From NCBI RefSeq assembly GCF_900172255.1, contig NZ_FWFU01000002.1, positions 1 to 64,000 of the forward strand: a stretch of 64,000 bases of DNA, read 5' to 3'. Positions 1-64,000 of the stretch are shown here, piece after piece; positions within the stretch are counted from its first letter, which is position 1, and every line of letters starts with the position of its first letter. The position numbers and the translations under genes were made by a program. Below the pieces are notes generated by a model. The model was not told where the DNA came from. It did no database searches and saw only the letters and a list, made by a program, of their open reading frames with translations. Source of the stretch: Roseovarius halotolerans. Lineage in GTDB: Bacteria; Pseudomonadota; Alphaproteobacteria; Rhodobacterales; Rhodobacteraceae.

Positions 1-126
1 ATACGCACGGAAATCACCAAAATACTTCGTGATCGCCGCCGTCAGCGTCGTCTTGCCGTGGTCAACATGGCCAATCGTGCCAATGTTCACATGCGGTTTC
101 GAACGGTCAAACTTTTCCTTTGCCAT
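1..126 (-). CDS. tuf: Elongation factor Tu, N-terminal part (cut by window edge)
   Basis: Forty-two codons read leftwards from an ATG at 126 and run off the window. They give the EF-Tu N-terminus, starting [20 protein letters not shown] and continuing through the G1 P-loop GHVDHGKT, followed by the start of switch I. EF-Tu is the GTPase that delivers aminoacyl-tRNA to the ribosome. The codons match the EF-Tu family closely and show no interruption. A good promoter lies just upstream (186-214). Alphaproteobacteria often carry two tuf copies; which one this is cannot be told from the visible part. Confidence 0.97.
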
Positions 127-185
127 GTCTCTCGGGCGCCTTGTCCAGTTGGGGGGCCTGCCGGCCCGTTGGTTGCTCCGCGCGC

Positions 186-214
186 CATTTATTGGCTTGC
201 GGGGTGAAAATCAA
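186..214 (-). promoter_or_regulatory. Probable sigma-70 promoter of tuf
   Basis: On the minus strand a -35 hexamer TTGATT (209-214) is separated by exactly 17 bases from a -10 hexamer TAAATG (186-191). This predicts a leader of about 50 nt before the tuf start codon. The spacing and the position in front of a highly expressed gene support the call; no transcript data are available here. Confidence 0.55.
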
Positions 215-236
215 GCGGTTCCTGTGCCCTGCCGTG

Positions 237-863
237 TCACCCGGCGGGCGCGGCTGCGGCGGCCTCGTCGGGCGCGGGGGCGTCGCCGGCCCCGGCTGCG
301 CCGTCTGTCTCGCCCTCTGCCGCGCCGCTCTCGAACCAGCCCTGCTCGTGGTTCTGCTGTTCCATCCAGGCCTGGATCAGCTTGGCCGCATTGCGGCTCA
401 GGTTCTCGAGCTGCTTTTCCTTGGTCTGCGTCAGCCCCGAGCCCAGTATCGTGCTGCCCGAGACGCTTTCCATCACCGTCACCTGGTGGGGTTCCTCGTT
501 GAGCTTCTTCTGCATCGCGTCATCCCAGACCGTCACCTTGAGGATCAATGCCGACTTGGGCGATGCCACCAGCGGAATCCCCGTGACCGCCAGGACATAG
601 CCCTCGACGCTGATCCCGAGGTGATATAGCCGCTCGCCCTCGTAGCGCCCGAAGCGCTCGTCGATGGCGGTGGTCATGGCGGCGATCCATTCCTCCTTGC
701 TGGCCTCGCGCGATGCGGGGCCTTTGGTCAGGTTCGGCGCCACCACCACGTTATGCCCGAGGCTGAAATCCCCCAGATACGCAGGGGTTTCGTCGAGATC
801 GTTGGAATTGGTGCAGGCCATCAGGCCGCTCAGCGCCGCCAGCAGGGCAAGAATGCGCAACAT
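237..863 (-). CDS. Predicted lipoprotein, unknown function
   Basis: This 208-residue protein has a signal peptide ending in a lipobox, with the acylated Cys in the sequence LSGLMAC at residues 10-16. It is therefore expected to be a membrane-anchored periplasmic lipoprotein. The start at 863 is chosen because it gives the signal peptide and sits behind a strong GAGGGGG ribosome-binding site; the frame is open further upstream but without signal-peptide character. The C-terminal 30 residues are a low-complexity Ala/Glu/Asp/Gly tail. I do not recognise a domain. It is divergent from the P450 gene, and the two starts are 128 bp apart. Confidence 0.8.
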   Translation of the reverse strand: MLRILALLAALSGLMACTNSNDLDETPAYLGDFSLGHNVVVAPNLTKGPASREASKEEWIAAMTTAIDERFGRYEGERLYHLGISVEGYVLAVTGIPLVASPKSALILKVTVWDDAMQKKLNEEPHQVTVMESVSGSTILGSGLTQTKEKQLENLSRNAAKLIQAWMEQQNHEQGWFESGAAEGETDGAAGAGDAPAPDEAAAAAPAG

Positions 864-991
864 TGGTATCCCCCTCACGAGTTCAGTTCCGCCCCGATAC
901 CGCAGCCACGCCCCGCACGCAACGATTAGCCCGGATTTGCCCCGCATGGGCGCGACACCTATATCCTTCCCATGCAGCGAACGAGGCCGCG

Positions 992-2347
992 ATGACATCC
1001 GCCCCTATTCCAGTCCATGTCCCCCTGGTGACGGAACCGATGGGCATTCTCGCCAGCCTTCAGGCCGCAAGGCGCAACGTGCTGGCGATCATTCCGCGCA
1101 TCGCGACGATGCAGCCGATGGTGTCGGGGCGCACCGGCAAGCGATGGCATATGGTGATGGACCCCGGCGCGATCCGTCACATGCTGCTTGACCGGCTGGA
1201 CGACTACCCCAAGTCGCTCGTCACCAAGAACCTTCTGCGCCCGGCCATCGGCGAGTCGCTGTTCATTGCCGAGGGCGCGCATTGGCGCTGGCAGCGCCGC
1301 GCCGCCGCTCCAGTCTTTTCGCATCGCAACGTGATGAACCTGGCCCCGATCATGACCGCCGCTGCCGAACGCAGCTGCGCGCGTATCGCCGCCGCCGGGC
1401 CGCGCGCCATCGACATGGCCGAGGACATGGTGCGCACCACCTTCGACGTGATCGCCGATGTCACCTTTTCGGGCGATGGCACATTCGATGCCGACGAGGT
1501 CCACAAGGGGATCGACGCCTATATCTCCGAGGCGGGAAAGGTCTCGCTCTTCGACATCCTGGGTTTTCCCGACTGGGTGCCGCGGCCGGGGCGGATGGTC
1601 TCGGGCAATGCCGTGCGCCAGATGAAAAGCGTCGCCGATGCCGCTGTCGAAGCACGCCGCGCGCGCGGGCCCGACGGCGTGCCGGACCTGCTCGACCTTC
1701 TGCTTGAGGGCGAAGACCCCGAAACCAGGCGCCGCATGAACACCGCCGAGCTGCGCGACAACCTGCTGACCTTCATCGTTGCGGGTCATGAAACCACCGC
1801 GCTGACGCTGGGCTGGGCGCTTTATCTCTGCGCCTTTGATCAACAGGTGCAGGACCGCGCCCGCGCCGAGGCGCAGGCGCTGTTGCAGGGGCGCGCCGCC
1901 ACTGGCGAGGATATGGCCAAACTGCCCTATATCCGCATGATCATCGACGAGGCGCTGCGCCTTTACCCGCCCGCCGCGATGGTGTCGCGCACCGCGATGG
2001 CCGATGACACGCTGTGCGGGCGCGAGGTCAAAAAGGGCGACACCGTCATCATCCCGATCTATGCGCTGCATCGCAATCACCTGCTCTGGGATGACCCCGA
2101 CGCCTTTCGCCCCGAGCGGTTCAGCGACCGCAAGGCAATCGACCGCTATGCCTATCTGCCCTTCGGGGACGGGCCGCGCATCTGCATCGGCGCAAGTTTC
2201 GCCATCCAGGAGGCGGTGATCGTGCTGGCGACGCTTCTGTCGCGCTTTCGCTTCACACCCGTGCCGGGGCGCAGGCCCGACCCGGTGATGATCCTGACAC
2301 TTCGTCCCGAAGGCGGCGTCTGGCTCGAGGCCGAGCCGGTGGGCTGA
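992..2347 (+). CDS. Cytochrome P450
   Basis: This 451-residue haem-thiolate monooxygenase has all the hallmark P450 motifs. The I-helix oxygen-activation motif AGHETT is at 264-269, the K-helix ExxR (EALR) at 320-323, and the Cys-ligand loop FGDGPRICIG has the haem-ligating Cys at about 398. There is no N-terminal membrane anchor, so it should be a soluble bacterial class I enzyme that needs ferredoxin and a reductase encoded elsewhere. I chose the ATG at 992 because it gives the usual length; the frame stays open upstream. No redox partner or biosynthetic genes flank it, so the substrate cannot be inferred. Confidence 0.95.
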   Translation: MTSAPIPVHVPLVTEPMGILASLQAARRNVLAIIPRIATMQPMVSGRTGKRWHMVMDPGAIRHMLLDRLDDYPKSLVTKNLLRPAIGESLFIAEGAHWRWQRRAAAPVFSHRNVMNLAPIMTAAAERSCARIAAAGPRAIDMAEDMVRTTFDVIADVTFSGDGTFDADEVHKGIDAYISEAGKVSLFDILGFPDWVPRPGRMVSGNAVRQMKSVADAAVEARRARGPDGVPDLLDLLLEGEDPETRRRMNTAELRDNLLTFIVAGHETTALTLGWALYLCAFDQQVQDRARAEAQALLQGRAATGEDMAKLPYIRMIIDEALRLYPPAAMVSRTAMADDTLCGREVKKGDTVIIPIYALHRNHLLWDDPDAFRPERFSDRKAIDRYAYLPFGDGPRICIGASFAIQEAVIVLATLLSRFRFTPVPGRRPDPVMILTLRPEGGVWLEAEPVG

Positions 2348-2362
2348 GATCACGCGTCCGTT

Positions 2363-3490
2363 TCAGCCGCAGATACCCTTGAGCGCCGTCCACTGATCCG
2401 CGCTCAGGACCGGGCTGGTCGTGCCTTGCGTGCGGGCGTTGTCGCGCGCGGCCTGGGCGCGCGCTTCGCTGGCGGGGTGGGTCGCGAAATAGGCGGGCAG
2501 TTGCGGCCCCTTGCCCTCGTCCTTGCCGATCTCCTCGAAGAACCCGGCCATCGCGGCGCTGTCGATCCCGGCGGCGTTCAGCATCCTGAGCGCGAAGGCA
2601 TCCGCCTCGGCCTCGGCCTCGCGGGTATAGCTGGCCCGGATCAGCCGCTCGCCCAGAAATACCGCGATCGTGCCGCCGGTCACGTCGCCCAGCAGCATCG
2701 ACAACAGCCCCGCCGACCCGGCAGCGCGCAGCGCGTGGCGGGTGGCATCGCGCCGCTCCACATGGCCGATTTCATGCGCCAGCACGGCGGCGACGGCATC
2801 CGGTCCGCCGGATTTGTCCAGCAGCCCGCGCATCACCACAACCTGTCCGCCGGGCGCGGCAAAGGCGTTGAGCATCCCGTGATCGAGAACCTTGACGTCG
2901 AGCTCGTATTGCAGGTCCTGGCCTTCGGTCAGGCGCGCGATCATCGCATCGAGCGCAGCGCGCCCTTCGGGGCCTTCGCAGGTGAGCTCGCCCAGTTTCG
3001 CCGCGCCCAGCGCGCGTTCGATCTGCGCCGTCACAGCCTTGCCGAAGGCCGCCTCGCGCTCGACCGGGATCAGCATGGCCAGCGTGTCGGCCATGCGCGG
3101 CAGGATGAAGAACAGGATCAGCCCCACCGCCGCCAAGGCCGCCACACCGCGCAACATCAGCTTGCGGGTGGTGCCGCCAGCAAGATCGCTGCGGTCCAGA
3201 TCGGGGCAAAGCGCTCGGATACGCGAGATCATGCCGGAATCCGCAAGCGTCAGCCGGGCGGTATCGCGCGGGGATTCGTCATTGCTGGGCGCATGCAGCG
3301 CCAGCGTCAGCGCATCGCGGCGCGCATGATCGCCCTGCGCGCGCAGCCGCGCCAGCGGCCAGCGTTGCGGCGCATCGAGTGATGCGCCCGTCAGCACCAG
3401 CTCGCCCGCCGCCTCGTCCAGCACCACGTCGACCGGGTGACGCCCGGCACTCCGGCCGTCGAAATAGGTCCCGCCGACAGCGTCCTGCAT
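2363..3490 (-). CDS. M48 family zinc metallopeptidase
   Basis: This 375-residue membrane-linked protease has the zinc-binding HEIGH motif at 239-243 and the downstream glutamate ligand in an ExxxD motif near 293-297, as in the Ste24/HtpX/LoiP group. The first 110 residues form a separate, mostly beta-rich region. A single transmembrane segment follows (about 111-130), which should place the catalytic domain on the periplasmic side. Its ATG overlaps the TGA of the upstream YjgN-like gene by one base (TGATG), so the two are almost certainly translated as a pair. M48 enzymes of this type act in envelope protein quality control; the substrate here is unknown. Confidence 0.92.
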   Translation of the reverse strand: MQDAVGGTYFDGRSAGRHPVDVVLDEAAGELVLTGASLDAPQRWPLARLRAQGDHARRDALTLALHAPSNDESPRDTARLTLADSGMISRIRALCPDLDRSDLAGGTTRKLMLRGVAALAAVGLILFFILPRMADTLAMLIPVEREAAFGKAVTAQIERALGAAKLGELTCEGPEGRAALDAMIARLTEGQDLQYELDVKVLDHGMLNAFAAPGGQVVVMRGLLDKSGGPDAVAAVLAHEIGHVERRDATRHALRAAGSAGLLSMLLGDVTGGTIAVFLGERLIRASYTREAEAEADAFALRMLNAAGIDSAAMAGFFEEIGKDEGKGPQLPAYFATHPASEARAQAARDNARTQGTTSPVLSADQWTALKGICG

Positions 3491-4683
3491 CAGATCGCGC
3501 CACCCACGTCGAGCGCATCGGCAAAGCCTTCGGCATCGGCGCCGCTGTCATGCACGCGCTGGCGGATATCGGCCAGCCTGTCGGCGCCCCGCACGGTGAT
3601 CGCGCCGACCACATGGGCGATGACCGGCTGGACGATCCACACCAGCGACAGCGCGCCACCCATCAGGAGCGCCCCCAGATACAGCCCCATCATCAGCACC
3701 AGACCGACGATATGCCCCGGTCCGGGCGCCATCATCGCCGGGCCGACCACCATCGACGCCAACGCGGCCAGCACCGCAAAGACAACGCCCATGATCAGCG
3801 ACACCACCAGCGATCCCACGATCACGAGACCGATGATCGTGCGGGTCTCCGGGCGCGCCTCGAACCGGATACCGTCATCGAGAACCTTGTGCTCGGTCAG
3901 GTAGATGAACGCCCGCACCCGATAGGAAATGAAGCCCACCATCGCCCAGACATAGCCGACCGCGGCCAGCACGCCGCCGACAACGGGCGATTGCAGCGCC
4001 AGCGCCACGACCGCCGCCAGCACCAGCCCCACGCCGATGAAAAGATGCTTCATCGCCCCGTAAAGCGCGCTCCAGCGTCCCTCCTGCACGAAACGGCCAT
4101 CGCCATACCAGCTGCGGTCGGTCTTGTACTTCTCAAGCCAGAAGGTCTGGCGCGGCAACATCAGGCCCAGCGTCAGGATCGTCAGCAGCCAGTGCCCCAT
4201 CGCCCGCAGTGCATAGCCCCATGCGCCCTTCTCGGCGCCAAAGCGCACACCCCGCCAGCGGCTCCGCGCCAGCTTGTAGCGCCGCGCGCGGTATTGCGCG
4301 AAAAAAATCAGCGGCACGACCGCCAGAAAGGTCAGGTAAAACCCACCCATCTGCGCTAGTGCCATTTCCGGGCTGGTCGGTTCAGCGAACAGCGTCAGGC
4401 CGAAAAAGAACAGGATCATCTGCACGGCGCCCAGGTAGACTGCCAGCAACACGATCGCGACGAGGAACCCGAGGAACTTTTCAAGCCCGGTGCCGGTATA
4501 TTCAAAGGAATCGCCATCGCCACTGACCGAAGACCAGATATAGCGCCGGATCCGGGTCTTGCCCCAGAATCGATAGATCCCCAGCGTCAGCATGGTCAGC
4601 AGCGCGGTAACGAATGCCAGCCCGAAAAGCGGGCCGCGCTGGCCCTGGTAATGCCCCTTGATGATCTGGCTGCCCTCGCTCAC
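3490..4683 (-). CDS. DUF898 / YjgN family inner-membrane protein
   Basis: This polytopic membrane protein of about 397 residues resembles YjgN (DUF898). It has two internally similar halves, each opening with a short amphipathic stretch (TLGIYRFWGKTRIRRY near the start, TLGLMLPRQTFWLEKY near the middle) followed by several hydrophobic helices. I chose a GTG start at 4683 because GGAGGGG lies five bases before it; an ATG at 4752 has no such site. The family's molecular role is not established. Translation is coupled to the M48 peptidase downstream, which suggests that the two work as a unit. Confidence 0.85.
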   Translation of the reverse strand: MSEGSQIIKGHYQGQRGPLFGLAFVTALLTMLTLGIYRFWGKTRIRRYIWSSVSGDGDSFEYTGTGLEKFLGFLVAIVLLAVYLGAVQMILFFFGLTLFAEPTSPEMALAQMGGFYLTFLAVVPLIFFAQYRARRYKLARSRWRGVRFGAEKGAWGYALRAMGHWLLTILTLGLMLPRQTFWLEKYKTDRSWYGDGRFVQEGRWSALYGAMKHLFIGVGLVLAAVVALALQSPVVGGVLAAVGYVWAMVGFISYRVRAFIYLTEHKVLDDGIRFEARPETRTIIGLVIVGSLVVSLIMGVVFAVLAALASMVVGPAMMAPGPGHIVGLVLMMGLYLGALLMGGALSLVWIVQPVIAHVVGAITVRGADRLADIRQRVHDSGADAEGFADALDVGGAI

Positions 4684-4785
4684 GCGCACCCCTCCCGATA
4701 TGTGGTCGATCCTTACCCGGCACGGGTGCCGCGGCGCGTAAAAGCTACGCAATCATTGAGGAAACTTTGTGACAGCGCAACAGCT

Positions 4786-7236
<2,451 letters not shown>

Positions 7237-7525
7237 GCTGCTCTTGATACCCTCTGGACGGGGATCATGACCAGCCCCCGCCGCGTGTCTGTCATTGGCG
7301 ACACGTAAACAGCGGGACAGGGGCCAAGGTCAAGCCCGCCGCTGCGCGCAAGGGGCAGGTAAAGTCACAGGCCACCAAAAAGAGATCGTTTCCGGGGTTT
7401 TCCCCGCCAACGCCGGACCGAATCGGTTATAAAGCCCGGGCTGCCGCGCCCGCATCTGCCACGGGCGCATGTGACGACTGGGTTCTGAAAGATTTTTCTT
7501 TCGTGTGGGTTAAGGGGGGATGCGC

Positions 7526-8116
7526 ATGTGGCGCTTTATTCTGGTGAGTTTTGCCTTTCTGGGCTGGTCATTCTACGAACTGAGCGGCGGCGCCGATTAC
7601 GAACCGAGGATCAATTCGATTCAGGCCCGCGCCAAGCTGGACGATCTGCGCCCGAAGGCGCGCCCGGCGGATCCGCAACGCGCGGATGAACGCCGCATCG
7701 CGGCGGCCAGCGTCGGCGCCGACGAGCCGGACCCGGCAACCGGCAACAGCGTCGCGCGCAGCCTTTCTGATCTTTCGGACCTGCCGGGCCTTGCCAGCGC
7801 GCAAGCCGGCGATGCGATGGTCACGCTCGCCTCCGCACGCGCCTCGGGCGAAAGCGACGTGATCGCCGCCGTGGCGCACAACATCGCCACCCGCAGCGTT
7901 GTCACACCCCTTCAGCAGGACCTGCGCGTGGTCGCGGGCAACCGCGTCAACATGCGCGCCGGTCCCGGCACGCAATACGACCGGATCGCCCGGCTTGAAC
8001 GCGGCCAGCAGGTCGCGGTGCTGCGCGCCCCCGGCAATGGCTGGCTGAAACTGCGGGTGGTCGACACGGGGCGTGTCGGATGGATGGCCGAGACCCTCGT
8101 CGCGGCGGCAAACTGA
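7526..8116 (+). CDS. Exported SH3-domain protein
   Basis: This protein of about 196 residues starts with a hydrophobic signal or anchor (FILVSFAFLGWSFYEL). An unstructured, charged middle part follows, then a C-terminal bacterial SH3 domain over roughly the last 65 residues (VVAGNRVNMRAGPGTQYDRI, then RVGWMAETLV). SH3_3 domains usually bind cell-wall peptides. An ATG at 7520 touches the purine run AAGGGGGG, whereas the ATG at 7526 has proper spacing from it, so 7526 is preferred. The 289-bp gap upstream holds no gene I can see. It probably acts in the periplasm; the partner is unknown. Confidence 0.85.
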   Translation: MWRFILVSFAFLGWSFYELSGGADYEPRINSIQARAKLDDLRPKARPADPQRADERRIAAASVGADEPDPATGNSVARSLSDLSDLPGLASAQAGDAMVTLASARASGESDVIAAVAHNIATRSVVTPLQQDLRVVAGNRVNMRAGPGTQYDRIARLERGQQVAVLRAPGNGWLKLRVVDTGRVGWMAETLVAAAN

Positions 8117-8153
8117 TTGCATCGCCGCCGCGCGCCGGTCATAGCTTGCCCGC

Positions 8154-8987
8154 ATGACACAGCGCTCGATCCTCATCACCGGCTGTTCCTCGGGTATCGG
8201 CCTTGACGCCGCGCACGGGCTGCGCGCTCGTGGCTGGCGCGTCTTCGCCGCCTGCCGCGCGGCCGAGGATTGCGCGCGGCTGCGCGAACAGGGTTTTGAA
8301 AGCCCGCGGATCGACTACCAGGACAGCGCCAGCATCACGAGCGGGCTGGCCGAGGTGCTCGACGCCACCGGCGGCACCCTCGATGCCCTGTTCAACAACG
8401 GCGCCTTCGCCTGTCCCGGCGCGGTCGAAGACCTGCCCACCGATGCGATACGCGCGCTGTTCGAGGCGAATTTCTTTGGCTGGCACGAACTGACCCGGCA
8501 GGTGATCCCGGTGATGCGTGCGCAGGGCGCGGGGCGGATCGTGCAATGCTCATCGGTCCTCGGCCTTGTCACGCTGCCCTGGCGCGGCGCCTATAACGCA
8601 TCGAAATTCGCGCTCGAGGGGCTGACCGACACGCTTCGCATCGAGATGCAGGGCACCGGCATCCATGTGGTCCTGATCGAACCCGGCCCGGTCACGTCGA
8701 AAATCCGCGTCAATTCCATCCCCCATTTTGAACGCTGGATCGACTGGGAGGCCTCGCCGCGTGCCGAACAGTATCGCGCGGGGCTGCGCGCCCGGCTCTA
8801 TCGCGACAGCGACAAGCCGGACACGTTCGAGCGCCCGCCCTCCGCGGTCACGCGCAGGCTGGTGCATGCGCTGGAATCGCGCCGCCCGCGCCCGCGCTAT
8901 TACGTCACCGTGCCGACCCACCTGATGGGCACGCTGCGCCGCCTCCTGCCGACGCGCGCGCTTGACTGGGTGCTGTCGCGAGGCTGA
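8154..8987 (+). CDS. Short-chain dehydrogenase/reductase (SDR family)
   Basis: This 277-residue classical SDR has the nucleotide-binding motif TGCSSGIG at 9-16, the NNG stretch near 81-83, the catalytic Ser near 133-134 and the YNASK active site at 147-151. It is an NAD(P)-dependent oxidoreductase of the cytosol. The C-terminal extension (after about 240) is longer than in minimal SDRs and ends in a basic, hydrophobic segment. The ribosome-binding site is weak. The genes around it are unrelated, so the substrate is not inferable. Confidence 0.92.
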   Translation: MTQRSILITGCSSGIGLDAAHGLRARGWRVFAACRAAEDCARLREQGFESPRIDYQDSASITSGLAEVLDATGGTLDALFNNGAFACPGAVEDLPTDAIRALFEANFFGWHELTRQVIPVMRAQGAGRIVQCSSVLGLVTLPWRGAYNASKFALEGLTDTLRIEMQGTGIHVVLIEPGPVTSKIRVNSIPHFERWIDWEASPRAEQYRAGLRARLYRDSDKPDTFERPPSAVTRRLVHALESRRPRPRYYVTVPTHLMGTLRRLLPTRALDWVLSRG

Positions 8988-9078
8988 TTGCCGCGCCGCC
9001 CACGGGCAGAAATCGCTTTCGCTTTTTCGCCCCGGCACCCTACATGGGGGCCAGATACGATTCGAAGGATGACCCCCG

Positions 9079-9288
9079 ATGTTTACCGATCCGCTCTTCA
9101 TCATCGTCGTCGCCGCCTGCCTTGGCGTGGCGGTCATCCTGGTGCTGGGCATCAGCACCTTCGGCAAGGAAGGCGCCGAGAACGGCAAACGCGCCAACAA
9201 GCTGATGCGCTGGCGCATCGCGGCGCAGTTCGTGGCGGTGCTGCTGATCCTGCTTTTCGTCTATATCCGCAGACAGGGGGGACAATGA
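9079..9288 (+). CDS. Small HIG1-domain / twin-transmembrane protein
   Basis: A 69-residue protein has two hydrophobic helices (about 7-26 and 47-64) joined by a polar loop with GKEGAENGKRANKLMRWR, which resembles the conserved HIG1 region. In mitochondria HIG1 proteins associate with respiratory supercomplexes, and bacterial versions have been linked to cytochrome oxidase. That role is inferred only from the family. An AAGGA ribosome-binding site precedes the ATG. The stop is one base before the next gene's ATG, so it is co-translated with the adenosyltransferase, a pairing with no obvious functional reason. Confidence 0.8.
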   Translation: MFTDPLFIIVVAACLGVAVILVLGISTFGKEGAENGKRANKLMRWRIAAQFVAVLLILLFVYIRRQGGQ

Positions 9289-9289
9289 C

Positions 9290-9862
9290 ATGGTGGTCCT
9301 GAACAAGATCTACACCCGCACCGGCGACAAGGGCGACACCGCGCTTGGCAATGGCGCACGCGTGGCCAAGCATTCGATGCGCGTCACCGCCTATGGCACC
9401 GTCGACGAGGTGAACGCCACGCTCGGCCTTGCCCGGCTGCATGCCACCGGCGAAACCGACGCCGCGCTGGCGCGCATCCAGAACGACCTGTTCGACCTGG
9501 GCGCCGATCTCTGCCGCCCCGACATGGACAAGGATGACGAGGCCGAATACACGCCGCTGCGCGTTTCGGACAATCAGGTGACGCGGCTTGAGACCGAGAT
9601 CGACACCATGAACAAGGCGCTCGAACCGCTGCGCAGCTTCGTGCTGCCGGGCGGCACGACACTCGCCGCCTACCTTCACCTGTGCCGCACCGTGTCACGC
9701 CGCGCCGAGCGCCTGTCCGTCGAACTGGCCGCCGAAGAGCATGTGAATCCCGCCGCGGTCAAATATCTCAACCGCCTCAGCGACTGGTTCTTCGTCGCCG
9801 CCCGCGTCTCCAATGACGGCGGCGCGCGCGACGTTCTCTGGGTGCCCGGCGCAAACCGCTGA
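9290..9862 (+). CDS. Cob(I)yrinic acid a,c-diamide adenosyltransferase, PduO/MMAB type
   Basis: This 190-residue enzyme transfers adenosyl from ATP to cob(I)alamin to make coenzyme B12. PduO-type hallmarks are visible: the N-terminal ATP-binding stretch TRTGDKGDTALG, the YGTVDEVNA segment, and the C-terminal RRAERLSVEL helix with a KYLNRLSDWFFVAAR motif. Its product is the cofactor of methylmalonyl-CoA and ethylmalonyl-CoA mutases, which fits mcd at 22.4 kb. The ribosome-binding site is GGGGGGA, inside the end of the preceding HIG1 gene. Confidence 0.93.
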   Translation: MVVLNKIYTRTGDKGDTALGNGARVAKHSMRVTAYGTVDEVNATLGLARLHATGETDAALARIQNDLFDLGADLCRPDMDKDDEAEYTPLRVSDNQVTRLETEIDTMNKALEPLRSFVLPGGTTLAAYLHLCRTVSRRAERLSVELAAEEHVNPAAVKYLNRLSDWFFVAARVSNDGGARDVLWVPGANR

Positions 9863-9871
9863 CCCCTGCGA

Positions 9872-9893
9872 AGGGCGCGCAGCTGCGCGCCCT
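9872..9893. terminator. Perfect GC-rich inverted repeat after the adenosyltransferase
   Basis: AGGGCGCGCAG is followed directly by its exact reverse complement, nine bases after the adenosyltransferase stop. It can form an 11-bp stem in RNA, with a few central bases as the loop. There is no T run, so it is at best a weak or Rho-assisted terminator, or a 3'-end stabiliser. Confidence 0.4.
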
Positions 9894-10061
9894 GCCCCTA
9901 CACGCCCGGATTTTTCGCATCCCTTCCGCAAACGCGGCGTCGCCAGACGCAAACATGACGATTTTGCCCTGTTTCCCGGCGCTACAAACCATTATGAACG
10001 CCGGGAGAGTATCTGGAGCCGTCGCTATGCGCCTGTTCCGCCAATCTGAGGAGACCACGCA

Positions 10062-10820
10062 ATGAAGGTGCTTGTGCCTGTGAAACGCGTGATCGACTAC
10101 AACGTGAAGGTCCGTGTGAAGGCGGACGGATCGGGTGTCGATCTTGCGAATGTCAAAATGTCGATGAACCCCTTTGACGAGATCGCCGTCGAAGAGGCCA
10201 TCCGCCTCAAGGAGGCCGGCAAGGCCGAAGAGGTGATCGCCGTATCGATCGGCGTCAAGCAGGCCCAGGAAACGCTGCGCACCGCGCTGGCGATGGGTGC
10301 GGACCGGGCGATCCTGGTCGTGGCCGCCGATGACGTGCACACCGATATCGAGCCCCTGGCCGTCGCCAAGATCCTCGCCAAGGTCGTCGAAGAGGAGCAG
10401 CCCGGTCTGGTCCTGACCGGCAAGCAGGCGATCGACAACGACATGAACGCCACCGGCCAGATGCTTTCGGCTCTGCTGGGCTGGAGCCAGGCGATGTATG
10501 CCAACAATATCGACATCGAGGGCGACCATGCCGTCGTCACCCGCGAGGTCGATGGCGGCTTGCAGACGATCAAGGTCAAGATGCCGACGATCATTTCGGC
10601 CGACCTGCGCCTCAACGAGCCGCGCTACGCGTCCCTGCCCAACATCATGAAGGCCAAGAAGAAGCCGCTCGATGAAAAGACGGCCGAGGATTACGGCGTC
10701 GACGTGACCCCGCGCCTGCAGATCGTCGAAACCACCGAGCCCGAAGCCCGCCAGGCCGGCGAGATCGTGCCCGACGTGGACACGCTGGTTGCGAAACTCA
10801 AAGAAAAGGGGGCTGTGTGA
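10062..10820 (+). CDS. etfB: Electron transfer flavoprotein, beta subunit
   Basis: This 252-residue ETF beta subunit forms, with EtfA, the soluble FAD/AMP heterodimer that takes electrons from acyl-CoA dehydrogenases and passes them to ETF:quinone oxidoreductase. Typical stretches are [20 protein letters not shown] at the N-terminus, the adenine-nucleotide region [18 protein letters not shown], and the [20 protein letters not shown] segment that serves as recognition loop. A GAGGAG ribosome-binding site precedes the ATG. The stop overlaps the etfA start as TGATG. Mcd at 22.4 kb is a likely electron donor. Confidence 0.97.
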
Positions 10821-11746
10821 TGGCTGTTCTTCTTCTTGCCGAAGTCAATGACGGGACCCTGGCGATGGACGCCACCGCCAAGGCCGTGACCGCCGCTGCC
10901 AAGCTGGGCGACGTGACCGTGCTTTGCGCCGGTGCCACCTGCGCCGCTGCCGCCGACGAAGCCGCCACGATCGACGGTGTCGCCAAGGTGCTCTGCGCCG
11001 AGGATGCGCTTTACGGGCACCGCCTTGCGGAACCCGTGGCACAGTTGGTGGCCGATCTTGCCGCCGATTACGACCATGTCGTCGCGCCCGCCACCACCGA
11101 TGCCAAGAACATCCTGCCGCGCGTCGCCGCGCTGCTCGATGTGATGATCATCACCGATGCCTCGGGCGTGGTCGATGCCGACACGTTCGAGCGTCCGATC
11201 TATGCCGGCAACGCCATCCAGAAGGTGAAATCCTCGGATGCCAAGAAGGTCGTGAGCTTCCGCACCTCGACCTTCGATGCGGCTGGCACCGGCAATTCCG
11301 CAACCGTCGAAAAGATCGGCGCCGCCGCCGATCCGGCCCTGTCTGAATGGGTCGAGGACAAGGTTGCCGAATCCGACCGCCCCGAACTCACCTCGGCAGG
11401 TATCGTCGTGTCGGGTGGCCGTGGCGTCGGCTCGGAAGAGGATTTCGCGCTGATCGAGAAACTCGCCGACAAGCTGGGCGCCGCCGTCGGCGCGTCCCGC
11501 GCGGCGGTCGACTCGGGTTTTGCGCCCAACGACTGGCAGGTCGGGCAGACCGGCAAGGTCGTGGCCCCAGAGCTTTACATCGCCGTGGGCATCTCGGGCG
11601 CGATCCAGCACCTTGCGGGGATGAAGGATTCCAAGATCATCGTCGCCATCAACAAGGACGAAGAAGCGCCGATCTTCCAGGTCGCCGATTACGGCCTCGT
11701 GGCCGACCTCTTCGCCGCCGTGCCGGAACTGACCGAAAAGCTCTGA
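10820..11746 (+). CDS. etfA: Electron transfer flavoprotein, alpha subunit
   Basis: This 308-residue ETF alpha subunit binds FAD through the C-terminal domain, visible as [20 protein letters not shown] followed by [13 protein letters not shown]. The start is the ATG at 10820, which shares its A with the TGA of etfB; a GTG three bases upstream is possible but unneeded. The overlap enforces equal production of the two subunits. A strong intrinsic terminator follows 24 bp after the stop, so etfBA is a two-gene operon. Confidence 0.97.
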
Positions 11747-11770
11747 CCTTCGGTCCGGCAGAACATTCCA

Positions 11771-11798
11771 AAGGCCCGCCATCCCGGCGGGCCTTTTT
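11771..11798 (+). terminator. Intrinsic terminator of etfBA
   Basis: GGCCCGCC (11773-11780) pairs with GGCGGGCC (11786-11793) around a five-base loop, extended by an AA/TT pair and followed by five T residues. This is a textbook Rho-independent terminator. Confidence 0.92.
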
Positions 11799-11867
11799 CA
11801 TTTTCGCGCCGCGCATGGTCCGAAGCGGCGCCCATCCGTCCGCAAGGGCCGCTGCCCTTATCGGCGT

Positions 11868-12722
11868 TCACGCCACCCCGGTCTCTCGCAAGTCCAGCAC
11901 CGCACGCAGCGCCGGGGCAAGGGCCTGGGCGGCTTCGCCATGCGCCAGCGCGCCGGGCAACTGGCGGGCCGCCTGCGCCTCCTCGGGCGCGAATACCATG
12001 CCGCTCGTGCCCATGCGCTGCGCCACCGGGCTGGCGCTCACCTCGATCAGGCGCGCCGCCTGTGGCGCCACCGCGCGCAGCATCCCGGCGGTCACGAAAA
12101 CCGGGTCCGTGCCCGGCTCCACCCGCTCGCAAAAGCCCTCGGGCGGGCGCTGCGCGAACCACAACAGGATCACCGGGCGCTCCAGCCGCGCGATCAGAGC
12201 GCCGGTGCGTTCCACCCAGGTCATGCGCAGCTCCTCGCGCACCAGGTCGAAGCGTTCGGGCGACACCGCGTGCAGATGGCGCAGCAGGTGGCGCGTAAAG
12301 TTGAAGTCGACGAAATCCACCTCCGGAAACAGCCGCCTGAGGGGCGACAGCGGCTCCAGCACCCGGTCATTGCGGCGCGGATGCACCCGGTAAAACCGGT
12401 TCGACAGGTTATGCGCTCCCATCACCTGCAATACCACCGCCCGCGCGCCCGTCGCGATCCGCAACGCGCCGGCATCGTTCAGGAACGCATCCGCGCCCGC
12501 ATTCGGCCAGCCAAGGTTGACGCAGCTTATGCCAAGCCGCCGCTCCAGCTGCGCCGCGAACGGCTCGCGCAGGAAGCGCCCATACGTCTCCGTGCCGCCC
12601 GGAAAGGCGATGTAGTCGCCAGTCAGCCGCCGCGCAGGTCCGCGGAATGTCAGTTTGGAACCCGCATAACAGCATGGTTCATACGCGATCGGTGCGCGCT
12701 GCACCCGTCTTTCACAGATCAT
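11868..12722 (-). CDS. DUF6473 family protein
   Basis: This 284-residue protein resembles a family of unknown function found mainly in Rhodobacteraceae. The N-terminal pattern ([18 protein letters not shown], then [12 protein letters not shown], then [17 protein letters not shown]) looks like an SGNH-hydrolase-like or polysaccharide-modifying fold with a GGTETYG signature. This is pattern recognition only, with no catalytic assignment. A GGTGGGG ribosome-binding site precedes the ATG. It stands alone, between the etf terminator and the divergent hydroxybutyryl-CoA dehydrogenase gene. Confidence 0.75.
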
Positions 12723-12777
12723 CGGTCCCCACCGTTCATATCACCCGGAGACCACAATCGCGTCACCGCGTTTAGAA

Positions 12778-12814
12778 ATCGCTAACGCGCAAATTCGACG
12801 TGGATTTTAGCGAT
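12778..12814. repeat. Inverted repeat upstream of the hydroxybutyryl-CoA dehydrogenase gene
   Basis: ATCGCTAA (12778-12785) and TTAGCGAT (12807-12814) are exact reverse complements. They are separated by 21 bases, so equivalent points lie 29 bp apart. The pair sits 66-102 bp before the start at 12880 and could be a dimeric or looping operator. Confidence 0.35.
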
Positions 12815-12879
12815 CACCGGGCCTTGAGCGTGCGCACGCCGCCGCCTATTGTGGCAGCGCAAACATGAAAGGCGAGCCA

Positions 12880-13755
12880 ATGGAAATCCGGACAATCGGC
12901 GTGGTCGGCGCGGGCCAGATGGGCAACGGCATCGCCCATGTGATGGCGCTCGCGGGCTATGAGGTTCTTCTCAACGACATCAGCCAGGACATGCTCGAGA
13001 AGGCGCTCTCCACCGTGCGCAAGAATCTCGAACGCCAGGTCAGCCGCGACAAGATCACCGCCGACGAGATGGAAGCCGCTCTCGCACGCATCACCACCAC
13101 CCTGACCCTCACCGATCTCGGCGCCACCGACCTCGTGATCGAGGCCGCGACCGAGCGCGAGACCGTCAAGCAGGCGATCTTCGACGAGCTCCTGCCGCAT
13201 CTGCAGCCGCACACGATCCTGACCTCGAACACCTCGTCGATCTCGATCACCCGCCTCGCCAGCCGCACCGACCGTCCCGAGAAGTTCATGGGCTTTCACT
13301 TCATGAACCCGGTGCCGGTGATGCAGCTGGTCGAGCTCATCCGCGGCATCGCCACCGACAGGCCCACCTATGATTCCTGCCTCGCCGTCGTCGAGAAGCT
13401 GGGGAAAACCGCCGCCTCCGCCGAGGATTTCCCGGCCTTCATCGTCAACCGCATCCTGATGCCGATGATCAACGAGGCGGTCTACACGCTCTACGAAGGC
13501 GTCGGCAACGTGAAGTCCATCGACGAATCGATGAAACTGGGGGCCAATCACCCGATGGGGCCTCTGGAGCTGGCGGACTTCATCGGGCTCGACACCTGCC
13601 TTGCGATCATGAACGTGCTGCACGACGGGCTCGCCGACACCAAGTATCGCCCCTGCCCCCTGCTCACCAAATATGTCGAGGCGGGCTGGCTCGGTCGCAA
13701 GACCGGCCGCGGCTTTTACGATTATCGTGGTGAAACGCCGGTGCCGACGCGCTAG
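12880..13755 (+). CDS. 3-hydroxybutyryl-CoA dehydrogenase
   Basis: This enzyme of about 291 residues oxidises (S)-3-hydroxybutyryl-CoA to acetoacetyl-CoA with NAD. The Rossmann loop GAGQMGNGIA is at the N-terminus, and the active-site region FMGFHFMNPVPVMQLVELI contains the catalytic His of the HAD family. The C-terminal dimerisation domain follows (NHPMGPLELADFIGLD). I prefer the ATG at 12880, behind AAAGGCGAG; an ATG at 12865 has no such site. Its role may be butyrate or crotonyl-CoA turnover. The 3' end overlaps the converging acyltransferase gene by four bases. Confidence 0.94.
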   Translation: MEIRTIGVVGAGQMGNGIAHVMALAGYEVLLNDISQDMLEKALSTVRKNLERQVSRDKITADEMEAALARITTTLTLTDLGATDLVIEAATERETVKQAIFDELLPHLQPHTILTSNTSSISITRLASRTDRPEKFMGFHFMNPVPVMQLVELIRGIATDRPTYDSCLAVVEKLGKTAASAEDFPAFIVNRILMPMINEAVYTLYEGVGNVKSIDESMKLGANHPMGPLELADFIGLDTCLAIMNVLHDGLADTKYRPCPLLTKYVEAGWLGRKTGRGFYDYRGETPVPTR

Positions 13756-14669
13756 TTGCGGCCCAGTTCCAGTGTATGTTCGCGCAGCCAGGTCATGAAG
13801 CCGCGCGGATCGCTGTCCAGCATCTTCATGCGCTCGGCACTGATCGGCGCACCGACCACCGGCTTTTGCGGGCGATTGCAGCTATGCACGACCTCGTGCA
13901 GCAACAGCCCCTGGCGCAGCGTCGCCGACAGCCGGTTGGCCACCTGATACCAGCGTGAATTCGATCCCGGAAAGAAGATCGGCACCACCGTCGCGCCCGA
14001 GCGCCGGATCATCTGCGCGGTAAAGACGTTCCATTCCCGCTCGATCACCGGGCCGAACATCGTATCGCTCGATGCCACCACGCCCGAGGGAAACACGCTG
14101 ATCAGCCCGCCTTCCTGCAGGTGGGCCATCGCCTTGGCGCGCATTTCCACCGACTTTCGCTGCGCGTCGGGCTCGTGGGGGAAGGGCACCGGGATCATGT
14201 AGGAGGCCGCCACCTCGTCGATCCCCGTCAGCAGCGCGCGGGTCAGGATCTTGTAATCGGTGCGCCGGCGCCCGATCAGGTCGGCCAGGATCATCCCGTC
14301 CACCAGACCGTGCGGATGGTTGGCCACCGCCACCACCGGGCCGTCGCGCGGGATGTTCATGAGCTCGCTGTCGGGGGTCAGCAGGTCGATCCCCATCGTA
14401 TCCAGCGCCGCGCGCCAGAAGGGCTGGCCGGTGGGCGCGCCGCGCTTCTCGAACTGGCGGATCATCCGCAGGATCGTCAGCTTGCCGGTGAACCATTCGA
14501 TCGTCCGGATCGCCAATGCGGTCGCGGGCGAGTCAAAGGAATTGGCATAGGTCAGGCTGCGGCGGTCATACTTGGTAAAGTTCACCGTATCGCCGGTCTT
14601 TCCCTGGTCCTTTGCGCTCTCTGCCAAGTGGTGTGCCCCCTCGTCGCGCATCGCTGCACGTTTCTTCAC
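13752..14669 (-). CDS. Lysophospholipid acyltransferase family protein
   Basis: This 305-residue protein belongs to the PlsC-like acyltransferases. NHPHGLVDG at 117-125 corresponds to the catalytic HX4D-type motif, and FPSGVVASSD near residue 190 matches the glycerol-phosphate-binding block. It probably acylates a lipid at the cytoplasmic membrane; the acceptor is unknown. The start is a GTG whose GTGA overlaps the HPr stop, with GAGG just upstream, so it is the last gene of the chvI-to-HPr operon and translationally coupled to HPr. An in-frame ATG at 14651 is the alternative. Confidence 0.85.
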   Translation of the reverse strand: MKKRAAMRDEGAHHLAESAKDQGKTGDTVNFTKYDRRSLTYANSFDSPATALAIRTIEWFTGKLTILRMIRQFEKRGAPTGQPFWRAALDTMGIDLLTPDSELMNIPRDGPVVAVANHPHGLVDGMILADLIGRRRTDYKILTRALLTGIDEVAASYMIPVPFPHEPDAQRKSVEMRAKAMAHLQEGGLISVFPSGVVASSDTMFGPVIEREWNVFTAQMIRRSGATVVPIFFPGSNSRWYQVANRLSATLRQGLLLHEVVHSCNRPQKPVVGAPISAERMKMLDSDPRGFMTWLREHTLELGRN

Positions 14670-14944
14670 ATGTCCTCGCCAAAGCGGTTTGCGACAAGCG
14701 CCTCGATCGCATCGGCCAGTGGCTCCGCATCCGCCCCCGAGGTCTGCATGTCAATAGTGGTTCCTTTCGATGCTGCCAACATCAAAAGCCCCATGATGCT
14801 GTCCCCCGAGGCCGACATCCCGTCAAGCGAGATCTCCGCAGTGGCGTCGAAGCCTTCGGCCACCTCGACCAGTTTCGCGGCGGCGCGGGCATGAAGACCC
14901 TTCTCGTTCACGATGTCCAGTCGGCGCGTAATCGTATCGCACAT
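14666..14944 (-). CDS. HPr family phosphocarrier protein
   Basis: This HPr of about 92 residues has the active-site His at 18 in EKGLHARAA and the regulatory Ser in SASGDSIMGLL, the site targeted by HprK. The ATG at 14944 gives the standard HPr start MCDTITRRLDIVNEKGLHAR; an open upstream extension is unlikely. With the IIA protein and HprK it forms a regulatory phosphotransfer branch. No sugar-specific IIB or IIC gene is present here, so its job is signalling rather than sugar uptake. Confidence 0.95.
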   Translation of the reverse strand: MCDTITRRLDIVNEKGLHARAAAKLVEVAEGFDATAEISLDGMSASGDSIMGLLMLAASKGTTIDMQTSGADAEPLADAIEALVANRFGEDM

Positions 14945-14951
14945 TGCTTTC

Positions 14952-15377
14952 TTACCTGTCTGCCTGATCGCCCGGATCGTCGGGATCGCCGGCAAGTCCA
15001 TTATGGCTGTTGATGTATTTGCGCCCCGCGTCCAGCGCGGCGCGTGCGGCCTCGTGCACCGGCAGATGCCGGCTCTTGGTCAGCTTGATCAGCATAGGCA
15101 GGTTGGCCCCGTAGAGAATGCGCCGGTTCGCCGGCTGACATGCCTTCAAGGACAGGTTCGACGGCGAACCGCCGAACAGGTCGGTCACGATCAGCACGCC
15201 ATCGCCCGTGTCCACGGCATCCGCGGCCGCACAGACCTCGGCCTGCTTGGCCGTGCGGTCGTCGTCGCCTTCCATCGAGATCGCAAGGATCCCGGTCTGC
15301 GCGCCGACCACATGTTCGATGGCCCTCAGATATTCCGGGGCAAGGCCGCCATGCGCCACGATCACGATGCCGATCAA
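14952..15377 (-). CDS. PTS IIA component, mannose/fructose family
   Basis: This 141-residue EIIA-Man-like protein has the phospho-accepting His at position 9 in IGIVIVAHGGLA and the FGGSPSNLS loop typical of this fold. It would receive phosphate from HPr. In alphaproteobacteria this branch lacks transport partners and is thought to modulate regulators such as the linked ChvG/HprK/RapZ proteins. Seven bases separate it from HPr, and rapZ ends six bases upstream. Confidence 0.93.
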   Translation of the reverse strand: MIGIVIVAHGGLAPEYLRAIEHVVGAQTGILAISMEGDDDRTAKQAEVCAAADAVDTGDGVLIVTDLFGGSPSNLSLKACQPANRRILYGANLPMLIKLTKSRHLPVHEAARAALDAGRKYINSHNGLAGDPDDPGDQADR

Positions 15378-15382
15378 ACCCG

Positions 15383-16306
15383 TTACTCTCCCACTCTGGC
15401 CTGCAGGTCTCCGCGCGGCGCTTCCGCCGCTCCCCGCCGCTCAAGCTCACGATGTCTTATTGACACCGGCCAGCCGCCATCTGCAAGTGCCCGGGCCAAA
15501 GTTTCTGCCATTGCGACGCTACGATGCTGGCCCCCGGTGCAGCCGAACCCGATCGCGAGATACGCCTTTCCTTCCGCCTCATAGGCGGGCAGCAACAACA
15601 GCGCAAGCTCGACCACCTTGTCACGAAACGAGGCGAACCGCGCATCCTGCGCCACATAGTCGGCGACCCGCTGGTCGCGCCCGTCGAGCGCGCGCAGGCC
15701 CTCCTCCCAATAGGGATTCTGCAGGAACCGGCAATCCAGCACCATGTCCAGCCCGCGCGGCAGGCCCCGCTTGTAGGAAAACGAATGCACCGACACCGCC
15801 ATGTCGCTGCCGCCTTGCGGGGCGAACCATTGTTCCAGCTCGGCGCGCAGGTCATGCGGCGACATCTCCGAGCTGTCGATCAGGATATCGGCCCGTGCGC
15901 GGATCGGTCCCAGCAGATCGAACTCGCGTGCGATGCCAAGGCCGGGGCTCTCCGCCGGGGCCAGCGGGTGGCGGCGCCGTGTTTCCGAAAAGCGGCGCAA
16001 CAGGACCTCGGCGCTGCAATCAAGATAGAGAACCTGCATCGGCACGCCGCGCAGCCGGTCCATCCGGTCGATCGTCTCGATCAGCGCATTGGTCGAGAAA
16101 TCCCTGTTGCGCGTATCCACCCCCAGCGCCAGCGGCTTTTCGGGCGCATCGCCGTCCAGCAGCCGGGGCAACAGCGACAGCGGCAGGTTGTCGATGGCCT
16201 CATAGCCCATGTCCTCGAGCGCGCGGATCGCGGTGGTGCGGCCCGCACCCGATGGGCCGGTGACCAGGACAAGACGGGGTTTGATCGGGTCTGCCGGGGT
16301 CGGCAT
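15383..16306 (-). CDS. rapZ: RapZ-like nucleotide-binding protein (YvcJ family)
   Basis: This 307-residue P-loop protein has Walker [10 protein letters not shown] near residues 17-25 and the C-terminal block [11 protein letters not shown] characteristic of the RapZ/YvcJ family. In E. coli RapZ is an RNase adaptor that senses glucosamine-6-phosphate; the alphaproteobacterial function is not settled. Its position next to HPr, IIA and HprK is the usual one and implies a role in carbon or envelope signalling. Confidence 0.94.
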
Positions 16307-16324
16307 GGCATTCTTCCGTTCGCT

Positions 16325-16798
16325 TCAGTCGCGTCTTCCATAACGCAGGTAGAGCATGATCGCAGCGGGGAAATGGGTATGGGGCGCTTTTCGCGTGACC
16401 GGCAGCGTCACGCCCAGCAGCGCCTCCTCTCGCATCGGCGGCAGGCGCTCGGCTTCGTCATGGTCCATGTCCACGATCAGCCGGACCGGGGTCGGGCCGC
16501 TGGCGGGGCAGGTCATCAGCCCCACGCCGCGCGCCTCGATCCGGCCCCTGATGGGCAGCGGCGCGTCGGCCAGAACCTCCTCGCCGCGGCGCCAGAGCCG
16601 CGTGCGGTCATCGGCCACCAGCTCGGCGCCCAGCGCGATCAGTTGCAGCGCAAGCCCCGATTTGCCGCGTCCCGCTTGCCCGCGGATCAGCGCCGCACGC
16701 CCCGCGACCGCCACCGTGGTGGCGTGCAGGATCGTCTCTCCGGGCCGCATGGCGGGCGGATAGGGTGGGGTGCAGGATGGGTCGGGCGCGTCGCTCAC
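16325..16798 (-). CDS. hprK: HPr kinase/phosphorylase, short alphaproteobacterial form
   Basis: This is the C-terminal catalytic domain only (about 157 residues), as usual in alphaproteobacteria. It has Walker A GQAGRGKS and a DDRTRLWRRG segment matching the HprK phosphate site. It phosphorylates and dephosphorylates the regulatory Ser of HPr. I chose the GTG at 16798, five bases past the chvG stop; the ATG at 16750 (MRPGETILHATTVAV) would give a shorter form still containing the whole domain, so the exact start is uncertain. Confidence 0.9.
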   Translation of the reverse strand: MSDAPDPSCTPPYPPAMRPGETILHATTVAVAGRAALIRGQAGRGKSGLALQLIALGAELVADDRTRLWRRGEEVLADAPLPIRGRIEARGVGLMTCPASGPTPVRLIVDMDHDEAERLPPMREEALLGVTLPVTRKAPHTHFPAAIMLYLRYGRRD

Positions 16799-16802
16799 AC
16801 GC

Positions 16803-18512
16803 TCAGACCGGCAGGCCCACGACAAAGCGTGCGCCCAGCGGGTCCGACGTGGCGTCGGCATCGGTCGGGCGGATGTTCTCGGCCCAGATCACACCGTCAT
16901 GGGCCTCGATGATCTGTTTCGAGATCGACAGGCCGAGGCCGGAATTGTTGCCGAAGTCATTTTCCGCGCGCTGCGAATAGAACCGCTTGAAGATCTTGGT
17001 CAGCGCCTGGTCCGGGATGCCCGGGCCGGTATCCTCGACCACGACCAGCACCCGGTTCTCGCGCTTGCGCACCCAAAGGCGGATCGCGTCGCCGTGCTCG
17101 CAGAAACTGATGGCGTTGGTGATCAGGTTGACGAAAACCTGCGCCAGCCGCCCTTCCAGCCCGACGAAGATGATCGGCTCGTTGGGGAAATCGGTGATGA
17201 ACTCGATACCCTTCTTCTCAGCCTCTTCGCCAAGGTAAAGCCCGAGGTTGCGCAGCATGCCCAGCAGGTCGAAGGCCTCCTGCTCCTCCTTGACCAGCTC
17301 GCTGTCAAGGCGCGAGGCATTCGAGATGTCGCTGACCAGCCGGTCGAGCCGGCGCACGTCATGTTCGATCACTTCCAGCAGTTTCTCGCGCTGGTCGGCG
17401 CGCTTGGCCACCCGCAGCGTGCCCACCGCCGAACGCAGGCTGGCCAGCGGGTTCTTGATCTCATGCGCCACGTCCGCGGCGAATTGCTCGTTGCTGTCGA
17501 TCCGGTGATAGAGCGCCGCGACCATGCCCCTCAGCGCACCCGACAGGCGGCCGATCTCGTCGGGGCGTGCGGTCAGGTCGGGGATGCGGATGCGTCCGCC
17601 GCCCTTGCCGCGGTTGCGATCGCCGCCGATCTCGGCGGCGGCGGCCAGGTCGGCCAGCGGGTTGGCGATCGTCGAGGCCAGGATCACGCTCAGACCGACC
17701 GAGACCGCCGTCGCGATCAGGAACATGCGCAGCACCCGTTCATGCTCGGCCCGCACCATCCGGTCGATCTCGCCGGTGGCGTCGGTCAGGGCGACCACCG
17801 CGACGGGGCTGCCGTCCTGCATGATCGTTGTCGACGCCGCGAAAACCGTGCGCCCGCCGACATCGCCCGAGGCGGTCTGCGGCCCGCCCTCCAGCGTCGG
17901 CGCGACCATTGCCGCGGCCTTTTCCTCAAGGCTGCGCGCGGGCGCCTCGCTCTGCGCGGCGAAGGGCGCCGAGACCCAGCCCCAGAGCCGGTTCAGCGCG
18001 TCGGTGATGAATGTGTGTGTCGCGCCGCCGTTCTCCGCGCCGGGCGCGCGCGCGCTGCCCACGATATGGCCCGCCAGCGTCCCGGCAGGGTCGAAGACGA
18101 AGACCTCGACGCCGCTGCGCAGGTCGAGCGATTCAAGCGAGCCGGCCACGTCCAGCCCGTCGCCCGACGCCAGGCTCACCGGCGCATTCGCCGGCAGCTG
18201 CACCTCGAACACATCGGCGACAAGTTCCACCTCGCTGACCAGCCCTCCGGCCCATTGCCCGGCCAGGCTGTCGCGCGAGGAATTGAGATAAAGCACACCG
18301 GCCACCAGCACGCTGAGCGCGACAAGGTTGAAGGTGACGATCTTGCGGGTCAGCGACGAGTCGCGCAGCGAGAAGAAGCCCCGCCGTTCACGGCGCGAGC
18401 GCACCTCTTCGTCGCCCACGCTGTCGGGCGTGACGAAGTCATCGCCAAGGACGAGATCGTCGTCCCGGCGCGACGCGTTTTCGCGCATGTCGATGTCCTC
18501 GGCGAGCGCCAT
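16803..18512 (-). CDS. chvG: Sensor histidine kinase ChvG
   Basis: This 569-residue two-component kinase has an acidic cytoplasmic N-terminus and a first transmembrane helix near 58-78. A long periplasmic sensor domain follows, then a second helix near 255-275, a HAMP domain, the HisKA dimerisation domain with the phospho-accepting His350 in HEIKNPLASL, and a HATPase domain (NLITNAISFCEHGDAI, then EDTGPGIPDQAL). ChvG/ChvI (ExoS/ChvI) senses acid and envelope state in alphaproteobacteria. It follows chvI by nine bases. Confidence 0.95.
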   Translation of the reverse strand: MALAEDIDMRENASRRDDDLVLGDDFVTPDSVGDEEVRSRRERRGFFSLRDSSLTRKIVTFNLVALSVLVAGVLYLNSSRDSLAGQWAGGLVSEVELVADVFEVQLPANAPVSLASGDGLDVAGSLESLDLRSGVEVFVFDPAGTLAGHIVGSARAPGAENGGATHTFITDALNRLWGWVSAPFAAQSEAPARSLEEKAAAMVAPTLEGGPQTASGDVGGRTVFAASTTIMQDGSPVAVVALTDATGEIDRMVRAEHERVLRMFLIATAVSVGLSVILASTIANPLADLAAAAEIGGDRNRGKGGGRIRIPDLTARPDEIGRLSGALRGMVAALYHRIDSNEQFAADVAHEIKNPLASLRSAVGTLRVAKRADQREKLLEVIEHDVRRLDRLVSDISNASRLDSELVKEEQEAFDLLGMLRNLGLYLGEEAEKKGIEFITDFPNEPIIFVGLEGRLAQVFVNLITNAISFCEHGDAIRLWVRKRENRVLVVVEDTGPGIPDQALTKIFKRFYSQRAENDFGNNSGLGLSISKQIIEAHDGVIWAENIRPTDADATSDPLGARFVVGLPV

Positions 18513-18521
18513 TATGCTTCT

Positions 18522-19223
18522 TTATTCCTCGTTATACCGGTAGCCGATCCCGTAAAGCGTCTCGATCGCCGAGAATTCCTCGTCGACCATACGCAGCTTC
18601 TTGCGCAGGCGCTTGATGTGGCTGTCGATGGTGCGATCATCCACGTAAACTTGGTCGTCATAGGCCACATCCATCAGCTGATCGCGGCTTTTGACAAAGC
18701 CGGGGCGCTGTGCAAGCGCCTGCAGCAGCAGGAATTCGGTGACCGTCAGCGATACGTCCTTGCCCTTCCAGCTGACCGCGTGGCGCAGCGGGTCCATCCG
18801 CAGCTGGCCGCGTTCGATCACCTTGGTTTCCTCGGTGTCGCCCACGATATTGCCGTCCATCGCCTCCTGGCGGCGCAGCAGGGCGCGGATGCGTTCGACC
18901 AGCAGGCGCTGGCTGAACGGCTTCTTGACGTAATCGTCCGCCCCCATGCGCAGGCCGAGCACCTCGTCGATCTCGTCATCCTTGGATGTCAGGAAGATCA
19001 CCGGCATCGAGCTTTTCTGGCGCAGCCGCTGCAACAGGTCCATGCCGTCCATGCGCGGCATCTTGATATCGAGCACCGCCATGTCGGGGAGCTTCTTGCT
19101 GAAGGCATCGAAGGCCTGCTGACCGTCATTATACGTATCCACCTCGAAGCCCTCGGCCTCGAGCGTCATCGAGACCGATGTCAGGATGTTTCGATCATCG
19201 TCCACCAGGGCGATCTTTGACAT
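18522..19223 (-). CDS. chvI: Response regulator ChvI
   Basis: This 233-residue OmpR-family regulator has acidic-pocket residues DDD at 8-10, the phospho-acceptor Asp52 in VLDIKMP, and a C-terminal winged helix ([20 protein letters not shown], ending in [13 protein letters not shown]). The start at 19223 gives the canonical [15 protein letters not shown]-terminus. It heads the leftward operon chvI-chvG-hprK-rapZ-IIA-HPr-acyltransferase and is divergent from pckA, the usual arrangement in this class. Confidence 0.96.
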
Positions 19224-19579
19224 GAGATTTGGTCCTTGTGCTGCTCTTCTTCTTGGTTTTTCCCTGCAATATGCGCCGCATTGCCCTTTACAATCAATCC
19301 AAAACTGCGAATCACCCCGTGCCCGATCGTCATTCAAGGCAAAAAAATGGCACGCATGGCGAAATTGACTCACTTTGTTGCCGGGCAGCCGCCCTTTGGT
19401 TGCGCTAACGATGCGCTGGTTGCGCTAACTGCGCCAAACCGTCCTGTTCTTTTACGGAAACGTCATGCTAAGAGGCCCGCGGGGGCCGGTTTTGACCGAC
19501 ACATCGGCGCCATGCCAGGCGCCACTGCATTTTCGCCGCCCCCCTGCAGGCGGCAAACGCGAACAGGAGCGCGAGACAC
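19224..19579. promoter_or_regulatory. chvI-pckA divergent control region
   Basis: This 356-bp non-coding stretch separates the two divergent starts. It holds two copies of GGTTGCGCTAAC spaced 20 bp apart on the pckA side (annotated separately) and no open frame with coding character. Promoter hexamers are not clear enough to assign. Confidence 0.6.
19398..19429 (+). promoter_or_regulatory. Tandem LacI-type operator candidates of pckA
   Basis: GGTTGCGCTAAC occurs at 19398-19409 and again at 19418-19429. Each copy matches the palindrome GTTAGCGCTAAC at 10 of 12 positions. LacI-family regulators of gluconeogenesis (CceR in Rhodobacter, PckR in Sinorhizobium) are known to act on pckA and, as I recall, use GCGC-centred palindromes of this kind; the assignment to them is inference. 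Confidence 0.5.
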
Positions 19580-21178
19580 ATGACAACTGGACGGGTGAAC
19601 CCGGATTTCCGGCTTGAAGATCAGGGCATAACCGGGCTCGGGAATGTCAGCTACAACCTGATCGAACCCGCGCTGATCGAAGCGGCGCTCAAGAATGGCG
19701 AGGGCCATCTCGGGCGCGGCGGGGCGTTTCTGGTCACCACCGGCAAGTTCACCGGGCGCTCGCCCAAGGACAAGCATGTCGTCAAGACCGACAGCGTCGC
19801 CGACACGATCTGGTGGGAAAACAACGCCGCCATGTCGCCCGAGCATTTCGATGTGCTCTATGACGACCTGCTGGCGCATATGAAGGGCCGCGACTTCCAT
19901 GTGCAGGACCTGACCGGCGGCGCCGACCCGGCCCATGCGATCAATGTCCGCATGGTGACCGAGCTGGCCTGGCACGGGCTGTTCATCCGCCACCTGCTGC
20001 GGCGTCCCGAACCGGACGCGCTGGACAGCTTCACCGCCGATTTCACCGTCATCAACTGCCCCAGCTTCCGCGCCGATCCGGCCAAGCACGGCTGCAACTC
20101 CGAAACCGTGATTGCGCTCAATTTCGACCGCAAGCTGATCCTGATCGGCGGCACCGAATATGCCGGCGAGAACAAGAAATCCGTCTTCACGCTCCTGAAC
20201 TACCTGTTGCCCGAAAAAGGCATCATGCCGATGCATTGCTCGGCCAACCATGCCGATGGCAACCCGGTCGACACTGCCGTGTTCTTCGGTCTCAGCGGCA
20301 CCGGCAAGACCACGCTTTCGGCCGATCCCTCGCGCACGCTGATCGGCGATGACGAGCATGGCTGGTCGGATCGCGGCACCTTCAACTTCGAAGGGGGCTG
20401 CTATGCCAAGACCATCCACCTCAACCCCGAGGCCGAGCCGGAAATCTACGCCACGACCAGCAAGTTCGGCACCGTGATCGAGAACATGGTGTTCGATCCC
20501 CAGACATTCGAGCTGGATTTCGACGATGACTCGCTCACCGCCAACATGCGCTGCGCCTACCCGCTGTCCTATATCTCGAACGCCTCGGAAACGGCGCTTG
20601 GCGGGCATCCCAAGAACGTCATCATGCTGACCTGTGACGCCTTCGGCGTGCTGCCCCCGATCGCGCGGCTGACCCCGGCGCAGGCGATGTATCACTTCCT
20701 TTCGGGCTTCACCTCCAAGGTCGCGGGCACCGAACGTGGCGTGACCGAGCCGGAGCCCACCTTCTCGACCTGTTTCGGCGCGCCCTTCATGCCGCGCCGC
20801 CCCGAGGTTTACGGCAATCTTCTGCGCGACAAGATCGCGAAGCACGGCGCGACCTGCTGGCTGGTCAATACCGGCTGGACCGGCGGCGCCTATGGCACCG
20901 GGTCGCGGATGCCGATCCGCGCCACCCGCGGCTTGCTGACCGCCGCGCTTGATGGCTCTCTCGGCGAGGTCGAATTCCGCAAGGACGACAATTTCGGTTT
21001 CGATGTGCCGGTGGCCGTGCCCGGCGTCGCCGAAGTGTTGCTCGACCCGCGCCGGACCTGGGACGATCCCGAGTCCTATGACCGTCAGGCAGCCAAGCTT
21101 GTGCAGATGTTTGCGGATAATTTCGAGCAATACGTTCCCTATATCGACGATGACGTGAAAGCCGCCGCGCTCGGCTGA
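19580..21178 (+). CDS. pckA: Phosphoenolpyruvate carboxykinase (ATP)
   Basis: This 532-residue ATP-dependent PEP carboxykinase converts oxaloacetate to phosphoenolpyruvate, the first committed step of gluconeogenesis. The kinase P-loop GLSGTGKT is at 237-244, the metal-binding HCSAN block precedes it, and LIGDDEHGW follows. The N-terminal [12 protein letters not shown] stretch is the substrate-binding signature. It ends in a GC-rich hairpin at 21191-21213. Tandem operator candidates lie about 150-180 bp upstream. Confidence 0.97.
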
Positions 21179-21190
21179 ACGCCCGGTATT

Positions 21191-21213
21191 GCCCCGGCCC
21201 TTGCGGTCGGGGC
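21191..21213 (+). terminator. Hairpin downstream of pckA
   Basis: GCCCCGGCC (21191-21199) can pair with GGTCGGGGC (21205-21213), one pair being G-T, around a five-base loop. It begins 12 bp past the pckA stop and has no T run, so termination would be weak or Rho-assisted. Confidence 0.45.
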
Positions 21214-21277
21214 GGATTCGCCGGCCTGGCCCGACCCTGACATGGCTTTGCAGATCATCGATCGCCCTTTGCGAAGC

Positions 21278-21295
21278 GTGCGTGGAATCACGCAC
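21278..21295. repeat. Short perfect hairpin in the pckA-TauE convergent gap
   Basis: GTGCGTG, GAAT, CACGCAC form a perfect 7-bp stem with a four-base loop. It lies between two converging genes and has no T tract on either side. Confidence 0.4.
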
Positions 21296-21410
21296 AAGGA
21301 TCACGGTAGCGCGTAAATCTTGCCATCGGGTAAATGCGCGGCGCGATGGCCGCTTGGGGCGGTTTTGTACAGACGTTTCGCCCGGCGTCCCGATTTCCGT
21401 ACAATACCGG

Positions 21411-21434
21411 CGTACAAAACGGACGTTTTGTACG
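21411..21434. repeat. Ten-base-arm palindrome CGTACAAAAC-GGAC-GTTTTGTACG
   Basis: Perfect 10-bp arms flank a four-base centre. The same half-sequence GTTTTGTAC recurs at 21362-21370, and GTACAA at about 21399-21404. The site is eight bases beyond the 3' end of the TauE-like gene. There is no T run, so it looks more like a protein-binding site than a terminator. Confidence 0.5.
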
Positions 21435-21442
21435 TCCCTCGC

Positions 21443-22216
21443 TCAGATCGCCAGCACCCCGCGCCGGATCAGGTTCAGCCCCGCGATCAGAAGCACCAGA
21501 AGCGTCAGCTTGCGGAATGTCCGCTGGTCGATCCGGTCCTGGATGCGAAACCCGAGCCACAACCCCGCCAGCGCAGGCAGGACCAGCGCCATCGACAGCG
21601 GGGCCGTGGCCGAATTGAGCACGCCTGACACCAAATGTGCCCCCGCCAGCGCCACGGACCCCAACCCATAGATGACGCCCTGCACCCGCATCTGTTCCTG
21701 CATGTCGGTGCCCCGCGCGGTCAGCATCGCCACCGTTGGCGGCCCCCAAACGCCTGAAAATCCTGCGAAAAATCCGGCAACCGCGCCCATGATCGCCTCG
21801 CCCCTGCGGCCCGAAGCGCCGGGCAGAGCCAGTGGCCGCCCACTCAGCCCCCAAGCCGCGTAAACCGCGACGGGGACGCCAATCATCAATGACATCAATG
21901 ACTTGGGCAGGTACGGCACCAGCTGCGCCGAGCCCATCAGCAGCACGAATCCCACCAGCAGGAACCGCCAGAACCGCCGTGTCGACTCCCACGCCGCGCC
22001 AATCCCTTGCCGCAGCGCCTGCCAGACATTCGTCACCACCGTCGGGATGATCAGCCCGGCCAGTGCGACTTCGGGGGAAACCATTGACCCCAAAGCGGAA
22101 ATCATCACCATCGGCATGGCGAAACCGACCACGCCCTTGACGATCCCCGCGCCAAGACCAACTGTCAGCAGGACCCCCCAGCCGGCGAGCCCGAGTTCTG
22201 AAACCATGCCATCCAT
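21443..22216 (-). CDS. TauE/SafE family permease
   Basis: This 257-residue integral membrane protein has about seven to eight hydrophobic helices and the family's repeated Gly-rich half-site pattern (GAGIVKGVVGFAMPM near the start, AGFFAGFSGVWGPPTV in the middle). TauE/SafE proteins export or import sulfite, sulfoacetate or other small organic anions. No sulfonate genes are nearby, so the substrate is open. It is divergent from mcd. Confidence 0.88.
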   Translation of the reverse strand: MDGMVSELGLAGWGVLLTVGLGAGIVKGVVGFAMPMVMISALGSMVSPEVALAGLIIPTVVTNVWQALRQGIGAAWESTRRFWRFLLVGFVLLMGSAQLVPYLPKSLMSLMIGVPVAVYAAWGLSGRPLALPGASGRRGEAIMGAVAGFFAGFSGVWGPPTVAMLTARGTDMQEQMRVQGVIYGLGSVALAGAHLVSGVLNSATAPLSMALVLPALAGLWLGFRIQDRIDQRTFRKLTLLVLLIAGLNLIRRGVLAI

Positions 22217-22264
22217 ACCGTTTCATAGGCCGTCCGGGCGCGGGCTGCACCCGCAAAAAGGAAT

Positions 22265-22312
22265 GCGCAACTTTCGATCAAAATCGACGCAGCCGGGGCA
22301 TAATAGTTGCGC
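22265..22312. repeat. Inverted repeat between the TauE-like gene and mcd
   Basis: GCGCAACT (22265-22272) and AGTTGCGC (22305-22312) are exact reverse complements with 32 bases between them, so the centres are 40 bp apart (about four helical turns). They lie in the shared 146-bp promoter region, 51 bp before mcd. Confidence 0.4.
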
Positions 22313-22362
22313 TGCACCTGCAAAATGGCTAGGACAAGGCCCGACAGGATAAGGATTGATTC

Positions 22363-24051
22363 ATGGCTCGTGACGGACAGGATGCTGCAATGGAAAACCC
22401 GATCATTCTCAAGGACTTGCTTGGCCTGACCGAGGCCGCAATCGCGCCCGCCGAGGGCCTGCTCGACTCCGCTCGGACGCATCTGCGCGACCTCGTGGTC
22501 GTCGATGACCGCGTTTCCGGCAGCGCCGTCGAGGCCAACCAGTTCGCCGCACATGGTCTCGCCTGGCTCGCCACCTATGTCGAATCCCTGCGCCAGATGC
22601 AGGCATGGGCCAACCGCTTGACGGAAATGGGAAAATTCGGCGAGACCGAGCAACTGATTCACCAGATCGCCTTCGGGGAATACCTCTGGCAGATCCGCGG
22701 CGGCATCCAGATGAACCAGGGCGAGATCCTGCGCCTCAACGATCTTGGCCTTTCGCCCGCGGACATCGCCGCCCTCGACACGCCCGAAATCGCCACCCTG
22801 ACCCAGTCGGGCAACACCCAGGCCGCCCGTACCCGCCTTGTGGACCTGATGCAGGAACGCGCCGCCGAGATCACCGTCGGCCATACCGGCCTTGACGACG
22901 AACTCGAGATGATCCGCGAACAGTTCCGCCGCTTCTCGGCCGACAAGGTCGAACCCCACGCCCATGAATGGCACCTCAAGGACGAGCTGATCCCGATGGA
23001 AATCATCGACGATCTGGCCGAGATGGGCGTGTTCGGGCTGACAATCCCCGAAAACCTTGGGGGTTTCGGCCTGTCCAAGGCGTCGATGGTCGTGGTTTCC
23101 GAAGAGCTTTCACGCGGTTACATCGGCGTGGGCTCGCTTGGCACCCGCTCCGAAATCGCGGCCGAACTGATCCTTGCGGGCGGGACGGATGAGCAGAAAA
23201 GCAGCTGGCTCCCCCGCATTGCCAGCGGTGAGATCCTGCCCACGGCAGTCTTCACAGAACCCAATACCGGCTCGGATCTCGGCAGCCTGCGCGCCCGCGC
23301 GACCAGGGACGAGAATGGCGACTACAAGGTGACCGGCAACAAGACCTGGATCACCCATGCGGCGCGCACCCATGTCATGACCCTGCTCGCGCGCACCGAC
23401 CCTGACAGCACCGACCACCGCGGCCTGTCGATGTTCCTGGCCGAGAAAATCCCCGGCACCGACGCCGACCCCTTCCCCACCGAAGGCATGACCGGCGGCG
23501 AGATCGAGGTGCTGGGCTATCGCGGCATGAAGGAATACGAACTGGCCTTCGACAACTTCCACGTGAAGGGCGAGAACCTTCTGGGCGGCGAAGAGGGCAA
23601 GGGCTTCAAGCAGCTGATGGAAACCTTCGAATCCGCCCGTATCCAGACCGCGGCCCGCGCCATCGGCGTGGCGCAGTCGGCACTGGATGTGGCGATGCAA
23701 TACGCCATCGACCGCAAGCAGTTCGGCAAGTCCCTGATCGAATTTCCCCGGGTTTCCGGCAAGCTGGCGATGATGGCCGTCGAGATCATGATCGCCCGGC
23801 AGCTGACGTATTTCAGCGCGTGGGAAAAAGATAACGGCCACCGCTGCGACCTCGAGGCCGGCATGGCCAAGCTGCTGGGCGCGCGGGTCGCATGGTCGGC
23901 GGCCGATAACGGCTTGCAGATTCATGGTGGCAACGGTTTCGCGCTGGAATACTCGATCAGCCGCATCCTCTGCGATGCGCGTATCCTCAACATCTTCGAG
24001 GGCGCGGCCGAAATCCAGGCACAGGTCATCGCGCGCCGCCTGCTCGCCTGA
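22363..24051 (+). CDS. mcd: (2S)-methylsuccinyl-CoA dehydrogenase
   Basis: This 562-residue acyl-CoA dehydrogenase carries an N-terminal extension of about 170 residues before the usual ACAD fold. That extension marks the methylsuccinyl-CoA dehydrogenase of the ethylmalonyl-CoA pathway. The ACAD core is clear: FTEPNTGSDLGSLRARA with the flavin-binding segment, KTWITHAARTHVM, and the C-terminal LQIHGGNGFALEYSISR followed by FEGAAEIQAQVIARRL. It oxidises (2S)-methylsuccinyl-CoA to mesaconyl-C1-CoA and donates electrons to ETF. An AAGGA site precedes the ATG. The distinction from other long ACADs rests on length and residue pattern. Confidence 0.85.
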   Translation: MARDGQDAAMENPIILKDLLGLTEAAIAPAEGLLDSARTHLRDLVVVDDRVSGSAVEANQFAAHGLAWLATYVESLRQMQAWANRLTEMGKFGETEQLIHQIAFGEYLWQIRGGIQMNQGEILRLNDLGLSPADIAALDTPEIATLTQSGNTQAARTRLVDLMQERAAEITVGHTGLDDELEMIREQFRRFSADKVEPHAHEWHLKDELIPMEIIDDLAEMGVFGLTIPENLGGFGLSKASMVVVSEELSRGYIGVGSLGTRSEIAAELILAGGTDEQKSSWLPRIASGEILPTAVFTEPNTGSDLGSLRARATRDENGDYKVTGNKTWITHAARTHVMTLLARTDPDSTDHRGLSMFLAEKIPGTDADPFPTEGMTGGEIEVLGYRGMKEYELAFDNFHVKGENLLGGEEGKGFKQLMETFESARIQTAARAIGVAQSALDVAMQYAIDRKQFGKSLIEFPRVSGKLAMMAVEIMIARQLTYFSAWEKDNGHRCDLEAGMAKLLGARVAWSAADNGLQIHGGNGFALEYSISRILCDARILNIFEGAAEIQAQVIARRLLA

Positions 24052-24077
24052 CCAAGGGCCGCGGACACAGCACAACG

Positions 24078-24112
24078 AAAAGGGGCGCCCGGATATCCGG
24101 ACGCCCCTTCCC
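24078..24112 (+). terminator. Hairpin terminator after mcd
   Basis: AAGGGGCG (24080-24087) pairs with CGCCCCTT (24102-24109). The intervening bases contain a second palindrome CCGGATATCCGG (24089-24100), so the whole can fold as one long stem. It is followed by C-rich rather than T-rich sequence. Confidence 0.65.
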
Positions 24113-24151
24113 CACTTGGAATCACTCGTTACGGCAAACGCCAGACGGGCC

Positions 24152-24592
24152 TCAGAAACTCAGGACCGTCGTATTGTCCGCGATCAGTGCCGCGCCCATC
24201 TCGGCGGGGTTAGCGGCGGTGATCCCATCAAGCAGCGCGGTGCCGTCCACGCCCTTGTTGGGCAGGTAGATGGCGCAGACCTCGACCTTGGTGCCGGTCT
24301 TTTCCATGATCATCTTCATCAGGCCCTGCGGGCTCATGTCCTTGGGCTTCTGCGGTGCGGTGGCGCTTTCGGGCGCCTCCTTCAGCGCCAGGTCGCCCGC
24401 CGGGCCGCAAAGCAGGATCTGCGCCTTGGCGCCCTGCTGGATCGTCTGCATGGTCAGCACCATCGACATCAGCTGCGTCTGCGCATCCGGCGAGGTGACG
24501 ACCGTCACCAGCTTCTTGCCGTCATCCGCCTGCGCGGGGGCTGCCAGCGCCGTCGCTGCGGCCAGGGCACAAACTGTCAGTATCTTCTTCAT
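24152..24592 (-). CDS. Exported DsrE-like protein
   Basis: This 146-residue protein has a clear signal peptide (LTVCALAAATALAAPAQA, cleavage near residue 22). The remaining part resembles the DsrE fold: an N-terminal KLVTVVTSPDAQTQLMSMVL strand-helix, the ILLCGPAGDLAL block and VEVCAIYLPNKG. Two cysteines in these blocks could be functional. DsrE-type proteins handle sulfur as persulfides, but members with Cys at other places exist, so the role is inferred. It is the second gene after the TDT transporter (37 bp gap), under the FNR-box promoter region. Confidence 0.7.
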   Translation of the reverse strand: MKKILTVCALAAATALAAPAQADDGKKLVTVVTSPDAQTQLMSMVLTMQTIQQGAKAQILLCGPAGDLALKEAPESATAPQKPKDMSPQGLMKMIMEKTGTKVEVCAIYLPNKGVDGTALLDGITAANPAEMGAALIADNTTVLSF

Positions 24593-24629
24593 GGTAAACC
24601 TCTATTTTTGGATGGACGTTGGGTGAGAG

Positions 24630-25592
24630 TCATTCGGGTCGGAACACCTCGCCCGCCACGATGGCGCGCGACGTGCGGATCAGAAGCGCAGCGATGATCG
24701 CCACCAGCGCCGACAAGAGCGCGACGCCGATGAACTGATGCGGCTGCGAGCGCATCGCCCCGGCATAGGTGAAACTGGCAATGGTCAGCGCCGCCACCGG
24801 AAAGCTGAGCGCCCAGAAGGACATGGCGAAGGGCAGGCGCAGGATGCGCGGCAACTGCACCGCAACGATCAGCGCGAACAGATATGCCCCGTTCAACAGA
24901 ACCCGTGCAAAGCTGCCGATCTCGCCGGTGAGTTCGACCCAGGCAAGGAACCCCACGGCAGGCGGCGCGATCAGGATCACCAGCGTCGGCTGAAGCCGCT
25001 CGGGAAGCGGGTCATGAAAGATCAGCCGGTTCATCACCAGCGTCAACAGCACACTCCAGAAGATCAGCCCGACCGACAGGAAGAACCAGCTCGTCTCGAT
25101 ATAACCCAGCTTCACCCCCGCAATCGGGACAATCACATTGCCCACCGCCGGGATGAACCACGCCGGCGACAGATGCCCGTGCAGGAATGCCCGGCTCCCG
25201 ATCCAGCCCGATACCACGGCAATCGTCAGCACCCCCTGCCCGGCTGCGCCGACAACCCACATGACATGCGCAACTCCTGGCGACCACGACAGCGTCGCCG
25301 TGGACAACAGCAACAAGCCGATGGAAATCGCCGGGAAAAAGGCAAGCCGCACGGGGTGGTTCCACTCGGCCTTGACCGCCTGCGGATGGCGTATCGCCTT
25401 GATCGCATAGCCAACTGCAATCACCACGAACAGAATCAGCGTCAGGATATATGCCCCGCTCGACAGCGTCGCGGTCAAGCCGAGCGCGCGTTCACCCGCA
25501 CGGAGCGCCAGCGTCAGCCCTGACACACCCATGATGATCGTGAATAACGTAATCGGGTAATGTTCGAGCCAACTGTGTCTCTCTTCGCTCAT
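24630..25592 (-). CDS. TDT family transporter (TehA/SLAC1-like)
   Basis: This 320-residue membrane protein has ten hydrophobic helices, the TehA/SLAC1 pattern. The start NYPITLF-type segment (EHYPITLFTIIMGVSGLTLA) and the conserved FFPAISIGLLLLS-like helix match TDT permeases. Relatives carry small anions, C4-dicarboxylates, tellurite or sulfite. GGAGA five bases before the ATG at 25592 fixes the start. A perfect FNR box lies 54 bp upstream, and a DsrE-like gene follows in the same operon, so oxygen-regulated sulfur or anion export is a reasonable guess. Confidence 0.85.
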   Translation of the reverse strand: MSEERHSWLEHYPITLFTIIMGVSGLTLALRAGERALGLTATLSSGAYILTLILFVVIAVGYAIKAIRHPQAVKAEWNHPVRLAFFPAISIGLLLLSTATLSWSPGVAHVMWVVGAAGQGVLTIAVVSGWIGSRAFLHGHLSPAWFIPAVGNVIVPIAGVKLGYIETSWFFLSVGLIFWSVLLTLVMNRLIFHDPLPERLQPTLVILIAPPAVGFLAWVELTGEIGSFARVLLNGAYLFALIVAVQLPRILRLPFAMSFWALSFPVAALTIASFTYAGAMRSQPHQFIGVALLSALVAIIAALLIRTSRAIVAGEVFRPE

Positions 25593-25645
25593 ACGCGTCT
25601 CCTGAATATACATTCGATACTCAGCATATGAGCGAAGCGATCTCG

Positions 25646-25659
25646 TTGATCCAGATCAA
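25646..25659 (-). promoter_or_regulatory. FNR/Crp-type box, perfect TTGAT-N4-ATCAA
   Basis: TTGATccagATCAA matches the FNR consensus in all ten defined positions. It lies 54-67 bp upstream of the TDT transporter start and 116 bp before the fumarylacetoacetase-family gene's stop, so only the transporter operon can be its target. In Rhodobacteraceae such sites bind FnrL (oxygen) or Dnr/NnrR-type regulators. Confidence 0.7.
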
Positions 25660-25775
25660 TCCAATCGAGAAACCGGCACTATTTCCGCGCCCGCCGCGAA
25701 TCCTGCGAAAAAAATCACCGACCGCGTGCAGAATCTTGGGGACATCGTCAGATCCGGACTCTGCAAGACCGACAG

Positions 25776-26480
25776 CTACAGCGCGGCCGCGATCTCGACC
25801 TCCACGGGCTCCAGCCCGTCGATCTCGCCGCGCAGAACGCTGCCGGGATGCACCGGGCCGACACCTGCCGGCGTCCCGGTATAGATCAGGTCACCCGGCA
25901 AAAGGTTATAGAAACCAGACAGATGCGCGATCACTTCGGGCACCGACCAGACCATATCGCTCAGTCGCGCCTCCTGCGCGACCGCGCCGTCATGTGTCAG
26001 CGCGATCCGCTGCTCACCGGGCGTTCCGAACGCGTCGGCAGGGCTGATCGTGCCCATCAGGGCGGAGTTCTCGAAATCCTTACCCAGATCCCAGGGGCGG
26101 CGCTTGTCCTTGGCAGCACCCTGCAAATCGCGCCGTGTCAGGTCGATCCCGCAGGCATAGCCGATCACCGCCTCCATCGCCCGGTCCGTGCCGACGCGCA
26201 GCGCAGGCGCGCCGATGGCCACGACCAGTTCCATCTCGTAGTGACAGTCCTGCGTGCCAAGCGGATAGGGGATAGACGCCCCCGACAGGCACAGCGCATG
26301 GGCGGATTTGGTGAAATAGAACGGCGCCTCGCGGTCCACCTCATTGCCCATCTCGGCGGCATGGGCGGCATAGTTGCGCCCCACGCAGAAGATACGGCGC
26401 ACCGGAAATTGGTGGCTCGTCCCCTTCACGGGAACCAGAGGCATGGCGGGCGGGTCGAAAAGCAGTGTGTCGTTGGTCAT
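25776..26480 (-). CDS. Fumarylacetoacetate hydrolase family protein
   Basis: This 234-residue FAH-fold enzyme has metal-binding carboxylates in HYEMELVVAIG (Glu82, Glu84) and Asp113 in GIDLTRRDLQ, and the conserved IYTGTPAGVGPV near the C-terminus. The length fits fumarylpyruvate hydrolase or FAHD1-like oxaloacetate decarboxylase/acylpyruvase rather than the long fumarylacetoacetase. It lies 42 bp after phnM on the same strand and may be co-transcribed, though a role in phosphonate use is not expected from the family. Confidence 0.88.
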   Translation of the reverse strand: MTNDTLLFDPPAMPLVPVKGTSHQFPVRRIFCVGRNYAAHAAEMGNEVDREAPFYFTKSAHALCLSGASIPYPLGTQDCHYEMELVVAIGAPALRVGTDRAMEAVIGYACGIDLTRRDLQGAAKDKRRPWDLGKDFENSALMGTISPADAFGTPGEQRIALTHDGAVAQEARLSDMVWSVPEVIAHLSGFYNLLPGDLIYTGTPAGVGPVHPGSVLRGEIDGLEPVEVEIAAAL

Positions 26481-26522
26481 GACGACGTTATGCGCCCTGC
26501 CCCTCTGACTGTCAAAACCCTA

Positions 26523-27665
26523 TCACGCCACCCGCTCCCCGCGCGACCAGACCGAGCGCAGCGCCGGCACCCCGCCCCGCATGGCAAAGCGGATCAGATC
26601 GGCGCGCATCCCTTCGGCGATCTCGCCGCGATCCTCCAGCCCGACGCCCCGCGCCGGGTTGCGCGTGACCGTGGCCATTCCGCGCGCCATGTCGCCCCAG
26701 GTCTCGCCCAGTTGCACCGCCGCCAGCAGCAGCGCCGAGGGCACGTAGTCCGATGACAATATGTCCAGATGCCCCGCCGCCGCCAGGTCATGCGCCGCCA
26801 CATTACCGGAATGCGAGCCGCCCCGGATCAGGTTGGGGGCGCCCATGATGACCGCAATCGCGTGGTCGTGGCAGGCGCGCGCGGCCTCCAGCGTGGTGGG
26901 GAATTCGGCGATCCGGATACCGTAACCCGCCGATACCGCGACCTGCTCGGGCGTCGTGTCGTCATGGCTCGCGAGAACGGCACCAAAGCGCTTCGCCTCG
27001 GCTACAGCCGCCGCCTCGTGCCTGTCCCCGTTGCGCGCGCGCAGCTCCTTGAGCTGAGCGACATGCTCCTGGAACTCGGCGTCGTTCAGTGACAGCTTCC
27101 CCTTCACATAGGCTTCCAGCTTGCTGAGATCACGAAACTGCCGCTGGCCGGGCGTGTGGTCCATCAGGCTCACGATGCCCACGCGGTCTTCCTCTCCGAA
27201 GGCGGCCAGCTCCTCTTCCAGCGTCTCCGAGCACACCTCGGCGCGCAGATGCAGGAAATGGCTGATCTTCAACGCGTCCCCGGCCCGCAATGCCAGCAAT
27301 TCGCTGGCCAGCCCGCGGGCATATTTCACGTAGCGCCCCTTGCCGTTCGGGTTCGACCCGACCCGCATCGCATCGAACACCGTGGTAATCCCGGTGCTGG
27401 CCAGCTCGGCATCATGCGCGAGGATCGCGGCATTGTGGGGCCAGTCCACCTTGGGGCGCGGCTGGATATGCCGCTCGAGATTATCCGTGTGCAGTTCGAT
27501 CAACCCCGGCGCGACGACATCGCCGCCGCAATCGACAGCGCCTTTCGGCACCACCTTGCCGGTATCGATCCCTGCGATGGTTCCATCCCGCAGGACAATC
27601 GCCCCGGTGACCGTTTCATCAGGCAGGACAAGGGTGGCATTGGCGAGGATGGTCTCTTGTGTCAT
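26523..27665 (-). CDS. phnM: alpha-D-ribose 1-methylphosphonate 5-triphosphate diphosphatase
   Basis: This 380-residue amidohydrolase of the C-P lyase pathway removes pyrophosphate from ribose 1-methylphosphonate 5-triphosphate before PhnJ acts. The metal-binding motif HTDNLERH is near residues 59-66, and the PhnM-specific blocks SLMDHTPGQRQF, SHDDTTPE and MGAPNLIRGGSHSGN are all present. It reads away from the DUF1045 gene, with 50 bp between starts. It is set apart from the phnGHIJKLN operon by that gene. Confidence 0.95.
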   Translation of the reverse strand: MTQETILANATLVLPDETVTGAIVLRDGTIAGIDTGKVVPKGAVDCGGDVVAPGLIELHTDNLERHIQPRPKVDWPHNAAILAHDAELASTGITTVFDAMRVGSNPNGKGRYVKYARGLASELLALRAGDALKISHFLHLRAEVCSETLEEELAAFGEEDRVGIVSLMDHTPGQRQFRDLSKLEAYVKGKLSLNDAEFQEHVAQLKELRARNGDRHEAAAVAEAKRFGAVLASHDDTTPEQVAVSAGYGIRIAEFPTTLEAARACHDHAIAVIMGAPNLIRGGSHSGNVAAHDLAAAGHLDILSSDYVPSALLLAAVQLGETWGDMARGMATVTRNPARGVGLEDRGEIAEGMRADLIRFAMRGGVPALRSVWSRGERVA

Positions 27666-27715
27666 GAGGATGTCACGCTTCGCTGGCAGGGGTTGGCGCC
27701 GAAATGGAGGCAGGC

Positions 27716-28402
27716 ATGGAATTCAGGCGATACGCGGTCTACTACACGCCCGCGCCGGGGCCGCTGGCGGATTTCGGCGCGGCATGGCTTGGCTGGGACA
27801 TGACCACCGGCGCGGTGCGCCCGCATCCGCAGATTGCGGGGCTGCCCCTCCCGGTGGACGAGATCACCGCCACACCCCGCAAATACGGACTGCACGGCAC
27901 GATGAAACCGCCATTCCGGCTGGCGGAGGCGGCGACCCCCGGCGCGCTTGACGTCGCGCTCGCATCCTTTTGCGCCGCGCACGCGCCGGTTCACCTGGCG
28001 GGGCTCGAACTCGCGCGGCTCGGCAGCTTCCTGGCGCTCTGCCCAAAGGGCGATACCACCCCGCTGAAGGCGCTTGCCGCCGATACCGTGCGCAGCTTCG
28101 ACAGCTTCCGCGCGCCGCCCGACACGGACGAGATCGCCCGCCGCCGCGCCACCGGCCTCAGTCCTGCGCAGGATGCGCTGCTGCTCGAATGGGGTTATCC
28201 CTATGTGATGGAGGAATTCCGCTTTCACATCACCCTGAGTGGCAAGCTGCCCAGGGCACAGGCGCGCCAGACCGTCGAGGCGCTCGCGCCCGTGGTCGCA
28301 CCGCTCCTGCCCGCGCCCTTCGTGATCGACGGGCTCAGCCTTGCGGGCGAGGATGCGCAGGGGATGTTTCATCTTGTCTCCCGTCACTCCTTCTCGGGGT
28401 AA
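27716..28402 (+). CDS. DUF1045 phosphonate-locus protein, 2H phosphoesterase-like
   Basis: This protein of about 228 residues belongs to the putative phosphonate metabolism family DUF1045. Two His-x-Thr motifs, HGTMKPPF and HITLSGKL, about 125 residues apart mark the 2H phosphoesterase fold. Its place among C-P lyase genes suggests hydrolysis of the cyclic ribose phosphate left by PhnJ, a job done by PhnP in E. coli, which is missing here; this is inference. GGAGG precedes the ATG at 27716. The 3' end overlaps converging phnN by 19 bases. Confidence 0.88.
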   Translation: MEFRRYAVYYTPAPGPLADFGAAWLGWDMTTGAVRPHPQIAGLPLPVDEITATPRKYGLHGTMKPPFRLAEAATPGALDVALASFCAAHAPVHLAGLELARLGSFLALCPKGDTTPLKALAADTVRSFDSFRAPPDTDEIARRRATGLSPAQDALLLEWGYPYVMEEFRFHITLSGKLPRAQARQTVEALAPVVAPLLPAPFVIDGLSLAGEDAQGMFHLVSRHSFSG

Positions 28403-28929
28403 AGCCGGGCATCAATCGCGGCAAGTGTCGCCTCCAGTGGTCCGGCATTGGATATCTCGATCACCCGTTCCAGCCCCTCGGGCAGCGCCAGCGACGCACG
28501 GCTGAGCCGCGCCTCGATATCGGCGCGGCCTTCGCGCCCCCTCGCGGCCAGCCGCCCGGCCAGAACCTCGCGCGGCGCGGTCAGGTGCAGCGTGGTGAAG
28601 CCGGGAAACCGTGCCTGCGCCTCGCCCAGCACCGAACGCGACAGGTTCACGAGCAGATCCTCGCCCCCGTCCAGCCGCGCTTCGGTCTCGCGCGGAACGC
28701 CATACCGCAGCCCGTGCGCGCCCCAGTGGAGCGTGAAATCGCCGGCCTGCACGCGCCGCTCGAACTCCTCGGCGCTCACATCTTCAAACGCCTCGCCAAC
28801 GGCATAACCGGGGCGCGTGATCACCCGCCGCACCAACCCGAGGCCGGGTCGGCGCGCCGCAAGCCCCTCCATCACGGTGTCCTTGCCCACACCCGAAGGC
28901 CCGACAACCCCGATCAATCGCCCGCTCAT
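28384..28929 (-). CDS. phnN: Ribose 1,5-bisphosphate phosphokinase
   Basis: This 181-residue guanylate-kinase-like enzyme phosphorylates ribose 1,5-bisphosphate to PRPP, feeding the sugar from C-P lyase into nucleotide synthesis. The P-loop GPSGVGKD is at 10-17. The ATG at 28929 overlaps the phnL stop as TGATG; a GTG one codon upstream is also possible. It ends the leftward phnG-to-phnN operon. Confidence 0.94.
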   Translation of the reverse strand: MSGRLIGVVGPSGVGKDTVMEGLAARRPGLGLVRRVITRPGYAVGEAFEDVSAEEFERRVQAGDFTLHWGAHGLRYGVPRETEARLDGGEDLLVNLSRSVLGEAQARFPGFTTLHLTAPREVLAGRLAARGREGRADIEARLSRASLALPEGLERVIEISNAGPLEATLAAIDARLYPEKE

Positions 28930-29609
28930 CACGTCAGCCCCGGCGTAAAGCCCGAAACGTCGATCTCACGATCGCAGACCCGCGCCCGCGCGCTCTCGTC
29001 ATGAAAGATGCCGACGATCGCGGCGCCCCCCACCTTGGCCTCCTCGACGAGGCACAGCACCGTCTCACGGTTCATCGCATCAAGGCTGGCGGTCGGCTCG
29101 TCCAGCAACAGGGCCGGATAGTCATGGGCGAAGCCACGCGCGATATTGACCCGCTGCTGCTCGCCCCCAGAAAATGTGGTCGGGCTGAGCTGCCATAGCC
29201 GCTCGGGAATATTGAGCCGCGTCAAAAGGGTGCCCGCGCGCTCCAGCGCCTCGGCGCGCCCATGCCCAAGGGCAAGCAGCGGCTCGGCCACCACGTCCAG
29301 CGTCGGCACCCGCGGCACCACGCGCAGGAACTGGCTGACATAGCCAAGCGTGTGGCGGCGCAGGTCCAGGATCTCGCGCGGCGTCGCCGCCGCCACATCC
29401 ACATCCCCCACGACGATCCGCCCCGAGGCCGCAAGGTAATTGCCATAGATCATCCGCATCAGGGTGGACTTGCCCGCCCCCGACTTGCCGGTCAGCGCCA
29501 CGCATTCGCCCCGCGCCACCCTCAGCCCGGCCCGCTCCATCACCGGGATCACCGCGCCGCCCTGGTTGTGCAGGGTGAATGTCTTGCTCACATCGTCCAG
29601 CTCTATCAT
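28929..29609 (-). CDS. phnL: C-P lyase ABC protein PhnL
   Basis: This protein of about 226 residues is an ATP-binding cassette with Walker [10 protein letters not shown], signature [14 protein letters not shown] and Walker [13 protein letters not shown]. PhnL is required with PhnGHIJK in the C-P lyase system but is not a membrane transporter ATPase. I favour the ATG at 29609 ([18 protein letters not shown]) behind AAGGA; an ATG at 29624 is in frame. Unlike its neighbours it is separated from the gene before it (phnK) by a 79-bp gap that holds two tandem hairpins. Confidence 0.94.
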
Positions 29610-29647
29610 CCCGTGTTCCTTCATCTTGCCCCCAATACTCCGGGGGA

Positions 29648-29679
29648 GTCGCCCTCCGGGCGACGGGGGCAGCGCCCCC
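29648..29679. repeat. Two tandem hairpins in the phnK-phnL gap
   Basis: GTCGCCC-tcc-GGGCGAC (29648-29664) is followed at once by GGGGGC-agc-GCCCCC (29665-29679). Both stems are perfect. They interrupt an operon whose other junctions overlap. They could be an RNA processing or stability element, or an attenuator. Confidence 0.55.
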
Positions 29680-29688
29680 GCCTGCGCC

Positions 29689-30459
29689 TCACACCTGCAA
29701 CACGCTCGACACCAGCAATTGCGTATAGCCATGCTGCGGATCGTCGAGCACCTGGTCTGTCAGCCCGCTTTCCACCACATGACCGTCCTTCATCACCATC
29801 AGCCGGTCCGCCAACAGGCGCACCACGGCAAGGTCATGGGTGACGATGATCGCGCTCAGCCCCATCTCGCGCACCAATCCGCGCAACAGGTCCAGAAGCC
29901 GCGCCTGCACCGACACGTCCAGCCCGCCGGTGGGTTCGTCCATGAACACCAGTCGCGGGCCGGTGACGAGGTTGCGCGCGATTTGCAAGCGCTGCTGCAT
30001 CCCCCCGGAAAAGGCCGTCGGGCGGTCGTCGATCCGATCATCCGGGATCTCCACCCTCCCCAGCCAATCCGTCGCCTGACTCCGGATATCGCCGTAGTGG
30101 CGCGCCCCCACGGCCATCAGCCGCTCGCCCACATTTCCGCCGGCACTCACGCCCATGCGCAGCCCGTCGCGCGCATGCTGGTGGACAAAGGCCCAATCCG
30201 TGCGCGACAGCATCCGCCGCTCGGGCTCGGACATGGCAAGCGTGTCACGCGGCCCGTCCGCCCGGGTGTCGAACAGCACTTCGCCCGCATCGGGCTCAAG
30301 CTGACCAGCCAGACAGCCCAAGAGCGTCGACTTCCCCGACCCGCTTTCGCCGACGATCCCCATCACCTCGCCGGGGTAAAGATCGAACGCCACATCGCGG
30401 CACCCAAGGCGCGCGCCGTAGTATTTCGTGATCCCCCTGACCTGCAAAAGCGGTGTCAT
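29689..30459 (-). CDS. phnK: C-P lyase ABC protein PhnK
   Basis: This 256-residue ABC ATPase of the C-P lyase core complex has Walker [10 protein letters not shown] near 39-47, signature [14 protein letters not shown], Walker [14 protein letters not shown] and the His switch VTHDLAVV. In the E. coli complex PhnK binds PhnJ on the GHIJ core. It overlaps the phnJ stop by four bases (ATGA). Confidence 0.96.
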
Positions 30460-31328
30460 GCCGCGCCCTCCTGTTTCGCCGCAAGCTGCGCGCCCAGATG
30501 GCCCTGCGCCTGACGGGTGCGGCAGTAATCGGTATCCGAACAGACAAACATCCGCCCGCCGCGATCATCGGTGATGACCTCGTCCAGATAGCTGTCCCGC
30601 GCACCACAGAGATCGCAGGGATGATCCGCCTTGCTGGCCTCGAACGGGTGATCCTCGAAATCGAGACTGACCACGTCGCTGTAAGGCGGCAGCGCGTAAA
30701 TGCGCTGTTCGCGCCCCGCGCCGAACAGCTGGATCGCAGGGCAATCCGCCAGCTTGGGATTGTCGAATTTGGGGATCGGCGACGGGTCCATCACATAGCG
30801 CCCCTCGACCTTCACCGGATAGGCATAGGCGGTGGCGATGGCGCCATGCTGGCTGATGTCCTCGTATAGCTTCACATGCATCAGCCCGTATTCCTCGAGG
30901 CTGTGCATCTTGCGCGTCTCGGTCTCGCGCGGCTCGAGAAAGCGCAGGGGTTCCGGGATCGGCACCTGATAGACCAGGATCTGATCTTCGCTCAAGGGCG
31001 CCTCGGGGATGCGGTGGCGGGTCTGGATGATCGTGGCGGCTTCGGTCTCCTCGGTCACCTCGACCCCGGCGGTGCGCTCAAAGAACTTGCGGATCGACAC
31101 CGCGTTGGTGGTGTCGTCCGCGCCCTGGTCGATCACCTTGAAACGGTCCTCGGGTGTCAGGGTTGCGGCGCTCACCTGCACGCCACCCGTGCCCCAGCCA
31201 TACGGCATCGGCATCTCGCGGCTGGCGAATGGCACCTGGTAGCCCGGCACCGCCAACCCCTTGAGGATCGCGCGGCGGATCATCCGCTTGGTCTGCTCGT
31301 CGAGATAGGCGAAATTGTAGTCGCTCAT
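30456..31328 (-). CDS. phnJ: alpha-D-ribose 1-methylphosphonate 5-phosphate C-P lyase
   Basis: This 290-residue radical SAM enzyme cleaves the carbon-phosphorus bond. The four cysteines expected of PhnJ are all present: Cys238, Cys241, Cys263 and Cys269 in CDLC and CSDTDYC. Three bind the 4Fe-4S cluster and the last forms the thiyl radical in E. coli. The ATG at 31328 overlaps the phnI stop (ATGA). The frame is open upstream inside phnI but this is shadow sequence. The enzyme should be functional. Confidence 0.97.
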   Translation of the reverse strand: MSDYNFAYLDEQTKRMIRRAILKGLAVPGYQVPFASREMPMPYGWGTGGVQVSAATLTPEDRFKVIDQGADDTTNAVSIRKFFERTAGVEVTEETEAATIIQTRHRIPEAPLSEDQILVYQVPIPEPLRFLEPRETETRKMHSLEEYGLMHVKLYEDISQHGAIATAYAYPVKVEGRYVMDPSPIPKFDNPKLADCPAIQLFGAGREQRIYALPPYSDVVSLDFEDHPFEASKADHPCDLCGARDSYLDEVITDDRGGRMFVCSDTDYCRTRQAQGHLGAQLAAKQEGAA

Positions 31329-32413
31329 TGCGCAGCCTCCTTCACCTCTTCGGCCCCCGCCGCCCGGCGCAGCTTGCGCACCAGCTCCAGCTCGGATTGG
31401 AAATCGACGTAATGGGGCAGCTTGATATGCTCGAGGAACCCGGTCGCCTGGATGTTGTCGCAATGCATCAGCACGAATTCCTCGTCCTGTGCCGGCGCAC
31501 CCTGGTCGTCCTCGCCCAACTCCTTCCAGCGCAGCGCCCGATCCACCAGCGCCATCGAAATCGCCTTGCGCTCGGTCTGCCCGAAGACCAGCCCGTAACC
31601 GCGCGTGAATTGCGGCGGCTCGGTCTTTGAACCCTTGAACTGGTTGACGCTCTCGCATTCGGTCACGGTGATCTCACCGATCTCGATGGCGAAACCAAGC
31701 TCGGGGATGTCCATCTCGACCGCCACAGTGCCGATGCGCAACTCGCCCACGAAGGCATGGTTGCGCGCATAGCCGCGCTGCGTGGAATAGGCGAGGCCCA
31801 GAACGAACCCCTCGTCACCCCGCGTCAGCGCCTGCAGCCGCAAGGCGCGCGCGGCGGGCAGCTCCATCGGTTCGCGCGTCAGGTCAGGCGGTGTCTCGCC
31901 GCTCTCGTCCTCGGTCTGGATCAACCCCTCGCGGTTCAGGAAACCGGTGATATGGGGCGTCGGCTCCCGCCGCGCCTCGCCTTCAGGGGCGGTCGGGGTC
32001 TCGCCTTCGGCCGCCAGTTTGAAATCCAACAGGCGATGCGTGTAATCGAAGGTCGGGCCAAGAACCTGCCCTCCCGGCGCGTCCTTGAACGTGGCCGAGA
32101 TGCGCCGCTCGCAGGCCATTTCGGCGGTCTTGACCGGCACTGATGAACCGAAACGCGGCAGCGTGGTGCGATAGGCGCGGATCAGAAAGATCGCCTCGAT
32201 CAGATCGCCGCGCGCCTGCTTGATCGCCAGCGCGGCAAGGTCCGGGTCGTAAAGCGACCCCTCGGTCATCACCCGGTTCACCGCCAGCGCCATCTGCTCG
32301 CGGATCTGCGCCACCGAAAGTTCCGGCACGGTCGGGTCGCCGCGCCGCTCTTCGGCCAGCCAGGCATGGGCATTGTCGATCGCCCGCTCGCCACCTTTCA
32401 CCGCCACATACAT
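31325..32413 (-). CDS. phnI: C-P lyase subunit PhnI
   Basis: This 362-residue PhnI, with PhnG and PhnH, transfers the phosphonate to the ribose of ATP, releasing adenine; alone PhnI shows nucleosidase activity. The N-terminus MYVAVKGGERAIDNAHAWLA is the family signature. The protein shows no gaps or missing regions by eye. Its ATG overlaps the phnH stop as TGATG. Confidence 0.96.
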   Translation of the reverse strand: MYVAVKGGERAIDNAHAWLAEERRGDPTVPELSVAQIREQMALAVNRVMTEGSLYDPDLAALAIKQARGDLIEAIFLIRAYRTTLPRFGSSVPVKTAEMACERRISATFKDAPGGQVLGPTFDYTHRLLDFKLAAEGETPTAPEGEARREPTPHITGFLNREGLIQTEDESGETPPDLTREPMELPAARALRLQALTRGDEGFVLGLAYSTQRGYARNHAFVGELRIGTVAVEMDIPELGFAIEIGEITVTECESVNQFKGSKTEPPQFTRGYGLVFGQTERKAISMALVDRALRWKELGEDDQGAPAQDEEFVLMHCDNIQATGFLEHIKLPHYVDFQSELELVRKLRRAAGAEEVKEAAQ

Positions 32414-32982
32414 CAGTTATCCTCCACTCGCGTGCTGCGCGGCAGGGCCGCGACCCGGTCTTGGCTGGTCAGGAAGAAATCGATCCCGAGCGGGAACAGC
32501 GCCGCATTGCGCCGCATGGCCGCCACGTCCGGCAGCGACAGGCGCGTGCTCTCCTTGATGCCCGGTCCTGTCAGCACCGCGCCCTGCGGCGCCAGTTCCG
32601 GCATCTCGACGATCAACGTCGCCGAGCGGTCGGGATATTCCGAGGTGCCGATCCGGTAGCCATCAAGCGGCTGCAAATCCGCCCATTGGCCCACCGCGAA
32701 AACCGCCTCTGCGGGGCCGACCAGCGGCGCGCCGGTGTGAAATGTGATCCAGTCGCGCACCCCCGCCACGTCCAGCCCGCCTGCCAGATGCATCGGCGTT
32801 TCAGGATCGCACAGCGTCAGGATCAGCGCGCCCGCGGCAGCCGACAGCGGCGCGGGCGGCACGGCGCCCGCCAGCGTCTCGATCCGACCGGGGCGCGCCA
32901 TGGCGTTCATCGCCGCGCGAAAGGCGCGGGCTGCATCGACCGGCGCGTCGGGAAATCCCCCCTCCAGGGCTTCGCTCTGCAT
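32413..32982 (-). CDS. phnH: C-P lyase subunit PhnH
   Basis: This 189-residue PhnH, a member of the GHIJ core complex needed for phosphonate attachment to ribose, has a family-typical FRAAMNAMARPGRIETLAG near the N-terminus and LPRGID-type sequence (FPLGIDFFLT) near the end. The ATG at 32982 shares a base with the phnG stop (TGATG); a TTG one codon upstream is also open. Confidence 0.94.
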   Translation of the reverse strand: MQSEALEGGFPDAPVDAARAFRAAMNAMARPGRIETLAGAVPPAPLSAAAGALILTLCDPETPMHLAGGLDVAGVRDWITFHTGAPLVGPAEAVFAVGQWADLQPLDGYRIGTSEYPDRSATLIVEMPELAPQGAVLTGPGIKESTRLSLPDVAAMRRNAALFPLGIDFFLTSQDRVAALPRSTRVEDN

Positions 32983-33425
32983 CAATCCTCTCCTCGCACC
33001 ATGGTGAAGAATTCGACCCTTGTCGCCGCCGCCTTGGCGCTTCGGGTGGCACGGATCGCCTGCATCTTCTCCTGCAACGGATCCAGCACCGCCGCACGCA
33101 GCGCCTCCGCCTGCGCGCCCTGCATCATCGCGTCGATCTGCGCGGCGCGGGTTGCATGATCCTTGTCGCGCCCCTGCACATAGGCATGGCCGATCTCTCC
33201 GGTCTCCAGCTTGATGGAACAGCGCGTCACCGTCATTTCCCCAAGGTTGAATGGCGCGCCCGTCGCGCCCGCCCGCCCCTGGACCATCACGCCCCCGGCC
33301 TCCGGCGCGCGCAGAAAGCTATAGGCGGGCGCGTCGCCGAAAGCAGCCCAAAGCCGCGCCAGATCCGCCGGCGGGGCCTTGGCCAGCAGGCTCATCCATT
33401 GCTGCCTTGCTTGGGTCTGGGTCAT
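32982..33425 (-). CDS. phnG: C-P lyase subunit PhnG
   Basis: This 147-residue PhnG is the first gene of the phnGHIJKLN operon. Family features include RQQWMSLLAKA at the N-terminus, the GRAGATGAPFNLGEMTVTRC block and the GHAYVQGRDKDHA motif. An AAGGTG site precedes the ATG. It is divergent from phnF; the 102-bp region between them holds a palindrome and a Pho-box-like site. Confidence 0.94.
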   Translation of the reverse strand: MTQTQARQQWMSLLAKAPPADLARLWAAFGDAPAYSFLRAPEAGGVMVQGRAGATGAPFNLGEMTVTRCSIKLETGEIGHAYVQGRDKDHATRAAQIDAMMQGAQAEALRAAVLDPLQEKMQAIRATRSAKAAATRVEFFTMVRGED

Positions 33426-33439
33426 CTGGACACCTTGTG

Positions 33440-33473
33440 GATTTGTCTAATATAGTATACAACTAGACAAATC
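33440..33473. promoter_or_regulatory. Probable PhnF operator palindrome
   Basis: GATTTGTCTA (33440-33449) and TAGACAAATC (33464-33473) are perfect reverse complements with a 14-base AT-rich centre. They lie 15-48 bp upstream of phnG and overlap the likely -10 region. PhnF regulators of other bacteria bind TAGAC/GTCTA-containing palindromes, so autoregulation and repression of phnG by PhnF is likely but inferred. Confidence 0.6.
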
Positions 33474-33508
33474 ATTACCAACCCTGCCCGAGTCGCACAA
33501 TCCCCGAA

Positions 33509-33529
33509 CGCGTGAAATTTTCGTGACAT
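33509..33529 (-). promoter_or_regulatory. Pho-box-like site reading toward phnG
   Basis: On the minus strand ATGTCAC-GAAA-ATTTCAC gives two PhoB half-sites at the required 11-bp period (6 of 7 and 5 of 7 matches to CTGTCAC). It starts at the phnF start codon and lies about 85-105 bp upstream of phnG. Confidence 0.55.
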
Positions 33530-34244
33530 GAGCCCCCGCAGCACCCCGATCTGGAAATCCATCCACAGCGCGCTGAGCGCCGACATCGCCGAGAAACGCT
33601 ATGGCCCCGGCGACAAGCTGCCCACCGAGGCGGCCCTCTCGCGCCGCTTCGGCGTCAACCGCCACACGGTGCGCCGCGCCCTTGCCCAGCTGGCCGATGA
33701 GGGCATCGTCCATGCGCGGCGCGGCGCCGGGGTCTTCGTGACCCACAGCCCGACCGACTATCCCATCGGTCGCCGGGTGCGCTTTCACCAGAACCTGCGC
33801 GCAGCCGGAAGGATGCCGACCAAGGAGATCCTGTCACTGGAAACCCGCGCCGCCGACGCCGGCGAAGCCGAGGCGCTCGATCTGCCCCCCGGCACGCCGG
33901 TCCATGCCTGCGAGGGTCTGTCACTGGCCGATGGCCAGCCCGTCGCCCTCTTTCGCAGTGTCTTTCCCGCCGCCCAACTCCCCGGCCTCCCCGAGGCGCT
34001 GCGGCGTCTGCGCTCGGTGACGGCGGCGCTTCAGGATCAGGGCGTCCCCGATTACACCCGCGCCTGGACGCGTCTGACCGCCAAGCGCGCCAATCCGACC
34101 CAGGCGCTGCACCTGCGGATTTCCGAGGGCGCGCCGATCCTGCGCACGGTCTCGCTCAATGTCGGCCCCGACGGCGCGCCGCTCGAATATGGCCGCACCT
34201 GGTTCGCCGGCGACCGCATCACACTGACGCTATCGGATTCCTGA
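33528..34244 (+). CDS. phnF: GntR-family phosphonate regulator PhnF
   Basis: This 238-residue HutC-subfamily GntR regulator has an N-terminal winged helix (KLPTEAALSRRFGVNRHTVR, residues about 31-50) and a UTRA ligand-binding domain that includes the GTPVHACEGLSLADGQPVAL stretch. It sits divergently from phnG, the standard position, and probably represses the C-P lyase genes in response to a pathway ligand or phosphate. No ribosome-binding site stands out. Confidence 0.9.
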   Translation: MSPRSTPIWKSIHSALSADIAEKRYGPGDKLPTEAALSRRFGVNRHTVRRALAQLADEGIVHARRGAGVFVTHSPTDYPIGRRVRFHQNLRAAGRMPTKEILSLETRAADAGEAEALDLPPGTPVHACEGLSLADGQPVALFRSVFPAAQLPGLPEALRRLRSVTAALQDQGVPDYTRAWTRLTAKRANPTQALHLRISEGAPILRTVSLNVGPDGAPLEYGRTWFAGDRITLTLSDS

Positions 34245-34321
34245 AGGATTCAAGCGGCTTGTCACGCCGCCGATACATTCATGCCCTAGCGTCAAGGGAA
34301 CAAGAGCGCGAGAGCAGCCCA

Positions 34322-35503
34322 ATGCAGATGCCATGGCCCGACATGCGCCTGACCGGCGCGACCGTCCTGCGCGGCGGCAAGATGCAGACCCGCTCGGTCG
34401 CGATCGAGCAGGGCCGCATCGGCAAGGGGCCATCTCCCGAGGTCGATCTCTCGGGCTACCTGATCCTGCCGGGCATCATCGACCTGCATGGTGACGCCTT
34501 CGAGCGCCATATCGCGCCGCGCCCCTCCGCGCCCTTCTCCGCCGAACAAGGGCTGATCGGCGCCGACCGCGAAGCCGCCGCCAATGGCGTGACCACCGCC
34601 TGGCTCGCGCAAAGCTGGTCCTGGGAAGGCGGGCGGCGCAGCCCCGACTACGCCGAATCCTTCCTCCATGCCTTTGACGCCTATCGCCACCGCATGAACA
34701 CCGACCTGCGCGTGCAGATCCGCTGCGAGACCCACACAGTCGACACCGCCGAACGCCTGATCGCCGCGATCCGGCGTCACCGCATCGGCTATGTCGTGTT
34801 CAACAACCATATCGAGGCCACGCTCAATATCGCCCATACCCGCCCCGAAAGGCTCGCCGCATGGGCGCATGAGGCCGGCCGCAGCCCGCGCGAACATCTC
34901 GCCGCACTCGAAGCCGCGCGCAACCAGCGTCAGGGCGTGCCCCGCCACCTCTGCCATCTCGCGCGCAATTTCGACGCGCTCGGGGTGATCTACGGCTCGC
35001 ATGACGACCCCGACGCCGAAACCCGCGAGACCTTCGCCATGATCGGCGCGCGGATCTGCGAGTTTCCCACGTCCCGCGCTGCGGCAAACCTTGCCAAGGC
35101 GGTCAATGACCCGGTCGTGATGGGTGCGCCCAACGTGGTGCGCGGCGGTTCGCAGGCGGGCAATATCTCGGCGCTCGACCTGATCGAGGCCGGCAAATGC
35201 GACGCCCTGGTCTCGGATTACTTCTACCCCGCCCTCTCGCAGGCCGCCTTCGCGCTCGTTGATCAGGGCATCGCCGATCTTCCCGCCGCCTGGGCGATGA
35301 TCTCCGAGACACCCGCGCGCATCATGCGCCTGACTGATCGCGGCACGCTCGAGGAGGGACAGCGCGCCGATATCGCCATCGTCAACGCCACCACCCGCGA
35401 GGTCGAAGCCACGCTGGTGCGCGGCCGGATCGCCCATCTTTCAGGCGAGGCGGCACAGCGATTCCTGCGCCTCGGCCAAAGCGTGTCCCTCGCGGCCGAA
35501 TAG
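34322..35503 (+). CDS. PhnM-like amidohydrolase, divergent paralogue
   Basis: This protein of about 393 residues is clearly homologous to PhnM: LPGIIDLHGDAFERH for the metal motif, GSHDDPDAE and VMGAPNVVRGGSQAGN further on. It differs from the true PhnM at 26.5 kb in key places: HGDAFERH replaces HTDNLERH, and NNHIEATLN replaces the MDHTPGQ block. That points to a changed substrate. It follows phnF by 77 bp on the same strand. The start at 34322 is chosen by a GAGAG site; in-frame ATGs at 34328 and 34343 are alternatives. Confidence 0.85.
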   Translation: MQMPWPDMRLTGATVLRGGKMQTRSVAIEQGRIGKGPSPEVDLSGYLILPGIIDLHGDAFERHIAPRPSAPFSAEQGLIGADREAAANGVTTAWLAQSWSWEGGRRSPDYAESFLHAFDAYRHRMNTDLRVQIRCETHTVDTAERLIAAIRRHRIGYVVFNNHIEATLNIAHTRPERLAAWAHEAGRSPREHLAALEAARNQRQGVPRHLCHLARNFDALGVIYGSHDDPDAETRETFAMIGARICEFPTSRAAANLAKAVNDPVVMGAPNVVRGGSQAGNISALDLIEAGKCDALVSDYFYPALSQAAFALVDQGIADLPAAWAMISETPARIMRLTDRGTLEEGQRADIAIVNATTREVEATLVRGRIAHLSGEAAQRFLRLGQSVSLAAE

Positions 35504-35516
35504 GTGCGAACCGGGC

Positions 35517-35538
35517 CTGTCACGAAGTTTTCATGAAA
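35517..35538 (+). promoter_or_regulatory. Pho-box-like site upstream of a candidate small RNA
   Basis: CTGTCAC-GAAG-TTTTCAT-GAAA shows two PhoB half-sites exactly 11 bp apart (7 of 7 and 5 of 7 matches). A possible -10, TAGCGT, is at 35548-35553. No coding gene follows on this strand before the terminator at 35657. Confidence 0.55.
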
Positions 35539-35559
35539 TCATCGCCGTAGCGTCGTGGG

Positions 35560-35658
35560 AATCGCCGAGTTTCGCAATACGGACTGCCCCCGTATTGTCC
35601 TGAAATCCCTTTCAATAACGAAACACAGGGTGTCCCCGAAACCGGGGGCACCCTTTTC
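35560..35658 (+). ncRNA. Candidate small RNA, about 100 nt
   Basis: The stretch has no credible open frame. It contains a perfect 8-bp hairpin CAATACGG-N7-CCGTATTG (35575-35597), a pyrimidine-rich single-stranded linker, and an intrinsic terminator at 35627-35657. A Pho-box-like site and a possible -10 precede it. This is the typical order of a trans-acting small RNA: 5' hairpin, linker, terminator hairpin with T run. The start is estimated from the -10 position. The alternative is a long 3' leader of the PhnM-like gene. Confidence 0.4.
35627..35657 (+). terminator. Intrinsic terminator, right of the PhnM-like gene
   Basis: GGGTGTCCCC pairs with GGGGGCACCC through ten bases (one G-T) around a six-base loop, followed by TTTT. 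It lies 124 bp beyond the PhnM-like gene's stop, which is far for that gene and suggests its own transcript. Confidence 0.85.
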
Positions 35659-35683
35659 AGTCACGGGCGCGCAGCCACCGGGT

Positions 35684-36301
35684 TCATCCGCCGTGCTTTT
35701 CCAGAAACGCCTCGGCAGACAACGCCCGAAAGTCCGCAAGGGCCGCGCGCAGGCGGGCATGGTCCCAATCCCACCAGGCCAGCGCGATCAGCCGGCCGGC
35801 CACCGCTTCGGGCAGGCGGGCGCGCACCGGGCGCGCGGGCACGCCCGCGACGATCTGATAGGGCGCCACGTCCTTCGTCACCACCGCGCCCGAGGCCACC
35901 ACCGCCCCGTGGCCGACCGTCACCTCGGGCTTGACCTGCGCCCCGTGCCCGAGCCACGTATCATGACCGATCGTCGCGCGGCGCGCCCGGCGCGCGCGAA
36001 ACCAGTCCGCATCGTCCTCGGCGTCAGGCCAGTAACTGGCCGAGCGATACATGAAATGGTGCAGGCTGGCGCGGTCGAGCGGATGATCCGTCGCGCCGAT
36101 CCTCACGAAACTGGCGATATTGGCGAACCGCCCGACATCGGCATTGGCGATATCGCAATAGCGGTCGCAATAGGAATAATCGCCGATCACCGAATAGGCC
36201 ACCCGGCTGCCGCGCCCGATCTCGCTATAGGCGCCGAAATCGCTCTCGGTGATCTCGCAATCGGGATGCACGTTCGCACCGTCGGCCCTCAAGTTCTTCA
36301 T
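35684..36301 (-). CDS. Phosphonate-locus hexapeptide-repeat acyltransferase
   Basis: This protein of about 205 residues has a left-handed beta-helix made of hexapeptide repeats, seen from YSEIGRGSRVAYSVIG through DVGRFANIASFVRIG to IGHDTWLGHGAQVKPEVTVG. It resembles the acetyltransferase family often placed with phn genes, where it may acetylate aminoalkyl phosphonates, a role like PhnO. The HPLDRASLHHFMYRS block is the catalytic-His region of CAT-like xenobiotic acetyltransferases. The start at 36301 trims a low-complexity extension. Confidence 0.85.
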   Translation of the reverse strand: MKNLRADGANVHPDCEITESDFGAYSEIGRGSRVAYSVIGDYSYCDRYCDIANADVGRFANIASFVRIGATDHPLDRASLHHFMYRSASYWPDAEDDADWFRARRARRATIGHDTWLGHGAQVKPEVTVGHGAVVASGAVVTKDVAPYQIVAGVPARPVRARLPEAVAGRLIALAWWDWDHARLRAALADFRALSAEAFLEKHGG

Positions 36302-36388
36302 CTTTCCGCGTCCCTTGCCCGCTGCGCCATTCCCGCGACCCGGCTTCATCTTGTCCGAAACATTCCTGCCGGCGTCGTCCCGCCATCG

Positions 36389-37741
36389 TCAGTGGCCGCT
36401 GTCATCCGACCGGATCAACCGGCGTCGCAACCAGCCAGATACCGAATCCATCAACATGACCATGAGCAGGATGAGTATGATGTAATAGCTCACCTCCTCC
36501 CAGTCCTTCTGGGTGATCATCGCCTGGGTCAGCAACAACCCGATGCCGCCCCCCGTGATCGCGCCGATGATCGTGGCGCTGCGGGTGTTGGATTCCAGGT
36601 AATAGAGAACCTGGCTCAGCAGGATCGGCGTGATCTGCGGAATGACCCCGAAACGATAGCGTTGCAGCGGCTTTGCGCCGGTGGATTGCACGCCCTCGAT
36701 CTGGTTCTTGTCGACATTCTCCAGGGCCTCGGAAAACAGCTTGCCGAAGCTCCCGGTGTCGGTGATCAGGATCGCCAGCGCTCCGGTCAGCGGCCCCGGC
36801 CCGAAGGCGCGCGCCAGGATGATCGTCCAGATCAGCGCATCCACCCCCCGCACGAAGTCGAACACCCGCCGCACAGCGGCGCGCACCACCATCAGCGGGG
36901 AAAAGTTGCGCGCGGCGGCAAAGGCCAGCGGCAACGCCACCAGCGCCGCCCCCATCGTGCCCAGGAACGCCATCAGGATCGTCTCGAAGATCGCCCAGAC
37001 CACGTCCCGATGCTGCCACATGCTGTTGGTCCAGACATCGTGGATCATGGCGGCCAGATTGCTCTTGCCCGCCACCAGCCGGTCGCCCGACACGGCCAGC
37101 CCGACCAACTCGCCGAAACTCTTGCCATAAAAGGGGCTGTCGAGCGTGAACCAGAACAGCTCCCAGCCGAAATGATATCGCATCACCTCGGTGCGGGCCT
37201 TGGTCAGGATGACGCGCCCGGCATCGGTGGTGATATCGACCCGCGCGTTGCTGGCGCTGATCCAGTCGGGGATCTCGCCCGCCGGAAGGTCCAGCGCGAT
37301 ACCGCGGCGGCTCACTTCGGCCTCGATCAGCCCGTAGCCCGGCACGTCATAGCGCATCCTGTCGCCGTCCAGCAGCACCTCCTGCCCGTGCTTGAGCGAA
37401 ACCAGCGCGCGGTCGTCATTCCCGATATCGACCCAGTCGGGACTCGTGCCCTCGGGCCATGTGCCCTTGTTCTCGCCTTCCACCGCAACGGTGATCCCGC
37501 CGACGCGATTGTCGCGCGTCACATGGGTCTTGTAGCTGTAGCTGTCGGCGACAAGGATGCGGGCATTGTCCATGCGCGCCCGCTCCGCAAGGCCCGGAAT
37601 GTCGAAGGCGAAGAAGATATAGACGAAATAAGCCAGGATGACGGCGGGAATGGCAAAGGCCAGCAGCCGCTTGCGCTGAAAGAAGGCGGTAGCGTCAAAC
37701 AGCGCGGCGCCGGTCCCGGCAGTGTTGCTCGATGCGCTCAT
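36389..37741 (-). CDS. phnE2: Phosphonate ABC transporter permease, long form
   Basis: This 450-residue inner-membrane permease has one N-terminal helix (about 29-49), then a periplasmic insert of roughly 150 residues, then the permease domain with the EAA-type loop (ENVDKNQIEGVQSTGAKPLQ). This long form occurs with a shorter PhnE1 in phosphonate importers. It is the second permease of the phnCDE1E2 system. phnE1 ends four bases upstream. Confidence 0.94.
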   Translation of the reverse strand: MSASSNTAGTGAALFDATAFFQRKRLLAFAIPAVILAYFVYIFFAFDIPGLAERARMDNARILVADSYSYKTHVTRDNRVGGITVAVEGENKGTWPEGTSPDWVDIGNDDRALVSLKHGQEVLLDGDRMRYDVPGYGLIEAEVSRRGIALDLPAGEIPDWISASNARVDITTDAGRVILTKARTEVMRYHFGWELFWFTLDSPFYGKSFGELVGLAVSGDRLVAGKSNLAAMIHDVWTNSMWQHRDVVWAIFETILMAFLGTMGAALVALPLAFAAARNFSPLMVVRAAVRRVFDFVRGVDALIWTIILARAFGPGPLTGALAILITDTGSFGKLFSEALENVDKNQIEGVQSTGAKPLQRYRFGVIPQITPILLSQVLYYLESNTRSATIIGAITGGGIGLLLTQAMITQKDWEEVSYYIILILLMVMLMDSVSGWLRRRLIRSDDSGH

Positions 37742-37745
37742 CGCC

Positions 37746-38618
37746 TTAACCCCTTCCGATCATCTTGTTGCGGTAATGGCCCGATATCTGGTCGAAAACC
37801 ACGATGGTCGCGAACAGCAGCAGAAAGATCGCGGCCACCTCGTCATAGCGGCCTTGACCCCAGCTGAACGCGTTCTTCAGGTCGTAGCCGATCCCGCCCG
37901 ACCCCACGAAACCCAGGATCGCCGAGGCCCTTACATTGATCTCGAAGCGCAGCAGCGCATAGCTCAGGTAATTGGGCGCGACCTGCGGGATCACGCCCAG
38001 CCACATCCGCTGCGCCCATGTGGCGCCAACCGATTGCAGCCCCTCGACCGGCTTGAGACTCGCATTCTCGTTCACTTCCGAGAACAGCTTTCCAAGCGCC
38101 CCGGTAGTGTGGATGGCGATGGCGATCATCGCCGGAACCGGCCCGCCGCCCAGAATGAAGATCAGCACCAGCGCGATGACGATCTCGGGGATCGCGCGCA
38201 GGATATCCATGATCCGCCGGAACACCCCGATCAGCCGCGGCCATTTCGCCAGACCCCGCGTCGCCAGCAGCGAGATCACGATCGCGAAGATTGCCCCCAG
38301 CAGGGTCGAGGCCGCCGCGATATTCAGGGTCTCCAGCAGCGAGGGCAGGAATTTCACCATCAGCCCCGGCAGGTTGGCGATCTTCTCGCCCGCCTCCGTC
38401 AGTACTTCCTTGGGGAACTGAAAGATATTGCCGATTCCGTCCCAGAAACCGCCGGCATTGCGCCCGTCGGCCACCCGGAAACCCGACACCATCAGCGCGA
38501 TGAACACCACCAGCATCACCATGCCGTAAAGCCGCTTGCGCCGTGTCATGTCCATATAGGCGGTCTGGATGTCCTGCACCCCGGCCGCACCGGCCTGCGC
38601 CGCTGTCAGATCGCTCAT
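37746..38618 (-). CDS. phnE1: Phosphonate ABC transporter permease
   Basis: This 290-residue inner-membrane protein has the EAA loop NENASLKPVEGLQSVGATWA near residues 195-214 and about six transmembrane helices. It forms a heterodimeric channel with PhnE2 and is driven by PhnC. A GC-rich hairpin sits between phnD and this gene. Confidence 0.95.
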   Translation of the reverse strand: MSDLTAAQAGAAGVQDIQTAYMDMTRRKRLYGMVMLVVFIALMVSGFRVADGRNAGGFWDGIGNIFQFPKEVLTEAGEKIANLPGLMVKFLPSLLETLNIAAASTLLGAIFAIVISLLATRGLAKWPRLIGVFRRIMDILRAIPEIVIALVLIFILGGGPVPAMIAIAIHTTGALGKLFSEVNENASLKPVEGLQSVGATWAQRMWLGVIPQVAPNYLSYALLRFEINVRASAILGFVGSGGIGYDLKNAFSWGQGRYDEVAAIFLLLFATIVVFDQISGHYRNKMIGRG

Positions 38619-38640
38619 GCCTCGTCCCCGTTCATGCGCA

Positions 38641-38668
38641 ACCGGGCCCGCCTCTACGCGGGCCCGGT
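38641..38668 (-). repeat. Strong hairpin between phnD and phnE1
   Basis: ACCGGGCCCGC and GCGGGCCCGGT form a perfect 11-bp stem around six bases. It lacks a T run on the minus strand. In binding-protein transporter operons such stems usually protect the upstream binding-protein message and lower downstream expression. Confidence 0.7.
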
Positions 38669-38692
38669 GCGATTGATTGCCCCTTTGCGGGA

Positions 38693-39592
38693 TTACATCT
38701 TGGATTGACGCGCTTCGATGATCGACTGATAGGCGTCATGACTGATCGGCTGGAACCCGAGAGCTTCACCGGCCATGAAGTTATAGGCGCAGTCGGGGTC
38801 CATATAGGGCAGCGAAGCGGTCAGCGTGGTGATGTCGATCTTCACGCGCTCGGGCAGCGCCTTGCGCAGCACGACCGGGCCTTCCGGGATCGGCTTCGAC
38901 TTCCAGATCTCGACGATCTGGTTCATGTCCACGAGGCCCGCGTCGCTGGCCTTGCGCAGGGCTCCGGAATTGTAGCCGTCTTCCCATGCGCCCATGCCGT
39001 CGGCCCAGGTCACACCCGCGTCGACATCGCCATTGGCCACGGCGACGATGGTCTGCTCATGGCCGCCGACGAACTTGACCTCACCAAAGTAATCCCCCGA
39101 TTCCATGCTGGCGCCGGTGGTCTGGGGGATTTCGATCGACGGAATGAGATAACCACTGGTCGAGTTCGGATCGCCAAAGGCGAAAACCTTGCCCTGCAGA
39201 TCGTCAAGCGACGTGATGCCGCTGTCCTTGCGCGCGAACCCGACCGAGTAATACCCGTAGGAGCCGTCGGTATTGGTCTTCACCATGACCGGCTCGACGG
39301 CGTCGGGATCAGTCAGATAGGTCTTGGCATAGGCCGATGCGCCCAGCCAAGCCATGTCGATGGTGCCACCCAGCAGGCCCTGGATCACACCGTCGTAGTC
39401 GGCAGGCGTGAACAGTTTCACCGGCACGCCCAGCAGTTCCTCGGCCTTGGCGCGGTAGCACTCGTTCGAGTTCATCCGGTCCTGGGCGTTCTCGCCCCCC
39501 AGGATGCCGATGCGGAACTCGGTGATCTCCTCGGCCATGACCGGCGCGGTCAGGGCGGTGGTGGCCAGGATGGCAGCAATCAGTTTCTTCAT
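38693..39592 (-). CDS. phnD: Phosphonate-binding periplasmic protein
   Basis: This 299-residue protein has a signal peptide (LIAAILATTALTAPVMA), then the PhnD fold: FRIGILGGENAQDRMNS, FTPADYDGVIQGLLGGTIDM and DPNSTSGYLIPS, the last being the phosphonate-binding loop. It delivers phosphonates to PhnE1E2C. The start at 39592 follows AAAGAGGA. Binding specificity cannot be read from sequence alone, but the STSGY segment fits alkylphosphonates. Confidence 0.95.
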   Translation of the reverse strand: MKKLIAAILATTALTAPVMAEEITEFRIGILGGENAQDRMNSNECYRAKAEELLGVPVKLFTPADYDGVIQGLLGGTIDMAWLGASAYAKTYLTDPDAVEPVMVKTNTDGSYGYYSVGFARKDSGITSLDDLQGKVFAFGDPNSTSGYLIPSIEIPQTTGASMESGDYFGEVKFVGGHEQTIVAVANGDVDAGVTWADGMGAWEDGYNSGALRKASDAGLVDMNQIVEIWKSKPIPEGPVVLRKALPERVKIDITTLTASLPYMDPDCAYNFMAGEALGFQPISHDAYQSIIEARQSKM

Positions 39593-39652
39593 GATGTCCT
39601 CTTTCACGTTTGAGGGTTTGGTCCGCCGCGTGCCGCGACGGGGTGGATGGTT

Positions 39653-40477
39653 TCAGACCGCGGCCTCCGCAGCGCGGATGGCGTCCTGCGCGTGCCGGTC
39701 AAGCGTCTCGATCGAGGTCGAGGTGCTGGCTTCCGAGAACCCCTCGTTGGCGCCGTAAATGTCGCGCGCCACGCCGGTGGTCAGCTGCTCGGGCGTGCCG
39801 TCGAAAACGACCCGTCCATGCAGCATCCCGATCACCCGGTCGCAGTAGTGCCTTGCGGTATCCAATGTGTGCAGGTTGGCGATGACGGTGCGGCCGTCCT
39901 CCTCGTGGATGCGGCGCAGGTCATCCATGACCAGCTTCGCATTCATCGGGTCGAGCGAGGCGATCGGCTCGTCCGCCAGCACGATCTTCGGGTCCTGCAT
40001 TAGGGCGCGGGCGATGGCGACGCGCTGCTGTTGCCCGCCCGACAGGGCCTCGGCGCGCTTGGGCGCATGCTCGGCGATGCCGAGCCGGTCCAGGATCTCG
40101 ATGGCGCGATGGATGTCGGCCTGCGGGTAAAGGTTGAACATCGTCGCCAGCGTCGAGCGGCGGTTGAGCGTCCCGTGCAGCACGTTCGACACCACGTCCA
40201 TCCGGGGCACCAGGTTGAACTGCTGAAAGATCATCGCGCAATCGGATTGCCAGGCCCGCTTGTCACCCCCCTTGAGCGCGGTCACGTCGCGCCCCTCGAA
40301 GGTGATCTTGCCATCGCTCGCGTCGGTCAGCCGGTTCAGCATCCGCAGCAGCGTGGACTTGCCTGCGCCCGAACGCCCGATGATGCCGATCATCGCGGGC
40401 TTGTCCACGGCGAAAGATACCCCGTCGACAGCCGTGTTGCGCCCAAATCGCCTGGTCAGCCCGGTAATGGTCAGCAC
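39653..40477 (-). CDS. phnC: Phosphonate ABC transporter ATP-binding protein
   Basis: This 274-residue ATPase has Walker [10 protein letters not shown] at 34-42, signature [15 protein letters not shown] and Walker [15 protein letters not shown]. The start is a GTG behind AAAGGGGGA. It heads the leftward operon phnC-phnD-phnE1-phnE2-acyltransferase. Confidence 0.95.
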
Positions 40478-40538
40478 CTGTTATCCCCCTTTGTGTCAGG
40501 GGCGGTGTTAGGCGGGCTTCGCTACGCCCGTGCAACAT

Positions 40539-40560
40539 TTCGGTGAAGCTTTTGTAAACC
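40539..40560 (-). promoter_or_regulatory. Weak Pho-box-like site before phnC
   Basis: On the minus strand GGTTTAC-AAAA-GCTTCAC keeps the 11-bp period of PhoB half-sites but matches CTGTCAC at only 3 and 4 of 7 positions. It is placed about 65-80 bp upstream of the phnC start. I list it because the other phn promoters carry better copies. Confidence 0.25.
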
Positions 40561-40605
40561 CCGACCGCTCTTGCCGGGGGGCGGGGGGCGGCATATCCTG
40601 CGCGC

Positions 40606-41166
40606 ATGATGACGACATCGCGACGACTCGCTCAGGATGACTGGCTCATGGCCGGCTACGAGGCTTTGGCCCGCTCCGGCCCCGCGTCATTGAAGGCCGA
40701 GCCGCTGGCGCGTCAGCTCAACACGACCAAGGGTTCGTTCTATTGGCATTTCGCGGATGTGCCCGCCTTTCACACCGCCCTTCTGACGCGGTGGGAGGGC
40801 GAGAGCACCGCGCGCCTCGACGCCGCCCTCGCGCTTGAAACGCACCCGGTCGGACAATTGCGCCGGCTTGCGCAGGTGATCGGCGGGCGCGCTGCCGAGG
40901 ACGAAGACCGCGAAACCGCGATTGAACCGGCCATTCGCGCCTGGGCCAAGGACAATGCCAAGGCCCGGCTGGCGGTGACGCGGGTCGATCAGTACCGCCT
41001 CGCGCTCATGCAGCGCCTGCTGGCCGAGATCGGCATCGCCAATCCCGAAATGACCCGGATCATCTATGCCTGCGCCATCGGCATGGAAGACCTGCCCGAG
41101 GACCGGCCCGGCGGCAACGCTCAGGCGATGGGGTCGCTGGTCGATCTGGTGCTGGCGCTGCGCTAG
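40606..41166 (+). CDS. TetR/AcrR family regulator
   Basis: This 186-residue repressor-type protein has an N-terminal TetR helix-turn-helix ([20 protein letters not shown] followed by [13 protein letters not shown]), residues about 28-60. The C-terminal ligand domain is not recognised. It is divergent from phnC, so control of the transporter is possible but not shown. The last four bases overlap the recO stop. Confidence 0.85.
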
Positions 41167-41903
41167 GAGGCGTCAGGTATCCGCGCGCGAAACCTGTCGA
41201 CAAAGCGCTGGCGCGCGGCGGGCAGGGGCTTGTTGCCCAGTTCCATCGCCAGATGGTTGCTCAGGAAATGCCCCGTCACCCGCAACGCCTCGGCCACCTC
41301 GCTGTCGGGCGCGGGCCCTTCGCCCAACATGCAGGGCGGCAAGGGCAACAACCGGTCGGCCCATTCCCCCGCCCCCTTTCTCGACACCGCCCGCCCGGTG
41401 CGCGGCGAGACATAGCTCAGGTCATTCGCCTGCGCGCCCATCACCGCGCAACGGCTCAGGTCAAGCCCGAAGCCCATCTCGTCCAGCAAGGCGATTTCCC
41501 AGTCGAGATAGGCCAGCGGCCACACATCCCCCTGGCCCAGCAGGTCCAGCAACCGCTCGGTGCGCTGGTAAAGGCGCGGATGCGCCTCGCGCTCTGGCAG
41601 GCTGAACAGCAACAGCGCCGTCACCGCGTTCAGCCCCGCCAGCGACAGCCGATCCCCCATCGACGCCGCCATGCGCGAGCGCATCGGTTCGACAGTGAAC
41701 GCGCCGATATGATCCTCCAGCCGCGCCCGCCAGGTCAGGTCCAGCTGCGCCCCCGGCTGCAACACCGGCGCCATCCGTCGCGAGACGCCGCCACGCACCA
41801 CGCCCGCATGACGGCCATGTGCTGGCGTGAACACCTCGATGATCGCCGAGGTCTCGCCATGCGTCCGCGTCGACAGCAATATGCCCTGATCGCGCCATTC
41901 CAT
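41163..41903 (-). CDS. recO: DNA repair protein RecO
   Basis: This 246-residue RecO loads RecA onto SSB-covered DNA with RecR. The N-terminal OB-fold is [20 protein letters not shown], and the helical C-terminal part includes [21 protein letters not shown]. As in many alphaproteobacteria no Cys4 zinc cluster is seen. The AGGAG site sets the ATG at 41903; the frame stays open upstream without coding sense. Confidence 0.93.
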
Positions 41904-42037
41904 GCGCCGCTCCTGCCCGTTTCGCCCATACCACACCAGAACCCGCGCCTTGCCAAGGCCCGCGCGACGCTTGGCAAGGCAAAACGATTCGTGCTTCACT
42001 CGCCGCAATTCATTTTCAGAACCGAGGGATTTTCCGC

Positions 42038-44083
42038 ATGTCCTACGCCAAAAGCCGCGTCTCCGCCCTGCGTTCCGCTGCACTGAGCCTCGCCGCCGCC
42101 CTTTCCCTCGGGCTGACCGGCACCGCACAGGCCGCCGACGAAAACGTCATGGTGGTGTTTGACGGCTCGAACTCGATGTGGGGGCAGATCGACGGGACCG
42201 CCAAGATCGAGATCGCCCGCGGCGTCATGGAAAACCTGCTGGGCGACTGGACCGAGGATCGCAAGGTCGGGCTCATGGCCTATGGCCACCGCCAGCGCGG
42301 TGATTGCAGCGATATCGAAACCCTCGTGGCACCCGGCGCGGATACACGCGCGGCGATCCTCGATCGCATCAACGCCATCACCCCAACCGGCAAGACCCCC
42401 CTGACGGACGCCATCGAGCAGGCCGCGACCGAACTCTCCTATACCGACACACCCGCCACCGTGGTGCTGATATCGGACGGCCTCGAAAGCTGCGAGCGCG
42501 ATCCCTGCGCACTGGCTGACACATTGGAAAGCCGCGGGGTCGCCTTCACCGCCCATGTGGTGGGCTTCGGGCTTGGCGCCGATCAGGACAGCGGTTCGCT
42601 CTCCTGCATCGCCGAACGGACGGGCGGGCAGTATATCCAGGCCGCCAATGCGGATGAACTGGGCCGCGCCCTTGGCGCGATCAGCACCGCTGTCGCCGCC
42701 GCGCCGGAACCCGAACCCGTACCCGAACCGGAACCCGAATTGCCGGCCGTCACCCTGACCGCGCCCGACAGCGCGCTTGCCGGTTCGTCCTTCCGCATCG
42801 GCTGGGACCCGACCCTCGATCCCGGCGATTATGTCACCATCGTCCCGGTCGGCACGCCCGAGGGCGACTACGCCGGCTACGTGCGCGTGCGCGACAAGAG
42901 CGAAGCCGACTTTCGCGCCCCCGCCGACACCGGTCTTTACGAGCTGCGCTACATGACGTCCAAGGGCGGCAAGGTGCTCGGCTCCACCCCCATCGAAATC
43001 ACCGAACCTCAGGTCACCGTCAGCGGCCCCGAAACCGCCCTTGCGGGGTCCACCATCCCGGTCGCCTGGACCGGCGCGGTGCATGGGCAGGACTACATCA
43101 CCATCGTCCCGATGGGCGCGGACGAGGGCAGCCACGGCGACTACACCCGCGTGCGCGACGCCGCCGAGGGCAACCTCCAGGCCCCCGCCGATACCGGCAT
43201 GTATGAAATCCGCTACGTGCTCGACGAGGGCAAGCGCACCATGGCCTCCCAACCCATCGAGATCACCGCCCCCGAGGTCACCGTCAGCGGCCCCGAATCC
43301 GCCCTTGCGGGGTCGTCCTTCACGGTCGCCTGGACCGGCGCGGTGCATGGGCAGGACTACGTCACCATCGTCCCGATGGGCGCGGACGAGGGCAGCCACG
43401 GCGACTACACCCGCGTGCGCGACGCCGCGGAGGGCAACCTCCAGGCCCCCGCCGATACCGGCATGTATGAAATCCGCTACGTCCTCGACGAGGGCAAGCG
43501 CACCATGGCCTCCCAGCCCATCGAGATCACCGCCCCCGAGGTCACGCTCTCCGCGCAGGACAAGCTGCGCGCCGGTGATGCATTGCGCGTCGAGTGGGCC
43601 GGCGCGGTGCATCCGCAGGATTACATCACCCTCGTCCCCATGGGCACGCCGGACGGCGACCACGCCGAGTATTTCCGTGTCCGCGACGGCTCCAGCCACG
43701 ACATCACCGCGCCCGACCAGCCCGGCCTCTATGAACTGCGCTACATGCTCAACGAAGGGCGCAGGGTCATGGCCCGCCACACCGTCGAGATCCTCGCCGC
43801 CGATGCGCCGCTCAGCTCGGGCGCCAGCCTCTCGGCGCCCGACAGCGCCGCGGCCGGGTCACAGATCGAGGTCGGCTGGAGCGTCGATTCCACCAGCGCC
43901 GATCAGCGTATCACGCTGGCGCGCGCCGATCAGGCGATCTTCACCTGGCTCTCGGCGACCAAGGTGGACGGCCCGCCGCCGCTCAGCATCACCCTGCCCG
44001 ACGAGCCGGGCAGCTACGAGCTTCGTTTCCTAGATGTCACGAACCAGTCGGTTCTGGCGCGCAAGGTGCTGGTGGTGGAATAG
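42038..44083 (+). CDS. Secreted VWA-domain protein with five tandem C-terminal repeats
   Basis: This 681-residue exported protein has a signal peptide (residues 1-32, ending AQA), then a von Willebrand factor A domain with an intact metal site: DGSNS at 43-47, the Thr in PTGKTPL and [17 protein letters not shown] linker follows near 225-236. Then come repeats of 88 residues: 238-325, 326-413, 414-501, 502-589, and a divergent fifth at 590-681. Each has AGSS-x-[17 protein letters not shown] and PGLYELRY elements, a beta-sandwich-like pattern. Repeats 2 and 3 are almost identical in DNA. Such proteins usually mediate adhesion or envelope binding. Confidence 0.88.
43013..43540 (+). repeat. Two near-identical 264-bp coding repeats
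   Basis: 43013-43276 and 43277-43540 encode repeats 2 and 3 of the VWA protein. Long blocks match base for base, for instance the stretch encoding [20 protein letters not shown]. Differences cluster in the first 60 bases. Recent duplication or gene conversion explains this better than purifying selection. Confidence 0.9.
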
Positions 44084-44108
44084 GCCGCGCGCGTCGGCGC
44101 GCCCGCGC

Positions 44109-44441
44109 TCAACTGCTCAGACCGTCCTCATCGAGCAGATGCCGCCCGTCCCGGTCCTCGACCTCGATCACCCAGAGATCGGGGTCGAAGCCGCGCTGGC
44201 GGGTGATCGCGGCATCCACCTCCTGTTCCGCGCCCTCGGCCAGGACAACCCAGCGGCGTTCTCCGCTCATCAGGTCGAAGGAGCGCTGAAAGGCCCGCGC
44301 CTGCCCGTCAAGGGTGTTGAGCTTGACCAGGACCGCACCCGCGGTGTCATCGCCATGCGCGGTGACGAAGGCGGGGATATCCCTGAGCCGCAGCCGCGCC
44401 AGGTAGGCGTGCACCCAGAATGCCGCCGTCAGCCGTGTCAC
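44109..44441 (-). CDS. DUF1491 family protein
   Basis: This 110-residue alphaproteobacterial protein of unknown function shows FWVHAYLARLRLRDIPAFV at the N-terminus and a C-terminal RQRGFDPDLWVIEVEDRDGRH. The GTG start at 44441 overlaps the era stop as GTGA. A longer reading of this frame into era is out-of-frame shadow. DUF1491 genes commonly sit beside era, which is seen here, but no function is known. Confidence 0.85.
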   Translation of the reverse strand: MTRLTAAFWVHAYLARLRLRDIPAFVTAHGDDTAGAVLVKLNTLDGQARAFQRSFDLMSGERRWVVLAEGAEQEVDAAITRQRGFDPDLWVIEVEDRDGRHLLDEDGLSS

Positions 44442-45346
44442 CCGTTGCCGTCCTTGAAATCGAGCCCCATCTCGGAATAGCGCGCCGCCTCCTCCAGCCA
44501 GCCGGGCCGCACCTTGATCTGGCAGAACAGATGCACCCTGCGCCCGAGGAACTCTTCCAGCTCTTCGCGCGCGGCCTTCGAGACGGCCTTGATCGTCTCG
44601 CCCTTCTTGCCAAGGATGATCCCCTTGTGACCGTCGCGCGCCACATAGATGATCTGGTCGATCCGCGCCGATCCGTCCTCGCGCTCTTCCCAGGATTCGG
44701 TTTCCACGGTCAGCTGATAGGGCAGCTCCTGGTGCAGGCGCAGCGTCAGCTTCTCGCGGGTGATTTCGGCGGCGATCATGCGCATGGGCAGATCGGCGAT
44801 CTGATCCTCGGGATACAGCCACGGCCCCTCGGGCATCTGCTCCGCCAGCCAGCGCCGCAGATCTTCGACACCGTATCCCTTTTCGGCCGAGATCATGAAG
44901 GTCTGGGCAAAATCGAACCGCGCATTCAGCGCCTCGGTCAGCCCCAGCAGGGCCTCCGACTGCACCCGGTCGATCTTGTTGATCGCCAGCGCGACACAGC
45001 GCCCCTTGCCCATGTCCTCAAGCCCCGCAAGGATACGCTCGACCCCTTCGGTGATCCCGCGATGCGCCTCGACCAGCAACACCACCACATCGGCATCCGC
45101 CGCCCCGCCCCAGGCGGCCGCCACCATCGCCCGGTCCAGCCTGCGGCGCGGCAAGAAAAGCCCCGGCGTATCGACAAAGACCAACTGGCTTTCGCCCTCC
45201 ATCGCAACCCCGCGAATGCGGGCGCGGGTGGTCTGCACCTTGTGGGTGACGATACTGACCTTCGCGCCCACCATGCGGTTGAGCAGCGTGGACTTGCCCG
45301 CATTGGGCTCCCCGATCAGGGCAATGAAACCGGCGCGCGTGGTCAT
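44438..45346 (-). CDS. era: Ribosome-assembly GTPase Era
   Basis: This 302-residue GTPase assists 16S rRNA maturation and 30S assembly. G1 GEPNAGKS is at 12-19, G3 DTPG follows, and G4 is NKID. The C-terminal KH domain has GHKGIILGKKGETIKAVSK. In many alphaproteobacteria era follows rnc directly; here a nuclease gene on the other strand and a 212-bp gap separate them. Confidence 0.96.
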   Translation of the reverse strand: MTTRAGFIALIGEPNAGKSTLLNRMVGAKVSIVTHKVQTTRARIRGVAMEGESQLVFVDTPGLFLPRRRLDRAMVAAAWGGAADADVVVLLVEAHRGITEGVERILAGLEDMGKGRCVALAINKIDRVQSEALLGLTEALNARFDFAQTFMISAEKGYGVEDLRRWLAEQMPEGPWLYPEDQIADLPMRMIAAEITREKLTLRLHQELPYQLTVETESWEEREDGSARIDQIIYVARDGHKGIILGKKGETIKAVSKAAREELEEFLGRRVHLFCQIKVRPGWLEEAARYSEMGLDFKDGNG

Positions 45347-45558
45347 GAAACGATCCTGTGTTGCAGCGGCAGAGACCTAACCTATTCCGCCAGCCACCGC
45401 CAGACATCTTGAACCATCGGCCAGCCCGCGCGACGCGGCCAGAGACACCGGCTGGTCATGCCGCGACGAATGGACCCTTTCCAACCTGCCGAATTTTGCC
45501 ATGATTACAGGATATGCCAGTGTGAACCATCCAGGACGAGTGCAAGAGCGAGAGACTG

Positions 45559-46116
45559 TTGGGTATCCTGAGATTTGTTATCCGGGCCTTCTTTTCGGCC
45601 CCACGCCATCCCCCTGTGCCGCGCGACCGGCCGCGCAGCCCTGCCGAACGCCAGCGTCAGAAACCGCCGCCGCGCCGTGTCCATTACGAGGCCGCCGCGG
45701 TCACCGTGATCGAGCGCGCGCGCACGTCGCACGATCACGCTGTCCTCAAGGGCAAATGCCATGTGATCGACGGCGATACGATCGTGATCGGAAAGGTGCG
45801 TATTCGGATCGCCGGGATCGACGCGCCGGAACTCGATCACCCCTGGGGCCAGAAATCGAAATGGGCGCTTGTCGGAATGTGTCGCGGTCAGGTCATCACC
45901 GCGCATATCCGCGACGAGCTGTCTTACGGGCGCGTGGTGGCCAGCTGCCACCTGCCCGACGGGCGCGACCTTGCAGCGGAACTGGTCAAGCTCGGCCTCG
46001 CGCTGGACTGGCCCAAATTCTCGGGCGGCGCCTACAGGCATCTTGAACCACCAGACGCACGCCGCAAACTGTGGCGCGCGAATGCCCGTCAGAAAGGTCG
46101 CATGCCACCGGCGTGA
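45559..46116 (+). CDS. Thermonuclease (SNase) family protein
   Basis: This 185-residue protein has a basic, Pro/Arg-rich N-terminus and a C-terminal staphylococcal-nuclease fold: VIDGDTIVIGKVRIRIAGID, then APELDHPWGQ with the catalytic Glu, and SYGRVVASC with the second catalytic Arg. It likely cleaves DNA or RNA with calcium. The start codon is TTG at 45559, behind GCGAGAGA; no in-frame ATG is better. The N-terminal 25 residues could be a weak membrane-targeting segment. Confidence 0.83.
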   Translation: MGILRFVIRAFFSAPRHPPVPRDRPRSPAERQRQKPPPRRVHYEAAAVTVIERARTSHDHAVLKGKCHVIDGDTIVIGKVRIRIAGIDAPELDHPWGQKSKWALVGMCRGQVITAHIRDELSYGRVVASCHLPDGRDLAAELVKLGLALDWPKFSGGAYRHLEPPDARRKLWRANARQKGRMPPA

Positions 46117-46128
46117 CGTCCTGGCCTT

Positions 46129-46812
46129 TCAGCCCGCCTCGAGCCGTGTGAGAAGCGCCTTGGCGGCGGCCTGTTCGGCCTGCCGCTTCGATCCCGCCGT
46201 CGCGCTTTCGGTCTCGCCGATGGCAAGCCGGACCTCGATGGTGAACCGCGGCGCGTGGTCTGGACCCGTGCGCGCCGTTTCAACGTAATCGGGGGGCGGC
46301 AGCGCACGCGCCTGCGCCCATTCCTGAAGCGCGGTCTTGGCGTCGCGGGCGTCTTCCTCGACGCTGTCGATGCGCTGTCCCCACAGCCGCAGCACCAGCG
46401 CCTTGGCCGCCTCGAACCCCGCATCGCGGTAAACGGCGGCGATCACCGCCTCCATCGCGTCGCCCAGAAGCGCCTGCTTGCGCCGCCCGCCGGACAGCAT
46501 CTCCGAGCGGCCCAGCTTGAGCACGTCACCCAGGCCGATCTCGCGCGCGACATCTGCGCAGGTCTCCTTGCGCACCAGCGCGTTGAAACGCGGCGCCAGC
46601 AGCCCTTCCTCGGCCATCCTGTCACGTTCCAGCAGGGCCTCGGCCATCACCAGGCCAAGCACCCTGTCACCGAGGAACTCCAGCCGCTGGTTGTCGTCCC
46701 GTGTCGGCGACACCATCGAGGAATGCGTCACCGCACGCACCAGAAGCGCAGGCTGGGAAAACCTGTGCCCCAGCCGCCCCTCGAAGGCTTTCAGTTCGCC
46801 CGACAGTTTCAT
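46129..46812 (-). CDS. rnc: Ribonuclease III
   Basis: This 227-residue double-strand RNA endonuclease matures rRNA and mRNA. The active-site signature [12 protein letters not shown] has Glu45 and Asp49; the second acidic pair is in [16 protein letters not shown]. The C-terminal dsRNA-binding domain starts near 155 and ends in [18 protein letters not shown]. The ATG overlaps the lepB stop by four bases. Confidence 0.96.
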
Positions 46813-47645
46813 TCCAGCTTCTCGAAAAAGCGATCGCCGCGCCATGTCCAGAAGAACAGCATCGACCGGCCCGCCGACGAGAACAGCACCCGCCCCGCGC
46901 GTCCGATCAGGTTTTCGTAAGGCACGAAGCCCACACCGCCCACCGCCTGCGGAAAGCGCGAGTCGGTGGAATTGTCACGGTTGTCGCCCATGAAGAAATA
47001 ATGCCCCTCGGGCACGGTGAAGAGCCCGGTATCATCCGCGCGCTGCGTGCCGATATTGAGGATCGAATGCGATTCGCCATTGGGCAGGGTCTCGCGGAAA
47101 CGCGACTTGGTGCAGGTCGCGCCCTCGCCGACCACGCCGTTCTCGCACCGCGGGCGGACCCGGATCGGCCCTTGCTGCTCGAAGGTCTCTTCAAAGGTGC
47201 CCGCCGGTTCCACCTCGACCGCCTCGCCATTGATGTAAAGCCGGCCCTCGCGCATCTGCACGGTGTCGCCGGGCAGGCCGATCAGGCGCTTGATGAAATC
47301 GGTTCCCTGCACCGGATGGCGGAACACGATGATATCGCCGCGCTCGGGCTCGCTGCCCAGGATGCGGGTGTTGTCGCCATCCATGAATCCGCAGATGTCC
47401 TTGGCGTCGATGTCGATGCCGAGGCTCGCGATGCGGATCGTCGGGCAGGAGGCGTAGGAATAACCATAGGCCATCTTGTTGACGAACAGGAAATCGCCGA
47501 TCAGCAGCGTGTCCTTCATCGACCCCGAAGGAATCCAGAACGGCTGGAAAAAGATGGTGCGGAAGATCCCCGCGATCACAAGCGCCCAGAAGACCGTCTT
47601 GACCGTCTCCCAGATCGTGCTCGGTTTTTTGGCTTCGCTGGCCAT
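46809..47645 (-). CDS. lepB: Signal peptidase I
   Basis: This 278-residue leader peptidase removes signal peptides in the inner membrane. After one N-terminal helix (about 17-35) it has the catalytic Ser42 in IPSGSM and the Lys119 base in [12 protein letters not shown], and the conserved [11 protein letters not shown] block near the end. GGAGGG seven bases before the ATG fixes the start. The 227-bp gap upstream likely carries its promoter. Confidence 0.96.
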
Positions 47646-47872
47646 GAGGCCCTCCGGTGTTTGGGTTCGCGCGCTACATGCGGCGCGCCGCACGGGGAGT
47701 CAAGGTAAGCACACCGCTTGCACGGCCACTCGGCCATGCGCGGCGCATCGCCCCCGGACAGGGTCGCGGCGCCGCCCCCACCGCGCGCTGTGTTCACCCT
47801 CGCCGGAACGGTGCGCGGCACCGACGCGATACCGACGTGACGCCGATGCAATGCCGAAGCCGATTTTTGAGT

Positions 47873-48298
47873 TTAATCAGCGACTTGTGCAGATTCGGCC
47901 CCTGCCGGGAGCGCCTCGATCAACACAAAGGCCTGCGCCCAGGGGTGATCGTCGGTCAGGGTGACATGAATGACCGCCACATACCCCGGCGGCGTCATCT
48001 TGGCCAGGCGCTCGGCGGCCCAGCCGGTGACATGCATCCGCGGCTGGCCGGTCTCGATGTTGCTGACCGACATGTCCTTCCAGGCAATGCCCATGCGCAG
48101 CCCCGTGCCCAGCGCCTTTGAACAGGCCTCCTTCGCCGCCCAGCGCTTGGCATAGGTGCCCGCCACGTCGCGCCGCCGCTCGGCCTTGCGCTGCTCGGTC
48201 TCGGTGAAGACGCGGTCGCGGAACCTGTCGCCGAAGCGTTCCAGCGTGGCCGCGATCCGGTCGATATTGGCAAGGTCCGTGCCGATCCCCAGGATCAT
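47873..48298 (-). CDS. acpS: Holo-[acyl-carrier-protein] synthase
   Basis: This 141-residue phosphopantetheinyl transferase loads ACP. Mg-binding Asp8 is in [12 protein letters not shown], and the second site is the [14 protein letters not shown] helix. The ATG overlaps the stop of the LysE-family gene (ATGA). It is shared-operon with pdxJ, as is usual, but with a transporter gene between. Confidence 0.95.
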
Positions 48299-48927
48299 TC
48301 CAGCCTCATCGTCAACAGCTTCACCCCCGCCGCCCCGAACAGCACTGCAAAGACCGCGTCGAACGCCCTTTGCGCGCGGGCATAGCCCCTTGCCACCCGA
48401 CCGATCGAGAACAGCATCGCATAGCCCACGAAGATCGTGACCGACAGGCCCAACAGCATCGCGAACCATTGCCAGACATGCGCCGCCCCGGCGCCCGTTT
48501 GCGCCCCGGCCCCACCCGGCAAGACCAGCGCATAGATCGCGCCCCAGGCCAGGATCGCCTTGGGATTGGTCAGGTGCAACAGCATCCCGCGCAGGAACAA
48601 CTGCCCCTGCGCAGGCTCGGCGCCGCGTCGCGTGACCGGGCGCAGCACCCGGCGCAGGCTCTTCAAGGCCAGCCAGATGAGATAGACCGCCCCCGCCAGC
48701 CGCACGACCTCGAAGACCCAGGCATGGGCCAGCATCACCGCGCTCATCCCCAGCGCCGCCGCCACACCCCAGGTCGCCGAACCGCAGGCCACGCCCAGCG
48801 CCAATGCCAGCCCGGCGGCGCGCCCGCTGCCCATCGAGGTGGCCGAAATCGCCAGTGTCGCCGGGCCGGGACTACCCGCCGCCACGAGCCACGCCGCAAG
48901 CACCAGTCCGGTCTCCGCCCAGGTCAT
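48295..48927 (-). CDS. LysE/RhtB family exporter
   Basis: This 210-residue membrane protein has about six helices and the family N-terminus [20 protein letters not shown] followed by [14 protein letters not shown] in the centre. Relatives export amino acids such as lysine, homoserine or threonine. It overlaps pdxJ and acpS by four bases on each side, so it is co-translated with two cofactor genes. Confidence 0.88.
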
Positions 48928-49673
48928 GCGCGCGCCGCATCCATCAATTCGCGCATCCGCGTGATCGCCGGGCCAAGCCCGTCGAAAATCGCCTCGGCAA
49001 TCAGGAAATGGCCGATATTGAGCTCGACCAGCTCGGGAATGGCGGCAATCGGCGCCACCGTGTCAAAGGTCAGCCCGTGCCCTGCATGCACCTCAAGCCC
49101 CAGACCTTGCGCCAGTTTCGCACCCGCCTTCAGCGCCTCCAGCTCGGCATCGCGCTTTTCGGTCTCGCCCTCGGCGTGAAAGTCGCAATAGGCGCCGGTA
49201 TGCAATTCGACCACCGCCGCGCCGATCCGCGCCGCCGCCTCGATCTGGCGGGGCTCATGGCCGATGAACAGCGACACCCGGCAGCCCGCCGCGCTGAGCG
49301 GGGCGATGAAGTCCGCCAGCCGGTTGTCATCCCCCGCCACGTCCAGCCCGCCCTCGGTGGTGCGCTCTTCGCGCTTTTCGGGAACGATGCAGACCGCGTG
49401 GGGCTTGTGGCGCAGGGCGATCGCCTGCATCTCGCCGGTCGCGGCCATCTCGAAATTCAACGGCCGCTCAAGCCCCTGGACCAGCCGCTCGATATCCGCG
49501 TCGCTGATATGGCGGCGGTCTTCGCGCAGATGCGCGGTGATGCCGTCCGCGCCGGCCGCCTCGGCCAGTTTCGCCGCCCTCAGCGGGTCGGGATAGGCGC
49601 TGCCGCGCGCGTTGCGCACGGTCGCCACATGGTCGATATTCACCCCAAGCCGCAACTTTTCGCCAGATGCCAT
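48924..49673 (-). CDS. pdxJ: Pyridoxine 5'-phosphate synthase
   Basis: This 249-residue enzyme closes the pyridoxine ring from 1-deoxyxylulose 5-phosphate and 3-amino-2-oxopropyl phosphate. The N-terminus [20 protein letters not shown] and the [15 protein letters not shown] block are diagnostic, as is [13 protein letters not shown]. The stop overlaps the LysE-family start. Confidence 0.96.
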
Positions 49674-49714
49674 GTCAGACGCCCTTTCCTCATCCCGCCG
49701 AGTCGCGGCCCAAC

Positions 49715-50377
49715 CTAGTCCTGTTTCTTCTTGGCGTCAGCCTTTTGCGCGGCCTTTTCGCGGATCGCGGCCCACTTGGCCTTGAGCGCGCCCTTGCGGC
49801 GGTTCTGGTAGGCCTGGATCACCGGCAGCGCGAGGTAATAGGCGATGGTCCCGGCAATCAGCCCGGCGACGATCCCGCCCACGAGATAGGGCAGGAACAC
49901 CTCGTCATAAAACAGCGTCAGATGGCTCCAGTCGGCGCTCTCGCCCGTAAAGATCGACCAGATATTGTGCTGAAGATCGCGCCCGGCATCCACGAACTTG
50001 CCGCCAAGCGACCGCTGCACCTCGTGACCGAAGGGAGCATGTCGGCCCATCAGGAAATGCCCCAGCTGCAACGACACGACGCCGATCGGCACGAAGGTCA
50101 GCGGATTGCCGACAAAGGTCGCCAGCAATGCGGCCAGGATATTGCCCCGCATCACCCAGGCCGCGCCTGCCGCCAGAAGGAAATGAAACCCGAAGAGCGG
50201 CGAAAACGTCACCATGACACCGGCAAAGATGCCCCTTGCGATGCGATGCGGCGGATCGGGCAGACGGTGCAGACGGTGCTTCACATAGCGCGCCGCGCGG
50301 GTCCAGCCGCCGCGCGGCCAGAAAAAGTCGGCGACGGCCTGCCAGATCGGTCGTCTGTCACGGCGCTTGAAGACCAC
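49715..50377 (-). CDS. DUF2062 family membrane protein
   Basis: This 220-residue protein has three to four hydrophobic helices and the DUF2062 core ([17 protein letters not shown], then [12 protein letters not shown]). The C-terminal 30 residues are strongly basic and probably cytosolic. It lies nine bases after the rel stop. No function is known for the family. Confidence 0.88.
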
Positions 50378-50386
50378 GTCGGGCTC

Positions 50387-52528
50387 CTAGGGTTCAATCT
50401 GTGTCGTGGCCCCGGTGCCGGGCGGGTTCCGGAGCCGCTCCACCGAAGCTACGTCGCTTTCCGCATCGAGCACCGAAATCACGCCATGCAGATGCTCCGC
50501 GTCGCGCAACTCGACATCGACGAACAGCCGGAAGAAGTCCGGCTTGCGGTCAACGAAAGTCAGGTCCGAGATATTGGCCTTCTGCTCTCCGATCAATGTG
50601 CAAATGCGGCCAAGCACACCCGCGTCGTTGCCAATCGTGATATCCAGCGTCACATCATAGGCCGCCGGATGGGTTCCCGAGTGCCAATGCAGGTCCAGCC
50701 ATCGTTGCGGCTGGTCGTCATAGGCCGACAGTGATTCGCAGTCGATGGCATGCACCACCACGCCGCGCCCGCGATAGGTGATGCCTACGATCCTTTCGCC
50801 CGGCAGGGGCTGACAGCAGCGCGCCCGCTCAAAGCTCTGGTCGGGCGAGAGGCCGATCACCGCGCGCTCGCGGCCCACTTCCTCGCCCGCATCGGGCACC
50901 AGGTCCGGATAAACGGCGTTCAGCACCTGATGCGCGGTCAGTTCGGCGCTTCCGAGCCGCGCCAGAACCTCCTCGCGCGTTTTCAGGCGCAGGGTGCGCG
51001 CCGCACTCTCCAGCGCCTTGTCGGTCGCCTTCTTGCCCACATGCTCAAAGGCCGAGCGCGCCAGTTCGCGGCCCAGCTTGATGAAACGGCCCCGATCCAG
51101 TTCGCGCAGGGCGCGGCGCACGGCGGCGCGGGCCTTGCCGGTGGTGGCGATGTCCAGCCATGTCGCCTGCGGGGTCTGACCGTCGGCGGTAATCACCTCG
51201 ACCGACTGGCCGTTCTTGATCCGGGTCCAGAGCGGCACCCGCATCCCGTCCACCTTGGCGCCCACCGTGGCGTTGCCGATCCGGGTGTGGATCGCATAGG
51301 CGAAATCGATCGGGGTCGCCCCGCGCGGCAGCTTGACCACGTCCCCCTTGGGGGTAAAGCAGAACACCTTGTCCGCATACATCTCCAGCTTGACCGCCTC
51401 GAGGAAATCCTCGTGATCCTCCTCGGCGTCGAATTGTTCGGTCAGGCTTGAAATCCACTTCGCCGGGTCCACCGCAAACGGGTTCCCGACCCGCACACCG
51501 TCGCGATAGGACCAATGCGCGGCGACGCCGGCCTCGGCCACGTCATGCATCTGGCGGGTGCGGATCTGCACCTCGACCCGCTTGCCGTCGCGCCCCGAAA
51601 CCGTGGTGTGAATCGAGCGATAGCCGTTCGACTTGGGCTGGCTGATGTAATCCTTGAACCGCCCCGGAACCGCGCGCCAGCGGCGGTGGATCGCGCCCAG
51701 CGCCGCATAGCAATCCTCTTCGCGATGCGCGATCACGCGAAAGCCGTAGATATCCGAGAGACGGGAAAAGCCCATCTCCTTTTCCTGCATCTTGCGCCAG
51801 ATCGAATAGGGCTTCTTGGCGCGCCCGAAGACCTCGGCCTCGATGCCGGCCTTGTCCAACTCAAGGCGCATGTCGCCGGTGATGCGCTCGACCACATCAC
51901 CGGTTTCACGCTGCAAGGTGATGAACCGGCGGATGATCGAGGCCCGCGCATCGGGGTTGAGCACGCGAAACGCCAGGTCCTCCAGCTCTTCGCGCATCCA
52001 TTGCATCCCCATGCGCCCGGCCAGCGGCGCGAAGATATCCATCGTCTCGCGCGCCTTCTGGCCCTGTTTCTCGGGGCGCATCGCGCGGATCGTGCGCATG
52101 TTGTGCAGGCGGTCCGCCAGCTTGACCAAGATCACCCGCAGGTCCTTGGACATGGCCATGAACAGCTTGCGAAAATTCTCGGCCTGCTTGGTCTCGGAGT
52201 TGGACAGCTGCAGATTGGTCAGCTTGGTGACGCCGTCGACCAGGTCGGCAACCTCGTCGCCGAACCGCTTGGCCACCCCGTCATAAGAGGCGCGGGTGTC
52301 CTCGATCGTGTCATGCAAAAGGGCGGTGACGATGGTGGCGTCGTCCAGCCGTTGCTCGGCCAGAATCGCGGCCACGGCAACCGGGTGGGTGAAATAGGGC
52401 TCGCCCGAATGGCGCACCTGGCCCTCATGCATCGCGCGGCCGTAATCATAGGCCGCGCGGATCAGCGCCTCATCGGTTTTGGGGTTGTAGGTGCGGACCA
52501 GCGCGACAAGGTCGTCAACCGCAATCAT
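50387..52528 (-). CDS. rel: Bifunctional (p)ppGpp synthetase/hydrolase
   Basis: This 713-residue RSH protein makes and degrades the stringent-response alarmone. The hydrolase domain has the metal-binding HD at 72-73 (LLHDTIEDT). The synthetase domain has YGFRVIAHREEDCYAALGA and KDYISQPKSNGYRSIHTTV, and TGS (LPRGATPIDFAYAIHTRIG) and C-terminal ACT domains follow. All parts of a long RSH are present, so it should be the sole Rel/SpoT of the cell. rpoZ precedes it by 30 bp. Confidence 0.95.
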   Translation of the reverse strand: MIAVDDLVALVRTYNPKTDEALIRAAYDYGRAMHEGQVRHSGEPYFTHPVAVAAILAEQRLDDATIVTALLHDTIEDTRASYDGVAKRFGDEVADLVDGVTKLTNLQLSNSETKQAENFRKLFMAMSKDLRVILVKLADRLHNMRTIRAMRPEKQGQKARETMDIFAPLAGRMGMQWMREELEDLAFRVLNPDARASIIRRFITLQRETGDVVERITGDMRLELDKAGIEAEVFGRAKKPYSIWRKMQEKEMGFSRLSDIYGFRVIAHREEDCYAALGAIHRRWRAVPGRFKDYISQPKSNGYRSIHTTVSGRDGKRVEVQIRTRQMHDVAEAGVAAHWSYRDGVRVGNPFAVDPAKWISSLTEQFDAEEDHEDFLEAVKLEMYADKVFCFTPKGDVVKLPRGATPIDFAYAIHTRIGNATVGAKVDGMRVPLWTRIKNGQSVEVITADGQTPQATWLDIATTGKARAAVRRALRELDRGRFIKLGRELARSAFEHVGKKATDKALESAARTLRLKTREEVLARLGSAELTAHQVLNAVYPDLVPDAGEEVGRERAVIGLSPDQSFERARCCQPLPGERIVGITYRGRGVVVHAIDCESLSAYDDQPQRWLDLHWHSGTHPAAYDVTLDITIGNDAGVLGRICTLIGEQKANISDLTFVDRKPDFFRLFVDVELRDAEHLHGVISVLDAESDVASVERLRNPPGTGATTQIEP

Positions 52529-52558
52529 GCCGTCCGCATCTCCGGTATCTGGTCCGGC

Positions 52559-52918
52559 TCAGCCCTGGCCCTGCGCTTCCATCAGCGCACGCAGCAGCTT
52601 TTCCTCGGACATGTCATCATCGGCCGCCGGTTTGTCCGGCTCGCCGCCACCCATCAACAGGGCCATCGAATCCTCTTCGGGTTCGTCCACCTCGATCTGG
52701 GTCTGGTTCGATTCGATCAGACGCTCGCGCAGCTCATCCGCCGACTGGGTTTCCTCTGCGATCTCGCGCAGGGCGACGACGGGGTTCTTGTCGTTGTCGC
52801 GATCGACCGTGATCGGCGCGCCAGCGGCCACTTCGCGTGCGCGATGCGCAGCCAGCATCACCAGCTCAAATCGGTTGGGAACCTTGTCGACACAATCTTC
52901 AGTGGTAACGCGGGCCAT
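52559..52918 (-). CDS. rpoZ: RNA polymerase omega subunit
   Basis: This 119-residue omega subunit has [20 protein letters not shown] at the start, the AHRAREV helix and an acidic C-terminal tail. It aids RNA polymerase assembly and, with DksA, ppGpp sensing. It is placed directly before rel, as is usual in bacteria. Confidence 0.96.
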
Positions 52919-52998
52919 GGGACCTCCGGATAAGTCGTAAGTCGTCTTGCAAGAGACCGCCTATCTAAGACCTCGCAACCGGATTTACAAGCAGAGAA

Positions 52999-53304
52999 TC
53001 AGCCCCGCCGCGCCTGTGGGCCAAGGCCCGCGCAGTTCCCGTCCGCCGCCCCGGCAAGGTGCATCGCCTCGCGCCGCAACCGCGCCGCCTCGGCCTGTTC
53101 GAGGCCGGCCAGCGCCGCCGCCTCGTCGCCGCCGCTGCGCTCGAGCGCCCGCTGCCAGACGCGCCTGACCGAGCGCGCCGACCACGGCAGCGTCGCCTCT
53201 GCGAGCCAGCGGCGCGCCGCGCGCGGCAGGCGGTCGTATTCGGCCATCGGGTCGCCCGACGGGCGGCGGCGCATCGGCAGGCCGGTGCGGCAGTTGCGCG
53301 CCAT
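52999..53304 (-). CDS. Small basic protein, DUF6525-like
   Basis: This protein of about 101 residues is rich in Arg. It has GLPMRRRPSGDPMAEYDRLP and RRWLAEATLPWSARSVRRVW, a pattern I associate with a Rhodobacteraceae family of unknown function. Its ATG is one base after the COG0523 GTPase stop, so the two are translated together. Pairing with a metal GTPase suggests a helper role, but nothing in the sequence shows a metal site (two Cys only). Confidence 0.6.
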   Translation of the reverse strand: MARNCRTGLPMRRRPSGDPMAEYDRLPRAARRWLAEATLPWSARSVRRVWQRALERSGGDEAAALAGLEQAEAARLRREAMHLAGAADGNCAGLGPQARRG

Positions 53305-53305
53305 C

Positions 53306-54523
53306 TCAGGCCGCCGCTGGCCGCCGCCACGCCGGGAACGGATCGCTGAGCCCGGCAAGTTCCTCGGGCGCGAACCGGGCCTCGGGGCCGGTCAGCGCCG
53401 CATCCAGCGCGGCGGTGATCGCGGCGCGGTCCATGCCGGTCCCGATAAAGACCAGCTCCTGACGCCGGTCGCCGAACGGCTCCTGCCAGTGACGTTCAAG
53501 ATACTGCCGCGCCTGCGGGTGATCGGGCCAGCGCTCCGACGGGATCGTCGCCCACCAGGTGCCCAGCGGCGCCACCCGCGACAAGGCCCCGGCAAGACTG
53601 AACTCGGCCACCCAGTCAGGCCGCGTCGCCAGCCAGAAATGCCCCTTGGCGCGGATCACGCCGGGCAGCGGCCCGTTCAGCACCGCATGCAGGCGCTCAG
53701 GGTCGAACGGCCGGCGCGCGCGATAGACAAAGGAGCCCACACCGTATTCCTCGGTTTCCGGCACATGGTCGGCAAAGCCGTAAAGCTCCTTGGCCCAGAG
53801 CGGATGGTCATGCGCCTTGTCAAAGTCGAACAGGCCGGTATCGAGGACCTCCCCGGCCGCGACCTCGGCGAAATCGGTCTCGATGATGCGCGCATCGGCA
53901 TTGAGACTGCGCACCACCTTGCGGGCCGCGTCCAGCCGCTCTCGCCCGGCATCGGTGACCTTGTTCAGGACGACGACATCGGCGAACTCGATCTGGTCGA
54001 CCAGCAGGTCGACAAGCGTGCGGTCATCCGCGTCACCCGCCACTTCGCCGCGGTCACTCAGGAAATCATGGCTGGAGTAATTCTCCAGCAGGTTCACCGC
54101 ATCGACCACCGTCACCATCGTATCGAGCCGCGCCACATCCGACAGACTCTCGCCCGCCTCGTCGCGGAACTCGAATGTCGCCGCAACCGGCAGCGGCTCG
54201 GCGATGCCTGTCGACTCGACCAGCAGGTAATCGAAACGCCCCTCTTCCGAGAGGCGGCGCACCTCCTGCAAGAGATCGTCGCGCAGGGTGCAGCAGATGC
54301 AGCCATTGGTCATTTCGACAAGGGTTTCCTCGGTCTGGCTCAGGTCGGCACCGCCCTCGCGCACCAGGTCGGCATCGATATTCACCTCGGACATGTCATT
54401 CACGATCACCGCCACGCGGCGGCCCTCGCGATTGTTCAGAACATTGTTGAGCAGCGTGGTCTTGCCCGCGCCCAGAAAACCCGAAAGCACGGTGACTGGC
54501 AGGCGGCGGTCCGGTTGCGGCAT
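53306..54523 (-). CDS. COG0523 family metal-chaperone GTPase
   Basis: This 405-residue G3E GTPase has Walker A GFLGAGKT at 15-22, the metal-binding CxCC motif (GCICC, Cys75, 77 and 78), SEVNID for the Switch region and NKVTD for the base specificity loop. The C-terminal CobW_C domain begins near 250 ([17 protein letters not shown]). Members deliver Zn or other metals when scarce. GGAG precedes the ATG at 54523. A Zur-like palindrome 37-51 bp upstream implies zinc control. Confidence 0.9.
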
Positions 54524-54559
54524 ATTGGGGCTCCTGTGATCGGTCGGTAACAGATGTGA

Positions 54560-54574
54560 TGTTATACTATTACA
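54560..54574 (-). promoter_or_regulatory. Zur-box-like palindrome before the COG0523 gene
   Basis: TGTTATACTATTACA is a near-palindrome with 12 of its 15 positions self-complementary, close to the alphaproteobacterial Zur consensus with TGTTATA half-sites. Its position in an 88-bp gap before a zinc-type GTPase supports it. Confidence 0.55.
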
Positions 54575-54611
54575 ACCACTGCCCAGCCGAATGCAACCCG
54601 CCATCTTGAGG

Positions 54612-55178
54612 CTAAAGCGCCACCACCTCCGACAATGCGTCGTCGGGCAAGGCGTCGCGCATCTCGACCACCGTTCGCCCCAGCACCGGGTGGCGCCACT
54701 CCGGCGCCACATCGGCCAGCGGCACCAGCACGAAGGCGCGCTCGTGCATCCGCGGATGCGGCAGGATCAGGCGATCCGGGGCCTCGCTCTGCTGCGCATC
54801 GGGCGCAAGGTCATGCCAGGCCTGATAGGTGGCAGCATCCGGCAGCACCGCATCGCCCGCCCCGATCAGGTCCAGGTCCAGCGTCCTCTGCCCCCAGCGT
54901 TTCACGCGTTCGCGCCCGAATTCGGCCTCGACCCGGTGCAGCAGGTTCAAGACCGCTTCGGGCGCAGCGTCACAGGCGATCCTCGCCGCGGCATTGACGT
55001 AATCGGGGCCGGCACCGGGCGGAAAACAGGGCGTGCGATAGAACCGGCTGACCGCCAGCAATTCACAACCGCTGGATGCAATCCGATCCAGCGCCGCACG
55101 CAGAGTCTCAACCGATTCACCTTTTGCAGAAGGCATGTTTCCGCCCAATGCGACCAGATGGGATTTGTCAAAAAACAT
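54612..55178 (-). CDS. folK: 2-amino-4-hydroxy-6-hydroxymethyldihydropteridine diphosphokinase
   Basis: This protein of about 188 residues is HPPK of folate synthesis, using ATP to pyrophosphorylate the pterin. The signature [16 protein letters not shown] and the [19 protein letters not shown] block are complete. The ATG at 55178 is preferred over weak upstream TTG/GTG codons. It has its own promoter region, divergent from the NYN gene. Confidence 0.94.
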
Positions 55179-55321
55179 CACCAACCTATCCTTATGGATG
55201 TGTAAACACTATTGCTTATCTCGTCACAACGCCTAGTTTCGCCAGCTATCTTCGGCCCGGTTCGACCCACTCACTTAGTAAATTTCAGGGGCGGAGACGA
55301 TAAACCGGAAGGATTTTGTGT

Positions 55322-55894
55322 ATGTTCTACAAGGACGAACGGCTTGCGCTGTTCATCGATGGTTCCAACCTATATGCGGCGGCAAAGGCGCTTGGGTTCG
55401 ACATCGATTATAAACTGCTACGCGCCGAGTTCATGCGCCGTGGCAAATTGTTGCGTGCCTTCTACTATACCGCGATGCTGGAGAATGACGAATATTCGCC
55501 GATCCGCCCGCTGGTCGATTGGCTGAATTATAACGGTTTCTCCATGGTGACAAAACCCGCCAAGGAATACACCGACAGCCAGGGCCGGCGAAAGGTCAAG
55601 GGCAACATGGATATCGAGCTGACCGTGGACGCGATGGAACTTGCGCCCCGGATCGACCATATCGTGCTGTTCTCGGGTGATGGCGATTTCCGTCCGCTGG
55701 TCGAAAGCCTGCAACGTCAGGGCGTGCGCGTGTCGGTGGTCTCGACCATCCGCAGCCAGCCGCCGATGATCGCCGACGACCTGCGCCGTCAGGCCGATAA
55801 TTTCATCGAACTCGAGGATCTCAAGGACGTGATCGGCCGCCCGCCGCGCGAGTCGACGAACAGCCGCGAGGACGTCTTCGAACAAGAAGACTGA
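55322..55894 (+). CDS. NYN-domain protein (LabA/DUF88 family)
   Basis: This 190-residue protein has the NYN nuclease fold: LALFIDGSNLYAAAKALGFD at the start with the first catalytic Asp, FYYTAMLENDE, and LFSGDGDFRPLVESLQRQG with two further acidic residues. All acidic positions are kept, so RNase activity is likely. GGAAGGA eight bases upstream fixes the ATG at 55322. A GC-rich hairpin ends the unit. Confidence 0.9.
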   Translation: MFYKDERLALFIDGSNLYAAAKALGFDIDYKLLRAEFMRRGKLLRAFYYTAMLENDEYSPIRPLVDWLNYNGFSMVTKPAKEYTDSQGRRKVKGNMDIELTVDAMELAPRIDHIVLFSGDGDFRPLVESLQRQGVRVSVVSTIRSQPPMIADDLRRQADNFIELEDLKDVIGRPPRESTNSREDVFEQED

Positions 55895-55922
55895 GCCCGG
55901 CCAATACCGACAACGTCACAGC

Positions 55923-55957
55923 GCAAACCCCGCCATGCTCCGCATCGCGGGGTTTGC
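55923..55957 (+). terminator. Hairpin terminator after the NYN gene
   Basis: GCAAACCCCGC (55923-55933) pairs exactly with GCGGGGTTTGC (55947-55957) around 13 bases. It lies 29 bp past the stop and lacks a long T run. Confidence 0.65.
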
Positions 55958-56040
55958 AGCTTCACGACCCGGCTTTCTCCCGATCGCCTCTGGACGTGCT
56001 GCGCCCTTGACCTTAGGTCTGGGCCAGACAGGAGACCGCC

Positions 56041-56994
56041 ATGACCACCAGACCCCCGCTCACGCTATACCTTGCGGCGCCGCGCGGCTTTTGCGCGGGC
56101 GTGGATCGCGCCATCAAGATCGTCGAACTGGCGCTTCAGAAATGGGGCGCGCCGGTCTATGTGCGTCACGAGATCGTTCACAACAAGTTCGTCGTCGATG
56201 ACCTGCGCGCCAAGGGGGCGGTATTCGTCGAGGAACTCGATGAATGCCCCGATGACCGCCCCGTCATCTTTTCCGCCCACGGCGTCCCCAAATCCGTCCC
56301 CGCCGAGGCCGCCAACCGCCAGATGCTCTATGTGGACGCGACCTGCCCGCTGGTTTCCAAGGTCCATATCGAGGCCGAGCGCCACCACGAGAATGGGCTC
56401 CAGATCGTCATGATCGGCCATGCCGGTCATCCCGAGACGATCGGCACGATGGGGCAACTGCCCGACGGCGAGGTTCTGCTTGTGGAAACCCCGTCAGACG
56501 TGCCCGCCCTCGATGTGCGCGACCCCGAGCGGCTGGCCTTCGTCACCCAGACGACCCTGTCGATCGACGACACCGCCGATATCGTTGCCGCCCTGAGGGC
56601 GCGTTTCCCCTCCATCAAAGGCCCCCACAAGGAAGACATCTGCTACGCCACCACCAACCGTCAGGAGGCGGTCAAGGCGATGGCGCCTCATGCGGACGCG
56701 ATGCTGGTGGTGGGCGCGCCCAACTCGTCGAACTCCCGCCGCCTCGTCGAAGTCGGCGCCAAGGCGGGGTGCGGCTATTCTCAGCTTGTGCAACGCGCGG
56801 GCGACATCGACTGGCGCGCACTCGATGGCATCGCATCGATCGGCATCACCGCCGGGGCCAGCGCCCCAGAGGTGCTGGTGAACGAAGTGATCGACGCCTT
56901 CCGCGACCGCTATGACGTGACCATCGAACTGGTCGAGACCGCGCAGGAGAATGTCGAGTTCAAGGTGCCCCGCGTGATGCGCGAAACCGCCTGA
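56041..56994 (+). CDS. ispH: 4-hydroxy-3-methylbut-2-enyl diphosphate reductase
   Basis: This 317-residue final enzyme of the MEP isoprenoid pathway uses an iron-sulfur cluster. The three cluster cysteines are at 18 (RGFCAG), 102 (DATCPLVSK) and 201 ([11 protein letters not shown]). TQTTLSIDD and the SSNSRRL block for substrate binding are also present. It opens the rightward group ispH-lysE-DUF3429-gst-rnhA. Confidence 0.97.
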
Positions 56995-57056
56995 CGCGGC
57001 TTGACAGCCCCGCGCGGCTGTGGCCCCTCTTGAACGGTCTCACGAAAGGGGGGCGC

Positions 57057-57671
57057 ATGAGCCTTCAGTTTCTCATCACCGCCCTCGTGGTGGTCATCGC
57101 GCCCGGAACGGGCGTCATCTACACGCTGGCCATCGGGCTCGGGCAGGGGCGGAGCGCCGCGCTCATGGCGGCGCTTGGCTGCACGCTCGGCATCGTCCCG
57201 GCCCTGCTGGCGGCGGTGCTGGGGCTGGCGACGCTGCTGCATATGTCGGCGCTGCTGTTTCAGGTCGTGAAATTCGCCGGCGTGGCCTATCTGCTCTGGC
57301 TGGCATGGCAGGCGCTCAGATCCGACGGCGCGCTCAGCCTTCGCCCCGAAGCACGCCCCGAACCCGGACTTGCCATCGCCCGGCGCGGCGCGCTGATCAA
57401 CATCCTCAATCCCAAGCTCTCGATCTTCTTCCTCGCGCTGCTGCCGCCATTCCTTTCCGGCAATCCCGCCACCGCCGCCGCCGAAATGATGGGCCTTGGC
57501 GCGATCTTCATGGGGCTGACCTTCGCCGTCTTCGCGATCTATGGCAGCTTCGCCGCTGCCATGCGTGACCGGCTCCTGTCCTCGGCGCGCGCGATGCGCT
57601 GGCTCAATCGCAGCTTCGCCGCGATATTCGGCGCGCTGGCGGCACGCCTCGCACTGGAGAAAGCCGCATGA
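57057..57671 (+). CDS. LysE/RhtB family exporter, second copy
   Basis: This 204-residue protein has six hydrophobic helices, VIAPGTGVIYTLAIGLGQGR at the start, and NILNPKLSIFFLALLPPFL in the middle, the family's diagnostic region. AAGGGGGG lies just before the ATG at 57057. The stop overlaps the next start (ATGA). Substrate unknown. Confidence 0.88.
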   Translation: MSLQFLITALVVVIAPGTGVIYTLAIGLGQGRSAALMAALGCTLGIVPALLAAVLGLATLLHMSALLFQVVKFAGVAYLLWLAWQALRSDGALSLRPEARPEPGLAIARRGALINILNPKLSIFFLALLPPFLSGNPATAAAEMMGLGAIFMGLTFAVFAIYGSFAAAMRDRLLSSARAMRWLNRSFAAIFGALAARLALEKAA

Positions 57672-58120
57672 CGACCATCCCCCGCGCCCCCTTGCTGCTT
57701 GGCCTTGCCGGGCTGATCCCATTTGTCTGGGGGGCGCTGACGGTGCTCATCCCCGATCTCGGCATCTGGACCAGCCAGACCCTCGGCGGGCGCTTCGTCG
57801 GGCCATACGTCATGCTGTTCTACGGCGCGGTGATCCTCAGCTTCATGTCGGGGGCGCTCTGGGGCTTTGCGACGCGGCTCAAGGGTGCACAGGCCGCAAC
57901 CGGCTATGGGCTCGCCGTTCTGCCCGCGCTCTGGGCGTTCTTCATGACGGGGGGCGGGCCGACCGGCTCGGGGGTCTCGCTGATGATGGGGTTCATCGGC
58001 ATTCTGGGGCTCGACTGGCTGTTCTGGTATCATGGCGCTGCACCCGAATGGTGGATGGCCCTGCGCCTGCCGCTGACCGCGGTGGTGGTGACATGCCTTG
58101 GAATCGGCGTGTTCTTCTGA
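57668..58120 (+). CDS. DUF3429 family membrane protein
   Basis: This 150-residue protein has four to five hydrophobic helices, LGLAGLIPFVWGALTVL near the N-terminus, and YGAVILSFMSGALWGF, which is the DUF3429 core. The family has no known function. It is coupled to the LysE-type gene by a four-base overlap. Confidence 0.85.
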   Translation: MTTIPRAPLLLGLAGLIPFVWGALTVLIPDLGIWTSQTLGGRFVGPYVMLFYGAVILSFMSGALWGFATRLKGAQAATGYGLAVLPALWAFFMTGGGPTGSGVSLMMGFIGILGLDWLFWYHGAAPEWWMALRLPLTAVVVTCLGIGVFF

Positions 58121-58184
58121 CCCCGCTGCACCCGCCCCGCCACACCGATTGACAGCCTCCCATCCAGCCTGCATCAGGAACGCC

Positions 58185-58805
58185 ATGACCGATCTCACGC
58201 TCTATTCAATGCCCTCCTCGGGCAATAGCTACAAGGTGCGGCTGCTGCTATCCCTGCTGGGACGCCCCTATCGCCACATCCCCTGCGAGGCCGCCTCCGA
58301 GGCACTGGAGCGCGCGCAGGCCGAAGGCCGCCTGCCGCTGGGCAAGCTGCCCGCGCTGCACCTGCCCGATGGCACCATCCTGTCGGAATCGAACGCGATC
58401 CTCTGGTATCTCGCCCAGGGCAGCGCCTGGATTCCCACCGATCCCACGGCCCAGGCGCAGATGCTGGCCTGGATGTTCTTCGAGCAGAACCGCCACGAGC
58501 CGGTCATCGCCGTGCGCGCCTCGCTGCGCTGCTATGCGCACCGCGCGCCCGACGCCACGCCCGAACGCATGGCCGCCCTGCTCCACGAGGGCAACGCGAT
58601 CCTCTCGCTGCTCGATCAGGCCCTTCAGGGGCGCGACTGGCTGCTGGGCGATACGCCCAGCCTCGCCGATATCGCGCTTTACGCCTATACCCACAGCGCC
58701 GGGTCGCGCGGCGGGTTCGACATGGCGCCCTTCGGCTCGATCAACGCCTGGTGCGCCCGGATGCACGCCCTGCCCGGCCATGTGGAGCTGTTCCAGGATG
58801 CCTGA
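58185..58805 (+). CDS. Glutathione S-transferase family protein
   Basis: This 206-residue protein has an N-terminal thioredoxin fold with Ser in [14 protein letters not shown] as probable thiol-activating residue, [20 protein letters not shown] containing the glutathione-binding cis-Pro and ESNAI, and an alpha-helical C-terminal domain ending in [12 protein letters not shown]. An AGGA site precedes the ATG. It overlaps rnhA by eight bases. Confidence 0.92.
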
Positions 58806-59253
58806 GCTTTTCGCCTATACCGATGGCGCCTGTTCGGGCAATCCGGGACCAGGGGGCTGGGGCGCGCTCTTGCAGGCGGTCGAGGGCGACACCGTCCTGC
58901 GCGAACGCGAACTGCAGGGCGGCGAGGCAGAAACCACCAACAACCGGATGGAACTTCTAGCCGCCATCGCCGCGCTCGAGGCCCTCTCGAAACCCAGCGC
59001 GATCACCATCGTCACCGACAGCGCCTATGTGAAGAACGGCGTCACCGGATGGATTCACGGCTGGAAGCGCAATGGCTGGAAGACGTCAGCGAAAAAGCCG
59101 GTCAAGAATGTCGAACTCTGGCAGCGCCTCGATGCGGCCCGCGCCCGCCACGACGTGACATGGGAATGGGTCAAGGGCCATGCCGGCCACCCCGAAAACG
59201 AACGCGCCGACGCGCTGGCACGCGCCGGGATGGCGCCGTTCAAACCCGGTTGA
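58798..59253 (+). CDS. rnhA: Ribonuclease HI
   Basis: This 151-residue enzyme cuts RNA in RNA-DNA hybrids. The four carboxylates of the catalytic site are in [11 protein letters not shown] (Asp9), [10 protein letters not shown] (Glu), VTDSAYV (Asp) and ERADALARA (Asp). The ATG lies inside the end of the GST gene, which is the usual tight arrangement. A longer open frame to the left is shadow. Confidence 0.95.
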
Positions 59254-59268
59254 ATACGGCGCGGCCCT

Positions 59269-60042
59269 TCAGACCGGCACGCCCTCGAACCGCTTGAGGC
59301 GCACACCGCTTTCGGTCAGGGCGCGGCGCACCTCTCCGGCAATCGAGACCGCCGTCGGCGTGTCGCCATGCAGGCAGATCGTGTCGATCCGCGTCGGAAT
59401 GCGCTTGCCGCTCTCGGTGATGATCGCGCCCTCGCGCACCATCTCGGCCATGCGCGCACCCGCCTTCGCGGCATCGTGGATCACCGCGCCCGGCTGGCTG
59501 CGGTCGACCAGCGTCGCATCGTCATTATAGGCGCGGTCGGCAAAAATCTCGCAGGCCACCCGGCAGCCCAGATCGCGCACCGCATCCTGCTGTTTCGTGC
59601 CCGCCAGCACCATGATGATCACATCCGGCGCAACCGACAGCGCCGCCTCGTAGCAGGCCCGCGCCATGGCTTCGTCCTGCGATGTCATGTTCGACAGCGC
59701 GCCATGCAGCTTCACATGGCGCACCTCGCCCCCGGCGGCGCGTGCCATCGCCTGCGCCGCACCCACCTGGTAGCGCACAAGGTTGCCAAGGCTCTCATGC
59801 GGCAGGATCATCCGGCGGCGGCCAAAGCCCTGGATGTCGGGAAATCCGGGATGCGCCCCGATCCCCACATCGCCCGCCACCGCCCTGCGCATGGTCTCTG
59901 CCATCACGTCCCAATCGCCCGCATGCACCCCGCAGGCTATATTGGCCGATGTGACGATATCCAGAAGCGCCGCATCGTCGCCCATCACCCAGGGGCCAAA
60001 GCTCTCGCCCATATCGGCGTTCAGATCGACGGTCGGTTCCAT
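59269..60042 (-). CDS. pxpA: 5-oxoprolinase subunit A (LamB/YcsF family)
   Basis: This 257-residue protein has DLNADMGESFGPW at the N-terminus and the CGVHAGDWDVM, GAHPGFPDIQGFGRR and KLHGAL blocks of the YcsF family. With PxpB and PxpC it opens 5-oxoproline to glutamate using ATP. GAGGTGA precedes the ATG. The order is pxpB-pxpC-pxpA on the minus strand. Confidence 0.94.
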   Translation of the reverse strand: MEPTVDLNADMGESFGPWVMGDDAALLDIVTSANIACGVHAGDWDVMAETMRRAVAGDVGIGAHPGFPDIQGFGRRRMILPHESLGNLVRYQVGAAQAMARAAGGEVRHVKLHGALSNMTSQDEAMARACYEAALSVAPDVIIMVLAGTKQQDAVRDLGCRVACEIFADRAYNDDATLVDRSQPGAVIHDAAKAGARMAEMVREGAIITESGKRIPTRIDTICLHGDTPTAVSIAGEVRRALTESGVRLKRFEGVPV

Positions 60043-60051
60043 GGTCTCACC

Positions 60052-61068
60052 TCAATGCTTGTGTGTGTCTCCGGCGCTCACGCCGCTGATCAGGTCATAG
60101 GATAACAGGTCGGCCATCCGCTGGGGATCGCGCAACAGGAGGCTCAGCCGCTTGTCGAGCGTCTCGACATGGCGCGCCGCCGCGCGCTCCAGCTCCACCG
60201 CCTCCTCCAGCGAGACAAAGACAAACCGCAAGGGCGCGCCCGGCCCCGCCTGCACCAGCCGCGGCATGTCGCAGGGCAACACCGTGCCGATCCGGGGATA
60301 CCCGCCCGTGGTCTGGCACTCGGCCAGCAGCACATAGGGCGTGCCGTCGCCGGTCATCTGGATGTCGCCCGGCACCACCACATCCGACAGCACGTTGCGC
60401 CCGCCCTCAAGGGTGAACCCCGCGCCCTCCTGTTCCAGGGGCACGCCCATCCGGTTGCCGCGCGCCCCGCGCCTGAATTCGGTGGCGGTGAACCGCGCCA
60501 CCTCGTCCTGCGGGAACAGCGCGGTCTGAAAGCTTTCCACGATGCGGACCGTGCCACCCCCGAAACGTTCGCCGGGATCGAGCGTCAGGCCGGTTCCACG
60601 CCCTCTGTCCTCGCCCAGTTCCAGCCGCGCGCCCTGTTCCAGGGGTGCGCCCAGACCCGCCGCCAGATGCGCGCCGCGCGCGCCCAGCCGTTTGGGCGCA
60701 TCGAAACCGCCGCCCACATGCAGGTAACCATAGCTGCCCGTTCGCGCACCGCCGATCGACAGCACCGCGCCCTTCGGCATCGCGTGGCTGGCATTCCATG
60801 CCAGCGCCGCGCCATCCAGCGTCACCTGCATCGGCGCGCCGGTCAGGGCGATGCGCATGTCGTCCTCGGCGGTAAAGTCGCCACCCATCCCGGCCATCTC
60901 CAGCACCGCCAGATCGCGCCCCTGTCCCAGGAGCGTCGCACCCTCGGCCAGCGCCAGCCGGTCCGCCGCGCCACCGCGCGACAGCCCGAACCCCAGATAG
61001 CCCGCGCGCCCCTCGTCCTGAAGGGTCACGCCCGGCCCGACCCGGCCTATGGTCAGCGCGCGACTCAT
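60052..61068 (-). CDS. pxpC: 5-oxoprolinase subunit C (KipA-like)
   Basis: This protein of about 338 residues resembles the KipA/AHS2 family: LTIGRVGPGVTLQDEGRAGY at the start, GGAADRLALAEGATLLGQ, and the C-terminal ECQTTGGYPRIGTVLPCDMP. It joins PxpB in the 5-oxoprolinase. The ATG overlaps the pxpB stop (ATGA); a longer upstream frame is shadow of pxpB. Confidence 0.93.
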   Translation of the reverse strand: MSRALTIGRVGPGVTLQDEGRAGYLGFGLSRGGAADRLALAEGATLLGQGRDLAVLEMAGMGGDFTAEDDMRIALTGAPMQVTLDGAALAWNASHAMPKGAVLSIGGARTGSYGYLHVGGGFDAPKRLGARGAHLAAGLGAPLEQGARLELGEDRGRGTGLTLDPGERFGGGTVRIVESFQTALFPQDEVARFTATEFRRGARGNRMGVPLEQEGAGFTLEGGRNVLSDVVVPGDIQMTGDGTPYVLLAECQTTGGYPRIGTVLPCDMPRLVQAGPGAPLRFVFVSLEEAVELERAAARHVETLDKRLSLLLRDPQRMADLLSYDLISGVSAGDTHKH

Positions 61069-61805
61069 CGGATCGGCTCGCTTTCGGCCCCGCCTTTGGG
61101 GTCGCTGCGCATCGAGGCAAGCGTCTCGGCATCCACAGGCGTGAATTGCGCCTCGTCGCCGGGGCGCAGCAGAAAGGGCTGGTCGGCCTCTGGCTGAAAC
61201 AGCCGGATCGCGGTCTGGCCGACATGCTGCCAGCCGGTCGGTGCGCTTACAGAGAACAGCACCATCTGGCGGATCGCCACCGCCAGCGCGCCTTCGGGAA
61301 TGCGCTTCGTCAGGCTGCTCTGGCGCGGGATGTCCCAAGGCTCGGGCAACTCGCCCAGATAAGGCTGACCGGGCGCAAAGCCGATCGCCTGCACCCTGAC
61401 CCGTGCCTCCGACAGCGATTTGACCGCCTCGGCCTCGCTCATGCCCGCCGCCTCTGCCGCCTGTCCCAGTTGCGGCGCAAGCTCGGTGCCGAACACCGTC
61501 GGAATATGCCAGAGCCGCCGCCCCTCGGGCAGCGCCGCCGCCCGCCACTCGCAGCCCTCGACCAGTGCCGCCAGCTTCTCGCGCAAATCCGCGTGGCTCA
61601 GGTGAAGCGGATCGAACCGCACAAAGCTCGACACGAGGGACGACGACACTTCCTCGACCCCGTCCCAGTTCTCGCGCTCCAGCGCCGCGCTCAGGGCCAG
61701 CGCCGCGCGGTTGGCCGGCTCGCTCAGCCGGTCGGCGAAGGATACCAGCATCCCGTCCACGCCGACGCTGCGAATAATCGGGGGTTTGGCCGTTTCCTGT
61801 TCCAT
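61065..61805 (-). CDS. pxpB: 5-oxoprolinase subunit B (KipI-like)
   Basis: This protein of about 246 residues of the KipI/AHS1 family has IGFAPGQPYLGELPEPWDIP and RIPEGALAVAIRQMVLFSV, then APTGWQHVGQT. The ATG at 61805 lies nine bases after the DctM stop; a GTG at 61817 overlapping that stop (GTGA) is an alternative. It links the TRAP transporter genes to the 5-oxoprolinase in one operon. Confidence 0.92.
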   Translation of the reverse strand: MEQETAKPPIIRSVGVDGMLVSFADRLSEPANRAALALSAALERENWDGVEEVSSSLVSSFVRFDPLHLSHADLREKLAALVEGCEWRAAALPEGRRLWHIPTVFGTELAPQLGQAAEAAGMSEAEAVKSLSEARVRVQAIGFAPGQPYLGELPEPWDIPRQSSLTKRIPEGALAVAIRQMVLFSVSAPTGWQHVGQTAIRLFQPEADQPFLLRPGDEAQFTPVDAETLASMRSDPKGGAESEPIR

Positions 61806-61813
61806 CGCGCCGG

Positions 61814-63109
61814 TCACATCCGGCCCGGAAGATAGGTCACGATGCCGGGAAATATCACGATGATCACCAGCGCCACCGCCATCAGCACGAAGAATGGCAG
61901 CGCCGCGACGGCCACGCTCAGGATGTCGCGCCCGGTCAGCGATTGCAGCACGAACAGGTTGAACCCCACCGGCGGCGTGATCTGAGACATCTCGACCACG
62001 ACCACCAAGAATATCCCGAACCACAGCGGATCGATCCCCGCCGCCTGCACCATCGGCATCACCACCGAGGCCGTCAGCACCACCACCGAAATCCCGTCAA
62101 GGAAACACCCCATAACCACGAAGAACACGGTCAGCGCCGCCAGCAGCGTATAGGTCGAAAGCTCCATGCCCCCGATCCATTCGGCCAGGATCCGCGGAAT
62201 GCCGGTAAAGCCCATCGCCACCGTCAGAAAGGACGCGCCCGCCAGGATGAAGGCGATCATGCAGGAGGTCACCGTCGCGCCCATCAGCCCCTCGATGAAA
62301 CTCTTGCGGCTCAGGGTGCCCGTGCTCCAGGACAGGACCAGTGCCAGCACCACGCCCACCGCCGCCGCATCCGTAGGCGAGGCGAGGCCCGTGTAGATCG
62401 ACCCGATCACCCCGGCGATGAGCGCGATCACCGGCAACAGCCGGCGCGAGCGGCGCAGCTTCTCGCCGAAGCCCACATGCAGCGCCTCGTCGGGCAGGCT
62501 CTTGCGGTTCACCAGCGCCCAAAGCGCGACATAGCCCACGAAAAGCGACACCAGCAGCACCCCCGGCAACACCCCGGCCACGAACAGCCGCGCAATGGAC
62601 TGCTCGGTCGCGACGCCGTAGACGATCAGGATGATCGAGGGCGGAATGAGCAGGCCCAGCGTCGCCGACCCCGCCAGCGTGCCGATCACCATCTTCTCGG
62701 GATAGCCCCGCTGTGTCAGCTCCGGGATCGACAGCTTGCCGATGGTCGCCGCCGTCGCCGCCGACGAGCCCGACACCGCCGCGAAGATCCCGCAGGCAAA
62801 GACATTCACATGCAACAGCTGCCCCGGCAGCCGGTTCATCCAGGGCGACAGCCCCGCGAACATGTCCTCCGACAGGCGCGAGCGGAACAGGATCTCGCCC
62901 ATCCAGATGAACAGCGGCAGCGCCGCCAGCGCCCATGAATTGCTGTGCCCCCAGAGGGTCGTGGCCATGACAAGGCCCAGCGGCGCCTCGGTAAACAGGG
63001 CCATCGCCGCGATCCCCACCCCCAAGAGCGAGAACGCGACCCACAGCCCCGAGCCGAGAAAGGCAAAGAGCAGCACCAGAAGAATGACGGACAGCAGGGC
63101 GATGGACAT
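61814..63109 (-). CDS. TRAP transporter large permease (DctM)
   Basis: This 431-residue protein has about 12 hydrophobic helices and the conserved DctM segments SGSSAATAATIGKLSIPELTQ and ITPPVGFNLFVLQSLTG. It is the sodium-driven channel of a tripartite transporter. It is co-transcribed with pxpBCA, so 5-oxoproline is a plausible cargo; some DctP proteins are known to bind pyroglutamate. Confidence 0.94.
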   Translation of the reverse strand: MSIALLSVILLVLLFAFLGSGLWVAFSLLGVGIAAMALFTEAPLGLVMATTLWGHSNSWALAALPLFIWMGEILFRSRLSEDMFAGLSPWMNRLPGQLLHVNVFACGIFAAVSGSSAATAATIGKLSIPELTQRGYPEKMVIGTLAGSATLGLLIPPSIILIVYGVATEQSIARLFVAGVLPGVLLVSLFVGYVALWALVNRKSLPDEALHVGFGEKLRRSRRLLPVIALIAGVIGSIYTGLASPTDAAAVGVVLALVLSWSTGTLSRKSFIEGLMGATVTSCMIAFILAGASFLTVAMGFTGIPRILAEWIGGMELSTYTLLAALTVFFVVMGCFLDGISVVVLTASVVMPMVQAAGIDPLWFGIFLVVVVEMSQITPPVGFNLFVLQSLTGRDILSVAVAALPFFVLMAVALVIIVIFPGIVTYLPGRM

Positions 63110-63118
63110 ATCCGTCTC

Positions 63119-63667
63119 CTATTCGTTCAGAAGGTTTTCGCCCTTCCCCGCCCAGGAGGGCCGGGAACCGCGCAAAAGGCCGTAGATTTCGTCCGCCAGC
63201 GCCAGCGTCAGGATCGCAAGACCCAGCGCCACCGGCATCTGCACGATCCACAGCGGCACCGAGACCATGCCCGCGCTGCGATCGCCGAATTCATGCGATT
63301 CCAGCACCAGCAGGACCATGTAGACCGTCGCGAAGGCACTCATCGCCAACGCGATGGAAGTGACCATGATCTCGGCCATGTGGCGCGCCCGCTCGGGCAG
63401 GCGCATCACCACCAGCGTGACCCGGATATGCCCGCCCTCGCGCAGCGTATAGGCCAGCGCCAGAAAGGCCGACGCGGCCAGGAAGAAGCCGGTGAAATCG
63501 GCGTAAGACGGGATCGTCAGTCCGATCCCCTGCCCGGTCAGCGCGGCGGCGATCTTGTCGGCAAGGTTCAGACAGACCTGCGCAAAGACAAGCACCACGA
63601 TGGCCAGGATGAAACAGGCCGCAAGCCCGCCCGCGAAACGATAGATCGACGTCAGAACAGGCCGCAT
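63119..63667 (-). CDS. TRAP transporter small permease (DctQ)
   Basis: This protein of about 182 residues has four hydrophobic helices with LREGGHIRVTLVV between helices two and three, the DctQ hallmark. The ATG at 63667 is well spaced from GGGGAGG; an ATG at 63676 touches that site. It lies nine bases before dctM. Confidence 0.9.
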   Translation of the reverse strand: MRPVLTSIYRFAGGLAACFILAIVVLVFAQVCLNLADKIAAALTGQGIGLTIPSYADFTGFFLAASAFLALAYTLREGGHIRVTLVVMRLPERARHMAEIMVTSIALAMSAFATVYMVLLVLESHEFGDRSAGMVSVPLWIVQMPVALGLAILTLALADEIYGLLRGSRPSWAGKGENLLNE

Positions 63668-63734
63668 GGCATCCATCCTCCCCTGGGATCGGCCCGGACA
63701 CCATTGGCGGCGTCCGGGCGCATGTCATCGCCGC

Positions 63735-64000
63735 TTACTGCTGATAGGCATCCAGAAGAGCCGCACCCGCATCGCCGGCATCGGCCTTCCAGTTCTCCAG
63801 CATCTGCGCACCGATATCGCGCAGACCCTCCATCAGCTCATCGCTCGGCTCGACCACGGTAATGCCGTTCTCTTCGAGGATGGCGACCTTTTCGTCGGTC
63901 TCGGCGCGGCTCATCTCCCAGCCGCGGGTTTCGGCCTTGGCGGCCGCATCCAGCACTGCCTGCTGAACGCCTTCATCAAGACGCTGGAACGCACGCTTGT
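63735..64000 (-). CDS. TRAP transporter substrate-binding protein (DctP), C-terminal end
   Basis: The last 88 codons of a periplasmic DctP-type protein enter from the right edge. The visible part has QRLDEGVQQAVLDAAAKAE followed by a charged helix and an acidic stop-proximal segment (ENWKADAGDAGAALLDAYQQ), typical of DctP C-termini. Ligand residues lie outside the window. Confidence 0.85.
   Translation of the reverse strand, partial: KRAFQRLDEGVQQAVLDAAAKAETRGWEMSRAETDEKVAILEENGITVVEPSDELMEGLRDIGAQMLENWKADAGDAGAALLDAYQQ

Follow-up and report, generated by a model that had tools for sequence, protein, structure and literature searches.

The gap behind phnM in Roseovarius halotolerans probably holds a small RNA gene that belongs to the Pho regulon and is activated by PhoB, a reading to which a probability of about 0.6 is assigned from sequence analysis. 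The predicted gene apparently represents a new family, undescribed and with no match in Rfam; its kind is in itself ordinary. The Pho box, its phasing across the genus, a conserved block, the terminator, the single copy and the conserved place beside phnM are computed features of this gap and its relatives. A phosphate-regulated small RNA had been proposed here in an earlier, sequence-only reading, whose main claim is better founded than that view allowed, with two of its details not borne out. A PhoB-driven non-coding unit is supported by conservation in 15 of 16 loci of the genus, by its occurrence in some other genera, by promoter phasing and by its single copy, whereas the start of transcription, the -10 element and the upstream hairpin first proposed are not.

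Genomic setting of the gap

In the window (the whole stretch of DNA analysed, 64,000 nt), phnM encodes alpha-D-ribose 1-methylphosphonate 5-triphosphate diphosphatase and occupies 34259–35503 of the plus strand, upstream of the candidate unit. Its product matches NF011987 at 385.9 bits, above the cut-off; the match covers residues from 34304, and the true start may lie further in than that of the open reading frame. Its stop codon lies at 35501–35503. A gene for a phosphonate-linked hexapeptide-repeat acetyltransferase (TIGR03308; 35684–36349, minus strand) converges with it and ends at 35684, which leaves a gap of 180 nt (35504–35683). This gene lies 3' of phnE, phnE, phnD and phnC on the same strand (two permeases, a phosphonate-binding protein and an ABC ATPase), while phnG, followed by phnH to phnN as judged from gene order and sequence, runs in the opposite direction from 33425. 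Because phnM and the acetyltransferase gene converge on the gap, no protein gene is apparent that a plus-strand Pho box behind phnM could control. The genome encodes PhoB (TIGR02154, 352 bits, above the cut-off), and the nearest named record by PhnM is Roseovarius sp. EGI FJ00037, at 90% identity.

The elements originally listed for the gap (its 180-nt length, half-sites, hexamer, hairpins and TTTT) are all present in the sequence, which combines promoter features and an intrinsic terminator in an intergenic stretch that lacks a conserved open reading frame. No shared reading frame was seen by eye in the Roseovarius gaps. A 770-codon open frame on the plus strand (35555–37867), antisense to the acetyltransferase gene and a phnE, resembles a by-product of high G+C content.

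A predicted PhoB-binding array behind phnM

The predicted PhoB-binding array occupies 35517–35560 of the plus strand and consists of four 11-bp units, CTGTCACGAAG TTTTCATGAAA TCATCGCCGTA GCGTCGTGGGA, recognized by half-site scoring and a phnG-derived matrix. The first two units form a strong Pho box, with half-sites CTGTCAC at 35517 and TTTTCAT at 35528 arranged as a direct repeat spaced 11 bp, while the third and fourth are weak (3/6 and 4/6). Each Pho box was compared with a pair of consensus PhoB half-sites (TGTCAY) spaced 11 bp, for a maximum score of 12; on this scale CTGTCACGAAG TTTTCAT reaches 11. Scores of at least 11 occur at only three sites on both strands of the 64 kb. The other two, which serve as internal positive controls, precede phnG (33512–33528, minus strand) and a DUF1045 phosphonate gene at 27704 (27660–27676, plus strand, 12/12). 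Given its 12/12 box, the DUF1045 gene is probably a Pho promoter unit of its own.

To rank sites without leaning on the TGTCAY consensus, a 30-column matrix was built on 77 named related loci, each of which contributed the best box ahead of its phnG; the gap site was left out. A phnG gene was found in 77 of 80 named loci, and every one of the 77 has an upstream box scoring at least 9/12. Across about 128,000 window positions the matrix gives the phnG site the top score (33.4), followed by the gap site in second place (22.0) and then the DUF1045 site (16.7). The gap site ranks between 1 and 4 of 12,872–38,354 positions in nine of ten named Roseovarius loci; in seven chosen loci of other genera the best gap site ranks only 3rd to 22nd. 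By the 12-point score, eight of the ten named Roseovarius gaps contain a box of at least 9, where about 0.05 would be expected per 60 starts. The two half-sites 11 bp apart that had been noted from the sequence are present at 11/12, beyond chance, and conserved in the genus.

Conservation of the block and terminator in Roseovarius

A phnM search in 84 same-genus genomes yielded 16 loci of the present phnM type, the window's own included. In 15 of these gaps a Pho box is followed by a short non-coding stretch, a block with the consensus TTTCATSACCAAAC, a GC hairpin and then T. The box stands after the phnM stop in all 15 (116 nt past it in one) and scores 9–11/12 in 13 and 8 in two. The exception is R. 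litoreus, whose gap is shortened and lacks the box and the full block. The leader and hairpin vary between species.

In the window the block reads TTTCAATAACGAAAC (35610–35624, plus strand), with an extra base relative to the consensus, and is a candidate pairing region. It lies within two mismatches of TTTCANSACCAAA in seven of the ten named Roseovarius loci, the nearest relative's own copy being at three. The intrinsic terminator follows at 35627–35657, with a 12-bp GC-rich stem containing one G-T pair (35627–35654), the loop AAAC and TTTT at 35654–35657. The strong terminator reported from the sequence, 124 nt beyond phnM, is thus real and conserved. In a model of the block and hairpin, 90% of cells are paired and three of eight pairs are changed on both sides.

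The distribution of differences from the nearest relative follows these elements. The Pho region is identical at 29/33 positions and the block plus terminator at 49/53; the middle, which includes an 8-bp hairpin, agrees at 35/55 and the tail at 15/28. In the two flanking genes, 170/218 and 91/116 fourfold-degenerate positions agree.

Promoter phasing and the predicted RNA

PhoB-dependent promoters such as that of E. coli phoA comprise two 11-bp units, 6 nt and a -10 element. The gap departs from this arrangement: its units number four, its predicted -10 is poor and no coding sequence follows. For each 2 x 11-bp box or array of the genus, the best -10 hexamer was sought among spacings of 5, 6 and 7. 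Spacing 6 gives the best hexamer outright in 13 of 15 same-genus loci, several of whose species are closely related, so that they amount to fewer than 15 independent observations; the remaining two loci, the window and its nearest relative, tie. With the sequence after the box shuffled, spacing 6 is best in 3.3 loci on average, and 13 was reached in 0 of 2000 trials.

The phasing of the relatives places the predicted -10 of the window at GAGTTT (35567–35572, plus strand), 6 nt past the fourth unit. This hexamer matches TATAAT at only 2/6 and is tied with CGTAGC at spacing 7 past the first pair; the nearest relative has CAGTTT at spacing 6, likewise tied at 2/6 with spacing 7 after the first pair. 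The hexamer first put forward as a -10, TAGCGT (35548–35553), found no support: the nearest relative lacks such a hexamer there, genus phasing points to 35567–35572, and TAGCGT was accordingly rejected as part of the promoter.

A perfect 8-bp hairpin (35575–35597, plus strand), which overlaps the predicted start of transcription, had also been assigned to the gene. It is present in the window and unremarkable by chance, as a hairpin just as good turns up in 16 of the window's 355 tiles and in 38 of 2000 shuffles. None of the 14 same-genus relatives tested has a perfect hairpin of at least 6 bp within the 60 nt that precede the block. The hairpin was rejected as part of the gene on both grounds.

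Conservation extends to the terminator stem and not to the upstream hairpin, so the start and -10 need to be redrawn: the terminator of the unit originally outlined is retained, and the beginning moves from about 35556 to about 35580. The resulting predicted small RNA, placed by phasing and folding, would span about 78 nt (35580–35657, plus strand), with a 5' end uncertain by several nucleotides. The stretch 35557–35661 folds more stably than all 200 shuffles (z -4.8).

Copy number and specificity of the block and hairpin model

The unit is present as a single copy in its own genome, both by DNA search (next match at E 0.17) and by R1, a model of the block and hairpin built without any promoter (41.4 bits; next match 26.7). 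With only a few candidates scored per genome, R1 matches 217 of 394 genomes of the family at E 0.01 and 13 of 321 genomes of the order at E 3e-5. The weaker matches examined mostly lack a Pho promoter, and R1 gave four weak matches in 14 loci of a second phnM type. One seemingly ordinary terminator (G587, L196), which presumably lies behind cox3, scores 40.9 bits, and a Pho-linked match in G136 scores 40.1. The score alone therefore cannot separate the two kinds, and an R1 match elsewhere is no proof of a unit.

In one search R1 was given only 43 sources, chosen for a long or interesting gap. Outside the genus, R1 has seven matches beside phnM, and their upstream Pho promoters are better than those of 32 other matches (Mann-Whitney p 0.0002); the difference persists with one match per genus, five of them beside phnM (p 0.001). 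Both tests exclude the window's own match (L044), a gdpD-type match (L043) and two same-genus phnM-side matches (L194 and L195), and two of the 32 others (L048 and L203) are one place on both strands. The pattern GTGAGTGNGACNNCN{40,70}TTTMANNACCAAA occurs three times in 394 genomes, always at known phnM-linked places, and its reversed control not at all. Rfam gave no match over the gathering threshold in the window or in 12 related loci, and two sub-threshold matches on the other strand.

Two R1 matches, L045 and L047, have Pho-promoter-like upstream sequence (scores 12 and 15) with no phnM or acetyltransferase match nearby. L045 (about 1501–1650, minus strand) shows a Pho-box-like array, TATCCA, GAGTGAGCGCG and a block with terminator; it may be a relocated copy of the unit and, by reading, stands behind a DUF1045-like gene and faces an apparent rpsD. 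L047 (1400–1541) carries a strong Pho promoter (GCGTCATCTGT CTGTCACGCAG CGCCGC TATAGC), then a block-like stretch and terminator, and is possibly a second Pho small RNA; its neighbours, by reading, are a GntR-like gene and a 53-aa open reading frame with no Pfam or NCBIfam match. As L193 (12) and L198 (13) have comparable Pho scores yet are unconvincing, L045 and L047 are to be treated as anecdotes.

These results bear on the possibility that the hairpin is a mere two-way terminator of the convergent phnM and acetyltransferase operons, with an incidental Pho box. Several observations agree with it: a convergent acetyltransferase gene is found in 16 of 16 same-genus loci, R1 also matches seemingly ordinary terminators elsewhere, and the reverse strand of the block reads TGTTTGG after the stem, so that the AAAC of the block beside the stem could double as the T run of a reverse-direction terminator. 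Moreover, a simple terminator scan reports a minus-strand terminator-like site here and does not report the plus-strand hairpin, presumably owing to its short T run. Nevertheless, a two-way terminator leaves unexplained a Pho array with a phased -10 right behind the phnM stop, and it was rejected as the likeliest reading. Nor does it account for the block-like stretches that were seen by eye in L091, L147 and L134 at about 20 nt from the stem, a position that argues against the block being a mere reverse T run. This explanation is considered unlikely.

Occurrence in other genera and the gdpD gene

Family-wide phnM searches revealed three states of the region: near-abutting genes, an intervening gdpD in a few loci, or a non-coding gap. 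Fewer than 35 nt separate phnM from the acetyltransferase gene in 35 of 80 named loci, which leaves no unit there. Thirty named loci outside the genus have either no acetyltransferase match or a gap of 100 nt or more; nine of them contain a box scoring at least 9 within the first 60 starts, where the background rate would give 1.4. The block occurs with at most two mismatches in four of 53 non-genus gaps reached through phnM, against 0.28 expected from shuffles. In several non-genus gaps a Pho box is followed after 6–7 nt by a -10 (TAAACA, TAGGCA, TATGGG or TATGCA) and, after a further 6–9 nt, by GTGAGTGTGACCGC or a close form, which thus lies near the expected first base; some of these spacings were read by eye. 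In L086 and L147 a small hairpin 60–100 nt past the phnM stop holds AGTGAGTG in its loop (AAGGTG-AGTGAGTG-CACCTT in L086), a loop that resembles the GTGAGTG start of other genera.

A GDPD-type open reading frame follows phnM in L132, L134, L139, L161, L087 and L090 (PF03009 was tested for L139 only). Such a gene, with or without the acetyltransferase gene beyond, stands after 10245 in L134, 10161 in L161, 4819 in L139 and 10212 in L132, and its position beside phnM places phosphodiester use within the C-P lyase locus. It might accordingly be supposed that the Pho box and terminator of the gap are remnants of a lost Pho-regulated gdpD, still retained here in some relatives. The occurrence of the gene in these six loci fits such a history, as does its Pho-box-like site, with a score of 11 in L139 and 9 in L134 that falls to 8 in L132 and to 7 in L161; so does G344 (L090/L043), where a block and terminator lie behind gdpD with no clear second box. 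However, each of the two Actibacterium loci has a terminator-like hairpin at the end of gdpD and, beyond it, another Pho-box-like array. The separate unit of A. lipolyticum (L161) combines a 9/12 box with CATAAT at spacing 6; the second box of A. naphthalenivorans (L134) scores only 8/12. A second unit after gdpD speaks against a simple relic, and Roseovarius keeps the box and block while the middle drifts. The relic was rejected as the likeliest reading, and it is regarded as quite improbable.

An effect in cis, in which a Pho-induced convergent transcript modulates either the 3' end of the phnCDEE-acetyltransferase message or its stability, is very unlikely. The unit does face the acetyltransferase 3' end in the 15 unit-bearing loci of the genus, but its terminator stands before the acetyltransferase stop, and L045 and L047 carry their Pho-promoter-like sequence with no match to either gene nearby. 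The chance that the transcript encodes a micropeptide, with GTGAGTGTGACCGC of other genera serving as a leaderless GTG start (VSVTA...), is slight indeed: the GTG lies near the predicted first base and the first five codons agree in five of six translated sequences, but three of the six frames stop after 9, 19 or 24 codons (the others being open over the 40 codons displayed), and the GTGAGTGTGACCGC motif was not seen by eye in the Roseovarius gaps.

Proposed mechanism and targets

For a PhoB-activated small RNA gene, the favoured reading, the following course of events may be envisaged. Under scarce phosphate, phosphorylated PhoB would bind the half-site array at 35517–35560 and recruit RNA polymerase to the weak -10, probably 35567–35572. 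Transcription would start near 35580, pass through a short leader and the block (35610–35624) and stop at the hairpin (35627–35657), releasing an RNA of about 80 nt. This RNA may then act by pairing, through the block or the C-rich leader, with messages encoded elsewhere. Transcription, its start, its control by phosphate and this pairing are what we infer from the computed features.

The sequence-only reading had also called the RNA trans-acting, for which direct support was not obtained. When the leader and block of ten Roseovarius RNAs were tested for pairing at the translation starts of 15 genes of the phn locus, no consistent target appeared, mean z lying between -0.9 and 0.6 (lowest -0.89, for phnC). 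The block complement TTTGGTSATGRA matched 29 times in ten genomes, against once for the reversed-pattern control; five matches are the small RNA locus itself, the other recurrent ones lie inside coding frames, and no recurrent start-site target emerged in these genomes. Action in trans is thus something we infer for the predicted RNA. One conjecture is that ribosome-binding sites are within reach of the C-rich leader, which reads UGUCCCC in many Roseovarius and UGUCCUGAAAUCCC in the window.

Comparison with known systems and significance

Roseobacters are common phosphonate users, and Ruegeria pomeroyi, for which small RNAs have been catalogued, belongs to the Rhodobacteraceae. Several phosphate-related RNAs offer points of comparison. 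In E. coli, a PhoB-induced small RNA acts on rpoS (Ruiz and Silhavy 2003, cited in PMC8829014). It resembles the present unit in its reported low-phosphate induction through PhoB and differs in being enteric and having a known target; the comparison is one of description. The account in PMC8829014 also covers phosphate-responsive small RNAs of Sinorhizobium meliloti, part of them Hfq-bound. These are likewise alphaproteobacterial and change in level at low phosphate, but that account reports no link to a phn locus; the comparison again rests on description, and no Rfam family fits the present unit. In R. pomeroyi DSS-3, RNA-seq under carbon and nitrogen limitation identified intergenic trans-encoded small RNAs (PMC4809877). 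The limitation differs from that proposed here, and the main text of the article does not use the words phosphonate, phn, PhoB or Pho box. As described in PMC12506140, small RNAs act on phoB, a relationship distinct from small RNAs driven by PhoB. No report was found of a small RNA or other RNA regulator tied to the phn locus of Rhodobacteraceae, a weak negative, since the search reached few papers of the subscription literature.

A broader, tentative and less likely hypothesis is that the unit represents a Pho-regulon small RNA of the Rhodobacteraceae, usually found where the C-P lyase locus ends in phnM but movable (beside a DUF1045-like gene in G136 and a GntR-like gene in G125), which would form the RNA arm of the roseobacter phosphate response. 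Its single-stranded UUUCA-n-SACCAAA might silence genes whose cost is high in times of phosphorus shortage, and in some genera the RNA may also carry a leaderless GUG micro-ORF and so have a dual function. The use of methylphosphonate by bacteria has been proposed as a marine source of methane (PMC3840354). If the main reading is true, a PhoB-driven RNA at the phn locus would provide a small, deletable gene with which to probe a post-transcriptional layer of the roseobacter phosphate response.
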